In this document: positions 1-50,950 of the stretch, in pieces
How the letters are laid out: every line of letters begins with the position of its first letter
How positions within the stretch are numbered: position 1 is the stretch's first letter
Assembly (NCBI GenBank): GCA_040757335.1
Contig: JBFLXB010000028.1
Location: 1 to 50,950, forward strand
Origin: Nitrospirota bacterium
GTDB taxonomy: Bacteria; Nitrospirota; Nitrospiria; 2-01-FULL-66-17
Direction of reading: 5' to 3'
Length of the DNA: 50,950 nt
Translations under genes and position numbers: made by a program
The notes under the pieces: model-generated
What the model was told of the DNA's origin: nothing
Seen by the model: the letters and a program-made list of their open reading frames with translations, nothing else
The model's database searches: none

Positions 1-103
1 CGGAGCAGGCGACACGGGCGCTGTCCGCCGACCAACCCAACGGCCAGTCCCCGGTGCCTACGGCCCGTGGGATTCTTCCGGGATGGATTGATGGTTCGAC
101 AAG

Positions 104-126
104 TCATTTTTTCAGCACCCTGCTAG
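104..126. repeat. Solo end of a dispersed repeat (TTTTTTCAGCACCCTGCTAG)
   Basis: The T-run followed by CAGCACCCTGCTAG closely resembles the right end of the inverted-repeat element at 2251-2430 (CTTTTTCAGCAGCCTG). It sits just outside the transposase remnants. Positions 1-103 contain no gene I recognise. A short frame stays open from base 3 to 215, but it crosses this repeat and the IS remnant and resembles no protein I know. The similarity is visible in the sequence; calling it one repeat family is inference. Confidence 0.4.
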
Positions 127-164
127 GGTGGCCAGGGGACGGCTCGGGCTCCAACCCGGTACCG

Positions 165-440
165 CTATTGGGTACGCGGCGGGATGTACGCCTGGGGGAT
201 CAGGTCGGCTCGTAGGAGCTAGGCCAATACGGTCGCATCGAGCTTGTCGGTCTTAGTCCGCGCACTCGCGATGGCCTTCGTCTTGAGCGGATGCGCCAAC
301 ACCAAATCCGGGTACCGGTCAATAACTCATAGAGCCACATCCAGTTGCCCGTCGCTTCGACCACCAAGCGCGCATCAGACGGCTGCGCTCCGAAGTAGGC
401 CCACAGCGTCTCGGGCTCGTTGCGTAGGTTGCGCTGGTCG
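165..440 (-). pseudogene. IS110-family transposase remnant (N-terminal DEDD region, decayed)
   Basis: On the minus strand, pieces in different frames give NLRNEPETLWAYFG, VVEATGNWMWLYELL, LAHPLKTKAIASARTKTDK, LDATVLA, then LLRADLIPQAYIPP. These are hallmark stretches of the N-terminal RuvC-like part of IS110-family transposases, which act on DNA during insertion-sequence movement. The frame shifts after YELL. An amber codon replaces the usual residue between LDATVLA and LLRAD, and a further stop lies at 165-167. There is no C-terminal serine domain. The fragment cannot encode a working transposase. It directly abuts an ISL3-type fragment on its 5' side. Confidence 0.75.
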
Positions 441-510
441 AGCGAGCGCGTCACCCAGGTGGCGCATGACGTGGAACTTGTCGAACAGGATCGACCTTTC
501 AACTGGCCCG
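441..510 (-). pseudogene. ISL3-family transposase fragment
   Basis: Minus-strand translation gives ILFDKFHVMRHLGDAL, the conserved block around a catalytic aspartate of ISL3-family DDE transposases. Only this short block is left. It joins the IS110-like remnant at about 441 with a change of frame, so the two come from different elements brought together by insertion or deletion. No inverted repeats of either element could be made out. The family assignment rests on this one motif. Confidence 0.55.
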
Positions 511-567
511 GTCAGAAAGCGCGGAGCTCCCGGAATACGATAAGATCCTCGGAGAGGAGGTCTGAGC

Positions 568-702
568 GTGGACAAGAGGAAACAACGCAAGCTTGAAAGG
601 GCGGGCTGGCGGGTCGGCTCGCCGGCTGAGTTTCTCCGACTCTCGCCGGAGGAGGCCGCTCTTATCGAACAGGCTCCACATGCACCACGCCGGACACCGT
701 AA
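568..702 (+). pseudogene. Truncated XRE/HigA-like antitoxin HTH protein, 44 aa
   Basis: A GTG at 568 follows a good ribosome binding site (GGAGAGGAGG at 551-560). The short product starts VDKRKQRKLERAGWRVG and continues with EFLRLSPEEAALIEQ. That matches the opening helices of a common XRE/HigA-type antitoxin family, in which SPEEAA is followed by a helix-turn-helix of about 60 further residues. Here the frame ends after APRRTP at 700-702, before the recognition helices, and no toxin gene is adjacent. The tail overlaps the start of the next gene in another frame. I infer a truncated antitoxin left by the rearrangement that brought in the IS remnants; a free-standing small peptide is possible but less likely. 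Confidence 0.5.
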
Positions 703-1024
703 ACACGAACCCATCCCGCCTGAGCGGTCCGCAACGATCCCCTCCCTGATCCGCGAGGCGCTCCTCACTGCACCCAAGACAGCGCGAGAGCTTTCAGGCG
801 AACTTCGCCTCTCCGAGCGCGAGGTGCTCCGTCACCTCGAACACCTGGAGCGATCGCTCAAGGAGGACGGCGCGAAGTTGGTCGTGGAGTCGCCTACCTG
901 CTTGTCGTGTGGGTTTGTGTTCCGTAAGCGCGAGCGTCTGAACCGCCCCAGCCGGTGCCCCGTGTGCCGTGGCGAGCGTTTGTCGCCGGCGAGGTTCAGC
1001 GTGGAGCCGTCGCGCAACAAGTGA
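680..1024 (+). CDS. HTH / zinc-ribbon transcriptional regulator (COG3357-like), 114 aa
   Basis: The product has an N-terminal winged-helix segment (about residues 15-62, with TARELSGELRLSEREVLRHL typical of the HTH). A C-terminal zinc ribbon follows: CLSCGFVF then CPVC, giving four cysteines of the form CxxC...CxxC. This layout is that of the small predicted regulators grouped as COG3357, whose targets are mostly unknown. The ATG at 680 is preferred because the product then starts shortly before the HTH. An upstream ATG at 593 in the same frame would add 29 arginine-rich residues that overlap the truncated antitoxin frame. No operon partner is seen on this strand. The fold is fairly certain, the regulatory target unknown. 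Confidence 0.75.
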   Translation: MHHAGHRKHEPIPPERSATIPSLIREALLTAPKTARELSGELRLSEREVLRHLEHLERSLKEDGAKLVVESPTCLSCGFVFRKRERLNRPSRCPVCRGERLSPARFSVEPSRNK

Positions 1025-1040
1025 CAGAAAGGCTCGCTGG

Positions 1041-1060
1041 ATTCCCGCGTTCGCGGGAAT
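1041..1060. repeat. Dispersed palindrome ATTCCCGCG-TT-CGCGGGAAT
   Basis: A perfect 9-bp inverted repeat with a 2-base loop lies 16 bases after the regulator stop. Palindromes of this GGATTCCCGCG...CGCGGGAAT type are common scattered intergenic repeats in many bacterial genomes. It could fold in RNA and protect or end a transcript, but no T-run follows. Confidence 0.7.
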
Positions 1061-1078
1061 GAGTGAAATCCCCCCTCC

Positions 1079-1099
1079 CCCCCCTTTGTTAAAGGGGGG
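1079..1099. repeat. Dispersed palindrome CCCCCCTTT-GTT-AAAGGGGGG
   Basis: A perfect 9-bp inverted repeat with a 3-base loop lies between the regulator and the radical SAM gene, 18 bases after another palindrome. Similar C-run/TTTAACAAAG/G-run elements occur as scattered repeats in environmental bacteria. The rest of 1025-1156 contains no coding signal. Confidence 0.65.
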
Positions 1100-1156
1100 A
1101 CTGAAGGCTGTTCCAGCACATGGTGATGCTGTGTTTGCCCCCACGTAGACAGACGC

Positions 1157-2235
1157 TCAACGAAAACCTGCCAGCCACACCGGCAGCCGTTTCGATCCCC
1201 AGTCCCCGTGTCCGGCTTCGAATACGCCCGCGCACGCCATCCCGCAGCCGCTACATCGACCGTCTCCGGTCAGCGCCCATGCGGTGATCTCGTAGCCATC
1301 ACGACCGATCAGCGTCTTGCCGCACGCATGACAATAGGTGCTCTGCCCTTCGGGGTCGTAGACATTGCCGGTGTATACGTACCGGAGGCCGTTCGTGATC
1401 GCGATCCGGCGCGCCCGCGTCAGCGTGGCGGGCGGCGTGGGCGGACGATCCAGCATTTTGTAGTCTGGGTGAAACGCGGTGAAGTGAAGCGGCACATCGG
1501 GGCCGAGGTGCTCGACCACCCAGCGCGTGAGCGCGTCGATCTCCGCGTCGGAGTCATTCTCGCCCGGGATCAGCAGCGTGGTGATCTCAAACCACACCGA
1601 GGTGTGTCGCTTGAGGTAGACCAGCGTGTCGAGCACGGGTTGCAGGTGCGAGGCCGTGACCTCGTGGTAGAAGCGCTCGGTGAATCCCTTGAGATCCACG
1701 TTCGCCGCGTCCATGTGTTGATAGAACTCACGCCGCGGCTCGTCGCACACGTACCCCGCGGTCACGGCGACCGCTTTGATGCCTTCAGCGCGACACGCTT
1801 TTGCCACGTCGATCGCGTATTCGTGGAAGATCACCGGGTCGTTGTACGTCATGGCCACGCTGCGGCATCCCAGCGAACGCGCAGCGCGGGCGATGGTCTC
1901 GGGCGATGCCTCGTCGGCCAACGTGTCGGTCTCGCGCGACTTGCTGATGTCCCAGTTCTGGCAAAACTTGCAGGCGAGGTTACAGCCCGCGGTGCCGAAC
2001 GAGAGCACGGGGGTACCTGGGAGAAAGTGGTTCAGCGGTTTTTTCTCGATGGGATCCACGCAAAAACCGCTCGATCGTCCGTAGGTCGTGAGGACGATCT
2101 GATCGCCCTGCCGGCTGCGAACAAAACAGAATCCTTGCCGGCCTCGTGCAGCTTGCAGAACCGCGGGCAGAGGTCGCACTGCACCCGCCCGTCCTCGAGG
2201 CGATGCCAATACCGAGTAGGGACAATGGTTGACAT
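1157..2235 (-). pseudogene. amrS: AmmeMemoRadiSam-system radical SAM protein, frameshifted
   Basis: Reading MSTIVPTRYW from an ATG at 2235 (SD GGGAG), the N-terminus holds the CxxCxxFC cluster CDLCPRFCKLHE. The frame then breaks near 2142-2143. The remaining sequence runs in the -1 frame: RQGFCFVRSRQGDQ, then the radical SAM motif CNLACKFC at about residue 76 of that frame, YNDPVIF, and a C-terminal pair of CxxC clusters (CHACG, CSGCG). Adding one G to the GAGGCC stretch restores HEGRQGFCFVR exactly, so a single-base deletion or a sequencing error explains the break. Intact family members use [4Fe-4S] and SAM for radical chemistry together with AMMECR1 and MEMO partners, neither of which is in this window. 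Without a frame correction the protein would lose its first cysteine cluster. Confidence 0.85.
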
Positions 2236-2250
2236 GGAAGGACTCCCTTG

Positions 2251-2430
2251 CAGGCTGCTCAAAAAGCTCCAGCTACAAGGCCGCAGAGAGGAGGAAACCG
2301 GAGCGTACTGGGTCGTACGTGAGGATTTCCGACGACCGAGAATCTGCACTGCACCGTAGGTGCACTATGAAATGAGAGCCTCCTCACAGATCGCGAAGCA
2401 ACGCAGTAGCTGGACTTTTTCAGCAGCCTG
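2251..2430. repeat. 180-bp inverted-repeat (MITE-like) element
   Basis: The left end CAGGCTGCTCAAAAAGCTCC (2251-2270) is an imperfect inverted copy of the right end, which reads GACTTTTTCAGCAGCCTG at 2413-2430. The 130 bases between have no reading frame of note. The element fills the gap between the radical SAM gene start and the stop of the cytochrome gene, so it may also carry the radical SAM promoter. A related end lies at 104-126. No clear target-site duplication is visible. It may be a non-autonomous transposable element or a REP-like repeat. Confidence 0.6.
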
Positions 2431-2435
2431 TACGA

Positions 2436-2882
2436 CTACTGTTGGCCCTCGTGGCAATAACTGCACGACCCAGCCACGCTGCCGGCCAGGAAATAGTTGG
2501 GTGGATCCTGATCGGCCGCGCGGAGGGCCAGTCCGATGTCGCGCCGGAAGGCCTCGATGTTGCGGTCCAGCAGCGGGTGATTGGTCCGTTGCCCCGGGGG
2601 GTCCAACTGCGCGGCCGCGGTCTCCATCTCCCGCAGAAGGTGGATCACTTCCTCGTGCTGCTCCGGCTTCAGTGCGCCGTTTCCCGCGAGGAGGGTTTTC
2701 AACGCACGACTGTCACGGGCCAGCGTCCACATTTTGGAGTGGACGTCGCTGGTCTCGATGTACTTGAAGTCCGGCGGATAGGTGAACTGCCGGATCTTCT
2801 CAGCGTGCTCGCATCCGGACGCGATCGCCAGGACCGCGACCACCGCCAGGACCGCCGAGACTCCGCTCCCGATCAGCCGCAT
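2436..2882 (-). CDS. Mono-heme cytochrome-like lipoprotein
   Basis: The product is 148 residues. It starts with a hydrophobic signal (about residues 7-22) ending in the lipobox AIASGC, so it is probably a lipid-anchored periplasmic protein. A single heme-binding motif CSYCH lies four residues from the C-terminus. The middle is helical and charged (SDVHSKMWTLARDSRALKTLL). A C-terminal CxxCH on a helical protein recalls cytochrome c'/c556-like folds, but I cannot assign a family firmly. The ATG at 2882 has a strong site (GGGAGGACGCGG before ATG). It starts 16 bases after the PRPP synthetase gene, so it is probably the last gene of that operon. Its electron-transfer partner is unknown, and a cytochrome there is unexpected. 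Confidence 0.7.
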   Translation of the reverse strand: MRLIGSGVSAVLAVVAVLAIASGCEHAEKIRQFTYPPDFKYIETSDVHSKMWTLARDSRALKTLLAGNGALKPEQHEEVIHLLREMETAAAQLDPPGQRTNHPLLDRNIEAFRRDIGLALRAADQDPPNYFLAGSVAGSCSYCHEGQQ

Positions 2883-2898
2883 CCGCCGCGTCCTCCCT

Positions 2899-3795
2899 TC
2901 ATGCCGACGGTGGTCTCATCACGTCCCGAACCCCTTCCGCCAACAGTGCGGTCGCGTCGATCTCGCTCGTCGGGTTCGGGACCGTGTTGCAGGTGACGAC
3001 GCGACGACATCCCGCCGCGATCAACTCATCGTGGGCCGTTCCCACGAAAATCCCGTGAACGGCGACGCAGACCGGACCGGGCATCCCGGTCTTGACCAGG
3101 GATCGAACGGTCTCGACCATGGTGCCGCCCGTGGAAATCACGTCGTCCACCAACACCGGCGTGCGGTCTCGCCACGCGTCCACGTCCGCGATCGAGACGC
3201 GCACCTCCCGGTCGTTCACGCGCGTCTTGGCCAACACCACGGAGGGTGCGCCCAACTTGCCCGCCACCGCGCTCACCCACTGTTGACTCTCGGCATCCGG
3301 GCCGACCAGGAGCGGGGCGTGAATGTGCGTGCCGATCCATTCGGCCAACAGCGGCGCCGCGCCGACCACGCGGGTGGGAATGGTGTAGAGTTCATCCAGC
3401 GCGCGGTAGCGATGGAGGTGGGGATCCACAGTCACCAGCCAGTCCACGTGGCTCGATGCCAGTGCGGCGAAGTATCGAGACGTGATCCCCTCGCCGGCCT
3501 GAAACCGCGCGTCTTGCCGCATGTACGGCAGATACGGCGCCACAAGGCCGACGCGGATCGCCCCGAGGTCGCGCGCGGTGGCCGCGATCCAGAGTACCGG
3601 GATGATCTTGTCGTCCGGGCGCGAGAGATCGGCCAGGATGACGACGTCGCGTCCCTCCACGGCCGAATCGAACCTCACGTAAGTCTCGCCGTCCGGGAAC
3701 CGGCGCACCGTGATCCGAGCGGGTTCCGCGTCGATCGCGATCCCCAGCCGCGCCGCGGCGTCCTCCGCGCCGAAGGCAACGAGCAACGGCTTCAC
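2899..3795 (-). CDS. prs: Ribose-phosphate pyrophosphokinase (PRPP synthetase) family protein
   Basis: The product has 298 residues, slightly under the usual 310-320. It shows the family marks in order: FPDGETYVR (about 33-41), RQDARF (about 93), VDPHLHRY, GPDAES, and the PRPP-binding loop VLVDDVISTGGTM near residue 215. The family makes PRPP from ribose 5-phosphate and ATP in the cytosol. The short form and VDPHLHRY in place of the common VDLH-A make it a divergent, archaeal-like member. The GTG start at 3795 overlaps the phosphorylase stop (GTGA) and has GAGGAAG upstream, so the two are translationally coupled. The neighbour would release ribose 1,5-bisphosphate or ribose 1-phosphate, so this enzyme may use a salvage-derived sugar. 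It may not be the organism's housekeeping Prs. Confidence 0.85.
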   Translation of the reverse strand: MKPLLVAFGAEDAAARLGIAIDAEPARITVRRFPDGETYVRFDSAVEGRDVVILADLSRPDDKIIPVLWIAATARDLGAIRVGLVAPYLPYMRQDARFQAGEGITSRYFAALASSHVDWLVTVDPHLHRYRALDELYTIPTRVVGAAPLLAEWIGTHIHAPLLVGPDAESQQWVSAVAGKLGAPSVVLAKTRVNDREVRVSIADVDAWRDRTPVLVDDVISTGGTMVETVRSLVKTGMPGPVCVAVHGIFVGTAHDELIAAGCRRVVTCNTVPNPTSEIDATALLAEGVRDVMRPPSA

Positions 3796-5321
3796 GAGGC
3801 TTCCTCGATGCGGACCACGTCCGTCTGCGCGTGGACGTACCCCATGGCGTACGCCAGTTCCCCCGGCGTCTCCGCGTGGACCGTGAGCAGCGGCTGGCCG
3901 ACGTCGACCCTGGTGCCCAGCCGCACGTGCAGCTCGATGCCCGCCGCCGAGGCCTGGGGCGCGCCCGACAACTTGGCGATCCGCGCCAGCCGTCGGTTGT
4001 CGATCTCCGCCACGCGCCCCGCGCGCCGCGCCGCGACGACGGAGGTATGCCCGGCGAGCGGGGGCTCACGCATCCCGCCCTGGGCCTCGCAGATCGCCGC
4101 GAACTTCCGCCACGCGCGGCCGTCGTCCAACACCGCCCGCGCCGTCACGTACCCGGCGCCGAGCGGGGCCTTGCCCGCCAATTCGAGCACGTGACCCGCC
4201 AGACCCAACGACCGCTCGCGAAGCGCCCTCGGCGCGTCCGGTTCTCCGCGCAGCACGGCCACTGCGTCGCGCGCCTCCAGGGCGGGGCCCAGACCGCGGC
4301 CGACCGGCTGTGAGCCGTCCGTGATCACGACCAACACCTCCAGTCCCACGGCCCGGCCCACCAGGGTCAACCGCTCGCTCAGCGTGTAGGCCGCCTCCGC
4401 ACTCCGCACCTTGGCGGTGGGGCCCACGGGAAGGTCCACCACCACGTGCGTCGAGCCTGCAGCCGCCTTCTTCGAGAGGATCGAGGCCACCAGTTGCCCT
4501 TCTCCGTCAAGATCGAGGGGCCGCGAGACCCGAATCAACACGTCGTCGGCTGGACTGAGCAACATGGCGCCCCCCCACACCACGCACCCGCCCTCTTTCC
4601 CCACCACTCTGCGCATCGCGGCGATGTCGAGCGCGACGGGCGCCAACGTCTCCATCGTATCCGCGGTGCCGGAGGGTGAGGTGATCGCCCGCGAGGAGGT
4701 CTTGGGCATGATGAGGCCGCACGCCGCCACGATGGGCACGATGATCAGAGACGTCCGGTTGCCGGGAATGCCCCCGACGCTGTGTTTGTCCGCGATCGGC
4801 CGCTGGCCCCAGTCGATGCGTTTGCCGACGTCGATCATCGCCCGCGTGAGGGCGACGCTCTCCTCCAAGTCGAGGCCGGCGCCCGCGCTGGCCGCGAGGA
4901 ACGCGGCCAATTCCACGTCGGCATACCGACCGGCCGCGATGTCGCGAACGATGGCCGTGATCGCCTCCGGGTCCAGCCGATTCCCGTGCACCTTGGACCG
5001 CACGTATCCCAGCGAGTCGAGCGGCGGCGGATGCCTGACGGTAACGTAATCGCCGGCTTCGGCCCCGAGAAGCCGCCACGCCGCCTCCGAAAGCCCTGCT
5101 TCATCGCGGGCCAAGAGATCGGAGGTGACCACGTTCAGCGTCGCGATGATGGGCCGTCCGTCGCGGCGGACCTCGATCCGGGACTGCGCCTCGAACCCTT
5201 CGGACCGGCACACGTCGCAGTCCTGCCGCATGTAGATGACGGGTTCCTGATAGGTGTCGATGCCCAGTCGCTTGAGCCGCAGGCGGTGCAAACCGTTGAG
5301 CGGTGGTTGGATCGGGCTCAT
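3792..5321 (-). CDS. AMP phosphorylase / thymidine phosphorylase family (archaeal-type long form)
   Basis: The 509-residue product is longer than classic bacterial thymidine phosphorylase (about 440). An extra N-terminal domain of about 80 residues (from MSPIQPPLNG) precedes the glycosyltransferase domain. The core motif KHSVGGIPGNRTSLIIVP and the following KTSSRAITSPSGTADTME are clear near residues 210-260. This layout matches the TIGR02645 group, which includes archaeal AMP phosphorylase (AMP + Pi to adenine + ribose 1,5-bisphosphate) and bacterial 'putative thymidine phosphorylase'. Substrate cannot be settled by eye. The ATG at 5321 overlaps the upstream MBL stop by four bases (ATGA), and its own stop overlaps prs, so the three are coupled. 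No ribose-1,5-bisphosphate isomerase or RubisCO gene is present in the window. Confidence 0.9.
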   Translation of the reverse strand: MSPIQPPLNGLHRLRLKRLGIDTYQEPVIYMRQDCDVCRSEGFEAQSRIEVRRDGRPIIATLNVVTSDLLARDEAGLSEAAWRLLGAEAGDYVTVRHPPPLDSLGYVRSKVHGNRLDPEAITAIVRDIAAGRYADVELAAFLAASAGAGLDLEESVALTRAMIDVGKRIDWGQRPIADKHSVGGIPGNRTSLIIVPIVAACGLIMPKTSSRAITSPSGTADTMETLAPVALDIAAMRRVVGKEGGCVVWGGAMLLSPADDVLIRVSRPLDLDGEGQLVASILSKKAAAGSTHVVVDLPVGPTAKVRSAEAAYTLSERLTLVGRAVGLEVLVVITDGSQPVGRGLGPALEARDAVAVLRGEPDAPRALRERSLGLAGHVLELAGKAPLGAGYVTARAVLDDGRAWRKFAAICEAQGGMREPPLAGHTSVVAARRAGRVAEIDNRRLARIAKLSGAPQASAAGIELHVRLGTRVDVGQPLLTVHAETPGELAYAMGYVHAQTDVVRIEEAS

Positions 5322-6691
5322 GCCAAGCGCACCACCTCGCGGTATTCCGGAACGCGGCAGGGCCACCCCAACTCTTCCTCGATGCGGTGGCGAAGCGCGT
5401 CCGCGGCCGCCGGTTCGCCGTGTACGATGAACGTCTTGCGAGGCGGTGTACGGAACGTCCGGAGCCAAGCCATGATCTCATCGGCGTCCGCGTGGGCGGA
5501 GATGTTGTTCATCGCTGCGACCTCCGCGTTGACCGGAACATACGCCCCGTGGATCTTGACCGACCGCGCGCCCGCGACCAGCGATGCGCCCCGCGTACCG
5601 GGAACCTGGTAGCCCGCGAACAGTATCGTATTCTTCGGGTCCGGGGCAAACGCCTTGATGTGGTGGACGACGCGGCCGCCGGTCGCCATGCCGCTCGCCG
5701 AGATGATGATCATCGGGCCCTCGCGGGTGTTCAGGCGTTTGGACTCCTGCATGTCGCCGACGACGTGGACCGATCGTCCGATCGCACGCCACTGATCGGG
5801 CGTGAGCCGGTGTTCGCCCTGATGGGCGGCGTAGACGCCGGTCGCATCGACGGCCATCGGGCTGTTGAGATACACTGGAATGTCGGGAATCCGCTTGGAG
5901 GCCTTCAATCGAGACACGAAAAACAGGACTGCCTGCGCCCGTCCCACGGCGAACGCGGGGATGATCAACACCCCGCCTCGCGTCGCGGTCCGGTTGATGA
6001 TCGCCGCAAGCGCCTCCTCCGGGTCGGTCGGATCGTGACGCCGATCCCCGTAGGTGGACTCCAACACGAGATAGTCCGGGGCTGCGATCGTCGCCGGCGC
6101 CCGCATGATGGGATCGTGCGGGCGCCCCAGATCGCCCGAAAACGTCACGGTCGTCCCCGCCAGCGACAACGACACGTACGACGCGCCCAACAAGTGCCCG
6201 GACGGATCGAGCCGAACCGTGAGCCCGTCTCCCAGGTCGTGGACCTTCTCGTAGCCGATCGGTACCAGGCGCGTGAGCGCGTGTTGAGCGTCCAGACGCG
6301 TGAACAGCGGGAGGGCGGGCGCATGTTTGGAGTACCCGTGCCGGTTGGCGTATTGCGCTTCCTCCTCTTGGAGGTACCCGGAATCCGGAAGCAGGATGCC
6401 GCACAGATCTCGCGTGGCCTCGCTGCACAATACCGGTCCCGCGAACCCTTGTTTGACCAGTACGGGCAGGTAGCCGCTGTGATCAACGTGGGCGTGCGTC
6501 AACACGACCGCGTGGATCGACGCCGGATCGACGGGCAGCGGCGCCCAGTTCCGGAGGCGCAGGTGCTTGAACCCTTGAAAAAGGCCGCAGTCCACGAGGA
6601 TTCTGCGCTTGGAGGCGATCACCAGGAATTTTGACCCGGTGACCGTTCCGGTGGCACCAAGAAACGTCAGGCGCATGGCATCAGGCGGCAT
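5318..6691 (-). CDS. Beta-CASP metallo-beta-lactamase ribonuclease (YSH1/CPSF-like, COG1236)
   Basis: The product is 457 residues. The N-terminal MBL domain has the metal-binding motif HAHVDHSG at about residues 75-82, GATGTVTGS near the start, and the later ligands DPSGHLLG and SGDLGRP. The beta-CASP domain follows (about 215-330). A C-terminal RNA-metabolising metallo-beta-lactamase motif (ISAHADADEIMAWL) completes the family. Such proteins are Zn-dependent RNA endo/exonucleases acting in the cytoplasm. It is the first gene of the operon with AMP phosphorylase and PRPP synthetase, which places RNA breakdown ahead of nucleotide salvage. An in-frame ATG at 6676 is an equally good start, since neither has a strong SD. 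A perfect 17-bp palindrome at 6728-6744 is a candidate operator. Confidence 0.9.
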   Translation of the reverse strand: MPPDAMRLTFLGATGTVTGSKFLVIASKRRILVDCGLFQGFKHLRLRNWAPLPVDPASIHAVVLTHAHVDHSGYLPVLVKQGFAGPVLCSEATRDLCGILLPDSGYLQEEEAQYANRHGYSKHAPALPLFTRLDAQHALTRLVPIGYEKVHDLGDGLTVRLDPSGHLLGASYVSLSLAGTTVTFSGDLGRPHDPIMRAPATIAAPDYLVLESTYGDRRHDPTDPEEALAAIINRTATRGGVLIIPAFAVGRAQAVLFFVSRLKASKRIPDIPVYLNSPMAVDATGVYAAHQGEHRLTPDQWRAIGRSVHVVGDMQESKRLNTREGPMIIISASGMATGGRVVHHIKAFAPDPKNTILFAGYQVPGTRGASLVAGARSVKIHGAYVPVNAEVAAMNNISAHADADEIMAWLRTFRTPPRKTFIVHGEPAAADALRHRIEEELGWPCRVPEYREVVRLA

Positions 6692-6727
6692 CGTGTGTTA
6701 TGTACCACAGGACGAGTACGCGCCGCC

Positions 6728-6744
6728 ATGACCCGACGGGTCAT
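6728..6744. promoter_or_regulatory. Perfect palindrome ATGACCCG-A-CGGGTCAT, candidate operator
   Basis: Two 8-bp arms meet around a single central base, 37 bases upstream of the MBL ribonuclease gene. A one-base centre is unfavourable for an RNA hairpin and no T-run follows on either strand, so a protein-binding site for a dimeric regulator fits better than a terminator. The binding protein is unknown. Confidence 0.4.
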
Positions 6745-6787
6745 CGGGGATCAACCGTTCGCAGTGGCAGCTGTGGGACCGAACCGG

Positions 6788-7246
6788 TCAAGCCGTGGAA
6801 GGCGGTAGGGTGGCGATGAGAATCCAGTAGTCGTGCACCGTGTTCACGACGCGCATGAAGTTCTCGAACTCCACGGGCTTTTGGATATAGGTGTTCACGC
6901 CAAGGTCATAACTCGCGACGATATCCTGCTCCCGTTGCGACACGGTGAGGATGATGACCGGAATCTTCTTCAGCGACTCGTCGCTCTTGATCCGTTTCAG
7001 CACGTCCAAGCCACTGACCTTCGGGAGGTTCAGATCGAGCAGGATCATCCCCGGCTGGGGGGAGGCGGCCGGGTTCTGATACTTGCCGCGCCGGTACAGG
7101 TAGTCCAGCGCTTCCTCACCGTCCCGCACCACCATCAGGTCGTTGCTGACGCGTCCCTTGGCGAACGCTCTGCGGGTAATCTCAATGTCCTGGAGGTTGT
7201 CTTCGACCAGGAGGATGGTGACCGGGCGAATGTGGTTGCTCATCAA
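6788..7246 (-). CDS. Single-domain response regulator (Rcp-like receiver)
   Basis: The 152-residue product is a lone CheY-like receiver. It has the acidic pair E15/D16 in LLVEDN, the phosphoacceptor Asp71 in LLDLNLP, a Thr-containing ILTVS strand, and the Lys of IQKPVEF. The insertion between strands (YLYRRGKYQNPAAS) is typical of Rcp-type receivers that partner with phytochrome-like kinases. It has no output domain, so it probably works by docking or in a phosphorelay. The start ATG overlaps the kinase stop by four bases (7243-7246), which strongly supports a cognate pair. Confidence 0.92.
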   Translation of the reverse strand: MMSNHIRPVTILLVEDNLQDIEITRRAFAKGRVSNDLMVVRDGEEALDYLYRRGKYQNPAASPQPGMILLDLNLPKVSGLDVLKRIKSDESLKKIPVIILTVSQREQDIVASYDLGVNTYIQKPVEFENFMRVVNTVHDYWILIATLPPSTA

Positions 7247-8499
7247 GAGCCTTTCCGTGCGGCCGGGAGCGTGAACAAGAACGTGCTGCCCTTACCCGGC
7301 TCGGACTCGACCCAGATGCGGCCCCCGCACCCCTCGACGATCTTCTTGCAGATCGCCAGCCCCGCACCAGTGCCCTCGAACTCCTCCTGAGCGTGCAACC
7401 GCTCGAAGAGTTCGAAGATCCGATCCCGATACCGCTGGTCGATGCCGATGCCGTTGTCCGCCACCGCAACACGCACGAACCGGTCGTCCTCTGCCGACGA
7501 AATCGTGACGACGGGTTTCTGACTCGTATTGAATTTGATCGCGTTGGAGATGAGGTTCTTCAGCAGTTCCCGCAACTGCGTGGCGTCGCAGACCACAGTA
7601 GGCAGCGACGCGGGGTACCGAATCTCCGCCCCCCGACTTTGAATCGCATAGGCCAGGTCGCGTTCGGCCTGCGCCACCGCACGGTTCAGGTCGACCGGTT
7701 CAGAGGTCGGGGCTTTGCGCGACAACGCGGCAAGCGTCAGCAGATCGTGGATCAAATCCTTCATCCGAACCGCGGACTGTTTGAGGAAGTTCAGATACCG
7801 TTTGCCCTGGTCGTCGAACCGGTCGCCGTAGTCCTCCAACAAGAATCCTGCAAAGGCTTCAATGCCCCGCAGCGGCTCCTTGAGGTCGTGGGACACGACG
7901 TGCGTGAAGTCGTCCATCTCCCGCACCTTGGCCTCGAGTTGCCTGGCCTGCGCCCGCAGTTGTTCCTCCGCTCGCTTGCGCTCCGTTACGTCCCGGAGAA
8001 TGCTGATGATGAGGGTGCCGTCGTCGGTGCGCATTGGGCTGAGGCTGATCTCCACTGGGAATTCCGTGCCGTCCTTCCTCCGGGCCGCGAGTTCCAACCC
8101 CGCGCCCATCGGACGGGTTTTTGGATCCTGGATGTACTGACGTCGCGAGGCGACGTGGCGCTCGCGTACGCGGTCCGGAATCAAGAGTTCCACCGGATGC
8201 CCCACCAGCTCATCGCGACGATACCCGAGGAGCACCTCGGTCTGAGCGTTCGCCAGGACAATGTTCCCTTCCGGATTGACCAACAAAATCGCGTCCGGGG
8301 CCGCCTCCAACAACCCGCGGAAGAGAGTATCCGTGCGACGGTTCTCGCGGTCGTCGCGTCTATCCCCGGCGCTCTTTGGCCGGAGGCGGTTGTCCGCCCC
8401 GGCGGTCGCAGGCGTGCGAGGCCTTTCCGTGCCCCTGCGACCCCCTGTTTTCTTCGCCAAACCCCGACTCCGCGGCCGCTTTGACCGTTCGTTGACCAA
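7243..8499 (-). CDS. PAS-domain sensor histidine kinase
   Basis: The 418-residue product has a basic, low-complexity N-terminus (about 1-50), one PAS domain (about 57-175, ending DVTERKRAEEQ), a linking coiled coil, and a HisKA domain with His204 in HVVSHDLKEPLRG. A HATPase domain follows, with NLISNAIKFN, DNGIGID and GTGAGLAICKK. No membrane segment is seen, so it is a cytosolic kinase. The DHp/ATPase type is the one often found in phytochrome-like kinases, but there is no GAF-PHY chromophore domain. The farthest-upstream start is a TTG at 8499 without a clear SD, so the true start may lie inside the disordered N-terminus. It is coupled to the Rcp-like receiver downstream and divergent from a LuxR-type regulator. 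Confidence 0.9.
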   Translation of the reverse strand: MVNERSKRPRSRGLAKKTGGRRGTERPRTPATAGADNRLRPKSAGDRRDDRENRRTDTLFRGLLEAAPDAILLVNPEGNIVLANAQTEVLLGYRRDELVGHPVELLIPDRVRERHVASRRQYIQDPKTRPMGAGLELAARRKDGTEFPVEISLSPMRTDDGTLIISILRDVTERKRAEEQLRAQARQLEAKVREMDDFTHVVSHDLKEPLRGIEAFAGFLLEDYGDRFDDQGKRYLNFLKQSAVRMKDLIHDLLTLAALSRKAPTSEPVDLNRAVAQAERDLAYAIQSRGAEIRYPASLPTVVCDATQLRELLKNLISNAIKFNTSQKPVVTISSAEDDRFVRVAVADNGIGIDQRYRDRIFELFERLHAQEEFEGTGAGLAICKKIVEGCGGRIWVESEPGKGSTFLFTLPAARKGS

Positions 8500-8521
8500 G
8501 GAAAACCAGACCCGTTATAAT
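8492..8521 (+). promoter_or_regulatory. Sigma-70-like promoter for the LuxR-type response regulator
   Basis: TTGACC (8492-8497), 18 bases, then a consensus TATAAT (8516-8521). The start codon lies at 8564, leaving a leader of about 35 bases with AGGAG at 8550-8554. The -10 overlaps a minus-strand TATAAC, so the divergent kinase gene may start from the same stretch. Confidence 0.65.
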
Positions 8522-8563
8522 CGGGGCGCCTCTACCTCATCACCAACCCAGGAGTCCCTGACG

Positions 8564-9226
8564 ATGAATGAGGCCTCGATCGCCATTCTGCTCGCGGAGG
8601 ATAGTCCCTCCGACGCCCAGATCATCCAGCGATCACTCAAAAGAGGGACCGTCACTAATCCATTGGTGGTAGCGCCCGACGGCCAAGCTGCGCTCGATCT
8701 GCTTCGTGAACCGTCTTCTCGGTTCGGTGTGTTGATCCTCGACATCCACCTGCCCAAGGTCGGGGGCCTCGACGTCCTCAAAGAGGCCCGTCGCATCGAT
8801 CCCGAACTCGTCGTGATCATGCTCACCGCTCGGGCGTCATTCCAGACCGCGGTCCAGGCGCTCCGCCGGGAGGGCGCCTTCGACTACCTGGAAAAATCCA
8901 AAGACGACCTCCCCCAGTTGGTCGACGCGGTTCGCCTGGCGCTGAAGCGCCGCGCACTCCGCCAGCAAACGCGCTGGAAGGTGATGTCGAAGACCGGGAC
9001 CGACCCGGTCGTCGACATGCAGTTCATCAAAGACCGTTTCAACCTCTCCGACCGCGAGGTCGACGTGATCAAATGCCTCTGTCGAGGGGACACCAACAAG
9101 GAAATCGGTGAACGGCTCTTTATCAGCGACCTCACCGTCAAGGGGCATCTCAAACATATCTACCAGAAGATGGGCGCTCACACCCGTTCCGCCGTGGTCT
9201 CCACCGTCCTGTGGCCAACGCCGTGA
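8564..9226 (+). CDS. NarL/LuxR-family response regulator
   Basis: The 220-residue product has a receiver domain (about 6-125) with acidic residues E12/D13 and phosphoacceptor Asp60 in LILDIHLPK. Its C-terminal LuxR helix-turn-helix reads LSDREVDVIKCLCRGDTNKE, then IGERLFISDLTVKGHLKHIY. It should bind DNA when phosphorylated. ATG 8564 is chosen because it directly follows AGGAG and a consensus promoter; the open frame upstream runs through the promoter into the divergent kinase gene. Its kinase may be the neighbouring PAS kinase, although that kinase already has a coupled receiver. Confidence 0.92.
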   Translation: MNEASIAILLAEDSPSDAQIIQRSLKRGTVTNPLVVAPDGQAALDLLREPSSRFGVLILDIHLPKVGGLDVLKEARRIDPELVVIMLTARASFQTAVQALRREGAFDYLEKSKDDLPQLVDAVRLALKRRALRQQTRWKVMSKTGTDPVVDMQFIKDRFNLSDREVDVIKCLCRGDTNKEIGERLFISDLTVKGHLKHIYQKMGAHTRSAVVSTVLWPTP

Positions 9227-9294
9227 CCTCCCCGGAGACCCCTCAGCCGCCACAATTGTCGAAGCAAGTTTGACCGACAAGGCCTGAAAAGGCT

Positions 9295-9312
9295 ACACCC
9301 CGAATGGGGTGT
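9295..9312 (+). terminator. Possible terminator hairpin after the response regulator
   Basis: ACACCCC-GAAT-GGGGTGT forms a 7-bp hairpin about 70 bases after the response regulator stop. A run of nine T residues (9333-9341) occurs only 20 bases later, so this is not a classic intrinsic terminator. It may instead be a convergent boundary between this gene and the minus-strand tRNA genes. Confidence 0.3.
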
Positions 9313-9347
9313 TCGGTGAACGCGAAGCCAGGTTTTTTTTTGACGAG

Positions 9348-9425
9348 TGGTGTCCCCAACGGGATTTGAACCCGTGTTGCCGCCGTGAAAGGGCGATGTC
9401 CTAGGCCGGGCTAGACGATGGGGAC
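9348..9425 (-). tRNA. tRNA-Glu (anticodon TTC)
   Basis: The minus strand folds as a complete cloverleaf: acceptor GTCCCCA/TGGGGAC, D-arm, anticodon loop CTTTCAC with TTC, T-arm ACGGG-TTCGAAT-CCCGT, and an encoded CCA. It lies 149 bases downstream of tRNA-Lys on the same strand and probably shares its transcript. Confidence 0.95.
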
Positions 9426-9574
9426 CCTTCCGAGCTTGCTTAGCCAAACGTAGGCGCGTTTTGCAGCGCCGAGGCTTGGAGAGGCTTTTGACCTTGCCTT
9501 GCTTCAACCTCGCTTGCGTAGCCGCCCGCAGGCCCTGAACTCAAGGGCCGAGGACGGAGATGTTTCGAAGAATT

Positions 9575-9650
9575 TGGTGAGCCGCCTGGGCCTCGAACCC
9601 AGGACACCCGCCTTAAAAGGGCGGTGCTCTACCAACTGAGCTAGCGGCTC
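9575..9650 (-). tRNA. tRNA-Lys (anticodon TTT)
   Basis: The minus strand gives acceptor GAGCCGC/GCGGCTC, D-arm GCTC-AGTTGGTAGA-GC, anticodon stem CCGCC-CTTTTAA-GGCGG with anticodon TTT, T-arm CTGGG-TTCGAGG-CCCAG, and an encoded CCA. A sigma-70-like promoter lies at 9680-9709. The gap to tRNA-Glu (9426-9574) holds no gene, only a GGCCCT/AGGGCC hairpin without a T-run. Confidence 0.95.
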
Positions 9651-9679
9651 ACTCGTCTATTTCCAGTAAAAGGCGCGGG

Positions 9680-9709
9680 ATCGTAGCAGACGGCCGCGCG
9701 CAGTGTCAA
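9680..9709 (-). promoter_or_regulatory. Promoter of the tRNA-Lys/tRNA-Glu unit
   Basis: On the minus strand TTGACA (9704-9709) is followed after 18 bases by TACGAT (9680-9685), placing the start about 20-25 bases before tRNA-Lys. The stop codon TGA of purA lies inside the -35 hexamer. Confidence 0.55.
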
Positions 9710-11001
9710 GCGCTGAACGCGCGTCGCAGCAGGATCGTCTGATCGCGCTTGGAGCCCGTGGAAATCAGATCCACCGGGCACCCCACCAGATCGGACAGTC
9801 GCTCCAAGTATCTCCGCGCGTTCACGGGGAGTTCCTCGTAGCGCGTAATGCCGACCGTGGGCTGCTTCCACCCGGGCAATGTCTCGTAGATCGGCTCGCA
9901 CCGTTCGAAGTGCTCGGCCACCGCGGGAACCGTGGTCACCGTCGCCCCGCCCAAGCGATACGCGGTGCAGACCTTGATGTCGGAACAGTCGTCCAGGACG
10001 TCCAACTTGGTGATCGCCAAACCGGACAACCCGTTCAAGCGGACCGCGTAGCGGACGACCACCGCATCGAACCACCCGCAGCGCCGGGGTCTTCCGGTGG
10101 TGGCGCCGAATTCCTGACCCTTGGCCCGCAATTCCGCACCGCCCTGATCATCGTGGAGCTCGGTGGGAAACGGGCCCTCCCCGACTCGGGTCGAGTAGGC
10201 CTTGGCCACTCCCACTACGCGATCGATCCCGCCGGGCCCGATCCCGGTCCCGATCATCGCGCCGCCGGCCGTGGCGCTGGAGGAGGTGACGAAGGGGTAC
10301 GTGCCGTGGTCCACGTCCAGCAACGTCCCCTGCGCGCCCTCGAACAACACACGGCGGCCCGACGCGATGGCCTGGTGCAGCAACTCGGCGGTGTCGGCGA
10401 TGTACGGCCGTAATCGCTCCGCATAGCCGAGGTAAGCCTTATACACGGAGTCCACCTCAAACCCTTTGACGCCATATAGCTGACCGAGCAGGTAGTTCAT
10501 GTCCGTGAGACTGCGGGTCAGCTTCAGGCGGAAGAGGTCGGGATCCAACAGGTCGGCGACGCGCAACCCGACCCTGGCCATCTTGTCGGCGTAGGCCGGA
10601 CCGATGCCCCGTCCGGTGGTCCCGATCTTGCGAGCGCCTTTGTGTTTCTCGCTCTCTTTGTCGATCGCCTTGTGGTACGGCATGATCAGGTGCGCGCGGT
10701 CGCTGACGGCGAGACGGCCCTTCAGGTCGATGCCCTTGGCGGTGAGGGCGTCTACCTCATCCAGCAGGGCTGCCGGATCGATGACCACCCCGTTTCCGAT
10801 CACGCACACCTTTCCGGGATGGAGAATGCCTGAAGGCACCAGGTGCAGGATGAACTGGTTGGTGTCGACCACCACGGTGTGTCCCGCGTTGTGGCCACCC
10901 TGGAAGCGCACGATCACTTCGGCGTCCGGAGCGAGGAGATCCACGATCTTCCCCTTCCCTTCGTCTCCCCACTGCGTACCGATCACGACCACTGCAGGCA
11001 T
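9706..11001 (-). CDS. purA: Adenylosuccinate synthetase
   Basis: The 431-residue product has the family's usual length and its marks: VVVIGTQWGDEGKGKIVD at the N-terminus (the GDEGKGK nucleotide loop), GGHNAGHTVV, GTTGRGIGPAYADK in the middle, and GRPRRCGWFDAV and STGSKRD near the end. It joins IMP and aspartate with GTP to give adenylosuccinate, the first committed step to AMP, in the cytosol. ATG 11001 is preferred over an ATG ten codons upstream because it has GGTGGAG before it and matches the family start. The leader contains a hairpin with a T-rich tail at 11026-11059. That cannot be the previous gene's only terminator without also lying in the purA mRNA, so attenuation is possible. Confidence 0.97.
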   Translation of the reverse strand: MPAVVVIGTQWGDEGKGKIVDLLAPDAEVIVRFQGGHNAGHTVVVDTNQFILHLVPSGILHPGKVCVIGNGVVIDPAALLDEVDALTAKGIDLKGRLAVSDRAHLIMPYHKAIDKESEKHKGARKIGTTGRGIGPAYADKMARVGLRVADLLDPDLFRLKLTRSLTDMNYLLGQLYGVKGFEVDSVYKAYLGYAERLRPYIADTAELLHQAIASGRRVLFEGAQGTLLDVDHGTYPFVTSSSATAGGAMIGTGIGPGGIDRVVGVAKAYSTRVGEGPFPTELHDDQGGAELRAKGQEFGATTGRPRRCGWFDAVVVRYAVRLNGLSGLAITKLDVLDDCSDIKVCTAYRLGGATVTTVPAVAEHFERCEPIYETLPGWKQPTVGITRYEELPVNARRYLERLSDLVGCPVDLISTGSKRDQTILLRRAFSA

Positions 11002-11025
11002 CGCATCTCCACCATCGAACGGCTG

Positions 11026-11059
11026 AAACAAAACGAGCCCTGAACGCCCGGTTCAGGGC
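11026..11059 (-). terminator. Terminator-like hairpin in the purA leader
   Basis: On the minus strand a 9-bp stem GCCCTGAAC/GTTCAGGGC with a 5-base loop is followed by TCGTTTTGTTT. It ends only 24 bases before the purA start, too close for a purA promoter to fit downstream of it. An upstream GGTTC (minus strand of 11076-11080) can pair with GAACC overlapping the first arm, a possible antiterminator. Confidence 0.5.
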
Positions 11060-11085
11060 CGCGCCGGTGAACGCCGAACCACGGT

Positions 11086-11114
11086 ATGTTGCCTCGCGCG
11101 GCGCGCAAAGTCAA
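11086..11114 (-). promoter_or_regulatory. Candidate purA promoter
   Basis: On the minus strand TTGACT (11109-11114), 17 bases, then CAACAT (11086-11091). The -10 is weak. Transcription from here would pass through the hairpin at 11026-11059 before purA. Confidence 0.35.
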
Positions 11115-11141
11115 GGCGACGGACGCCTCCCCATGCCCCCA

Positions 11142-11186
11142 AAGAAAAAGCGGAGGCGCCGATCAGTGGTCGATCGACGCCTCCGC
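11142..11186 (-). terminator. Rho-independent terminator of the peroxidase-cupredoxin operon
   Basis: On the minus strand the stem GCGGAGGCG (11178-11186) pairs with CGCCTCCGC (11150-11158), with extra pairing inside the loop, and is followed directly by TTTTTCTTT. It lies 22 bases after the cupredoxin-like stop codon. Confidence 0.8.
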
Positions 11187-11207
11187 GGTGCAGTCGTGAC
11201 GCGGCGC

Positions 11208-11807
11208 TTAGTCGCGCGACGCGCTCAGGGTAAAGTCCATGTTGATGACCCGATCGCCGCTCAAGCTGACGGTCTTGGTCATCGTTGCGGTCGGGCTCGC
11301 CCACGCCTTGATGGTGTAGTTGCCATCCGGCACGTTGGGAATCGAGAACTCTCCGTCGGGGGTCGTCATGGCGAAATAGGGGTTGTCCAACACCAAGATG
11401 AACCCGTGCATATGGCTGTGGATGTGGCAGAACAGCTCCACCACGCCCGGGTTCTTGAACAACACGAACTTCTCGCGACCCTTCTGGTACAGCCCCAGAT
11501 CAAACGGATTGGACGGCGAGATCGAGAACGCGCTGTGGAATACCGAGTCGCTGTTCGGGAAATCCACCGTGGTTCCCTTCAACACCGCCATGACCGACGG
11601 CTGGAACTGGAGGTTCAGGTGGTTCATCTCTGGGCGCTTCTCCGGAGCCTTGAAGCTCCCTGAAACCCCCTCCAGGTACACCACAATGTTGGCCGCGTTG
11701 TCCTTGCCCGCAACCCGGGCCTTGCCGCTGACCGTCCCTGCTTCGGCTGCCTCCACCGACGCCAGCGCCAGCGCGGCGAACACTGCTGCAAATCGAGACA
11801 CGTTCAT
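11208..11807 (-). CDS. Secreted cupredoxin-like protein (methylamine-utilisation/plastocyanin-like)
   Basis: The 199-residue product has a cleavable signal peptide (about 1-23, ending EAAEA). A beta-rich domain follows with VVYLEGVSGSF, FPNSDSVFHSAFS, and the cluster FCHIHSHMHGFILV, which supplies Cys, His and Met side chains suited to a type-1-like copper site together with the earlier His. The C-terminus (TTPDGEFSIPNVPDGNYTIK) is a carboxypeptidase-regulatory-like fold. Such periplasmic proteins often sit beside MauG/CcpA peroxidases, as here, 16 bases downstream in the same operon. I infer that it exchanges electrons with that enzyme. Copper ligation is inferred from motif spacing. A terminator follows directly. 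Confidence 0.8.
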   Translation of the reverse strand: MNVSRFAAVFAALALASVEAAEAGTVSGKARVAGKDNAANIVVYLEGVSGSFKAPEKRPEMNHLNLQFQPSVMAVLKGTTVDFPNSDSVFHSAFSISPSNPFDLGLYQKGREKFVLFKNPGVVELFCHIHSHMHGFILVLDNPYFAMTTPDGEFSIPNVPDGNYTIKAWASPTATMTKTVSLSGDRVINMDFTLSASRD

Positions 11808-11823
11808 CGTCGCCTCCTTTCGA

Positions 11824-12924
11824 CTACGACCGTGGGGGGAGCTGCGGGGGAATCACCTCCGGCAGCTCGCCGGTGAGAGTCTTGAGAAACGCCACCAAGT
11901 CCTTCTTTTCCGACTCGGTCAGGTTGAGTTTCAGGATCTTCGGGCTCTTGTTGGGATGGGGCCCGCCGCCCTGATTGTAGAACTCCACCACCTCGTCCAA
12001 CGTGTTGAAGATGCCGGTGTGCATGTACGGCGCCGTCATGGAGATGTTGCGCAGCGTGGGCACCTTGAACGCCCCCTTGTCTTTTGGATCCTTCGTCACC
12101 GCGAAGCGTCCCACGTCTTCCTTGGCCGGGCCCTCCTGCGGCACGCCGAGATTGTGGAAGCTGCTGTCGGTCAAATTGGGGCCGCTGTGGCACTGCGTGC
12201 AGGCGGCTTTGCTGATGAACATGATGAGCCCGCGTTTCTCCTGCTCGGTGAGCGCCTTTTTGTCGCCCTTGGTATATCGATCGAACTTCGACTCTCCGGT
12301 CACGATGGTCCGCTCGAACGCCGCGATGGCCATCCCGACGTTCTTCATCGACGGAGGCCCCCCGAACACTTCCTTGAACTTTTCGTTGTAGTACGGGATG
12401 TCCGTGATCTCCTCGATCATCTGCTGCGGATTCGAGTTCATTTCGCGGGACGCCACGATCGGTCCGGTCGCCTGGTCCTCCATCGTGGCCGCCCGCCCGT
12501 CCCAGAACTGGGCCGAGTTGTAGGCGACGTTGATCACCGTGGGTGAATGCCGATCCAGCTCCTTTTCGTCGCCGAATCCCAGCGAACGCGGCAAACCGTC
12601 GCCGTATCCGAAGCTGGGGCTATGGCACGTGGCGCACGCCCAGTGATCGTTCGCCGACAACCGCGGGTCGAAGAAGAGCATCTTGCCCAACTCGACCTTC
12701 GCGGGGGTCTGAGGATTGCTCGCCGGAATCGGAACCGGCGGGAGCGGGCCCAGTTCGCCCGGAAGCCTGGTCATCTGATCCAGCGTCGAAATGCTGATCA
12801 ACGTTCGGCGAGCCTTCTGGACTTTCGCATCCTGCGATTCGGCTCCGATCACCGGGGACATCGCCGCCACGGACGCGACGAGCGCGGTACCCGCCACCAC
12901 CCACCGTACTGTTCGTGCCTTCAT
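11824..12924 (-). CDS. Di-heme cytochrome c peroxidase (CcpA/MauG family)
   Basis: The 366-residue product has a signal peptide (MKARTVRWVVAGTALVASVA, cleaved near GAES) and two heme motifs: CATCH in the N-terminal half and CTQCH in the C-terminal half. FFDPRLSANDHWACATCHSP and TVINVAYNSAQFWDGRA are typical of the CcpA/MauG family. The late APYMHTG segment contains the distal-site residues of the second heme. Members reduce hydrogen peroxide with electrons from a cytochrome or copper protein in the periplasm; some instead modify proteins. The start at 12924 (MKART) gives a normal signal peptide; an ATG nine codons upstream is less likely. It leads a two-gene operon with a cupredoxin-like protein and has a strong promoter. 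Confidence 0.93.
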   Translation of the reverse strand: MKARTVRWVVAGTALVASVAAMSPVIGAESQDAKVQKARRTLISISTLDQMTRLPGELGPLPPVPIPASNPQTPAKVELGKMLFFDPRLSANDHWACATCHSPSFGYGDGLPRSLGFGDEKELDRHSPTVINVAYNSAQFWDGRAATMEDQATGPIVASREMNSNPQQMIEEITDIPYYNEKFKEVFGGPPSMKNVGMAIAAFERTIVTGESKFDRYTKGDKKALTEQEKRGLIMFISKAACTQCHSGPNLTDSSFHNLGVPQEGPAKEDVGRFAVTKDPKDKGAFKVPTLRNISMTAPYMHTGIFNTLDEVVEFYNQGGGPHPNKSPKILKLNLTESEKKDLVAFLKTLTGELPEVIPPQLPPRS

Positions 12925-12975
12925 AACTGCCTCCTCCATTTGAAGAGCCACGATCCCTTTCCCAGCGCGCGGTTA

Positions 12976-13003
12976 AAGATATCAGCCGACTTGGGGCTGT
13001 CAA
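12976..13003 (-). promoter_or_regulatory. Promoter of the di-heme peroxidase operon
   Basis: On the minus strand a consensus TTGACA (12998-13003) is followed after 16 bases by TATCTT (12976-12981). The start codon lies about 50 bases downstream of the -10. It lies between engB and the peroxidase gene. Confidence 0.6.
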
Positions 13004-13059
13004 GGAACCTCCCGCTGACGCGGGTGTTGGGAAGCAGGAGAAGGAGACGACCGGGGGCG

Positions 13060-13674
13060 TTACGGTCGACCGACGGGTCGCCGTGGGCGGAGGGCCAGCG
13101 CGTCGTCGATGCGCGACCACAGATCGAGCCGGCCTTCGCCGGTTCGCGCGGACACGAACACCGGCGCCTGATCATGCGACAGGCTCAATGCGGCGGCGAT
13201 GTGATCCTGCGCAGACCGGCGACGACCGCGCGGCACTTGATCGGCCTTGGTTGCGATGACGATTTCCGGAATGTGATAGGAGGACAGCCACTCGTGCATC
13301 GTGCGATCCAGCTCAGTCGGCGGGAGCCTGGGATCGACCAGTAACGCGACGGCGCGCAGTTCGGGCCGTCCGGTGAGGTACGCTTCGATCAGGGACCGCC
13401 AGTTCCGCTGGACGCTCCGGGGCACCCGCGCGTAGCCGTACCCGGGGAGATCGACGAAGAAGTACGCTCGGTTGACGAGGAAGAAGTTGATGGTTTGCGT
13501 CTTGCCGGGTGTCCCGCTCACCTTCGCCAAGCCACGCCGGCCCAACACCAGGTTGAGGAGCGACGACTTTCCCACGTTTGACCGGCCGGCGAACGCGATT
13601 TCGGGCCACTCCGACCGGGGAAACTCACTGGGTCGGGAGCACGAGCAGGCGAATGTGGCTTCGTAAACGCGCAT
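13060..13674 (-). CDS. engB: Ribosome biogenesis GTP-binding protein EngB/YihA
   Basis: The product is about 204 residues, normal for the family. It shows all GTPase motifs: G1 AGRSNVGKSS, the switch-I segment PGKTQTINFF, G3 DLPGYGYARV, G4 TKAD and G5 SART. EngB is a cytosolic GTPase needed for large ribosomal subunit assembly. The ATG at 13674 (MRVYEATF) places the G1 loop at the family's usual distance; a GTG at 13689 would add five residues. The C-terminal tail RPRRPVGRP is arginine-rich and short. It is monocistronic here, upstream of the peroxidase operon on the same strand. Confidence 0.95.
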   Translation of the reverse strand: MRVYEATFACSCSRPSEFPRSEWPEIAFAGRSNVGKSSLLNLVLGRRGLAKVSGTPGKTQTINFFLVNRAYFFVDLPGYGYARVPRSVQRNWRSLIEAYLTGRPELRAVALLVDPRLPPTELDRTMHEWLSSYHIPEIVIATKADQVPRGRRRSAQDHIAAALSLSHDQAPVFVSARTGEGRLDLWSRIDDALALRPRRPVGRP

Positions 13675-13793
13675 ACCGCTGCTGATCACCCCGCGGAACC
13701 GGCGATGAGCAGCGCACTTTAGCGAAGCCCGGCGGCGCTGTCAATCGCTCGATCGACCGGCCACACTCCCGGCAACGCGCCGCTGCGCGCCGA

Positions 13794-13823
13794 TTGACTT
13801 GAATTTTTTGTTTGGTGTAGAGT
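13794..13823 (+). promoter_or_regulatory. Promoter of the TPR-ABC ATPase operon
   Basis: TTGACT (13794-13799), 18 bases including an AT-rich tract, then TAGAGT (13818-13823). The GTG at 13846 lies just downstream with AGGAG before it, which argues against a GTG at 13822 that overlaps the -10. Confidence 0.5.
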
Positions 13824-13845
13824 GCAGCGGGATCAGGAGTTTGGC

Positions 13846-14574
13846 GTGTCGCTCGAGTTCGCCGTCACGTACGAGAAAGCGTCTAAGCTGTTCGAGGCGG
13901 GGCGATATCCCGAAGCGGAAGACCTGTACCTCAAGTTGATTGCCGGCGGCGGCAGCGGTTACGCGGATATCTACAATCGCTTGGGTCTGATCACCGCGTT
14001 CCAGGGACAAATCGAAACCGCCGCCGAGTGGTTCCACAAAGCGGTTCAAGCCAACCCACGGTACACCGAAGCGTGCCTCAACCTCGCAGTCACGTGCGCG
14101 GACCTGAGCCGGTACGACGACGCTCAACAGGCATACGACGACGCCGCTCGCTTGGTCAGAGAGACCCCGCGTACGGCGGACTTCTACGTTCGAGGGCGAC
14201 TGGCAAACGAACACGCGGCGCTCGGCGACCGGTACACCAACCTGGGGCTGCACGACGAGGCTCTCGCTGAGTACCGAAAGGCGCTCGGCTTGTGCCCGAC
14301 GTTCCCGGACATCATCACCAAGGTTGGGGTCGTGCTCCGCGAGCAAGGGGCGTACGACGAGGCCATCCGGGTGTTTCTCCGCGCCAAGGAACTCTCTCCG
14401 GAGTACGTGCCGGCCACGATTCACCTCGGTCTGACGTACTACATGAGCGGATTTCCCGATCTGGCCCGCGAAGAGTGGGAATCGATCCCCGCCGAGTCGC
14501 TCAACGGGGACCACACCGCGGTATATCTGGCCTTGGCGAAGAAGGACTGTTTGGATCCGGGTATGATCTCATAA
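13846..14574 (+). CDS. Tetratricopeptide-repeat protein
   Basis: The 242-residue product has no signal peptide and is made almost entirely of TPR units. Examples are YEKASKLFEAGRYPEAEDLY, IYNRLGLITAFQGQIETAAE, ACLNLAVTCADLSRYDDA and ITKVGVVLREQGAYDEAI, ending with an AREEWESIPAE helix. TPR proteins are scaffolds for protein-protein contacts; the partner is unknown. The start is the GTG at 13846, which follows AGGAG and a promoter at the right distance. It lies nine bases before the peptide-ABC ATPase gene, so it probably shares its transcript, but nothing in the sequence links it to transport. Confidence 0.85.
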   Translation: MSLEFAVTYEKASKLFEAGRYPEAEDLYLKLIAGGGSGYADIYNRLGLITAFQGQIETAAEWFHKAVQANPRYTEACLNLAVTCADLSRYDDAQQAYDDAARLVRETPRTADFYVRGRLANEHAALGDRYTNLGLHDEALAEYRKALGLCPTFPDIITKVGVVLREQGAYDEAIRVFLRAKELSPEYVPATIHLGLTYYMSGFPDLAREEWESIPAESLNGDHTAVYLALAKKDCLDPGMIS

Positions 14575-14583
14575 CAGGATCCC

Positions 14584-15600
14584 GTGGGGCCTCCGCCCAC
14601 GCCGCTCCCATCCTCTTCGGTGTCCACCCCCCTCCTCCGCATCGTCGATCTGACCGTCGAGTTTCCAACCGCCCTGGGCTTCGCCCGCGCCGTCGACCGG
14701 GTCAGCCTGGAGATCTCCAAAGGCGAAGTGTTGGGCGTGGTCGGCGAGTCCGGCTGCGGAAAGAGCATGACCGCGCTGGCGGTGTTACGCCTGGTGCCTC
14801 CACCCGGTCGCATTACCGGAGGACGGGTTCTGCTCGATGAGCGCGACCTGCTCGCGCTCCCTCCGGTCGCTCTTCAGGCGATCCGCGGCAAGCGGATCGC
14901 GATGATCTTTCAAGAACCCATGACCGCGTTGAACCCCGTCATCACGGTGGGTGAGCAGATCGCCGAGATGCTCCGGCTCCACCTGCGCCTCTCGCGTTCG
15001 GCGGCAAAAACCCGTACCATCGACCTGCTGCGCCTCGTCGGCATTCCGTCTCCCGACAAACGATGGGCCGAGTATCCGCACCAACTCAGCGGCGGGATGC
15101 GCCAGCGCGTGATGATCGCGATGGCGATTTCGTGCGATCCCGACGTGGTGTTCGCGGATGAACCCACCACCGCGCTGGACGTCACGGTGCAGGCGCAGAT
15201 TCTCGACCTCCTGGCCGATCTTCGAGAGCGGCTGGGAATGGCGATGGTGCTGATCTCTCACAACCTCGGGGTCATCGCCCAGGTCGCGCATCGCGTCGTC
15301 GTCATGTACGCCGGGCGCATCGTTGAGGAAACCACCACCTCACGGCTGTTTACCGCGCCGGAACATCCCTACACGCGCGGGCTGCTGGCGTCATTACCCC
15401 CTGCCGACCTTCGCACCGGACGCCCCAGACGGCTTGCGGCGATCCCCGGCACCGTTCCCACGCTCGGCGCGGTCCCCGGCGGGTGTGCGTTCGCCCCGCG
15501 GTGTCCGATCGTGGTCGAGCGATGCGCCCAGGACCCTCCGCTCGATTCGACGGGTACCGATCATCGCACGCGGTGCTGGCTCGCCGGATCCGGCTCATGA
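14584..15600 (+). CDS. dppD: Dipeptide/oligopeptide ABC transporter ATP-binding protein (DppD/OppD-type)
   Basis: The 338-residue product has Walker [10 protein letters not shown]-loop [10 protein letters not shown], signature LSGGMRQR, Walker B VVFADEP, and the switch histidine in ISHNLG. The C-terminal oligopeptide/dipeptide extension ([10 protein letters not shown]...RC) carries its usual cysteines. It is one of the two ATPases powering peptide or nickel import at the inner membrane. The GTG at 14584 is the first start; another GTG at 14620 ([15 protein letters not shown]) would fit family members equally well. It overlaps the DppF-type gene by four bases. No permease or substrate-binding gene lies within the window, so the membrane part must be encoded elsewhere. 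Confidence 0.93.
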
Positions 15601-16631
15601 CTCCCGGCGTCGAACAAACCGCGCTTCCCTCGCGCCCGTCCGATGACGTGTTGCTCGACGTTCATGGGCTCGCCAAGTACTTCCCGGTTCGTTCCGGCGT
15701 GTTCGGCGCACACCGTGGTCAACGCGTTCACGCGGTCGACGGCGTGTCGATCCAGATCAAACGCGGCGAGGTGCTGGGCCTGGTGGGGGAATCGGGCTGC
15801 GGAAAGTCGACCACTGGGCGCCTGATTCTCCGGCTGATCGAACCCTCCGCCGGAACGATTCGATTCTTGGGTCAGGACCTCTTGGCCGTGGGATCACGCC
15901 AACTCAAAACGCTCCGGCGAGACTTGCAGATCGTGTTTCAAGACCCTTTCGCCTCGCTCAACCCGCGTATGCGGATCGGGACGATCCTTGAGGAGCCGCT
16001 GGTCATCCACGGCGTCGGGTCCCGGTCGGAACGCGCCGAACGGGTCCGCGTGATGGTGGAGAAAGTGGGCCTCACGCCCGACGCGCTCGCTCGGTATCCC
16101 CACGAGTTCAGCGGCGGGCAACGCCAGCGCATCGGCATCGCCCGCGCCCTGATCCTCAACCCGCGACTTGTGGTGGCGGACGAACCGGTGTCGTCGCTCG
16201 ACGTGTCGATCCAGGCCCAGATCGTCAATCTGCTGCAGGACCTCCAACAGGAGTACCGCTTGTCCCTCCTGTTCATCGCCCATGACCTGGTCATGGTTCG
16301 TCACATCAGCGACCGAGTGGCGGTCATGTACCTGGGGCGGATCGTGGAATTGACGACCGCCGACGCCCTGTTCGAGCGCCCGTTGCATCCCTACACCCAG
16401 GCGCTCATGGCTGCCATTCCTGTCCCCGATCCGAATGTGGTCCACCACCGCGTGCCGCTCGAAGGCGATCCGCCCAGCCCCATTGACCTCCCGCAAGGAT
16501 GCCGATTCTATTCGCGGTGCCCCAAACGGATACCTGAGTGCCTGCGGATCGATCCCCAGTTGACGGAAATCGAGCCCGGACACTGGGCGGCCTGCATTCG
16601 AGCCAACGAGCCGGGCTGGCTGACTCGTTAG
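15597..16631 (+). CDS. dppF: Dipeptide/oligopeptide ABC transporter ATP-binding protein (DppF/OppF-type)
   Basis: The 344-residue product has Walker [11 protein letters not shown]-loop [10 protein letters not shown], signature FSGGQRQR, Walker [13 protein letters not shown], and the switch histidine in FIAHDL. The C-terminal peptide-transporter extension contains [15 protein letters not shown]. The ATG at 15597 overlaps the DppD stop (ATGA), so the two ATPases are coupled and probably form a heterodimer. Its 3' end overlaps the convergent trpS stop by four bases, leaving no room for a separate terminator. Family membership is certain; the substrate is not. Confidence 0.93.
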
Positions 16632-17632
16632 TCGGACATCGGTCCGCCGAGGTGCATCGCGGCGTTCACCGCGTCAAGCGTCTGGGAAGCGGTCGCCCTC
16701 GCTCGCTCGGCACCGGCCTTGATCGCGCGCTCGACCGCGGTAGGGTCCTCCTCCAGCGCGGCCCGTCGCTCCCAGATCGGCTGCAAGCGTCCGACTACGG
16801 CGTCGGCCAAGAGCCCCTTGCACTCGATGCACCCGATCGCCGCGGTGCGGCATTCCACGTTCACCCGGTCAATGACCGCGGTTGATGAGAACACCTTGTG
16901 CAGATCAAAGACGGGGCACACGTCCGGATTTCCGGGATCGCTCCGGCGCTTGCGGGCGGGATCAGTGACCATGGTGCGAAGCTTTTCACGGACCGTGGGC
17001 TCCGGGTCCGAGAGATAGATGGCGTTGTTGTAGCTCTTGCTCATCTTCCTGCCGTCGGTCCCCGGAAGTTTGGGGGTCTGAGTCAGCAGCGGTTGCGGCT
17101 CGGGGAACACGTCGCCGTACAGATGGTTAAACCGCCGCGCAATCTCGCGGGTGATCTCGAGGTGCGGGAGTTGGTCTTGCCCCACCGGGACCGCGTCGGC
17201 GCGGTACAGCAAGATGTCCGCGGACTGCAGGACGGGATACCCCATGAACCCGTAACTGGTGAGATCGCGTTCAGCCAACTGCTCCTGCTGTTCCTTGTAC
17301 GTCGGGTTGCGCTCGAGCCACGGCACGGGAACGATCATCGACAACAACAGGTGCAGGATCGCGTGCTCCGGAACCGACGACTGCACGAAGATCGTGGATC
17401 GAGCGGGGTCGAGTCCGGCCGCGAGCCAGTCGAACAACATCTCCCGCGTGAACGAACGAATACGACGCGTGTCGGCGAAATTGGTGGACACCGCGTGCCA
17501 GTCCGCCACCATGTAGAAACACTCGTGGGTATCCTGCAACGCCACCCAATTGGCCAGCGCGCCGACGTAGTTGCCGAGGTGCAAGCGGCCGCTGGGCTGC
17601 ATGCCGCTTAGAATGCGTTGCCGGGGGGCCAT
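16628..17632 (-). CDS. trpS: Tryptophanyl-tRNA synthetase
   Basis: The 334-residue product carries the class I signatures: the HIGH-like motif in [13 protein letters not shown] near the N-terminus and the KMSKS motif in [13 protein letters not shown] near residue 200. [19 protein letters not shown] is typical of bacterial TrpRS. It charges tRNA-Trp in the cytosol. The ATG at 17632 is preceded by AAAGGAGG, a very strong ribosome binding site; an ATG nine codons upstream lies before that site and is rejected. It is the last gene of a run with a site-2 protease and an LpoA-like protein. Confidence 0.97.
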
Positions 17633-17662
17633 GGTTCCTCCTTTAACGCCGCTGCTCAAGGC

Positions 17663-18370
17663 TCAGAGAATGAGGTTGATCAAAGCCGAGGACAGCGGTC
17701 CCAGAATACGATACACGATTCGGAACGGGTCCAGGAACACCAGCGCAATCACGATAAACATCCCGTACGGCTCGAGTCCGGCGAGCCACTGCGACCCGCC
17801 CGCGGGCAACAGCCCGACGAGGACCCGCCCCCCGTCAAGCGGGGGAATCGGCAGCAGGTTGAACAACATCAGCGCCACGTTGATGAACACGCCGTATGCC
17901 AACATCTGGGCAATCGGCTCCGCGATCCGAAAGCCCGGCTCACCTCCCCCGCTCAAGTCGACGCTCCGCACGTCGGACAACGCCCCAAGCCCGTGCAGCA
18001 ACATACCGGACACCACGGCGAGGGCCAGGTTGGTGAGCGGACCCGCGGCGGCCACCCAGACCATATCCGCCTTGGGGCGCCGGAGGTTCATGAAGTTCAC
18101 CGGGACCGGCTTGGCATAGCCGAACACGAAGCCGGGTTGACCCGTCATGAGCAGCGGACCGACGTACAGCAGCAGCGGCAACAGAATCGTACCGAAGGGA
18201 TCGATGTGGACCAAGGGGTTGAGCGTGAGCCGCCCCAGATATTTGGCCGTGGGATCGCCCTTCCTGTCCGCCACAAAGCCGTGCGCCGCTTCGTGGAACG
18301 TGATCGCAAGGAGGACCGGAAGGGCCACGATCGACAGACCGTGGATGATCGGGGCGAATTGCGCCATCAC
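17663..18370 (-). CDS. Site-2 protease family (M50) membrane metalloprotease
   Basis: The 235-residue product is hydrophobic with four to six membrane segments. The zinc motif HEAAH lies at residues 26-30 in the first segment, and the third ligand is the Asp of NLLPIPPLDGGR near residue 170. This compact form without a PDZ domain is widespread in bacteria; substrates are mostly unknown, and the family cuts membrane proteins within the bilayer. The start ATG overlaps the LpoA-like stop by four bases, so it is translated with that gene. trpS follows about 30 bases later. Confidence 0.92.
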   Translation of the reverse strand: MMAQFAPIIHGLSIVALPVLLAITFHEAAHGFVADRKGDPTAKYLGRLTLNPLVHIDPFGTILLPLLLYVGPLLMTGQPGFVFGYAKPVPVNFMNLRRPKADMVWVAAAGPLTNLALAVVSGMLLHGLGALSDVRSVDLSGGGEPGFRIAEPIAQMLAYGVFINVALMLFNLLPIPPLDGGRVLVGLLPAGGSQWLAGLEPYGMFIVIALVFLDPFRIVYRILGPLSSALINLIL

Positions 18371-20322
18371 AAGGCGGGAACGAACCGACCGTTTCTGATC
18401 TGGATCCAGGAGAATTCGCGCTGCACCTCTCCTTCGGGGCCGAATCCCGTGATCCCCGAGACGCCCGAGCGGGCGGTGGTTTTGGTCAGCTCCTCCCGCA
18501 ATCGCTCGCCGGTCGCGGCTCCGCCCTTCAATCCGCGAACGAGGAGCAACGTCGCATCGTACGCGAGCGCGGCGAACACGTCCGGGGCCTCATGGTACCT
18601 CGCGCGATACTGTTTGACGAACTGCTGCACGGAGGCGTCCTGCGAATTGGCGAAAAATGCGTCGACGAAAATCGCGTCCTCCACGAACTTCCCGCCGTTG
18701 GCGATCACGGCGCGGTTGTTCCAACCGCTGGATCCCAACAACGGGACCGCGATGTCGTAGAACCGCAGCTGCGAGGCGATCAGCCCCACGGTTTCGCCGT
18801 CTCCCGGCAGGAACGCGGCGTCGAAACCCGGGAGGTATACCGGGTCCGGGGCGGGGACATTGGGAGCAATGTTTTCGGCCGGGAGGGTCTCCATGACCCC
18901 CTCCTGCCGGAGGTCGACCTCCTTCAGCCGTTTGATCTCCGACCCGAAATCCACGGCTCCCGGTTGATAGGTTGCCGAAAAAATCAGGCGCCCGCCCTGA
19001 CGCGTCACCTCATCGGAAAACGCCGTCACGATGTCGACCGAGTATCGGTCTTGGGGCGCAAGCACCACGAACCGCTTCAGGCCCAGATGTTGCGTGGCGT
19101 ACCGCGCCACCGCGAGCCCCTCGGCCTGTGCCGTGAGCGCGGTTCGAAACAGATAGCGGTTCGGGGGCATCGGTCCGGTCGCGGTCGGGCTTACCGCGGG
19201 CACCCTCCACTGCGCGGCTCGCGCGGCCACGACGGGCCCTTCCCGGCTGAGCACGGGCCCCACGATTCCCACACACCGAGCCTCCCGGCACGTTTGATCC
19301 AGCACGCTACCCAGGCGAGCGAGGTCTCCGCCGTAGTCTTTGGCCGCCAACATGACGGAGGGGTCCGCTCCTTCGGCGCGACCCGATTCCACGGCCAGTT
19401 GGGCCCCCCGCAGTAGGCTGGTTGCGTACGGTTGCAACGCACCGTGGTACGGCAACGGCAGGACGATGACCGCTTTCGCCGATCGAAGCCGCGCGCGATT
19501 CGTCTCCAGAGTTTTGACCGCCTCGGCGGCCAACTCATGCCCGGGAAAGGCGGTCAAAAATGCCTGCAGCATCCGTTCTTGATCGAACCCCTCCCCGGTC
19601 GCGCCGTAGAGCTGCGCGGCCCGGACCAGCGCGATATCGGCCGGGAACTGTCCGGGGAACGCGTCGGCGACGGATTCCACCTCGCTGGGAACCTGCGCCT
19701 GGGCGATCAACTCCCGGATCCGCGCGTCCGCTAGGGCCGGGTCCGCCACGTCCGCGGGAAGCGCGCGCTCGTCCATGAGCAACGACACACCGCGCGCCAA
19801 GTCGCGGTCCTCGATCGCGAGGGTGATCAACGTCTCGTAGGCCTGCAGGCGCAAGCCCGGGGCCGCTTCCGAGGCCGCCAGCACGGCAAGCAGCTTGGCG
19901 GCCTTGGGTTTGTCCCCCACCCCAAGGTAGGCGGACGCAAGATCCAACCGCGCGCGATCGGCGTAGCCGCCGTCGAGGCCCGTTGCCAACACGTCGGACA
20001 ACAGGCTGATCGCAGGCTGATAGGCTTTCTGCTCCACACGGATGTGCCCCAGCAGTGTGGCCGCTTCCGCCCGCAGGTCGCTTTTGGGAAATTCCGCAAG
20101 AAACTTCTCGAAGGTCGCAGCCGCACCGGCGCCGTCGCCCGATGCGTACTGGTGCTGACCCCGCGCAAAGGCGGCGCGTTCCTGCGGGGAGGCTCCGCCC
20201 CCTCCCTGCGCCCCGATGGGAGCACTGACCGCGAGGTGGATCAGAGCCAACAGCGCGCACGCCGCAAAAGCTGTCGCAGACCGACGCCGCACGCCCGTCA
20301 CGAAAAAAGTCTTCACGCGCAT
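18367..20322 (-). CDS. LpoA-like penicillin-binding-protein activator / Leu-Ile-Val-type periplasmic binding protein
   Basis: The product is about 651 residues. A signal peptide (RRRSATAFAACALLALIHLA, cleaved near SAPIGAQ) leads into an N-terminal TPR-like region (about 40-280: GQHQYASGDGAGAAATFEKF and others). A type-I periplasmic-binding fold follows (about 300-650: IVLPLPYHGALQPYATSLL, GIVGPVLSREG, PAVSPTATG). This is the architecture of LpoA-like proteins, which activate peptidoglycan synthases, and of related ABC-type receptors. The cysteine of CREARC is internal and there is no lipobox. ATG 20322 is chosen because a promoter lies at 20365-20393. An amidase gene is divergent, so a cell-wall role is plausible. 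Confidence 0.8.
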   Translation of the reverse strand: MRVKTFFVTGVRRRSATAFAACALLALIHLAVSAPIGAQGGGGASPQERAAFARGQHQYASGDGAGAAATFEKFLAEFPKSDLRAEAATLLGHIRVEQKAYQPAISLLSDVLATGLDGGYADRARLDLASAYLGVGDKPKAAKLLAVLAASEAAPGLRLQAYETLITLAIEDRDLARGVSLLMDERALPADVADPALADARIRELIAQAQVPSEVESVADAFPGQFPADIALVRAAQLYGATGEGFDQERMLQAFLTAFPGHELAAEAVKTLETNRARLRSAKAVIVLPLPYHGALQPYATSLLRGAQLAVESGRAEGADPSVMLAAKDYGGDLARLGSVLDQTCREARCVGIVGPVLSREGPVVAARAAQWRVPAVSPTATGPMPPNRYLFRTALTAQAEGLAVARYATQHLGLKRFVVLAPQDRYSVDIVTAFSDEVTRQGGRLIFSATYQPGAVDFGSEIKRLKEVDLRQEGVMETLPAENIAPNVPAPDPVYLPGFDAAFLPGDGETVGLIASQLRFYDIAVPLLGSSGWNNRAVIANGGKFVEDAIFVDAFFANSQDASVQQFVKQYRARYHEAPDVFAALAYDATLLLVRGLKGGAATGERLREELTKTTARSGVSGITGFGPEGEVQREFSWIQIRNGRFVPAL

Positions 20323-20364
20323 CCGGTCCCGGCGAGTGACGCCGCGCGTCACCACGCCGCGACG

Positions 20365-20393
20365 GTTATACGAGAACAGTGGTCCGAAATCAA
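20365..20393 (-). promoter_or_regulatory. Promoter of the LpoA-like/S2P/trpS unit
   Basis: On the minus strand TTGATT (20388-20393), 17 bases, then TATAAC (20365-20370). Transcription would start near 20358, giving a leader of about 36 bases before ATG 20322. Confidence 0.6.
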
Positions 20394-20414
20394 GGCAGAA
20401 GGAACCGGGAGCCG

Positions 20415-20443
20415 TTGACATCGGAGGAGCCCTGGGCTACTGT
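20415..20443 (+). promoter_or_regulatory. Promoter of the amidase gene
   Basis: TTGACA (20415-20420), 17 bases, then TACTGT (20438-20443). The predicted start near 20450 is only a few bases before ATG 20453, so the message may be nearly leaderless. Confidence 0.5.
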
Positions 20444-20452
20444 TCCGGCCAA

Positions 20453-21541
20453 ATGTCGCGGCCCATGATCATGCGACGCGGTATCGGATGCCTTCTCTGC
20501 TTGTACGCGATTACGGCCGTCCCTGAGGCGCGTTCCGTCACCCCGGTCTCTGATCTCGCGGCACGAGCCGCCGCGTGCGACCAAGGCCTCCAGCAGTCGA
20601 GCGAGCTTCGAAAGTACCGGGAGAATTGGCAGAAATGCATCGACCGGTACGCGGACCTGGTCGCCGCCAGTTCCGATCCCCAAGCCAAGCGATCGGCCCT
20701 GAAGCGGCAGGCCGAGTTGGCGCAAGAACTGGCGCGTCGCTCCGGCCGTCGAGACGATGACCAAACCGCCCAGCGGCTGCTCGCCCAATTCGCTGCGTCG
20801 ACGACGAGTTCCGACCCGCCGTCCGCGTCACCCTCACCGAATCTGTCGCGGGTACGGGTCGTGATTGATCCCGGACACGGAGGGAAGGACCCGGGTACCG
20901 TCGGCGCCAACGGCTTGCAAGAAAAGGACGTCGTCCTCGACGTTGCCAAACGCGTCCAGAAATTGCTGGCACGGCGCGAGCAGATCGAACCGTTCTTGAC
21001 CCGAACCGACGACCACTTCGTCTCGTTGGAGGAACGGACCACCTTTGCGCAACGGCGCGAAGCGGACCTGTTCATCTCCATCCACGTGAACTCAAGTCCC
21101 CGAAGGGACACCAAAGGGCTCGAAGTCTACGTGTTGGGCCGGGCCAGCGACGCCGATGCCGACGCGACGGCGGCGAGAGAGAACGACGAACCCGGCCACG
21201 ACCAGCCGGACGTCACCGCCATCATCCGGTCGATGCTCGGAGACCTGTCGAGCACTCGGCAGGAAGAGCAATCGCTCGAGCTGGCCGATACCCTGAGGCG
21301 ATCCGTCATCCAGAGGGTGGAGGGACGCTACGAACTCGTTGATCTCGGGATCAAGCGCGCGCCCTTCTATGTGCTGTTGAACGCGGGCGTGCCGAGCATT
21401 CTGTCCGAACTCGCGTTTTTGAGCAATCCTGACGACGCCGCCCGACTGCGCCGCTCGGAGTTTCGCCAAGTGATCGCCGAAGCCCTCGCCACTGGAATCG
21501 CGAAGTACGCGGCGTCTTCCTTGCTCGCGCAGTCGAATTGA
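20453..21541 (+). CDS. N-acetylmuramoyl-L-alanine amidase (Amidase_3, AmiC-like)
   Basis: The 362-residue product has an N-terminal signal (MIMRRGIGCLLCLYAITAVP) and a helical, charged region (about 40-125). The catalytic domain begins at VRVVIDPGHGGKDPG. Zinc ligands and the catalytic residue are visible as the His of DPGHGG, the Glu of LQEKD, the His of FISIHVNSS and the Glu of SELAFLSN. It cleaves the amide bond between MurNAc and the stem peptide in the periplasm. The AMIN domain found in many AmiC proteins is missing. The start is uncertain: ATG 20453, 20465 and 20471 are in frame, with no clear SD. truA follows 31 bases later. Confidence 0.9.
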   Translation: MSRPMIMRRGIGCLLCLYAITAVPEARSVTPVSDLAARAAACDQGLQQSSELRKYRENWQKCIDRYADLVAASSDPQAKRSALKRQAELAQELARRSGRRDDDQTAQRLLAQFAASTTSSDPPSASPSPNLSRVRVVIDPGHGGKDPGTVGANGLQEKDVVLDVAKRVQKLLARREQIEPFLTRTDDHFVSLEERTTFAQRREADLFISIHVNSSPRRDTKGLEVYVLGRASDADADATAARENDEPGHDQPDVTAIIRSMLGDLSSTRQEEQSLELADTLRRSVIQRVEGRYELVDLGIKRAPFYVLLNAGVPSILSELAFLSNPDDAARLRRSEFRQVIAEALATGIAKYAASSLLAQSN

Positions 21542-21572
21542 CTTCGGATTTTCCCACACCCCACCGTGAACC

Positions 21573-22343
21573 ATGCCCGTTGTTCGTCTGACCATCGAAT
21601 ACGACGGCACCGCGTATCACGGCTGGCAGCGTCAACCGTCGGTCGCCACGATTCAGGGCACGATCGAATCGGCGATCCACAGGATCTGCGGAGAACACGC
21701 CACCGTGGTCGGTTCCGGTCGGACCGACGCCGGCGTCCATGCCGCGGCCCAGATCGCGCACTTTGAGACCGGGGCTTCCCTGACCCCGGAGGCGTGGCGT
21801 CGGGCGCTCAACGCCCTGCTCCCCGCCGACGTGAAAATCATCGCCGCGGATGCCGTTGCGGACTCGTTTCACGCCAGGTTCTCAGCGGTCCGCAAGCGCT
21901 ACGAATACCGCATTTGGAACCGCCCCGCCCCGTCGCCGCTGGAACGGCGGACATCGTGGCACGTGCCCCATCGGCTGGACCTTTCCGCCATGCGTCGCGC
22001 CGCCGCGTCGCTGATCGGCACCCACGACTTTCGGGCGTTTGAAGCGGCGGATCCTTCGCACGGGGAGGCGCGCGATACCCGATGCCGCCTGACGCGCTGC
22101 TCGATCCGCAGGCAAGGGCACGTGGTGGTCGTGGAGATCGAGAGCAACCGTTTCTTGAAGTACATGGTGCGCAACATCGTTGGAACGCTGGTGGAGGTCG
22201 GCGTCGCCCGTCGGCCCGCAGCCGACACGGCGCGAATCCTCCGCTCACGCGACCGTCGCCACGCGGGAGTGACGGCTCCGGCTCACGGGTTGACGCTGAT
22301 TGCGGTACGGTACGGGAAACCGGTACGGCCGGACCGCGGATGA
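21573..22343 (+). CDS. truA: tRNA pseudouridine(38-40) synthase
   Basis: The 256-residue product matches the family length. The catalytic aspartate is Asp52 in GSGRTDAGVHA. LTIEYDGTAYHGWQRQP at the N-terminus, ALNALLPADVKI, FHARFSAVRKRYEYRIWN and FLKYMVRNIVGTLVEVG are all standard TruA blocks. It converts uridines 38-40 of the tRNA anticodon arm to pseudouridine. The ATG at 21573 gives the canonical start. It probably shares a transcript with the amidase gene upstream. The C-terminal YGKPVRPDRG is slightly extended. Confidence 0.96.
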   Translation: MPVVRLTIEYDGTAYHGWQRQPSVATIQGTIESAIHRICGEHATVVGSGRTDAGVHAAAQIAHFETGASLTPEAWRRALNALLPADVKIIAADAVADSFHARFSAVRKRYEYRIWNRPAPSPLERRTSWHVPHRLDLSAMRRAAASLIGTHDFRAFEAADPSHGEARDTRCRLTRCSIRRQGHVVVVEIESNRFLKYMVRNIVGTLVEVGVARRPAADTARILRSRDRRHAGVTAPAHGLTLIAVRYGKPVRPDRG

Positions 22344-22370
22344 CCATGACGCGGGCCGCGGAGATCGGGA

Positions 22371-22859
22371 CTACCGGCCGTTGGCTTGGAACGTGTACCG
22401 AATGATCGCTTCGCGGTCCTTCGGATCGAGATGGAGGAACGACGCCGCGATCTCATACACGGCGCCGGATGGGCGGGCCACCAGCCGCTGGCGGACGACC
22501 TCGGCAAACGCCCGTATCCTGACCTGCGAGTCTCCCGGCAGCACCATCACGACGTCCACGAACTCGCCCTGTTCGATCGGCTCGTCGCTGGGAAATCGAA
22601 CGCCGGCTCCGCTCAAATTGATCGGGGTGGGTCGGACCGCCGGAGCCAACTCCTCGGATTCCAGTCGGACCAGCAGGCGGTCAACCTTGCGCTCGATCCG
22701 CTCGAGCGCGGCGCGCACCGGATCGTCGCTCACCGGACCGGGCTCAGGGTCCGTGCGGATCGAGGCCTCCACCGCTCCTCGACCGATCGTGCGGAACCCG
22801 AAGGGAATGAGCACGTCGACGCGGCGATAGAGTCGCTTGTCTGGCTCGTCACCCGGCAT
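22371..22859 (-). CDS. PilZ-domain protein
   Basis: The 162-residue product starts MPGDEPDKRLYRRVDVLIPF. The RxxxR-like arginines near the N-terminus and the later NLSGAGVRFPSDEP (a variant of the D/NxSxxG motif) are the c-di-GMP contacts of PilZ domains. An insert of about 55 residues with a helical stretch (DPVRAALERIERKVDRLLVR) separates the two parts, which is longer than usual. It is probably cytosolic. The ATG at 22859 overlaps the histidine kinase stop by 11 bases, so it is the last gene of the fatty-acid operon. Whether it binds c-di-GMP is inferred. GGDEF/EAL capacity is present elsewhere in the window. Confidence 0.75.
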   Translation of the reverse strand: MPGDEPDKRLYRRVDVLIPFGFRTIGRGAVEASIRTDPEPGPVSDDPVRAALERIERKVDRLLVRLESEELAPAVRPTPINLSGAGVRFPSDEPIEQGEFVDVVMVLPGDSQVRIRAFAEVVRQRLVARPSGAVYEIAASFLHLDPKDREAIIRYTFQANGR

Positions 22860-24264
22860 GGGTCCTCGTTTGTTCGACGCGCGCGCCGGCGTCAGGCTCC
22901 GCCGCGGGAAGGCGAATCGTAAAGACGGTTCGACCCGGACGGGTTTCGACGTCAATCTCGCCCCGGTGAGCGCGAACCATTCCGTAACACAGCGAGAGCC
23001 CCAACCCGGTTCCTCGCCCCACCTCTTTCGTGGTGAAGAAGGGGTCGAAAATTTTCGAAAGGTGCTGGGAGGGTATCCCCTGCCCGTTGTCGGATACCGC
23101 CAACTCCACCGTGCGCCCACGCGATCGCGTCGCAATCTCGATCGCTCCCTGCGTCTCGATCGCGTCGTATCCGTTGTTGATCAAATTCACGAGCACCTGT
23201 TCGAGTTGTTGCGCGTCGCCCCATACCAGCGCCGGCTCCGGAGAGAGCGCGGTTCGGACTTCAATCTCGGGCCGACTGGCCCGGAGCGGAAGGAGGGCGG
23301 TCACGCCCTCGACCACCGCGTTGCAGTTGACCACGGAGAGGTTGATCGGCTCGGGTCTGGAGAACCGCAACAGGCTTTGTACGATCGCCTTCGCGCCGTC
23401 CGCTCCCGCCGCCATCGCGGCGATGAGACGCCGCTCGTCCTCGGGTCGCCCCGGGTCGTTCAGCATGTGGGAATACGCCACCAACGGGACCAGCTTGTTG
23501 TTGAGTTCGTGCGCGACGCCGGCCACGAGGGTCCCGAGCGACGCGAGTTTCTCCTGTTGAAAACTTCTCCGCTGAGCGGCTTCTATTTCCTTGGTCTTGG
23601 CTTCCACCTTGGTCTCGAGGGACCGGTTCAGGTCCTCCAGCTGGGACTGGACGCGGGCGAACGCGAGGAGCTGCCCCACCACGGTCGCGAGAAGCACGAA
23701 CACGGCTTCGTGTTCCGTCGTGAAAAACCTCGGGTGGGGGTGACTCAAATTCAGCACGCCGATCACCTGATCGCCTGAAAACAGGGGGAAACACAAGAGC
23801 GACCGCACCGAGGGGGAACGGTCGAGAAAGCGCGGATCCCGACGGGTATCGTTCACCCGAATCGCCTGCCCTCCCAGCGCCACGGCCCCGGCAATGCCTT
23901 CACCCAGGTCGAAGGAACGCGGAGCCTCGCCGGGGCGAACCGTTGCAGCGCCGGCCCCTGCAAGGTTGACGAGGCACCGGCGATCCGCGGCCCGCAACAT
24001 GATCGAGCAGGAGTGCAGACCGAGTTCCTGGGTCAACACGCTGACCACCTGGTCACCGATCGACGCGAGGTCGAATACCCCGGAAAGGCGCCTCGCCAAT
24101 CGCTGGACGATCGCGAGACTTTCGAGCAGGTCGGGAGCGGGGGGACCCGATCGGCCCACGGGCGCGGCCCGGTGAGATCGATCGGCCATGGACGCACGAC
24201 GCGTCGCACTGGGCCTGGAACCCTTGCCCCGGGGCGCGGTGCTCGTGCGCGTGGGGCGGCTCAT
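22849..24264 (-). CDS. GAF-domain sensor histidine kinase (NtrB-like DHp)
   Basis: The 471-residue product has a disordered basic N-terminus (1-45) and a GAF domain (about 60-205: EGIAGAVALGGQAIRVND, GDQVIGVLNLSHP). A coiled coil leads into the DHp helix with His252 in GVAHELNNKLVP, and the HATPase domain has NLINNGYDAI, DNGQGIP and GTGLGLSLCYG. No membrane segment is seen. The receiver partner is not adjacent. ATG 24264 overlaps the enoyl-CoA hydratase stop by four bases, so it is translated from the beta-oxidation transcript. An in-frame ATG at 24189 would remove the basic tail. The GAF ligand is unknown; a fatty-acid or acyl-CoA signal is only a guess from context. Confidence 0.92.
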   Translation of the reverse strand: MSRPTRTSTAPRGKGSRPSATRRASMADRSHRAAPVGRSGPPAPDLLESLAIVQRLARRLSGVFDLASIGDQVVSVLTQELGLHSCSIMLRAADRRCLVNLAGAGAATVRPGEAPRSFDLGEGIAGAVALGGQAIRVNDTRRDPRFLDRSPSVRSLLCFPLFSGDQVIGVLNLSHPHPRFFTTEHEAVFVLLATVVGQLLAFARVQSQLEDLNRSLETKVEAKTKEIEAAQRRSFQQEKLASLGTLVAGVAHELNNKLVPLVAYSHMLNDPGRPEDERRLIAAMAAGADGAKAIVQSLLRFSRPEPINLSVVNCNAVVEGVTALLPLRASRPEIEVRTALSPEPALVWGDAQQLEQVLVNLINNGYDAIETQGAIEIATRSRGRTVELAVSDNGQGIPSQHLSKIFDPFFTTKEVGRGTGLGLSLCYGMVRAHRGEIDVETRPGRTVFTIRLPAAEPDAGARVEQTRTHAG

Positions 24265-25043
24265 CGGTCGAGGAATTGGGGCTGCCGTTTCTCGAGAAAC
24301 GCAGAGACTCCCTCACGCTTGTCCGCGCTCTCGCATACGGTTCCGAACAGCTCTGACTCCAACGCCTGCCCGTCGGCCAGGGACCGTTCGTTGCCTTCCC
24401 TGATCGCGCGAAGAGCGGCCCTCACCGCCACTGCGCTTTTGCCCGCGATTTTTTTGGCGAGTCCTTGCGCCTGCTTGACGACCTCTGCGTCCGGCACGAC
24501 CTTGTTCACGAGTCCGATGGCCTTGGCCTCCGGAGCGGGCACCTTGTCGCCGGTCAGAATCAGTTCGATCGCCTTGGCCTGTCCGACCAGGCGAGGAAGC
24601 CGTTGGGTGCCGCCGAAGCCGGGGATGATCCCCAGGTCGATTTCCGGCTGCCCGAGCCGGACCCGCTCGCTCGCCACGCGTAGGTGGCACGCCATCGCGA
24701 ACTCCAACCCTCCGCCGAGACAGAACAGGCCGTTGATCGCTGCGATGACCGGCTTGTCCATCTGTTCGATCCGGTCGAAAATCCGTTGCCCCCGCGCCGT
24801 GAGTTCACGTCCCTTCGCCGCATCGGTGATGCCCGCCACTTCCTTGACGTCCGCCCCGGAAATGAAGAACGAGCCCGCGCCGGTGAACACGATCGCCTTC
24901 ACCGCGGCGTCGGCCGCGAGCTCATGGAAGAGACTCTCCAACTCGCTCATCACCGGGCTGCTGAGGGCGTTGGCCGGCGGATTGTTGAACACCACCGTGG
25001 CCACCCGGTCCTCGGTTGTGCTGGTCAGATACTGCCGTCCCAT
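24261..25043 (-). CDS. Enoyl-CoA hydratase/isomerase family protein
   Basis: The 260-residue product has the crotonase fold marks: SGADVKEVAGI (oxyanion-hole strand), GLFCLGGGLEFAMACHLRVA, and PEIDLGIIPGFGGTQRLPRLVG. Both catalytic glutamates of true hydratases are present, one in GGGLEF and one in PEIDLG, so hydration of trans-2-enoyl-CoA is likely. It acts in the cytosol as the second step of fatty-acid beta-oxidation. It lies between 3-hydroxyacyl-CoA dehydrogenase (18 bases upstream) and the histidine kinase (4-base overlap), and belongs to the operon that begins with acyl-CoA ligase. Confidence 0.94.
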   Translation of the reverse strand: MGRQYLTSTTEDRVATVVFNNPPANALSSPVMSELESLFHELAADAAVKAIVFTGAGSFFISGADVKEVAGITDAAKGRELTARGQRIFDRIEQMDKPVIAAINGLFCLGGGLEFAMACHLRVASERVRLGQPEIDLGIIPGFGGTQRLPRLVGQAKAIELILTGDKVPAPEAKAIGLVNKVVPDAEVVKQAQGLAKKIAGKSAVAVRAALRAIREGNERSLADGQALESELFGTVCESADKREGVSAFLEKRQPQFLDR

Positions 25044-25061
25044 CGCGAACTCCTCTGAACC

Positions 25062-26291
25062 CTAGTATGTGAAGAAACCCCGCTTCACCTTGGTCCCTAA
25101 GAAGCCGGCCGCCACCATCCGTTTGAGCATCGGCGCCGGCCAGAATCGCGGGCCGAGTTCGCGAGCCAGGCGTTCCAATTCTCCGAGCACGACATCGAGC
25201 CCCAAGTGATCGGCATAGTGCAGCGGTCCGCCCTTGTCCTGGGGGAACCCCGTGCCCGCCATCATCGCGATGTCGATGTCCGACGCGGTCGCCACGCCCT
25301 CCTGGAGACAAATCACGGCCTCGTTGACGAGCGGCAACAACACGCGGTGCGGGGAACACGCCGTGCCGCGGATTCCCGTTTGCTTCTGGACCTCCGCGAT
25401 GAGCCGAGGCAGCGAGGCATCGGGGCGGTCGTCGTACGTAAAGAACCCTGCTCCGGACTTTGTCCCGAGGCGTCCGGCCTTGACCATCGCGCCCAGAATC
25501 GCGGCGGGCTGCATCCGCGGACCGAAGGAATCGTACAGCACATCCGCAACTTTCGCCGCGACGTCGAGTCCGATCATGTCGGTCAGGGCAAACGGCCCCA
25601 TGGGTAACCCCAGCGCGACCAGAGCCGCGTCGACGCGTTTCGCCTCGTCGACCGCGGTCTCGGGCGTGCCGATCTCTTGGAGTGCGACCGCCGCCTCGTT
25701 GAGGTAGGGCATCAAGAGTCGGTTGACGAGGAACCCCGCACATTCCTGAACCCGGACCGGAATCTTCCGCAGGCTTTCGGCGAAGGTGACCGCATCGTCC
25801 ACGGTCTCAGACGAGGTGGCCAACCCGGGAATGACCTCCACCAATTTCATGACGTGCGCGGGATTGAAAAAGTGGATGCCCACCACCTTTTCGGGCCGCT
25901 TGCGTCCGGCCGCGATCGCTGAGATCGACAGCGAGGATGAGTTCGTGGCGAGGATCGCGTTTTCGGGACACGCCGCTTCCAGCTCCGCGAACACGCGCCG
26001 CTTGACGCTCAAATCTTCGAACACCGCTTCGATCACCAGATCGACGTCGCCGAACCCCGAATAGTCCACGGCCCCGGACACGAGGGCCATTTTCTGCTCC
26101 ATCTCGTGCGCGGTCATCTTGCCCTTGTCCACGCGCCCCTGATAAATCTTGCGGACGGTGGCAAGACCACGCTCGATCGAATCCGGCTTGACGTCTTTGA
26201 GAATGACGGGCAAACCCGAATAGGAGACGGCCTGAGCGATTTGGGCGCCCATCGTCCCGGCCCCGATCACCGCTGCTTTATAGATGTACAT
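25062..26291 (-). CDS. 3-hydroxyacyl-CoA dehydrogenase
   Basis: The 409-residue product has an N-terminal NAD-binding domain (VIGAGTMGAQIAQA at about 8-21). The catalytic histidine is in GIHFFNPAHVMKLVEVI, and NSSSLSIS contributes the Ser/Asn contacts. Two C-terminal dehydrogenase domains follow (about 185-290 and 310-400, each with GFLVNR- or GFPQDKGG-like starts). This is the dehydrogenase half of FadB without the fused hydratase; the separate hydratase gene is next in the operon. It oxidises L-3-hydroxyacyl-CoA with NAD+. The start MYIYKAAVIGAG is typical. Confidence 0.94.
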   Translation of the reverse strand: MYIYKAAVIGAGTMGAQIAQAVSYSGLPVILKDVKPDSIERGLATVRKIYQGRVDKGKMTAHEMEQKMALVSGAVDYSGFGDVDLVIEAVFEDLSVKRRVFAELEAACPENAILATNSSSLSISAIAAGRKRPEKVVGIHFFNPAHVMKLVEVIPGLATSSETVDDAVTFAESLRKIPVRVQECAGFLVNRLLMPYLNEAAVALQEIGTPETAVDEAKRVDAALVALGLPMGPFALTDMIGLDVAAKVADVLYDSFGPRMQPAAILGAMVKAGRLGTKSGAGFFTYDDRPDASLPRLIAEVQKQTGIRGTACSPHRVLLPLVNEAVICLQEGVATASDIDIAMMAGTGFPQDKGGPLHYADHLGLDVVLGELERLARELGPRFWPAPMLKRMVAAGFLGTKVKRGFFTY

Positions 26292-26351
26292 GTTCCCTCC
26301 CCGTGGGAGCAGGCGTTGGTGCCTGCCCCGGGCGACGATAACCGGTCGCCC

Positions 26352-27542
26352 TTACCGGCGCTCCAGCACCATTGCTGCGCCGATGCCTCCCCCCACACAC
26401 ATGCTGGCGACGCCTACGGCGAGGTTGCGTCGTTTCATCTCCCTCAACAGAGTGATCGCGAGCCTCGTACCGGTCATGCCCACCGGGTGACCGAGGGCGA
26501 TCGCACCCCCGTTGACATTGACGATATCGCGATTCAACCCCAGTTTCCTCTCCACGGCGAGGTACTGCGCGGCGAACGCCTCGTTGATCTCAAACAGCTG
26601 GATATCAGACAACGACAACTTGGTCTTTTTGAGCGCGAGCGGGATCGCTTCGGCCGGTCCGATGCCCATCCGCTGCGGCTCGACGCCGATGAAGGCGTAC
26701 GACCGAATGAAGCCGAGGGGTTCGTAGCCGAGCGCGCGGGCCCGATCGGCCGTCATGACCAGGGTCGCCGCCGCGCCGTCGTTGAGCGAACAGGAATTGC
26801 CCGGTGTCACGGTGCCGCCCTCCTTGAACACCGTGGGGTAGAGCGCGAGTTGCTGCTCGGTCAACGCGGCGTTGGGCCCTTCGTCCTGTGCGAACGGCTC
26901 CGGCGTCACCTCTTTGCCCGCCATTTTCTTGGGGACCATGACCGTGGCGATCTCGTCCTTGAACTTCCCCTCCCGAACCGCTCGGAACGCCCGTTTGTGC
27001 GAAAGCAACGCAAACTTGTCCTGCTCTTCGCGGCTGATCTTGAACTCTTCCGCAAGCGTCTCCGCGGTATAGCCCATGATCTGCCCGCAGAACCCGTCGG
27101 TCAACCCCTCCCAGATGCTGTCGATGAACGCGCCGTGTTTGAGCCGTTTGCCCCAGCGCATGTCGCGCGACACGAACGGCGCTTGGCTCATGCTCTCCGT
27201 ACCCCCTACGATCTGCACGTCCGCGTCGCCGGCCTGGATGTTCTGAAACGCGTTGACCAGCGACTGGAGGCCGGATGAGCAGTTGCGCTGGACGGTGTAG
27301 GCGGGAACCCGAATCGGCAGCCCCGCATACAGCGCGATATTCCGCGCCATGTTGGTCGCGTCCGAGTGTTGGCCCACGCACCCGAAGATCACCTCGTCAA
27401 CCGCTCCGGGATCGATCTTGGTCCGCTCCATCAACGACTTGACCACGGCGGCGCCCATGGCGTGCGCGGTGATGTCCTTCAATGCTCCGCCGAAGTTGCC
27501 GATCGGGGTTCGAACCCCATCGACGATCACGACATCTTTCAT
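26352..27542 (-). CDS. Acetyl-CoA acyltransferase / thiolase
   Basis: The 396-residue product shows the thiolase residues: nucleophilic Cys in QRNCSSGLQSL (about residue 90), NEAFAAQYLAVE, the catalytic His in GGAIALGHPVGMTG, and the second Cys in SMCVGGGIGAA. GGTESMSQAPF is also conserved. It performs thiolytic cleavage of 3-ketoacyl-CoA, the last step of beta-oxidation, or the reverse condensation. It is the second gene of the operon, 15 bases after acyl-CoA ligase and 60 bases before the dehydrogenase. Chain-length preference cannot be told from sequence alone. Confidence 0.95.
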   Translation of the reverse strand: MKDVVIVDGVRTPIGNFGGALKDITAHAMGAAVVKSLMERTKIDPGAVDEVIFGCVGQHSDATNMARNIALYAGLPIRVPAYTVQRNCSSGLQSLVNAFQNIQAGDADVQIVGGTESMSQAPFVSRDMRWGKRLKHGAFIDSIWEGLTDGFCGQIMGYTAETLAEEFKISREEQDKFALLSHKRAFRAVREGKFKDEIATVMVPKKMAGKEVTPEPFAQDEGPNAALTEQQLALYPTVFKEGGTVTPGNSCSLNDGAAATLVMTADRARALGYEPLGFIRSYAFIGVEPQRMGIGPAEAIPLALKKTKLSLSDIQLFEINEAFAAQYLAVERKLGLNRDIVNVNGGAIALGHPVGMTGTRLAITLLREMKRRNLAVGVASMCVGGGIGAAMVLERR

Positions 27543-27557
27543 ACGGACTCCCGCTGC

Positions 27558-29240
27558 CTAGCCCACCAGGGCATGCCGCTTCTTGAGTTCCTCTTCCAAC
27601 AACACTCGCCGGAGCACCTTGCCGACCATCGTCCTCGGCAACTCCCGGCGAAACTCGACCGCTTTGGGCACCTTGAACCTCGCGAGCTCCCGCGCGCAGA
27701 AATCGATGATCTCGTTTTCCGTCGCGGATTCTCCGTCCTTCAGCACGACGTAGGCTTTGATCATCTCCCCCATGAACTCTTCGGGGATGCCGACCACCAC
27801 CGCGTCCTTGACCTTGGGATGGCGGTACAACACCTCCTCCACCTCGCGCGGGTACACGTTCTCTCCCTTGCTCTTGATCATATCCTTTTTGCGATCGACG
27901 ATCGCAAAGTACCCCTCGTCGTCGACCGTCGCGATGTCGCCGGTATGCAACCAGCCGTCGTGCACGACCGCCGCGCTTTCCTCGGGCCTCCGCCAGTAGC
28001 CCCTCATGACCTGAGGGCCCCTCACGATCAACTCACCGGCTTCGCCAACCGGGAGCTCCCGGGTTCCCGACTCCACGTCGACGACCTTCGCGTCGGTGTC
28101 CGGCAGCGGCAGACCGATCGTACCCTTCTTGCGCTTCCCGAAAATGGGCGTGACGTGGGTCACCGGCGACGCCTCGCTCAGCCCGAACCCCTCGACCACT
28201 TTCCCGCCCGTCAGCGCCTCGAACCGGTCCTGCACCTCCGCGTGCAACGGGCCCGCCCCGCTGATGCAGATCCGGATGGACGAGAGATCGTAGCGTCCCA
28301 CATCCGGAAAGGTGTTGATCGCGACGTACATCGCCTGGACACCCATGAACAGCGTCGCGCGAAACTTCACGATGGCGCGGAGGACGTCTTTGGTGACGAA
28401 GCGGGGGAGCAACACGATCGACCCGCCGGTCGCGATCGCCAAATTCATGCAGGCCGTCATTCCATAGACGTGGAAGAACGGGATCACCCCCAGAAACACC
28501 TCTTGCCCGTCGCGCAACGACGGCATCCAGGCCCGGCACTGCATCGTGTTCGCGACCAGGTTGCGGTGGGTCAACATGACGCCTTTGGGAACGCCGGTCG
28601 TTCCGCCGGTGTACTGCAGGAGCGCGAGATCCTCGGGTCCTACCTCGGTCCGCGGAGCCTCGTCCCCGGACGCCGCCAGCATGGCCTCGAACCGATATAC
28701 CGGCGGCGTCTTGGGAATCGTCACCCTCGTTCCCTCGCGCCAGGCCTTGAGGGGATACAGCAACGCGAGATGCCACGGCAACGCGTCTTTCACCGACGTG
28801 ACGATCACCGTCTCCAACCCCGAGCTCACTCGAATCGGATCGATACGGGGATAGAACAGATCCAGCGCGACCAGGACGCGGGCCTCGGCGTCTCGGACCT
28901 GCTGCTCGATCTCGCGTTCGACATACAGCGGGTTCACCTGGACCACGACCGCCCCGATCTTGAGCGCCCCGTAGTAGGCGATCACGGCCTGCGGCGTGTT
29001 CGGCAGCATGACCGCGACCCGGTCGCCTTTGCGGACCCCGAGACGGCTCAACGCGTTGGCGAACCGATTGGTCGCTCGTTCGACATCGAGGTAGGTGTAC
29101 CGACGACCGTAAAAAACCAACGCGGTATGAGAAGGGAATCGGGATGCGGAGGCCGACAGAAGATCGTGAAGCGGACCCGCGGGATACGTAAGAGTCTGAG
29201 GAATGCCTTCCTCGTACGACGTCACCCAACGGGAAGTCAT
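27558..29240 (-). CDS. fadD: Long-chain fatty acid-CoA ligase (AMP-forming)
   Basis: The 560-residue product has the AMP-binding P-loop LLQYTGGTTGVPKGVMLTH, GFGLSEASPVTH, the hinge DGWLHTGDIATVDDEGYF, IVDRKKDMIKSKGENVYP, and the catalytic lysine in ELPRTMVGKVLRRVL. Fatty acids are activated to acyl-CoA at the membrane face as entry to beta-oxidation. ATG 29240 follows GGAG and is preferred to an upstream ATG at 29285. A consensus-like promoter lies at 29444-29472, followed by a leader of about 200 bases containing an AT-rich palindrome. It heads the six-gene operon. The gene symbol is by function; substrate range is unproven. Confidence 0.93.
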   Translation of the reverse strand: MTSRWVTSYEEGIPQTLTYPAGPLHDLLSASASRFPSHTALVFYGRRYTYLDVERATNRFANALSRLGVRKGDRVAVMLPNTPQAVIAYYGALKIGAVVVQVNPLYVEREIEQQVRDAEARVLVALDLFYPRIDPIRVSSGLETVIVTSVKDALPWHLALLYPLKAWREGTRVTIPKTPPVYRFEAMLAASGDEAPRTEVGPEDLALLQYTGGTTGVPKGVMLTHRNLVANTMQCRAWMPSLRDGQEVFLGVIPFFHVYGMTACMNLAIATGGSIVLLPRFVTKDVLRAIVKFRATLFMGVQAMYVAINTFPDVGRYDLSSIRICISGAGPLHAEVQDRFEALTGGKVVEGFGLSEASPVTHVTPIFGKRKKGTIGLPLPDTDAKVVDVESGTRELPVGEAGELIVRGPQVMRGYWRRPEESAAVVHDGWLHTGDIATVDDEGYFAIVDRKKDMIKSKGENVYPREVEEVLYRHPKVKDAVVVGIPEEFMGEMIKAYVVLKDGESATENEIIDFCARELARFKVPKAVEFRRELPRTMVGKVLRRVLLEEELKKRHALVG

Positions 29241-29403
29241 GGGGTTCTCCGGTACAGGGCGGGCGTCGCTACTCGGACGCTTCATCGGTCTCTGCGAATG
29301 CTGCGAATCACGTCCGTATCGCTCAAGCGATCCCGGAATGGTTTGTCCCGCCAGAGATTCTCGACGCCCCGGCCGGTACGGCGGGGCGCTTCGCGTACCT
29401 CAC

Positions 29404-29418
29404 ATATACCGAATATAT
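29404..29418. promoter_or_regulatory. AT-rich palindrome, candidate operator of the fatty-acid operon
   Basis: ATATA-CCGAA-TATAT is set in an unusually AT-rich patch just downstream of the predicted transcription start of the acyl-CoA ligase operon. The position suits a repressor that responds to acyl-CoA, but the sequence matches no operator I know well. Confidence 0.3.
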
Positions 29419-29443
29419 TTACTATAGTCACCGGCCGAAAGTG

Positions 29444-29472
29444 ACTCTAGCCGAGGGGGTAGCCTTTGTCAA
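29444..29472 (-). promoter_or_regulatory. Promoter of the beta-oxidation operon
   Basis: On the minus strand TTGACA (29467-29472), 17 bases, then TAGAGT (29444-29449). The start codon is at 29240, so the leader would be about 195 bases. Confidence 0.6.
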
Positions 29473-29543
29473 GAAACGCTGCGGCTTGAGGATGGGACTC
29501 CGCCCCTGGACTTTCGCCCGGTGCGGATATAGGATCAAATCAA

Positions 29544-30146
29544 ATGACTGCTTCGCTTGAAAAAGGCACGCTGCTGATCGCCGGCCCGGGAATGTACGAC
29601 CCCAACTTCAGGCAGTCGGTGATCCTGTTGTGCGAGCACAACGACCGCGGCAGCATGGGCCTGGTGATCAACCGCCCGACCGAGCTCGTGCTCACCGAAG
29701 CCGTGCACCAGCTCTCCGGCGCGGAGCGCGATGACGTCATCTACTCCGGAGGTCCCGTCCAGCCCGATCACTTGTTGATCCTCATCCGCGCGGGCTGGGA
29801 GCCTCCGTCGTCACATCACGTCTTCTCCGACGTGTACCTCGGCACGGACCTGGCCACGTTGCGGTCGCTCGTGTCCGGGGACGAGCCTTCCGAGACCCCG
29901 CCGGAGCAGGGCTCGGGGTCGGGCCTGTTCTCCGACGCCGCGTTTCGCGGATACGCCGGGTACGCGGGCTGGTCGCCCGGGCAGCTCGACGGAGAGCTGG
30001 CGACGGAGTCGTGGATCGTCGTCCCGGGCGATTCCAAGTGGATCTTCGACGCAGATCCCAAGGTCGTCTGGCCGGAATTGATGCGTTCGTTGGGTCCCAA
30101 ACACGCGGTGTACGCCACCATGCCGCGTGATCCGCATCTGAACTGA
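29544..30146 (+). CDS. YqgE/AlgH family protein
   Basis: The 200-residue product starts MTASLEKGTLLIAGPGMYDPNF and continues with CEHNDRGSMGLVINRPTE and YSGGPVQPDHLLIL. These blocks define the YqgE/AlgH (DUF179) family of small cytosolic proteins. AlgH was named for a link to alginate in Pseudomonas, but the biochemical function is unsettled. It stands alone, divergent from the fatty-acid operon and convergent with the di-heme fusion gene. A TATAGG at 29528-29533 may be its -10, but no good -35 is seen. Confidence 0.93.
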   Translation: MTASLEKGTLLIAGPGMYDPNFRQSVILLCEHNDRGSMGLVINRPTELVLTEAVHQLSGAERDDVIYSGGPVQPDHLLILIRAGWEPPSSHHVFSDVYLGTDLATLRSLVSGDEPSETPPEQGSGSGLFSDAAFRGYAGYAGWSPGQLDGELATESWIVVPGDSKWIFDADPKVVWPELMRSLGPKHAVYATMPRDPHLN

Positions 30147-30158
30147 CCCCGTCCTGGA

Positions 30159-33134
30159 TTACCGAGCGACTCCCCCCACCACGCGTCCCCCGAATGTCGC
30201 CGCGTAGAGGGATCTCGGATTCCACGGATCAAGGACGACGGACACGATCGGGCCCGCGGCCTTGACCCCGTCGGCGCGACGCCACGTCCGTCCGCCGTCC
30301 GCCGTCGTCATCACACCGTCCGGCGTCCCGGCGAGCACCGTCGCCGGCTGTTCGGGGTCGATTGCCAGGCACAACACCGGGATGGGCGCCCCGCTCCCCA
30401 TCAGGGCCCAGCTCTTGCCTCGGTCCAGGCTTCGGTACGCGCCGGCAGGGGTCCCGACGTACACCGTGCTGGAAATCCGCGGGTCAAGGCCGATGGCGTA
30501 CACGATGCGCTCCGGGAAATCTTCCAGCGCCCGCCACGTCGCGCCCCCGTCGTCGCTGCGAAACAACCCGGCGCCGCTTGTTCCCGCGTAGAGCGCGATC
30601 GGCCGGTTCTCCAACGCAGGGACGCTCGAGTCGCCCGCATCCACCCCCAGCGAGGTGACCCGGTACACGGCGGAACCGATCCTGGTCTCGTCCCACGTCG
30701 CTCCGCGGTCCGTCGAGCGGTAGAATCGGCCGCCGAACCCGCCCGCGTAGATCATGTGCGGCGACCGGGGGTTGACCGCCAGGGAAAACACTCGAACATC
30801 ACTCATCCCCCGGTCCCGCAACTCCCACGCGCCTCCCCCGTCGCGGCTCACGAATACTCCTGACGATGATCCGAGGTACACCACGTTCGAATCACTGGGA
30901 TCCACCGCCACCGCCGTGGTGTGTGCCGCGCGCGGATCGGTTGTCATGGATTGCCACGTGCGTCCGGCGTTCACGCTTCGCTTCACGCCCCACCCGTCCG
31001 TTCCAGCGGCCCAGACGATCCGCGGGACTCGCGGATCCACGGCCAACGCCACGGTCGAGGGCACGACGCTCCCTGGCGCGGCCGACGCCGAACGCGCGTC
31101 GGCGACCAGCGCCGCCTCAGGACAACCGGTGGCGTACCCGGTGTCGGAGGGACAGGCATCGATCCTGTCGGGAAACCCGTCGTCGTCGACGTCGCGGAGC
31201 CACGCCAAGGTTTCTCCGTAGGCCTCGGGCGCGTTGACGCACGCAAAGGACGTGAGAGACGACCCGTCCGGCGCACGGACCGCTCCTTCGATGGCACACG
31301 GCGTACGGAACAGCCACTCGGGGTTGAAGCGCTCCACCCCGGAGTCTTGCCCCGCGACCATGAAGTGTTCGGAGACTCTTCCGTCTCCGTCGAGATCGGT
31401 CGGCAGTTGGTCGCTTTGGTAGAGGATCAGGGTCCGGAGAAACGCGACCAGGGCATCACGGTCCTGACGCGAGGCTCCGCGGTATCGCGTTGCCGACTCG
31501 GCTGCCTCGCCGCCGTGCCGCCGAATCACATCGTCCAGCGTCAGACTTGCGCCATCGTGTCCGTATGGCGCTGAACTACCCACGCCCCACAAAGGAGCCG
31601 TCCGAAATCGGGTGACCTTCGCTCCGTTGAACAACGTCTCGGCAAACGCCGGTCCCATCTCGTGGTGCTTGAAGTCCGAAAAGATCCCGCGGACCGTTGC
31701 CGAGCCCCGACGTGGAACCCACCCCCCGGCAATGTGGTCGGCCAAGAGCGTGACCCTGCCCTCGAGGCGTCCGACGGGTTCCCGGTACGCGACGGCCAGA
31801 TCAAAGAATCGTCGATCACCGTCGTAGCGTTGATACCGGTCGGCATGATCGACGCTCGCCGCTTCGATCCGCCAATCGGGCACGTGACAGACGGCGCAGC
31901 CTAGGGTCTCGAACACCGCACGACCGCGCCGAGTTTGCGGAGTCTGCCGCCCCTCCCCCGGCGCCGAAGCACTCAGCATGTACCACTCGGCAAGGTCGAC
32001 ATCGCCCTCGGAAATCTCATTGATCGCCCCATCCCCGTCGGGGTCGTCCAGGCTGAGGCCGCGGTCGCTGACGCGAAGGCCGCGGTCGGCCGGCGCGTGA
32101 ATGGCGAACTGGCGCGCCCCCGCGTTGGACACGGCCGCGAGGCCGTCGCCCGCTCGTTCATCGTGGTGCAGGCCGTCGTCGACTTGCAGCGTGGGATCGT
32201 AGGCTTGCATCCCGGTGTGCGTGTCGATGGGATCGTTGAAAAACACGCGCAACGTGGGAGCCATCGCACCCTCGGTCTCTCCCCAACCGAACGGCATCAT
32301 CTCGAGGTTGTACCCCGCGACGGTGAGATCGCGCAGGTTGATCACACCGTCGCCGTTCTCGTCCGCGAGCACCCGGCGTCCCTCCTCGTCCACGTACCAC
32401 ACGCGGAACACCTTATTGAGGTCCGGCGCACCGTCTTGGTTACGGTCCCCGCACCACCCATACTCCACGGGCGGCGCGCCCGGGATCGGAGCGATCCGGA
32501 CCGGTTCATCGGGGATATCTTTGATACGGATGAATCCGCGACGCGCCGGATCGCATGCCTGCAACACTTTGAGACGGGTTTGCAGGCCGATCATCTCGAC
32601 CAATCCGCCTCCGAAAAAGTGCGGCGTATTTCTCCCCGCCCCCGCTCCTTTGGGAATGTTGCCGCCCGCACCCGGTTCCCGGAACGGTATCCCGTGGCAC
32701 AGACCGCACGAGTTCACATGGTCGCGGCCCAGACGAGGGGTCACGCGATCGCCCAGCAGCTTCGGTTCGAAGAACGAGCCGGCTCGGCCGAACGCACCGT
32801 CGCGACCCCGAAACTCCCGCTGCGTCAGGTTCCTCCCCCGCTGGAACGCGAGCCAGGGGTCCACGTCTTGTAAGTAACGTGACCCGCCTTCGAGGGATGG
32901 ATCGGTCGTATGCACTACGCGAACGCGACGATCCTTGACCGACTTTCCCGTGACGTCTTTTGCGCCCAGCGAGGTGTCGCTCGAACTGCCAGGCCGCTCG
33001 GACAATTGGGCATGGGCCACGGACCAGGCCGTCAGCCACGGCAGGCCCGCGGCGCCGAAGAGGACTATGGCCAGACTCCAGCCGACCCTCCGTCCTTCTT
33101 GACGATGCCGCCCTTGATCTGGTCGTCTCAGCAT
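30159..33134 (-). CDS. Di-heme oxidoreductase-like protein fused to Ca-binding motifs and a BNR beta-propeller
   Basis: The 991-residue product has an N-terminal signal/anchor (about residues 18-42). A di-heme thiol-oxidoreductase/peroxidase-like region (DUF1111 type) follows, with CGLCH near 144 and CAVCH near 417. Several Asp-rich, calcium-type loops occur: DRNQDGAPD, DENGDGVIN, DPDGDGAIN, DLDGDGRVS and DVDDDGFPD. From about 690 to the end there are seven or so BNR/sortilin-like blades (SVNAGRTW, SRDGGGAW, STDRGATW, SDDGGATW, SLDRGKSW, TADGGRTW) forming a likely beta-propeller. It should be periplasmic or outer-membrane exposed. The combination of heme electron transfer and a propeller is unusual; partner and substrate are unknown. 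It lies 66 bases after the preceding membrane-protein gene. Confidence 0.85.
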   Translation of the reverse strand: MLRRPDQGRHRQEGRRVGWSLAIVLFGAAGLPWLTAWSVAHAQLSERPGSSSDTSLGAKDVTGKSVKDRRVRVVHTTDPSLEGGSRYLQDVDPWLAFQRGRNLTQREFRGRDGAFGRAGSFFEPKLLGDRVTPRLGRDHVNSCGLCHGIPFREPGAGGNIPKGAGAGRNTPHFFGGGLVEMIGLQTRLKVLQACDPARRGFIRIKDIPDEPVRIAPIPGAPPVEYGWCGDRNQDGAPDLNKVFRVWYVDEEGRRVLADENGDGVINLRDLTVAGYNLEMMPFGWGETEGAMAPTLRVFFNDPIDTHTGMQAYDPTLQVDDGLHHDERAGDGLAAVSNAGARQFAIHAPADRGLRVSDRGLSLDDPDGDGAINEISEGDVDLAEWYMLSASAPGEGRQTPQTRRGRAVFETLGCAVCHVPDWRIEAASVDHADRYQRYDGDRRFFDLAVAYREPVGRLEGRVTLLADHIAGGWVPRRGSATVRGIFSDFKHHEMGPAFAETLFNGAKVTRFRTAPLWGVGSSAPYGHDGASLTLDDVIRRHGGEAAESATRYRGASRQDRDALVAFLRTLILYQSDQLPTDLDGDGRVSEHFMVAGQDSGVERFNPEWLFRTPCAIEGAVRAPDGSSLTSFACVNAPEAYGETLAWLRDVDDDGFPDRIDACPSDTGYATGCPEAALVADARSASAAPGSVVPSTVALAVDPRVPRIVWAAGTDGWGVKRSVNAGRTWQSMTTDPRAAHTTAVAVDPSDSNVVYLGSSSGVFVSRDGGGAWELRDRGMSDVRVFSLAVNPRSPHMIYAGGFGGRFYRSTDRGATWDETRIGSAVYRVTSLGVDAGDSSVPALENRPIALYAGTSGAGLFRSDDGGATWRALEDFPERIVYAIGLDPRISSTVYVGTPAGAYRSLDRGKSWALMGSGAPIPVLCLAIDPEQPATVLAGTPDGVMTTADGGRTWRRADGVKAAGPIVSVVLDPWNPRSLYAATFGGRVVGGVAR

Positions 33135-33200
33135 GTGGCCCCCCGTGTCAGGTTAACGGAGATCATACCGCAGCGAGGCCCGCAAATCACCACCAGCAAG

Positions 33201-34334
33201 TCATGTTCCGACCCTGAATAGGCAGTACCGGGCGGCATCCTGGAGCACCGTGTCTTCGGATGCGACTTGGGTACAGGGAGGATGCGGACCGCCGAAGTAC
33301 AGAACCCTCACCGGAGCGGTGTCACGGACCAAAACCGGATAGAGGTAGTACGCGGCCCGCCCTTTCCAGAATACGGACACGACCGGATCTTCTCCATGGC
33401 GCGCCTTGAATTCAACCGCCGAGCCCGAAGGCAGCAGGCGAGTCACCTCACCCATGTCCTCCCACAACGGAACACCGTCGATCAGGTGGTAGGCCTCCGC
33501 CCGGTTCCGGTCGCCGAATCGCCGGACGTCCACCCCCAGCGCGATGATCTGATGATAGAAGAGGAACAGGAACCCGACGCCCCACACCGCCACCGCGGTG
33601 GCCCATGCACACCTGCGGACGATGCTCCGAATTCCGGAGTTCCCCCTCACAAGTTGCGCGAGGACTCCGGCGACCAACACTATCGGCATCAGGACGATCC
33701 AGACCGATCGTCCGTTGATCACCGGAGGCGGAAGCGTGTGCATCGAAAAACCCGACAGGGCGGTCGTCTCACCGGGCAACCGCGACCAGAGCTCCTTGAC
33801 CGCCGTAACCCACCACGGACCACTCGGCTCGAAACCTATCGAGGCGACGACCGCCGGCTGGACAGCGAGCGACGGAACGAGTACGACCTCGACCACCCGG
33901 AGGTCGGCACGAGGCGGAATGGGCAGCGAAACCTCGACATCATTGAAGGTCCCGCCACCCGGCACATCAAAAGGGACCAGCACCCGACTGGAACCGTCGT
34001 GCCCGCTCAACACGAGGCCGACCCGACCCTGGGTTGCGTCGCCCACCTTGACGCGCAGATGCATCCGCTCGAACGCCGCAGGATCGTGATCCATCTGACC
34101 GATCGAGATCACGGCCGCGTTCGCCATCGGGGCGACCGTCAATCCCTCCTCGGTGCGAAGTAAGCGACTGTTGCTGGACCTCCATGCAGACGCTGCCCCT
34201 GTGAAATCCCACATCGGCTTCAACGGGGACAATTCCGCGGGCAACGGCCCGGCGCCCAGCGCCACAACGCCCCACACCAGCAAACCCGCGAGGAGGACTG
34301 CCGCTATCGGTTTCATCACCACGCCGACCGTCAC
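33201..34334 (-). CDS. Membrane protein of unknown function with periplasmic beta-rich domain
   Basis: The 377-residue product is not a family I recognise. It has an N-terminal membrane segment or signal (MKPIAAVLLAGLLVWGVVAL). A beta-rich extracytoplasmic part (about 30-190, with VRLVL-like strands) resembles a carbohydrate-binding jelly roll. Two further membrane segments follow (about 208-226 and 240-262), then a C-terminal domain ending ARYCLFRVGT with a Cys-rich stretch. The GTG at 34334 overlaps the previous stop, and an ATG at 34316 is an alternative. It is coupled to the GT-C-like protein, so a role in the same glycan or lipid-linked step is a guess from context. Confidence 0.7.
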   Translation of the reverse strand: MTVGVVMKPIAAVLLAGLLVWGVVALGAGPLPAELSPLKPMWDFTGAASAWRSSNSRLLRTEEGLTVAPMANAAVISIGQMDHDPAAFERMHLRVKVGDATQGRVGLVLSGHDGSSRVLVPFDVPGGGTFNDVEVSLPIPPRADLRVVEVVLVPSLAVQPAVVASIGFEPSGPWWVTAVKELWSRLPGETTALSGFSMHTLPPPVINGRSVWIVLMPIVLVAGVLAQLVRGNSGIRSIVRRCAWATAVAVWGVGFLFLFYHQIIALGVDVRRFGDRNRAEAYHLIDGVPLWEDMGEVTRLLPSGSAVEFKARHGEDPVVSVFWKGRAAYYLYPVLVRDTAPVRVLYFGGPHPPCTQVASEDTVLQDAARYCLFRVGT

Positions 34335-35737
34335 GTACCGCGCCCCACCGCCATCTCGGGACGACTCCCCTCAGCACTCGTTCGCTCCGATACCCACCGG
34401 CCCAACACCTGTACCACCCACAGGGCGGCGAGCGGCGCCACGTGCAGAATGAGGCGGTGCACCACGGTACCGTCTTCCAGGAAACGGAAGAGATCCGTCG
34501 TCGCGAACAGGAACGCAATGCCGCCCAGATAGAAGATCACCGGCCAGAAGAGAAACAGGGACTGCGGGCTCACAACTTCACGCCATCGATGGATCACTGC
34601 GAGTGCAAACAGCGCCCAGAGGATCAGCCAGTTCCCGTCCAGAAAGAACGATCGGAAAAACACCGCCGCGATTCTCAACCAGCGGTCGAACAGCGGAACC
34701 ACCGACGACCCGTCCGGTTGGAACGTGGACGAAATTCCAAAATGGAGTTTCACCAGACTCCACGCGCCCCAGACAAGGAGGGGAGGCGCCAGATAGATCG
34801 ACACGTCCACCCACCCCTTCGTGATGAGAACCGGCGACCGGCGAGCAGCCAGCACGAGCAGCAGGAGGGCGTTGCACGCCACAAACACGACTCCGTCCAC
34901 CCTTGTCCACACCAGCCCCGCCCCGAACAGCGCCGCCAAGACGAGATCTCGCCGATCGCCGGATCGAGCATAACGCGTCAGGGCGATCGCCCCCCCGAAC
35001 ACAAAGTAGGCGAGCGGGAGATTGGTGTAGCCGTCATGGCCATGTTGAAGAACGAGCGGGAGTCCTGCCACGAACAGCGTCCCGAGCATCGCGGGCCGCG
35101 CCTCCCATTGTTCGCGGAGCGAGCCGTAGGCGAGATACAGGAGCGAGAGGAGATAGCCGGGAAACAGGAGCTTGACCGCGACGTCATCCCACGACCCGAC
35201 GAACCAGGAAACCCAGACCTCCTGTAACGAGATACCCAAGGGATAATCCGGATAGTTCGGGCTTCCGCCCCACCCAAACAGAGCGGGGGATGGAATGGCG
35301 GCCTCCAAAAAGATCACCTTGGCCTTGAAGGCGTAGGTGGCCCATGCATCCCAGAATTGAATCGGTTTGAGAACGGCCCGTCCGGTCACGATCAGCCACA
35401 GGAGAGCAAGAACCGTCGCCCCTCCCCACCACAATGGATCGCGGACCACAACCATCTCGCCCAGACCGGTCCGTGGGGCTCCCGGCAACCGGCCCCGCCA
35501 TGCACGCGCCAGCCACCACCCGGCCGCCGGGCCGAGAATGACGGCTATCCCCGCCGCCGGAGTAAGCGGGAGGCCGGCCAGGCCGGCGGCCCCCATCATG
35601 GTGGAGATCCACACGAGGCCCAGCCCGTACGCGAATCCCACACGTTGCGGTCCGTTGAGATGGCGAAGGATCGGCGCCGCGACAAACCCGACCGCCCAGA
35701 TGGACGCAACACCCAGAGCGCCCCAACCGATGGTCAC
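34331..35737 (-). CDS. Polytopic membrane protein, GT-C glycosyltransferase-like
   Basis: The 468-residue product has about 10-12 membrane segments. An early periplasmic-loop motif (FWDAWATYAFKAKVIF) and NYPDYPLGISLQEVW resemble the acidic first loop of GT-C enzymes that use polyprenyl-phosphate sugars. LVWTRVDGVVF fits the same fold. The donor and acceptor are unknown and the family call is tentative. The start is a GTG at 35737 that overlaps the stop of a tiny upstream frame (GTGA). Its stop overlaps the next membrane protein gene, so the two are coupled. Confidence 0.65.
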   Translation of the reverse strand: MTIGWGALGVASIWAVGFVAAPILRHLNGPQRVGFAYGLGLVWISTMMGAAGLAGLPLTPAAGIAVILGPAAGWWLARAWRGRLPGAPRTGLGEMVVVRDPLWWGGATVLALLWLIVTGRAVLKPIQFWDAWATYAFKAKVIFLEAAIPSPALFGWGGSPNYPDYPLGISLQEVWVSWFVGSWDDVAVKLLFPGYLLSLLYLAYGSLREQWEARPAMLGTLFVAGLPLVLQHGHDGYTNLPLAYFVFGGAIALTRYARSGDRRDLVLAALFGAGLVWTRVDGVVFVACNALLLLVLAARRSPVLITKGWVDVSIYLAPPLLVWGAWSLVKLHFGISSTFQPDGSSVVPLFDRWLRIAAVFFRSFFLDGNWLILWALFALAVIHRWREVVSPQSLFLFWPVIFYLGGIAFLFATTDLFRFLEDGTVVHRLILHVAPLAALWVVQVLGRWVSERTSAEGSRPEMAVGRGT

Positions 35738-35862
35738 CTCGCCGCTCCGAAGAGCACAATCCGCTCGCTACCCCGGAACGCCACCAACACGGTCTCAACC
35801 TGTGCACACAGCGGATGCCTCTGTCCACAACAGCGCAGTCTGGTAGGCGCCGGGCGTCTCAT
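35734..35862 (-). CDS. Possible small protein, or remnant of a decayed gene, 42 aa
   Basis: An ATG-started frame gives MRRPAPTRLRCCGQRHPLC and ends VAFRGSERIVLFGAAR, with its TGA overlapping the GTG of the GT-C-like gene. No ribosome binding site is seen. A second tiny frame (20 residues, MTAVSELRAPIKYRINLERV) overlaps the CRTAC1 stop at the other side. A third frame between them is nearly open and protein-like (ALSQFRRHETPGAYQTALLW). The stretch 35738-35946 thus looks like one former gene of about 65 codons broken by frameshifts. It could instead be a real small coupled gene. Confidence 0.3.
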   Translation of the reverse strand: MRRPAPTRLRCCGQRHPLCAQVETVLVAFRGSERIVLFGAAR

Positions 35863-35946
35863 GGCGACGGAATTGAGAAAGCGCAGCCTACACGCGCTCT
35901 AGGTTGATACGATATTTGATGGGAGCCCGGAGCTCGCTCACCGCGG

Positions 35947-37596
35947 TCATTGGTGGCTTCCTTCGGTAATCGTCGTCCGCTGATCAGCGGAAACCGCGGT
36001 CAACCGATCCGTGATCCCGCTCGGCCAACGAACCGTGACCTCGTCCGCCGCTGACGCGTCGCCCAAGCCGAACAGCACCGCACGTTCACTCTGCGAGAGG
36101 TAGCTTGACCCGGATCTGACCATCCGAGTCTGGGTTCGCCCTCCTGCCGTGACTCTGATCACGGCTCCCAGGCCGTCACGATTGCTCGACACGCCCACCG
36201 GTTTGATCCTGAGCCAATGCCCCTTCGCGAGTTGGTTGCGATAGAGACGAGCCGGACCGTTGTTCTCGGTAAACGCCAGATCCGGATCGCCGTCCCGATC
36301 AAGGTCAGCCGCCGCGAGGCCGCGGCCCACGAACGGCGCGCTGAGACCGACCGCCTCGCCGACCTCGACGTACGTGCCGTCGTCCTTCCCGCGAAACACC
36401 AGCGGTCGCTCCGCTTGCGGCACGCCGCCGTCGAGCGCGCGGGCCAATTCGGCGTCCACGTGGCCGTTGGCCGCCACGACATCGAGCCGTCCGTCCAGAT
36501 CCACATCCACGAAGACCAGCCCGAACGTGAGGAACGGCAGACTGGGGCCGAGCAGCCCCGTCTCACGCACGCGATCGTGGAAGCGACCGTCCTCGTCGCG
36601 TTGGTAGAGCGCGAACCCCTCGCCGATGAAGTTGCCGATGACCGTACGTCCGCGCGCGTCGTCCACGTCGATCCCCATCCCGGCCCGCGCCATCCCGAAT
36701 CGGCCGGGCCAAGGCGCGAGTTTCGCGCTCCAGTCTTCGAACGTCCCGTCCCCCCGGTTGCGATATAAAAAATTGGGCATTTGGTCGTTCGCGACGAAGA
36801 GATCGACCCACCCGTCTCCGTCCGCATCCAGCATGGCGGCGCCGAGCGCCTTGCCGGGCTTGGCAAGGCCCACACGCGACGTCGCGTCTTCGAATCGACC
36901 GTTGCCCACGTTGCGAAAGAACCGGGGCGAATCGGGCGGGTACGGATCCGGGCCGCAAAACACCTTGACTCGCCCCTCGAGTCGGCAGACCTGATCGGTT
37001 TCCTGGGACCACGCCACGTACCGGCAGACGAACAGGTCCAGTCGCCCGTCCGCATCCGCGTCGAACCACACGGCGCAGGTGCTCCAACCCGTGTCGCCGA
37101 CGCCCGCGACATCCGTCACCTCGGCGAACCGCCCCCCGCCCTCGTTGTGAAACAACGACACGCCTCCGTGGCCGGTCAGCAGCACGTCTTCGCGCCCGTC
37201 GTTGTCATAGTCGGCCGCGGCGCAGCCCATCCCGTATGAAGACGTGTTGATCCGGGACGCCGCGGTCACGTCCTCGAACCGGCCGTCGCCCCGGTTGCGA
37301 TAGACGGCGACGCCGGGCCCCGGGGCGGAGTCCTCCCACCGTCGGCCGCTCATGAACAGGAGGTCCGGGCGGTCGTCCGCGTCGAAGTCGATCACGCACA
37401 CGCCCGCCCCGAACGTCTCGGGATACCACGCCCGTCCGTCCGCCCCGTTCACGTGTCCGGCCCGCACGCCTGCGCGAGCCGTCACGTCCACGAAACCGAC
37501 CGCATCCGTTTCCGGAGCGATCCGAGCGCAGGCCCAGGCCGTCAGCAGGCCGACGAGCGCGGTCAGCACACCCCGGGCGACGGGAGCACCCGACAC
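35947..37596 (-). CDS. CRTAC1-family FG-GAP repeat protein with ASPIC/UnbV domain
   Basis: The product is about 549 residues. A signal peptide (RGVLTALVGLLTAWAC, possibly a lipobox) is followed by FG-GAP/VCBS repeats with calcium-type loops: DFDADDRPDLL, DYDNDGREDVL, DADADGRLDLF, DADGDGWVDLF, DVDLDGRLDVV and DLDRDGDPDLA. The C-terminal ASPIC/UnbV domain contains GVSSNRDGLGAVIRV. Such secreted proteins fold as integrin-like beta-propellers; their roles are mostly unknown. I prefer the GTG at 37596, which lies just after the Lrp-like stop and gives a normal signal peptide. A GTG at 37635 would add 13 residues overlapping the upstream gene. Confidence 0.88.
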   Translation of the reverse strand: MSGAPVARGVLTALVGLLTAWACARIAPETDAVGFVDVTARAGVRAGHVNGADGRAWYPETFGAGVCVIDFDADDRPDLLFMSGRRWEDSAPGPGVAVYRNRGDGRFEDVTAASRINTSSYGMGCAAADYDNDGREDVLLTGHGGVSLFHNEGGGRFAEVTDVAGVGDTGWSTCAVWFDADADGRLDLFVCRYVAWSQETDQVCRLEGRVKVFCGPDPYPPDSPRFFRNVGNGRFEDATSRVGLAKPGKALGAAMLDADGDGWVDLFVANDQMPNFLYRNRGDGTFEDWSAKLAPWPGRFGMARAGMGIDVDDARGRTVIGNFIGEGFALYQRDEDGRFHDRVRETGLLGPSLPFLTFGLVFVDVDLDGRLDVVAANGHVDAELARALDGGVPQAERPLVFRGKDDGTYVEVGEAVGLSAPFVGRGLAAADLDRDGDPDLAFTENNGPARLYRNQLAKGHWLRIKPVGVSSNRDGLGAVIRVTAGGRTQTRMVRSGSSYLSQSERAVLFGLGDASAADEVTVRWPSGITDRLTAVSADQRTTITEGSHQ

Positions 37597-37598
37597 GG

Positions 37599-37850
37599 TC
37601 AGAGGTGGGGAGCGGGCGGAGACAACACCAGACACGTCATGGTCTGCGTCACGCCGTCGATCGCCCGAATGTTGGGCAGGATGACTTCCCCGAGATGGTT
37701 GAGGTCTTGCGCCGCCACATGGACGACCATGTCGTAGACCCCGGTCACCATGTAGACCCCTTTGATGCCTTCGATGCGCCCGAGGGTTTTGTAGGCGCTC
37801 TTGGTGTGGTCGCCCGTGACGTTTACCAGAATGAACGCTTCGAATGCCAT
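37599..37850 (-). CDS. Lrp/AsnC ligand-binding (RAM) domain protein without DNA-binding domain
   Basis: The 83-residue product consists only of the regulator-of-amino-acid-metabolism fold: AFEAFILVNVTGDHTKSAYK, GVYMVTGVYDMVVHVAAQ, and ILPNIRAIDGVTQTMTCLVL. The helix-turn-helix of full Lrp/AsnC regulators is absent. ATG 37850 directly follows GGAGAGGATC, so a longer start at 37904 is rejected. Stand-alone RAM proteins form oligomers and may bind amino acids; some modulate full-length Lrp proteins. It lies 10 bases after moeA and immediately before the CRTAC1 gene, so it is co-transcribed, but the functional link is not obvious. Confidence 0.9.
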   Translation of the reverse strand: MAFEAFILVNVTGDHTKSAYKTLGRIEGIKGVYMVTGVYDMVVHVAAQDLNHLGEVILPNIRAIDGVTQTMTCLVLSPPAPHL

Positions 37851-37860
37851 GATCCTCTCC

Positions 37861-39108
37861 TTACGACGTGGGCTGCCTCTCTCCTTGGAGGAGGCGCACA
37901 TCAACCATCGTCCCCGCCTCGACGCGAGCCGCGTCGTGTGCGAGCACGATCAATCCCTCGGCCTTGACCATCGACGTGAGCACGCCGGAATCCTGCGAGC
38001 CGGTGGGCGCCGCGCACAGGCGCGTCCCGTTGCGCCACAACCGCGCTCGGACAAAATGGGTTTTCCCGGGCGCTTTGTCGATGCCTGCCGCGAGTTCGGC
38101 CACCACGCTCGGCCGGTCCAGCGCGGTCGCGCCCCCCATTCGGAGGAGCGCGGGCCGGACGAACACCTCGAACGTCACCATCGACGACACCGGGTTTCCC
38201 GGCAAGCCGAAGACCGGCATCCCCGCGACCGAGCCGAAGGCCATCGGGCTCCCCGGCTTCATGGCCACGCGCCAGAACTCCATGACCATACCGAGTTCGG
38301 TCAAGACGTCCTTCACGAAGTCGAACTTGCCCACCGACACGCCGCCGCAGACGATCAGCCCGTCGAGACCGTCCAGCCCTGCCAGCGCCGCCCGCAACGA
38401 GGCCGCCGTGTCCCTCGCAATACCCATCACCACCGGAACGCCGCCGGCCTCGACGATTTGGGCCGCGACCGCGTAGCTGTTCACGTTGTAAATGCGGTCC
38501 GGTCGCTCGGACTCCCCGAGGTCGATGAGTTCGTCGCCGGTCGCGAGCACGCCGACCCGGGGCTGACGGCCGACGGTCACCGCGGTGTGGCCCAGCGACG
38601 CCAACATGCCGACCTCAGCGGGCCGAACCCGCCGGCCCTTGGGGATGACCACCGCGCCCGCGCGGACGTCTTGACCACGCACGCGCACCGACTCGCCGGC
38701 TTCGGCCGCCGCTCGAATCAGCACCCGTTCGCCGTCGAGCGACGTATCTTCCACCATCACCACCGCGTCGGCGCCCTCCGGCATGGGTGCGCCCGTCATG
38801 ATCCTCGCCGCCGTGCCCGGCGTGACGGTCTTGTTCGGCATCAGCCCCGCGGGGATCTCCTCGATCACGGTGAGCGCCACCGGCCGATCGCGGGTCGCGG
38901 ACGCGACGTCGGTTGCGCGCACGGCGTAGCCGTCGACCGATGAGTTGTTCCACGGAGGGATATCCCGCGTGGCGACTATGTCCTCGGCAAGAACCCGTCC
39001 CAAGGCGGCGAGGACCGGCACACGTTCGGTTCCCAACGTGCCCGCTGCGCCGAGGACGGTCTTGAGCGCCGCCTCGACCGGCAGCATGGCGGACCGGCTG
39101 CTAGCCAC
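37861..39108 (-). CDS. moeA: Molybdopterin molybdotransferase MoeA
   Basis: The 415-residue product has the MoeA blocks: DIPPWNNSSVDGYAVRATD near the N-terminus, MTGAPMPEGADAVV, VLATGDELIDLG, YNVNSYAVAAQIVEAGG, CGGVSVGKFDFVKDVL and VFGLPGNPVSSMVTFEVFVRP. It inserts molybdate into adenylylated molybdopterin. The GTG at 39108 is favoured by GGGAGGGAAGC just before it, although an in-frame ATG at 39087 exists. It overlaps the methyltransferase stop by eight bases. No other molybdenum-cofactor gene or molybdoenzyme lies in the window. Confidence 0.96.
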   Translation of the reverse strand: MASSRSAMLPVEAALKTVLGAAGTLGTERVPVLAALGRVLAEDIVATRDIPPWNNSSVDGYAVRATDVASATRDRPVALTVIEEIPAGLMPNKTVTPGTAARIMTGAPMPEGADAVVMVEDTSLDGERVLIRAAAEAGESVRVRGQDVRAGAVVIPKGRRVRPAEVGMLASLGHTAVTVGRQPRVGVLATGDELIDLGESERPDRIYNVNSYAVAAQIVEAGGVPVVMGIARDTAASLRAALAGLDGLDGLIVCGGVSVGKFDFVKDVLTELGMVMEFWRVAMKPGSPMAFGSVAGMPVFGLPGNPVSSMVTFEVFVRPALLRMGGATALDRPSVVAELAAGIDKAPGKTHFVRARLWRNGTRLCAAPTGSQDSGVLTSMVKAEGLIVLAHDAARVEAGTMVDVRLLQGERQPTS

Positions 39109-39637
39109 GCTTCCCTCCCGGCTTGACCGCGACCAGTTGGGCCACGAACTGGCCGCCGACCAAACCTTCGCGCGACGCCAGCACGGTGAATCCCTCGAAC
39201 AGTCGCGGCAGCTCGCCCGGTTGCAGGCAGAAGCCCGTTCGCTTCGGACGGCCGAAGCGCTGTTGGTTTTCGACGGTGAACGTCTCGTACACGATCGCGC
39301 CGCCGGGTTTGATCGCCTCGCGGATCTGCGGAATCAGCGCGCGGTCCAGGAAATAGAACACCACCACCAGGTCGTACGCGGCCGGCGGGATTCGATACGT
39401 GTCCAGATCGGCCTGCTCCACGCGCAACGACAGACGACGCTCAGCCGCCTCGCGGCGGCACGCCGCAACGGCGTCGGGATCGCGTTCGATCCCGTGGACC
39501 TGCCAACCCGCTTCCGCAAGATAGAGCGCATGGCGGCCGTATCCCATCGCGATGTCCAGCGCCGTGCCCTTGGGCAATCGGTCCCGAAACTCCACCAGCA
39601 GCGGCGCCGCGTCGCGCACGTCATGGCAGTCGGCCAT
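39101..39637 (-). CDS. Class I SAM-dependent methyltransferase (TehB-like)
   Basis: The 178-residue product carries a SAM-binding motif I variant ALDIAMGYGRHALYLAEAGW, the acidic end of strand 2 (GIERDP), and motif IV AYDLVVVFYFLDR. RFGRPKRTGFCLQPGELPRLF follows. The short size and YETFTVENQQ segment resemble TehB-like methyltransferases. The substrate is unknown. ATG 39637 overlaps the zinc-ribbon stop by one base (TGATG), so it is translationally coupled. A longer frame upstream is the antiparallel shadow of neighbouring genes. Confidence 0.85.
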   Translation of the reverse strand: MADCHDVRDAAPLLVEFRDRLPKGTALDIAMGYGRHALYLAEAGWQVHGIERDPDAVAACRREAAERRLSLRVEQADLDTYRIPPAAYDLVVVFYFLDRALIPQIREAIKPGGAIVYETFTVENQQRFGRPKRTGFCLQPGELPRLFEGFTVLASREGLVGGQFVAQLVAVKPGGKRG

Positions 39638-39825
39638 CAGTCGCTCACGTCGATCGCGCGGCCCTCGCAGGTCGGACACTGCACGATGGGCAAATCCGCC
39701 ACGATGTCGGCGTACCGAAACTCGTGTCCACACACACGGCACGACAGGGCTTTGGCGCCGCACGAGCCGCACAGATCTCCCTCGGCTCCGGCGATCGGCG
39801 CGGCGCACGCGCGACAGCTCGTCAT
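39637..39825 (-). CDS. Small zinc-ribbon protein, 62 aa
   Basis: The product MTSCRACAAPIAGAEGDLCG continues with SCGAKALSCRVCGHEFRYA and ends with CPTCEGRAIDVSD. It contains four CxxC pairs, enough for two zinc ribbons. Such small proteins are common and of unknown function. ATG 39825 is set by a perfect site: CAGGAG followed by seven bases. That site is the last copy of a 12-bp repeat encoding the end of the upstream protease. It overlaps that protease stop by four bases and the methyltransferase start by one. Confidence 0.8.
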   Translation of the reverse strand: MTSCRACAAPIAGAEGDLCGSCGAKALSCRVCGHEFRYADIVADLPIVQCPTCEGRAIDVSD

Positions 39826-41018
39826 CGCAAGTCTCCTGGCGAGTCCCCTGGCGAGTCTCCTGGCGAGTCTCCTGCCGGACGCGCGGCCCTTAACTCGGAC
39901 CAGGCCACCGGCAACGGCTCGGTGGGCCATGACCCAGCTTGCGCGATCTCCGCGCGCAACCGCTCCGCGCGATCCGCGCTCATCGGGTGCGTGGACAGCA
40001 ATGTCATGCCCGATTCCTCACGGGCCAGTTTTTCGAAGAACGTGACCATGCCCTGGGGGTCGATCTTCGCGCGCCGGAGCAGCTTGAGACCTTGCAGGTC
40101 GGCCGCGGTCTCCTGCTCCCGACTGAACGTGAGACTGCCCAACCGGTCGGCAAGTTGGCCCACGCCGGACAGCGGCCCCGAGCTGCCGAAGAGAATTTTG
40201 ATGGTCGCGCTCCACCCGAGTGAGCGAACCAACCCCTGGAGGCTGTGGCGAAGCACCACGTGCTGCACCTCGTGCGCGAGGACGCCGGCCACCTCCTCGG
40301 GCGTGTCCGCGGCGTTGAGCAGACCGGTGAACACCACCACGTGGCCCGCAGGCACCGCAAACGCGTTGATCTGGGGGTCGTCAATGACGTGCCATTGGAA
40401 CCGGTAGGGAGAGTCGATCTCCGCGGTCAAGCGGCCGCCGATCGCGTTGACCGCATCCACCGCGGCCCCTTCGCTCAGTAGGCTAGCGCCGGCTGTAAGC
40501 TGCGCGAACGCCGACTCTCCGAGCTGTTCCTCCCAGGCAATGGGAATCCGATCGACCGCCGCCCCCACGATGCGGTCGGCCTGCCACCACAGCAGCGCCA
40601 AGAAGAAGAGGGGCGCCAGAACAATCGTGCCGATGAGGGCCCAGCCCACCCCGCTTGCGACCCGCCCGCGGCGAAGCTGCGCGTCGAGTCGCTCGATTTC
40701 CACCTGCAGGCCGGGAGGCGGGGCGTTGCGGACGCGTCGCGCGAGCGCGTCGTCGTCCAGGACCAACGCCCACGGCCCGTTGTCGGACCACGTCAACTGA
40801 AATTGGCGGCGCTCGAACCCGCCGGGCTCGACCCGAATCGCGACATACGGCACCGAATGCTCGCGCTGCGTGTCCGGCCACAGGCGAAGCCGGTCCTCCG
40901 CCAAGTCGAACTCGACGCGCTCGCCTTGGGGCACGAGCCCCGTCCCGAAGCATAACCCGCGACCGGTAAGGTTCACGGAGAGCGCGGGCGTTACAAGCGT
41001 GTCCAAATCCCTGACCAA
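39822..41018 (-). CDS. M48-family membrane metalloprotease
   Basis: The 398-residue product has an N-terminal cytosolic beta-rich domain (about 1-100), a membrane segment (about 120-145, IGTIVLAPLFFLALLWW) and the M48 peptidase domain. The zinc motif is HEVQH (LAHEVQHVVLRH) and the third ligand the Glu of EQETAADLQG. LLSTHPMSADRAERL is a usual C-terminal block. Members degrade membrane or periplasmic proteins. The tail repeats GDSP three times, encoded by a 12-bp tandem repeat. The only upstream start in frame after the previous stop is a TTG at 41018; a GTG at about 40980 (VNLTGRG) is possible. Confidence 0.88.
   Translation of the reverse strand: MVRDLDTLVTPALSVNLTGRGLCFGTGLVPQGERVEFDLAEDRLRLWPDTQREHSVPYVAIRVEPGGFERRQFQLTWSDNGPWALVLDDDALARRVRNAPPPGLQVEIERLDAQLRRGRVASGVGWALIGTIVLAPLFFLALLWWQADRIVGAAVDRIPIAWEEQLGESAFAQLTAGASLLSEGAAVDAVNAIGGRLTAEIDSPYRFQWHVIDDPQINAFAVPAGHVVVFTGLLNAADTPEEVAGVLAHEVQHVVLRHSLQGLVRSLGWSATIKILFGSSGPLSGVGQLADRLGSLTFSREQETAADLQGLKLLRRAKIDPQGMVTFFEKLAREESGMTLLSTHPMSADRAERLRAEIAQAGSWPTEPLPVAWSELRAARPAGDSPGDSPGDSPGDLR
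39827..39874 (-). repeat. Four 12-bp tandem repeats (CAGGAGACTCGC) forming a protease tail and a ribosome binding site
   Basis: Copies read on the minus strand are CAGGAGACTCGC twice, then CAGGGGACTCGC and CAGGAGACTTGC. In the protease frame each unit adds Gly-Asp-Ser-Pro. The last copy places AGGAG seven bases before the zinc-ribbon ATG, so the repeat serves coding and translation start at once. Confidence 0.85.
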
Positions 41019-41048
41019 TCGAGCCCGTTCAGGTCCACGGTCGGGCTC

Positions 41049-41843
41049 TTAGTTGTCGCCGTCCAGTAGTCCACCCAACCCGCGGAGCAGCGATCCCTCC
41101 TCGCGCGCGCCTCCCCGTTGCGGTGCGGCCGCGTAGATACGGTTTGCGAGCCGGGACAGCGGCAGGGACTGCAACCACGCCCGGCCGGGACCGCGCAACG
41201 TCGCAAAGAACAGGCCCTCCCCCCCGAACAAGGCGGACTTAATTTTACCCACGTACTCGATGTCGAAGTCCACGGAGCTCTGCAACGCGACGATGCACCC
41301 GGTGTCCACGCGGAGCATCTCGCCGGGCTTCAGGGTCCGCTCGGCAATGGTCCCACCCGCGTTCACGAACGCCACGCCGTCGCCCTCCAGCTTTTGCATG
41401 ATGAACCCTTCACCGCCGAACAACCCAACGCCCAACCGCTTCTGAAACGCGATGCCCACCGAGACCCCTTTGGCCGCGCACAGAAACGAATCCTTCTGGC
41501 AGATGAGCGTACCGCCCAGTTCGTCGAGTTTCATCGGGACGATCTTTCCGGGATACGGCGCCGCGAACGCCACCCGGCGTTTGTCGCGCGCCTTGTTCAC
41601 GAACACGGTCATGAACAACGACTCGCCGGTGAGCAGGCGCTTGCCAGCTCCCACCAACGCGCCGAACAGCCCCGGCTTGCCGCCCGAGCCGTCACCGAAC
41701 ACGGTTTCCATCTCGATGCCGTCGTTCATGTACATCATGCCGCCGGCTTCGGCCACGGCCGCCTCTTCCGGGTCCAATTCGATCTCGACGTACTGCATGT
41801 CGTCGCCGAAGATTTCGTAGTCGATCTCGTGCATCAGCGCCAT
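41049..41843 (-). CDS. AIM24 / TIGR00266 family protein
   Basis: The 264-residue product belongs to the AIM24 family: [49 protein letters not shown] and [19 protein letters not shown] are typical. The fold is a glycine-rich double-stranded beta-helix; AIM24 is a mitochondrial protein in yeast, and bacterial roles are unclear. The ATG at 41843 is preceded by AAGGAG and by a near-consensus promoter at 41873-41901. It is the first gene of the long minus-strand run that follows; the protease starts 30 bases later. Confidence 0.9.
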
Positions 41844-41872
41844 ACGTTTCTCCTTGCCGCAATAGGAAGCCC

Positions 41873-41901
41873 ATGATAGGACCGGGATCGCGGAAAATCA
41901 A
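41873..41901 (-). promoter_or_regulatory. Promoter of the AIM24-to-membrane-protein gene run
   Basis: On the minus strand TTGATT (41896-41901), 17 bases, then TATCAT (41873-41878). Transcription would begin about 25 bases before ATG 41843. No other convincing promoter was seen down to the di-heme fusion gene. Confidence 0.6.
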
Positions 41902-41995
41902 CACGCGGTGACCCACGCAATGCCCTGTTCGAGGTAATCCCGCTTTCCACGGATATGCCTCATAAACAAGGCAGCGAGGGGACTCTTTGGCGAGC

Positions 41996-42286
41996 TTAGT
42001 GCTTCGACGGTTTCGGGGCGAGTGACAGGATCAGCTCAACACGATTTTTCACGCCATACTTTCGGTAAACGTGTTGAAGACGGACTTTCACGGTTTCCCC
42101 TGAGATGCCCAACTGGCTCGCGATCTCTCTGGTGTTCCGGCCGAGCGTGACGAGCTCAACGATCTCTTGCTCGCGCCGTGTCAAGCGAATCCGGAACAGC
42201 CAGGGAGCGGGGGCGGGGATTCCTCCGATTTCGCTTGCTTCGCAAAAAGGCCTCGTGGTAGGTTCGAGCCCGCACGTCGCGATCAT
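41996..42286 (-). CDS. Stand-alone LuxR-type HTH protein, 96 aa
   Basis: The C-terminal half is a clear LuxR/NarL DNA-binding domain: LTRREQEIVELVTLGRNTRE, IASQLGISGETVKVRLQHVY, RKYGVKNRVELILSLAP. The first 35 residues (MIATCGLEPTTRPFCEASEI) are unstructured and match no receiver or sensor. The ATG at 42286 has no good ribosome binding site; the frame continues upstream as the antisense of hflK, which is not coding. This may be a small regulator of the GerE type or the 3' remnant of a larger response regulator. It is divergent from hflK, starting 18 bases away. The stretch 41902-41995 holds nothing recognisable. Confidence 0.7.
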   Translation of the reverse strand: MIATCGLEPTTRPFCEASEIGGIPAPAPWLFRIRLTRREQEIVELVTLGRNTREIASQLGISGETVKVRLQHVYRKYGVKNRVELILSLAPKPSKH

Positions 42287-42304
42287 CGGGAGATGTGACG
42301 GACC

Positions 42305-43333
42305 ATGGTCTGGGAGCCTAGGGACTTGGGCGGCGGCAAGGCTGACTTGGAGCGGCAGTGGGCCGAGTTCCGGCAGCGCCTGCGGCGGTTCACCGGGTTT
42401 CGCGGCTGGACCCCGATCATCGGCCTGCTCATCGCCTTGTTGCTGGCCTGGCAAGGTTTCTACATTGTCGCGCCCGACGAGCAGGGCGTGGTCAAGCGCT
42501 TCGGCCGCGTGGTGCGGATCACGCCCCCCGGTCCCCACTTCAAAATCCCGCTCATCGAATCCGTGCTCATTCCGAAAGTCACGAAGCTGCATCGCATCGA
42601 AGTGGGATTTCGCTCGAACATCCAAGGCGGGACCACCACCGTGCCCCGCGAAGCCCTCATGCTCACCGGCGACGAGAACATCCTGAGCGTGGAACTGATC
42701 GTCCAGTTTCGCATCAAAGACGCGCAGGAGTTTCTCTTCAACGTGGCCGACATGGGCGAGACGATCATGAAGGCGACCGAGGCGGCGATCCGCCAGGTCA
42801 TCGGGCAGAGCCACATCGACGAGGCCCTGACCACGGGCAAGGCCGAAATTCAGGAAAGCACGCAAGCGTTGTTGCAGCAGATCCTCGATGACTATCACGC
42901 CGGAGTGCACGTGGCGGCGATTCAACTGCAGGACGTGGATCCGCCGGAGCAGGTGGTGGCGGCCTTCAAGGACGTGGCCAGCGCCAAAGAAGACAAGGAA
43001 AAACTCATCAACGAAGCGCAAGGCTACCGCAACGACATCATTCCCAAGGCCAAGGGCGAGGCCGCGCAAACCATCAACCAAGCCCAAGCCTATGCGCAGT
43101 CGCGAGTACGGCGCGCCGAGGGCGAAGCTGATCGGTTCAACAAGACCCTCAAGGAGTATCAACAGGCGAAGCCGATCATTCGAAAGCGGATCTATCTGGA
43201 AACGATGGAGGCTGTGTTGCCGGGGATGAACAAGGTGATTATTGACGGGAAGGTCGGCGACCGCACGCTGCCGTACCTCCCCCTCACGCGTGAACCGAAA
43301 CCATCGGGATCAAGGGGAGGCACCACGCCGTGA
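42305..43333 (+). CDS. hflK: FtsH protease modulator HflK
   Basis: The 342-residue product has a short cytosolic N-terminus, one membrane segment (about 36-53, WTPIIGLLIALLLAWQGFYI) and an SPFH/band-7 domain beginning VAPDEQGVVKRFGRVV. A long charged helix follows (EDKEKLINEAQGYRNDIIPK). HflK and HflC form a ring complex in the inner membrane that restrains the AAA protease FtsH. The E. coli-type Gly-rich N-terminus is shortened. It is coupled to hflC by a GTGA overlap. The ATG lies 12 bases after GGGAG, a loose spacing. Confidence 0.95.
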   Translation: MVWEPRDLGGGKADLERQWAEFRQRLRRFTGFRGWTPIIGLLIALLLAWQGFYIVAPDEQGVVKRFGRVVRITPPGPHFKIPLIESVLIPKVTKLHRIEVGFRSNIQGGTTTVPREALMLTGDENILSVELIVQFRIKDAQEFLFNVADMGETIMKATEAAIRQVIGQSHIDEALTTGKAEIQESTQALLQQILDDYHAGVHVAAIQLQDVDPPEQVVAAFKDVASAKEDKEKLINEAQGYRNDIIPKAKGEAAQTINQAQAYAQSRVRRAEGEADRFNKTLKEYQQAKPIIRKRIYLETMEAVLPGMNKVIIDGKVGDRTLPYLPLTREPKPSGSRGGTTP

Positions 43334-44190
43334 AGAAACAGGCGATCGCGCTGTGGGCAAGCGTGGCCATCGTGCTGTTGATCCTGCTCGGCGCCTCCCC
43401 ATTCTTCGTGGTGGACGTCACCCAGACCGCGATCGTCATCCAACTGGGCAAGCCGGTGCGCACCATCACCGAACCGGGGCTGAAGCTCAAGGTACCGTTG
43501 GTACAAAACGTCGTGTATTTCGACAAACGGCTGTTGGACTACGACGCGGTCTCGCAGGATGTGATCACCACCGACAAGAAGACCTTGCTGATCGACAACT
43601 ACGCCAAATGGCGAATCAAAGATCCGCTCAAAGTGTACGAGGCGTTTCAGACCCAACAAGGGGCGCTGGCGCGTCTGGACGACATCATCTACTCCGAACT
43701 TCGCGTCGAGTTGGGCCGGCACACGCTCTCCGAAATCGTGTCCCAGACGCGCTCGGTGCTCATGGAGACCGTGACCGCGCGCGCGAATGAAAAAGCGCTT
43801 CCCTACGGCATCGAGGTGGAAGACGTGCGGATCAAACGCGCGGACCTCCCGGAACAGAACGAGAAGGCCGTGTTCACCCGCATGCAAGCCGAACGAGAAC
43901 GGGAAGCCAAGCGGTACCGGTCCGAAGGGGCGGAAGAGGCCCAGAAGATCCGATCCGAAGCCGAAAAAGAACGGGAGATCCTGCTCGCCGAAGCCTATAA
44001 GACCGCGCAGGCGCTCATGGGCGGCGGCGACGCGCAGGCCTTCAAGACCTACTCGCAGGCCTACCGACAAGACCCCGACTTCTTCGAGTTCATGCGATCC
44101 ATGGAAGCCTACACTAAAGCCCTCGACAAAGACACCACCCTGGTGCTCAGCCCGGACTCCGAATTCTTCCGCTTCTTGAAGTCCAAGTAG
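43330..44190 (+). CDS. hflC: FtsH protease modulator HflC
   Basis: The 286-residue product has an N-terminal membrane segment (about 6-24) followed by an SPFH domain (VVDVTQTAIVIQLGKPVRTI, WRIKDPLKVYEAFQTQQGA) and a charged helical tail (RMQAEREREAKRYRSEGAEE). It closes with QAYRQDPDFFEFMRSMEAY, a conserved HflC end. It partners with HflK in the FtsH-regulating complex. The GTG start overlaps the hflK stop. The next gene begins about 100 bases later behind a possible separate promoter. Confidence 0.96.
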   Translation: MKKQAIALWASVAIVLLILLGASPFFVVDVTQTAIVIQLGKPVRTITEPGLKLKVPLVQNVVYFDKRLLDYDAVSQDVITTDKKTLLIDNYAKWRIKDPLKVYEAFQTQQGALARLDDIIYSELRVELGRHTLSEIVSQTRSVLMETVTARANEKALPYGIEVEDVRIKRADLPEQNEKAVFTRMQAEREREAKRYRSEGAEEAQKIRSEAEKEREILLAEAYKTAQALMGGGDAQAFKTYSQAYRQDPDFFEFMRSMEAYTKALDKDTTLVLSPDSEFFRFLKSK

Positions 44191-44235
44191 GACCGGCCCT
44201 AAGTCCGGAGATCCAGACCTCGGTTGCTGAGCCCC

Positions 44236-44265
44236 TTTTCCGTGCGGTAAGCCGCATAGTACAAT
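44236..44265 (+). promoter_or_regulatory. Possible promoter of the DUF883/YqjE unit
   Basis: TACAAT (44260-44265) is a good -10; the best -35 at suitable spacing is the weak TTTTCC (44236-44241), 18 bases away. The start codon at 44293 has GAGGAGG before it. Confidence 0.3.
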
Positions 44266-44292
44266 GCGGCGGTTTCGGCTGAGGAGGATCCG

Positions 44293-44616
44293 ATGGACGT
44301 TCCCACTGACGGACGGGACTCCGCGCAAGACAAGCTGGTTCAAGACTTTAAGGCCGTGATCGCGGACACGGAAGCATTGCTCAAAGCGACCGCGGGTGTC
44401 ACCGGCGAACAAATCGACGCGGCGAGGGCCGCACTCGAACATCGCGTGGCAGCCACCCAGAAGCAGCTCGCGGAGATGGAGGAAGGCCTGACCGAACACG
44501 CGAAAGCCGCGTACGAGGCCACCGACAAGCTGGTCCGGGAACATCCCTGGCCCGCGGTGGGGGTGGCCGCGGCGGTCGGGTTCTTGATCGGCGTGTTAAG
44601 TTCCCGGCGTGGATAA
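44293..44616 (+). CDS. DUF883 family protein (YqjD/ElaB-like)
   Basis: The 107-residue product is a long amphipathic helix (residues 10-75, LVQDFKAVIADTEALLKATA) followed by the conserved YEATDKLVREHPW segment and a C-terminal membrane anchor (AVGVAAAVGFLIGVLSSRRG). This is the YqjD/ElaB pattern; E. coli members are tail-anchored and associate with ribosomes in stationary phase. The ATG follows GAGGAGGATCCG. Its last codons overlap the next gene by eight bases. Confidence 0.92.
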   Translation: MDVPTDGRDSAQDKLVQDFKAVIADTEALLKATAGVTGEQIDAARAALEHRVAATQKQLAEMEEGLTEHAKAAYEATDKLVREHPWPAVGVAAAVGFLIGVLSSRRG

Positions 44617-45019
44617 GGCGGGCGACAGCGCGAGCGCAACCAGCCGCGATCACGCGGCGGGGCTGTTGGACTCGCTGCGGCGGTTCGTCGCCACGGTGCT
44701 CGACGTTCTCCAGACGCGGGTGGAGATCGTCGCCACCGAATTCGAAGAAGAGCGCGAGCGCCTGCGGGAACTGGTCGTGTTCGGCTTCTTCGCCCTGTTC
44801 TTCCTGGGCTTTGGGTTTCTTCTGTTGACATTGTTCATCGTGGTCCTGTTTTGGGACACCTACCGGGTGTACGCGGTCGGCGGCTTTGCCCTGCTCTATC
44901 TGGGCCTCGGAATCTTCTCGGCCGCGACATTGCGCCAACGACTCAAGACTCGGCCCCGCCTGTTCGCCACGACGCTGGCGGAGTTCACCAAGGACCGAGA
45001 ACGCCTGACGCGATCATGA
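44609..45019 (+). CDS. YqjE / phage-holin-superfamily membrane protein
   Basis: The 136-residue product has a helical N-terminus (LLDSLRRFVATVLDVLQTRV, then EEERERLREL) and two adjacent membrane segments (VVFGFFALFFLGFGFLLLTL and VYAVGGFALLYLGLGIFSAA). This matches the YqjE family (holin superfamily III). The GTG start overlaps the DUF883 gene by eight bases and the stop overlaps the next gene by four, giving the common yqjD-yqjE-yqjK-like order. A role in membrane homeostasis is inferred from that context. Confidence 0.9.
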   Translation: MDKAGDSASATSRDHAAGLLDSLRRFVATVLDVLQTRVEIVATEFEEERERLRELVVFGFFALFFLGFGFLLLTLFIVVLFWDTYRVYAVGGFALLYLGLGIFSAATLRQRLKTRPRLFATTLAEFTKDRERLTRS

Positions 45020-45312
45020 CTGAGCGGCTGGCAACCATCCGGCAACGGCGGGACGCGCTGGTGGCGCGAGCGGAGGCGCAACGAGACACCCTCGGCCGGC
45101 TGGGTCAGCGGTGGCGGACAGCCGTCTTCCTGGCGGACACCGGGCTCACGCTCGCGCGCGAGGTGCGCGCACATTGGGTCACGGTGGCCGCAGGAACCAC
45201 GCTGCTCACATGGATGGGCCGCGGCCGGCTGGGTGTTTGGGTCGGGCGAATCTGGATGGTCTGGTCCTTATATCGTTCTGTCTCTAAGCAACCGTCACGC
45301 ACGTCACCCTGA
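45016..45312 (+). CDS. YqjK-like small membrane protein
   Basis: The 98-residue product begins MTERLATIRQRRDALVARAE, the RR-rich helix seen at the start of YqjK-like proteins. It has one membrane-like segment (about 57-86, with VTVAAGTTLLTW and GVWVGRIWMVWSLY). The ATG overlaps the YqjE stop (ATGA). Position after DUF883 and YqjE supports the name more than the sequence does, as this family is poorly conserved. It is the last gene of the set. Confidence 0.65.
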   Translation: MTERLATIRQRRDALVARAEAQRDTLGRLGQRWRTAVFLADTGLTLAREVRAHWVTVAAGTTLLTWMGRGRLGVWVGRIWMVWSLYRSVSKQPSRTSP

Positions 45313-45376
45313 CGGCGCCCCCCGCGCGCATCGCAACGCCGCGACACATCGGATTGCCGAACAGCCCCTAAAAAAG

Positions 45377-45404
45377 TTGACACAGCCTGACCATCGGCTA
45401 CGCT
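45377..45404 (+). promoter_or_regulatory. Promoter of the lipoprotein/pseudopilin/GGDEF unit
   Basis: TTGACA (45377-45382), preceded by an A-run, then 16 bases and TACGCT (45399-45404). The GTG at 45454 with GGAG upstream follows within 50 bases. Confidence 0.45.
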
Positions 45405-45453
45405 CAGTCACGTCTCGATACATCGATTGCCACCATCCTGTCGGAGTGACGTC

Positions 45454-45882
45454 GTGCACGGTGGGAACAGGCATGGACGATTGCGGAAAATTGTAGCCCG
45501 TCCGATCCATCGCCGGTCGGTCTCTGTCCTGTTCGCACTCATCTTCGCTCTCGCGACCGCACCCGGTTGCAGCCGGTCGAGTAGCGACACGGTCCCCGAC
45601 GCTCTGCTGGGCGTGTGGACGACACCGGACCATCGATATTCGGGCCGTTTCCTTGAGTTCCGCCCCCATTTCGTAACATTCGGACTGGGAGAGGAGGGCC
45701 AGGCCGTTTACCCCGTGTCGTCCGTGGAATGGACCAGTGAGTCCGGCCAGTCCAGTTTTACCGTCTACTACGAGGGCGAAGACGGAAGCGAATACTCCGT
45801 CACGTTGTATCGCGCGCCGTTCGACGAGACCCTGGTGTTTAAGAATCAGCTTCAAACCCACTGGTTTCGCAAACGAACGTGA
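45454..45882 (+). CDS. Hypothetical lipoprotein
   Basis: The product of about 142 residues is not a family I recognise. A basic n-region (GRLRKIVARPIHRRS) and a hydrophobic core (VLFALIFALATAPGC) end in a lipobox-like cysteine. The rest is beta-rich: LLGVWTTPDHRYSGRFLEFR, VSSVEWTSESGQSSFTVYYE. This suggests a small lipocalin-like or META-like barrel, an impression only. The GTG at 45454 is chosen because GGAG lies eight bases before it. The stop overlaps the pseudopilin GTG (GTGA), so the two are coupled. Confidence 0.65.
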   Translation: MHGGNRHGRLRKIVARPIHRRSVSVLFALIFALATAPGCSRSSSDTVPDALLGVWTTPDHRYSGRFLEFRPHFVTFGLGEEGQAVYPVSSVEWTSESGQSSFTVYYEGEDGSEYSVTLYRAPFDETLVFKNQLQTHWFRKRT

Positions 45883-46409
45883 CCCCGCCCTCCGCTCGGT
45901 CCCCGGCCGGAAGACCTCCACGTGAAGGAGTCCCGGCAAGACTCATCACCGCAGCCCGAGCCAACCAGGCGGGCCTGACGCTGCTCGAACTCGTCCTGGT
46001 GGCGGGGCTGGTGTTTGTGCTCGCCGCGATCGCTGTTCCGGCGGCTCGGGATCACGTGGACCGAGCACGCCGGGCAAAGGCCATCGCCCACATCCACGAT
46101 CTTCAGGCCAAGCTGCTCCAGTTCCATGAGGACGCAGACCAATACCCAGATTCCCTGGCCGCAATTTCATGGACTGAACGCGATCCCTAGGGGAACCCGT
46201 ACCAATACCTCAAGATCGAAGGTGCTCCCCCCATCGTGATCGGACAGGCACGAAAAGACCAGTTCCTGGTTCCGCTCAATTCGACCTACGACCTCTACAG
46301 CATGGGCCCGGACGGAGACAGCAAGCCGCCGCTGAAAGCCAAGATGAGTCAGGACGACATCATCCGGGCCAACGACGGTCAATACATCGGCTTGGCAGCC
46401 GACTATTGA
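45879..46409 (+). pseudogene. Type II secretion / type IV pilus pseudopilin (GspG-like), interrupted by an amber codon
   Basis: Translation starts at a GTG overlapping the lipoprotein stop. After a leader of about 32 residues comes the prepilin site QAG followed by LTLLELVLVAGLVFVLAAIA, with Glu at +5. A helix follows, ending DQYPDSLAAISWTERDP. A TAG at 46188-46190 interrupts the frame, which then stays open for 72 codons: GNPYQYLKIEGAPPIV and YDLYSMGPDGD, classic GspG C-terminal blocks. GspG proteins read DPWGNPYQY here, so one change of the Trp codon TGG to TAG explains the break. It may be a real nonsense mutation, a sequencing error or read-through. The leader is longer than usual, and no other secretion gene is near. 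Confidence 0.85.
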
Positions 46410-46425
46410 CCCGCGAGAGCCGGCG

Positions 46426-49332
46426 GTGAAGATCGATCGGTCCTTCTTCAAGAGTATCGTCGCTCGACGGATCTTCCTGTTCTTCGCAATCTGCGCACTG
46501 GCGCCGATCCTCATCATGGGCGCTCTGATCCTGGGACAGGTCACCGATGCCCTCAACGACGAGACGGCCGATCACTTGCGCCAAACCACCCGATCCTTCG
46601 GGTTCGCGATCATCGAACGTCTCATGCTGGCGGCCGCAGAACTCCGATCCGCCAGTGCGGACGGTCCGGTCTCGGCAACAAACCTGGCACGCCGACTCAG
46701 TACCCGCTTTGACCAGTACACCCATCAGTGGTTCGATGCGGTCCTGGTCATCCCGGAGAACGAGTCGCCTGTTCTGGTCCGCGGGCCATCCGTTACACCG
46801 AGCGCCTTCCCCGTTCCAACCGCGGCGCAGACGGCGGACCTTGAATCCGGACGGACCGTCCTGTTCGTTCAGACAGAGATGAACCGCGTGTGGCTGTTGC
46901 GCGCAGCCGGCTCCCCGACACATCGCCGTCTCATTGCGGCCGCATCGGTCCGCCCAGACTACCTGTTCGCCGTGCTCGACCGCGACGCCCTCCCGGCAGG
47001 GACCGATGGCTGTGTCTTCACGACCGCACTCCACCCGCTCCATTGCAGCGACCCAAGTCTGTTGCCCCTTCCGACAAGCGTCTCGGAGCGATTGGTGGCG
47101 TCGGCCTCCGGCGATTTTCTGTGGCCTGGTCCCGGATCAGGCTACCTGGCAAGTTTCTGGTCGCTCTTTCTTCAAGCGGAATTTGCCGCCCCCAAGTGGG
47201 TTGTCGTGGCGGCCGAGTCTCGCATCGGGCTTGTCGGGCAGGTGTCGACGTTCCGACGGACGCTGACATCGACGGCACTGGTCGCCATCCTGATCGTCCT
47301 GTTGCTTAGCAGCCGTCACATCCGCAGCACCCTCCAGCCCATCGACGAGCTCCGAGAGGGGATGCGCCGACTGGTCAGGCGCAACTTCAAGGGCCGCGTG
47401 GAGGTGTCCAGTCGAGACGAGTTTGAGGAACTGGCACGAGCATTCAACGCGATGGCCGAAGAACTGGCAAGTCAGTTCAACACGATCGAGACGCTCGGCG
47501 ACGTTCAGCAAGCGATCCTAACCGCTCTGGATGCCAGAGGCGTGGTCGAAACCGCGATCCGACGCATTCACGAACTCTCCAACGCCGACTTCGTCGCGGC
47601 CATGTTGATCGACCAGGCGGCTATCAACCGAGGCCTCTTGTTCACCAGGCCCGATAGAACGTCGAACCGAATCCAGGTCGTCAGAACGAGTCTGCCTCAC
47701 GACGCCTTGCATTCGTTGGTAAGCAGCAGCCCTGCCGAGCAAGACCCTACCTCCCACGAACTCGCCTGGTTGGCGCATGCCCTGCCCGCTCTTGTCGCGT
47801 TCGTCGTCGTCCTGCCGCTGCGCGTCGGCGAGAATCCGGCCGGACTATTGATCTTGGGGTACCGTGACCGTACGGCTCGGACCATCGAGGACACTGCTCG
47901 AGCCCGACGGGTCGCCGATCAGATCTCAGTCGGGCTTTCGAGCGCCCGAATGGTCGAACAGGTCCACACCATGGCCTATTATGACCAGGTGACTGGCCTC
48001 CCGAATCGCCGATTGATGCACGATCGTCTGGACCTGGCGCTGCGTGTGGCCGCACAACACAAGCGACACGTCGCAGTCCTGTTCCTGGACCTGGACCAAT
48101 TCAAGCGCATCAACGACACCTTCGGTCATTCCAAAGGGGATCGGCTTCTCCAAGAACTGTCCAAACGTCTCGCCACGGTCGTCCGTCGCAGCGACAACGT
48201 CGGACGTCGCGATGCGGAGGGTCGCGATGCGGAGGGTCCCGTGGCGATGATCTCCAGACTCGGCGGCGACGAGTTCACGGTGGTGTTGACCGAGGTCACG
48301 CAGCCCGAGGATTCGGCTCTGGTCGCGCGGCGAATCCTGCAATCCTTGACCACGCCATTCTCACTGGATTCGGAGACCGTCCTGATCACCGCCAGCATCG
48401 GGATCAGCGTGTCTCCCGGCGACGGGGAGGACGCTGACACCTTGGTGAAGAACGCCGACACCGCGATGTATACTGTCAAAGACCAGGGCCGAAACGACTA
48501 TCGATTCTACAACGCCTCGATGAACGCCGCCCTGCTGGAGCGCCTGACCATCGAAAGCCGGCTACGCAAGGCCCTCGACGACGGCGCGTTGCGCCTGCAT
48601 TTCCAACCGCGGTGGGACATGACCACGGGAATGGTTGTGGGCATGGAAGCCCTGATCAGATGGCAAGACAGCGACCTGGGGACCGTGCCCCCGTCCCGGT
48701 TCATCTCCATCGCCGAGGAGTCGGGGCTCATCATTCCCATCGGCTCGTGGGTCCTCCGGACCGCCTGCGCGCAAGTGGCGGGTTGGCAGGCATCAGGTTA
48801 CGAACCCGTGCCTGTTGCAGTCAACGTGTCGGGCCGCCAATTCCAATCCGACGACTTTGTGGGACACGTGCGGACCGTCCTGAAGGAAGCCGGTTTACCC
48901 GCCCGCCTTCTGGGACTCGAACTGACCGAAAGCGTCCTGATGCGCAACGCGGACGCGAGCGCGGAGGCACTTCGCGGACTGAAGGCGCTCGGGGTCACGA
49001 TCGCGATCGACGATTTTGGGACCGGATATTCCTCCCTGAGCTACCTCAAACGGTTCCCGATCGACCATCTCAAAATCGACCAATCGTTCATCTGTGGTCT
49101 CCCCGCCAACGTGGATGACGCCGAAATCACGAGCGCCATCGTGGCGATGGCCCATCGCCTCAAGCTCCGCGTCGTCGCCGAAGGGGTGGAAACCGACGCC
49201 CAACGCGCGTGGCTCGCCAACGTAGGCTGCGATGAAATCCAGGGGTTCTTGGTGGGGAATCCCGTCCCCCCGGAGGAGGCGGTTCGATTTCTCGTCAACA
49301 GGGCGGGGCCGCCACTCAAATCGGCCGCCTGA
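46426..49332 (+). CDS. Membrane-bound HAMP-GAF-GGDEF-EAL protein (c-di-GMP turnover)
   Basis: The 968-residue product has a membrane segment (about 16-38), a periplasmic sensor domain of CACHE type (about 40-275), a second membrane segment (about 280-295) and HAMP (296-350). A GAF-like domain (about 370-525), GGDEF (about 535-715) and EAL (about 725-960) follow. The cyclase active site GGDEF is intact (SRLGGDEFTVVL). The phosphodiesterase domain has MEALIRW, ELTESVLM, IDDFGTGYSSLSYLKRF and AEGVET. Both activities are possible; which dominates cannot be told. A 15-bp duplication adds RDAEG just before the GGDEF strand. The GTG start lies 16 bases after the pseudopilin frame, with no strong SD. 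Confidence 0.93.
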   Translation: MKIDRSFFKSIVARRIFLFFAICALAPILIMGALILGQVTDALNDETADHLRQTTRSFGFAIIERLMLAAAELRSASADGPVSATNLARRLSTRFDQYTHQWFDAVLVIPENESPVLVRGPSVTPSAFPVPTAAQTADLESGRTVLFVQTEMNRVWLLRAAGSPTHRRLIAAASVRPDYLFAVLDRDALPAGTDGCVFTTALHPLHCSDPSLLPLPTSVSERLVASASGDFLWPGPGSGYLASFWSLFLQAEFAAPKWVVVAAESRIGLVGQVSTFRRTLTSTALVAILIVLLLSSRHIRSTLQPIDELREGMRRLVRRNFKGRVEVSSRDEFEELARAFNAMAEELASQFNTIETLGDVQQAILTALDARGVVETAIRRIHELSNADFVAAMLIDQAAINRGLLFTRPDRTSNRIQVVRTSLPHDALHSLVSSSPAEQDPTSHELAWLAHALPALVAFVVVLPLRVGENPAGLLILGYRDRTARTIEDTARARRVADQISVGLSSARMVEQVHTMAYYDQVTGLPNRRLMHDRLDLALRVAAQHKRHVAVLFLDLDQFKRINDTFGHSKGDRLLQELSKRLATVVRRSDNVGRRDAEGRDAEGPVAMISRLGGDEFTVVLTEVTQPEDSALVARRILQSLTTPFSLDSETVLITASIGISVSPGDGEDADTLVKNADTAMYTVKDQGRNDYRFYNASMNAALLERLTIESRLRKALDDGALRLHFQPRWDMTTGMVVGMEALIRWQDSDLGTVPPSRFISIAEESGLIIPIGSWVLRTACAQVAGWQASGYEPVPVAVNVSGRQFQSDDFVGHVRTVLKEAGLPARLLGLELTESVLMRNADASAEALRGLKALGVTIAIDDFGTGYSSLSYLKRFPIDHLKIDQSFICGLPANVDDAEITSAIVAMAHRLKLRVVAEGVETDAQRAWLANVGCDEIQGFLVGNPVPPEEAVRFLVNRAGPPLKSAA
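48206..48235 (+). repeat. Perfect 15-bp tandem duplication inside the GGDEF domain
   Basis: GTCGCGATGCGGAGG occurs twice in a row and adds one in-frame RDAEG unit. It lies in an insert of about 20 residues between SDNVG and the SRLGGDEF strand, where most GGDEF proteins have only a few residues. Confidence 0.85.
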
Positions 49333-49343
49333 CACGCCGCCGC

Positions 49344-49847
49344 TTACTGCACCGACGCGGCACGTTCCAGCGCAGCCAGGAACTCGGCGACGCCCGGATC
49401 ATCTGGCGCCGGCGACCACGGGGCAAAGACCCCGGTGTGTTTGGGCTTGTACGGGCCCTCCTTCACTTCTAAAAACACCGAACCCGGTGCTAGGCTGATA
49501 ATCGAGTGCCACACGCCGGCGGCAATCTCCACGCCATAGGTGCCGCGGCCGGGATCCAGCCGATGAATGTCCACGATCCGGCCGTCGTCATCAAAGACCA
49601 CCGCGGCCCCTCGGCCTCGCAGGCAGACGAACATTTCCCACTTGGGAGGATCCACGTGGCGGTGGGGCCGCACGTAGCTGCCGGGCTCAACAGCGTTGAG
49701 CAAGCGTTGGACCGGCTCCTCGTGTTGGTGAAAATTGTGGTTCATCCGCAGACGCGGATGGCGCGCCGCCTCGGCAGTGACGCGGTCCAGGAGTGCTTGA
49801 TCGATGCGGCGAATGTGTGCTGTCGCGGGGTACTCGGCGTCGCTCAT
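49344..49847 (-). CDS. WbuC-family cupin metalloprotein
   Basis: The 167-residue product starts with a helical part (IRRIDQALLDRVTAEAARHP) and the WbuC signature RMNHNFHQHEEPVQRLLNAV. A cupin barrel follows with metal ligands in RPHRHVDPPKWEMF and the later GVWHSIISL histidine. Family members are named for a gene in O-antigen clusters and are predicted to bind metal; the reaction is unknown. There are no O-antigen genes here: neighbours are a GGDEF/EAL gene (convergent) and a divergent TIGR01777 oxidoreductase. The ATG at 49847 gives a typical start. Confidence 0.88.
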   Translation of the reverse strand: MSDAEYPATAHIRRIDQALLDRVTAEAARHPRLRMNHNFHQHEEPVQRLLNAVEPGSYVRPHRHVDPPKWEMFVCLRGRGAAVVFDDDGRIVDIHRLDPGRGTYGVEIAAGVWHSIISLAPGSVFLEVKEGPYKPKHTGVFAPWSPAPDDPGVAEFLAALERAASVQ

Positions 49848-49916
49848 TGTTTCATCTTGCCGGGGCCTGACGTTTTGTGATTAGGTGAAGGGGCGTTGGG
49901 GGCTCGTGAGGTCAGC

Positions 49917-50846
49917 ATGCGCATCGCCCTTACCGGTTCCAGCGGATTGATCGGCTCGGCGTTGCTGACGCGCTTCGCTCGGGACGGTCACGTCGTAACG
50001 CGCGTGGTGCGCAACGCGGGGATTCAGGACCCGCAGCATCGCACAACGCTCTGGAGTCCGGCATCAGGGATCATCGACCCCGGCGGACTCGAAGGCCACC
50101 ACGCCGTGGTGCACCTGGCCGGAGAAGCCATCGCGGCTGGTCGGTGGACCCCGACGCGCAAGCAGGCGATCCGCGAGAGCCGCATTCGCGGCACTCGCCT
50201 GCTTTGCGACACGTTGGCCGCCCTGGCGCACAAGCCTCGCGTGCTGATCACGGCATCGGGAATCGGGTACTACGGCAACCATGAGCCCGACCACCGAGTG
50301 GACGAAACCAGTGCACGCGGCACCGGATTTCTGGCGGACCTGGTTCGCGATTGGGAACAGGCTGCCGCGCCCGCCTTTGCGGCCGGCATCCGCGTGGTGC
50401 ACACGCGGTTCGGCATCGTGTTGAGCCCGCGTGGGGGCGCGTTGGCCAAGATGCTCCCGCCGTTCAAGATAGGCCTCGGCGGCAAGGTCGGAAGCGGAAA
50501 ACAGGTGATGAGTTGGATCGCACTTGACGACGTGCCGTCCGTGATGCTCCATGCCATCGAACACGAATCGCTGTCGGGACCCGTCAACGTCGTCTCCCCG
50601 CACGCCGTGACCAACGCGGAGTTCACCCGCACCCTCGGCAGAGTCCTGGGGCGGCCCACGATCTTGCCGCTCCCCGCGTTCGCGGCCCGGTTGCTGTTCG
50701 GAGAGATGGCCGACGCCCTGCTGCTCGGCGGCGCCCGCGTGCTCCCGAAACGGCTCGAGGGCTCGGGGTACCGCTTCGCCTATCCTGATTTAGAGCCGGC
50801 GCTCGTGCACTTGCTGAACCGACCGCCGGGACGTCACCACGCATAG
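49917..50846 (+). CDS. TIGR01777 family NAD(P)-dependent epimerase/oxidoreductase
   Basis: The 309-residue product is an extended short-chain dehydrogenase: GSSGLIGSALLTRF (cofactor loop), VVHLAGEAIAAGRWTPTRKQ, SGIGYYGNHEPD (active-site Ser and Tyr region), and RFGIVLSPRGGALAKMLPPF. The C-terminal DUF1731 block reads LPAFAARLLFGEMADALLL. Bacterial members (YfcH-like) have an uncertain substrate. ATG 49917 is preferred because GAGG precedes it and the cofactor loop then sits at the usual place; a longer start at 49896 is unlikely. The last 100 bases of the window (50847-50950) contain no gene. Confidence 0.93.
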   Translation: MRIALTGSSGLIGSALLTRFARDGHVVTRVVRNAGIQDPQHRTTLWSPASGIIDPGGLEGHHAVVHLAGEAIAAGRWTPTRKQAIRESRIRGTRLLCDTLAALAHKPRVLITASGIGYYGNHEPDHRVDETSARGTGFLADLVRDWEQAAAPAFAAGIRVVHTRFGIVLSPRGGALAKMLPPFKIGLGGKVGSGKQVMSWIALDDVPSVMLHAIEHESLSGPVNVVSPHAVTNAEFTRTLGRVLGRPTILPLPAFAARLLFGEMADALLLGGARVLPKRLEGSGYRFAYPDLEPALVHLLNRPPGRHHA

Positions 50847-50854
50847 GAACGAAT

Positions 50855-50883
50855 CACCGCGGGGAAACCGCGGGTGCCCGCGG
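50855..50883. other. GC-rich palindromic stretch after the TIGR01777 gene
   Basis: CACCGCGG-GGAAA-CCGCGG and CCGCGGG-TG-CCCGCGG overlap and compete as hairpins 8-37 bases after the stop codon. No T-run follows, so an intrinsic terminator is doubtful; a factor-dependent end or a dispersed repeat is possible. Confidence 0.25.
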
Positions 50884-50950
50884 ATCTGATCGGGCCGCGC
50901 AATAGACCGAGACGCGACGGCCCAGCCAATTCGATATTGGTCGCGTAAGA

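Follow-up and report, generated by a model that had tools for sequence, protein, structure and literature searches.

A long-form di-heme oxidoreductase joined to a C-terminal BNR propeller in an order of uncultured Nitrospirota

Introduction

The closest described precedent for a protein that joins a β-propeller to a di-heme domain comes from hydrazine synthase (HZS), since in Ca. Scalindua a single gene encodes the β and γ parts of this enzyme, which are a propeller and a CcP homologue with two hemes (PMC3655542). A query with the fused β-γ chain yields more than 100 RefSeq matches outside the anammox bacteria, many uncharacterised homologues among them, and a CRTAC1-family gene with FG-GAP repeats adjoins the HZS-like homologues of clades I-III (PMC12758564). 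Heme γ-II of hydrazine synthase is reported to be bis-His ligated (PMC12607021). For proteins of the DUF1111 family, also known as DHOR (PF06537), a link to imelysin operons for iron uptake has been described (PMC3143127).

Here we describe a 991-residue protein encoded in a stretch of 50,950 nucleotides (hereafter the window; contig JBFLXB010000028.1 of assembly GCA_040757335.1) from a Nitrospirota bacterium whose genome measures 3.56 Mb and is 99% complete. According to a preliminary description of this DNA, DUF1111-type di-heme proteins and BNR propellers are usually separate. This is right in part, but di-heme domains of the CcP/MauG type fused to a propeller have been published (PMC3655542, PMC12758564).

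Anatomy of the fusion protein

The fusion gene occupies positions 30159..33134 of the minus strand and encodes an exported long-form DHOR followed by a C-terminal BNR propeller, an assignment that rests on the reading frame, Pfam, the structure models and orthologues in two further genomes (G001 and G002). The preliminary description gave the same boundaries but left the strand unstated; the elements that it listed for the single frame, namely CGLCH and CAVCH motifs, at least five DxDxDG-like loops, six or more Asp-box blades and a signal sequence, were all located, with five loops and six Asp-boxes. Among 20,000 shuffles of the protein, two CxxCH motifs were never obtained and nor were five Asp-boxes. 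All features described below lie on the minus strand.

A hydrophobic stretch at about residues 17-40 ends in A-x-A-Q at residues 40-43 and, in the alignment, the orthologues have A(R/S)AQ preceding LSERPG at the matching position. Judged by eye from hydropathy and this junction, residues 1-42 (33009..33134) form a putative Sec-type signal sequence with probable cleavage before Q43, which would mean a location in the periplasm or outside the cell.

The di-heme core, including a C-terminal extension, spans residues 43-672 (31119..33008) and was delimited with AF2, Foldseek and profile matches. It contains the heme I motif CGLCH (residues 143-147; 32694..32708), which corresponds in the alignment to the N-terminal heme of CcpA and is the probable reaction centre, and the heme II motif CAVCH (residues 413-417; 31884..31898), probably that of an electron-relay heme. 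The Cys and His residues of the heme I motif are invariant in 43 sequences and those of heme II likewise; proteins for c-heme assembly are encoded in the genome. The high-potential heme of CcP has Met275 as its sixth ligand. His540 (31515..31517), which is invariant in 43 of 43 sequences, stands opposite Met275 of the Pseudomonas aeruginosa enzyme in one alignment and is one residue off in a profile alignment. Because of this invariance and correspondence, heme II is probably bis-His, through H417 and H540, rather than His/Met or His/Tyr. The core alignment places no His opposite CcP His71, so that the heme I site may be open.

Pfam DHOR (PF06537) matches residues 484-568 with 43.1 bits, against a gathering cut-off of 22, across profile positions 408-499 of 499 only. 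Since the last fifth of the profile alone is matched, we regard the protein as a divergent relative and not a typical DHOR; its orthologue L012 scores 54 bits. The C-terminus matches Pfam Sortilin-Vps10 (52.6 bits, cut-off 33; best stretch at profile positions 3-77 of 446) and BNR (40.3 bits, cut-off 27). No NCBIfam equivalog exceeds its own cut-off, those for RoxA, MauG, MbnH and Ycf48 all falling far under it.

The propeller (residues ~692-991; 30162..31061) is predicted to be seven-bladed from AF2, Foldseek and alignment. Asp-boxes begin at residues 720, 763, 807, 860, 902 and 944, and these six repeats of S-x-D-x-G-x-x-W, together with the propeller fold of the model, are what characterises a BNR propeller. 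Near the C-terminus of the window copy (30159-30210) about 14 residues and the last Asp-box are missing, both of which the two orthologues have; it therefore has six boxes against their seven.

Structure models and fold matches

A full-length AF2 model, built with 25 aligned sequences, resolved the propeller alone and left the di-heme half unusable, for which reason the core (residues 43-672) was modelled afresh with a deeper alignment of 43 sequences. The new model has a pLDDT of 83.7 and a pTM of 0.90, and residues ~692-987 of the propeller have pLDDT values mostly of 80-95. Core and propeller are each modelled well apart, not together in one good model. The structure prediction that the preliminary description had called for supports both the propeller and the di-heme core, and that description is borne out in its basic reading, an exported DUF1111/DHOR-type protein with two hemes and a BNR propeller at the C-terminus.

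Foldseek matches the propeller to GH74 enzymes, to a glycosyl-hydrolase-like BNR protein and to WD40-type propellers with seven blades, with TM-scores by target of at most 0.80. For the core, all 50 of the 50 solved matches listed are chains of CcP, MauG, MbnH, MacA, YhjA or HZS γ; TM-scores to these are low, as expected of a core about twice the size of the solved structures. Profile matches point in the same direction, with CcpA at 3.7e-9, MbnH at 6e-5, MauG at 8.8e-5 and HZS γ at 0.0026, RoxA (4b2n) reaching an E-value of 0.66. In the model, the two CxxCH motifs lie in two predicted cytochrome c lobes within a CcP fold, as expected of the bacterial CcP/MauG superfamily.

Stand-alone relatives and the position of the join

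Another lineage has stand-alone long DHORs, of about 600-660 residues, in three of its genomes (L009, L113 and four paralogues in G860). L009, L113, L114 and L120-L122 share 42-52% identity with the fusion protein over the whole core and have its C-terminal Ca-type loop, which resembles a thrombospondin type 3 repeat (residues 648-671; 31122..31193; from the alignment), but they lack the propeller, the chain stopping after the loop. As most stand-alone long DHORs finish at or shortly after this D-x-D-x-DGF-x-D loop, the join can be placed just past it; in the fused proteins the propeller begins about 20 residues further on. A possible propeller downstream of L009 was rejected: the frame stops after the thrombospondin-like loop, nothing propeller-like lies beyond, and a match extending to residue 728 overruns the stop.

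The five Ca-type DxDxDG loops of the fusion protein start at residues 230, 258, 364, 580 and 648. Three of them (230, 580 and 648) are present in the propeller-less L009; that at 364 (DDPDGDGAINE, residues 363-373; 32016..32048) recurs in almost every DHOR aligned, and that at 258 is limited to the fused clade. The preliminary description had counted calcium-type loops as a fused element in their own right, a view that has to be abandoned given that four of the five also occur without a propeller.

No member of the long DHOR subfamily that we came across has been characterised. The four stand-alone genes of G860 (L124:5989-10393:- and L125) are arranged as two tandem pairs, each composed of the same two divergent DHOR types, and this arrangement suggests that the pairs encode two-subunit enzymes.

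Origin, gene neighbourhood and distribution

Three genomes of one family sample the order: that of the window and, from a second genus, G001 and G002. Both of the latter encode the fusion at the matching locus, with about 65% identity to the 991-residue protein. An assembly chimera can be ruled out, since fusion and neighbourhood recur in these two genomes. A tree built from 43 cores unites the three fused proteins in a single clade (100/98) nested within the long-DHOR clade (100/100), which a long branch of 1.77 separates from the short DHORs. The simplest reading of these sequences is that the propeller was gained once, at the C-terminus of a member of the long subfamily.

The neighbourhood kept in all three genomes comprises genes for a thiolase, an acyl-CoA ligase, AlgH, the fusion protein, two membrane proteins, a CRTAC1-type protein, a protein of about 100 residues and a moeA-like protein. 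The 377-residue membrane protein, of unknown family (33201..34334), is encoded 66 bp upstream of the fusion gene in the same cluster; its gene overlaps by 4 bp that of the 468-residue polytopic membrane protein (34331..35737), which has a weak, below cut-off match to PMT_2-type glycosyltransferases. In G001 and G002 the order of these two genes (window positions 33201-35737) is reversed, and their products diverge much faster across the three genomes (32-58% identity) than their neighbours (60-89%). The CRTAC1-type protein, with FG-GAP repeats and UnbV_ASPIC (35947..37635), belongs to the cluster in all three genomes. The window's CRTAC1-type gene showed no similarity to the flanks of six regions with stand-alone DHORs or to those of L009, and the CRTAC1 link is therefore known for the fused clade only.

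A scan of 396 genomes of the phylum gave DHOR matches in 28, and the only frames longer than 700 residues were the fused ones; long DHOR frames read in the other lineage lacked Asp-boxes. A pattern scan of 84,980 species genomes, sensitive to close relatives only, confirmed one relative, without a propeller. The in-depth genome search covered two phyla, no plasmid record covered 80% of the query, and PHROGs gave no match. Among open-licence papers on DUF1111, di-heme oxidoreductases and BNR plus cytochrome c, the architecture is undescribed. The preliminary description had allowed that the same fusion might prove to be a widespread family already on record; this was not the case for the exact architecture, although related propeller and di-heme fusions are known. 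As seen here, the fusion is limited to one small group of uncultured bacteria, with similar heme-propeller fusions elsewhere.

Other heme proteins came to light in these surveys. The window genome encodes a second, very divergent DHOR-like di-heme protein (contig C24, L089:2181-4202:-), a 674-residue frame with CLGCH and CVGCH motifs. In proteins of a separate family, about 450-600 residues long, a single-heme c domain (KCNxCHGWTDPxLN) lies C-terminal to a BNR propeller; no Pfam name was found for this heme domain. The genes of the family (L091:2302-4065:-, 5787-7604:- and 8404-10032:-; L092:2151-3668:+; relatives in L094-L112) number 2-5 per genome, often in tandem, in 10 of 98 relatives from the class.

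Comparison with known systems

With the DHOR/DUF1111 family the fusion protein has in common two CxxCH motifs, a D-x-D-x-DG loop and the LWGVGSTAPYGHDG and RHGGE motifs, but its core of about 630 residues carries extra loops and is followed by the propeller. No imelysin was found among the four neighbours of the fusion gene scanned with Pfam. MauG, MbnH and bacterial CcP resemble the core in fold and heme order; they differ in having half its size, a His/Tyr or His/Met heme II in place of the predicted bis-His one, and no propeller. F510_1955 and GH74 proteins likewise have an Asp-box propeller, yet the propeller described here scores 120.5 bits against an NCBIfam cut-off of 175 and is joined to a di-heme enzyme. 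Sortilin (Vps10) has a ten-bladed domain, in contrast to the seven-bladed fold matches, and its profile is covered only partially.

The likeness to HZS β-γ goes further, in that one exported chain combines a seven-bladed propeller with a di-heme CcP/MauG-like domain, heme II is bis-His (predicted here), and a CRTAC1-type FG-GAP gene lies nearby, as for clades I-III. However, the propeller comes first in HZS β-γ and last in our protein, which moreover has a BNR propeller and a DHOR-type core about twice as long. Because the domains come in the reverse order and belong to other families, we consider it a variant of propeller and di-heme fusions. The fusion gene also has no adjacent α-type subunit gene: the sole HZS_alpha match of the window genome is on contig C15 (L129:8434-10908:-), not on C28. 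That HZS_alpha-domain protein has three CxxCH motifs and is also present in five other genomes of 31 searched. The fusion protein may work like HZS β-γ without being a member of that system.

Possible functions

The reading we favour, to which we give about an even chance, is that of an exported, enzymatic c-type di-heme oxidoreductase of the bacterial CcP/MauG superfamily to which a propeller was added once at the C-terminus. A small oxidant, for instance peroxide or oxygen, would react at heme I, heme II would relay electrons between heme I and a partner and, by analogy, the propeller would keep substrate or partner near the hemes, be it a protein or a surface glycan, perhaps the co-encoded CRTAC1-type protein. 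The preliminary description suggested a surface location and oxidation of metals or organic compounds; the present analysis supports neither.

A pure electron relay, with no chemistry at heme I, electrons exchanged with other exported cytochromes and the propeller as an assembly surface, is doubtful but the strongest of the alternatives. Several other propeller proteins with c-heme domains encoded in the genome could serve as partners, against which the structural matches in the superfamily are enzymes with an open heme I, a state that the lack of a His71 counterpart suggests here too. It is distinctly unlikely that the protein, like MauG or MbnH, oxidises residues of a partner recognised by the propeller. 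MauG chains and MbnH rank high among the structural and profile matches and the cluster encodes another exported protein, but heme II appears to have a His ligand in place of the Tyr of MauG and BthA, and the bis-Fe(IV) state is inaccessible to MauG Y294H and BthA Y463H (PMC6405878); the NCBIfam models for MauG (TIGR03791, 18.1 against 443.85 bits) and MbnH (TIGR04039, 18.9 against 362.85 bits) also speak against it.

A mode of action like that of HZS β-γ, in which heme I reduces a nitrogen species and the propeller shapes a channel leading to a partner subunit, seems improbable. The two kinds of module are the same, the predicted bis-His heme II is as in HZS (PMC12607021), HZS γ is among the core matches and the CRTAC1 gene is shared with clades I-III (PMC12758564). 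Apart from domain order and propeller family, what counts against this is that HZS γ is no closer to the core than MauG and that the stretch read around the HZS_alpha-domain gene on the other contig contains no di-heme β-γ-type gene. Less probable again is an oxygenase of hydrophobic compounds, of the RoxA or fatty-acid di-heme type, feeding the β-oxidation genes that adjoin the cluster in three genomes. RoxA and PA2077/PA2078 are indeed large relatives within the superfamily (PMC4496055), but RoxA is matched no better than noted above, RoxB scores 10.2 bits against a cut-off of 900, and AlgH, on the other strand, sits between the β-oxidation genes and the fusion cluster.

A bolder proposal, which we rate as unlikely, below the electron relay and a little above the MauG-like modifier, is that a propeller-docked di-heme enzyme has been invented independently a second time. 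It would be exported, substrate-specific and confined to one uncultured order, would act with the CRTAC1-type propeller protein in parallel to HZS β-γ without common descent, and would catalyse a reaction new to the superfamily.

Significance

The architecture is uncommon and lineage-restricted, and its combination of modules has precedent. The chemistry of the di-heme superfamily is diverse, extending from peroxide reduction through tryptophan modification and rubber cleavage to NO reduction in hydrazine synthase. A propeller joined to a di-heme core near a CRTAC1-type gene is now seen in two differently built architectures and, if propeller and CRTAC1-type protein share a purpose, the single-chain fusion would be a convenient test case.
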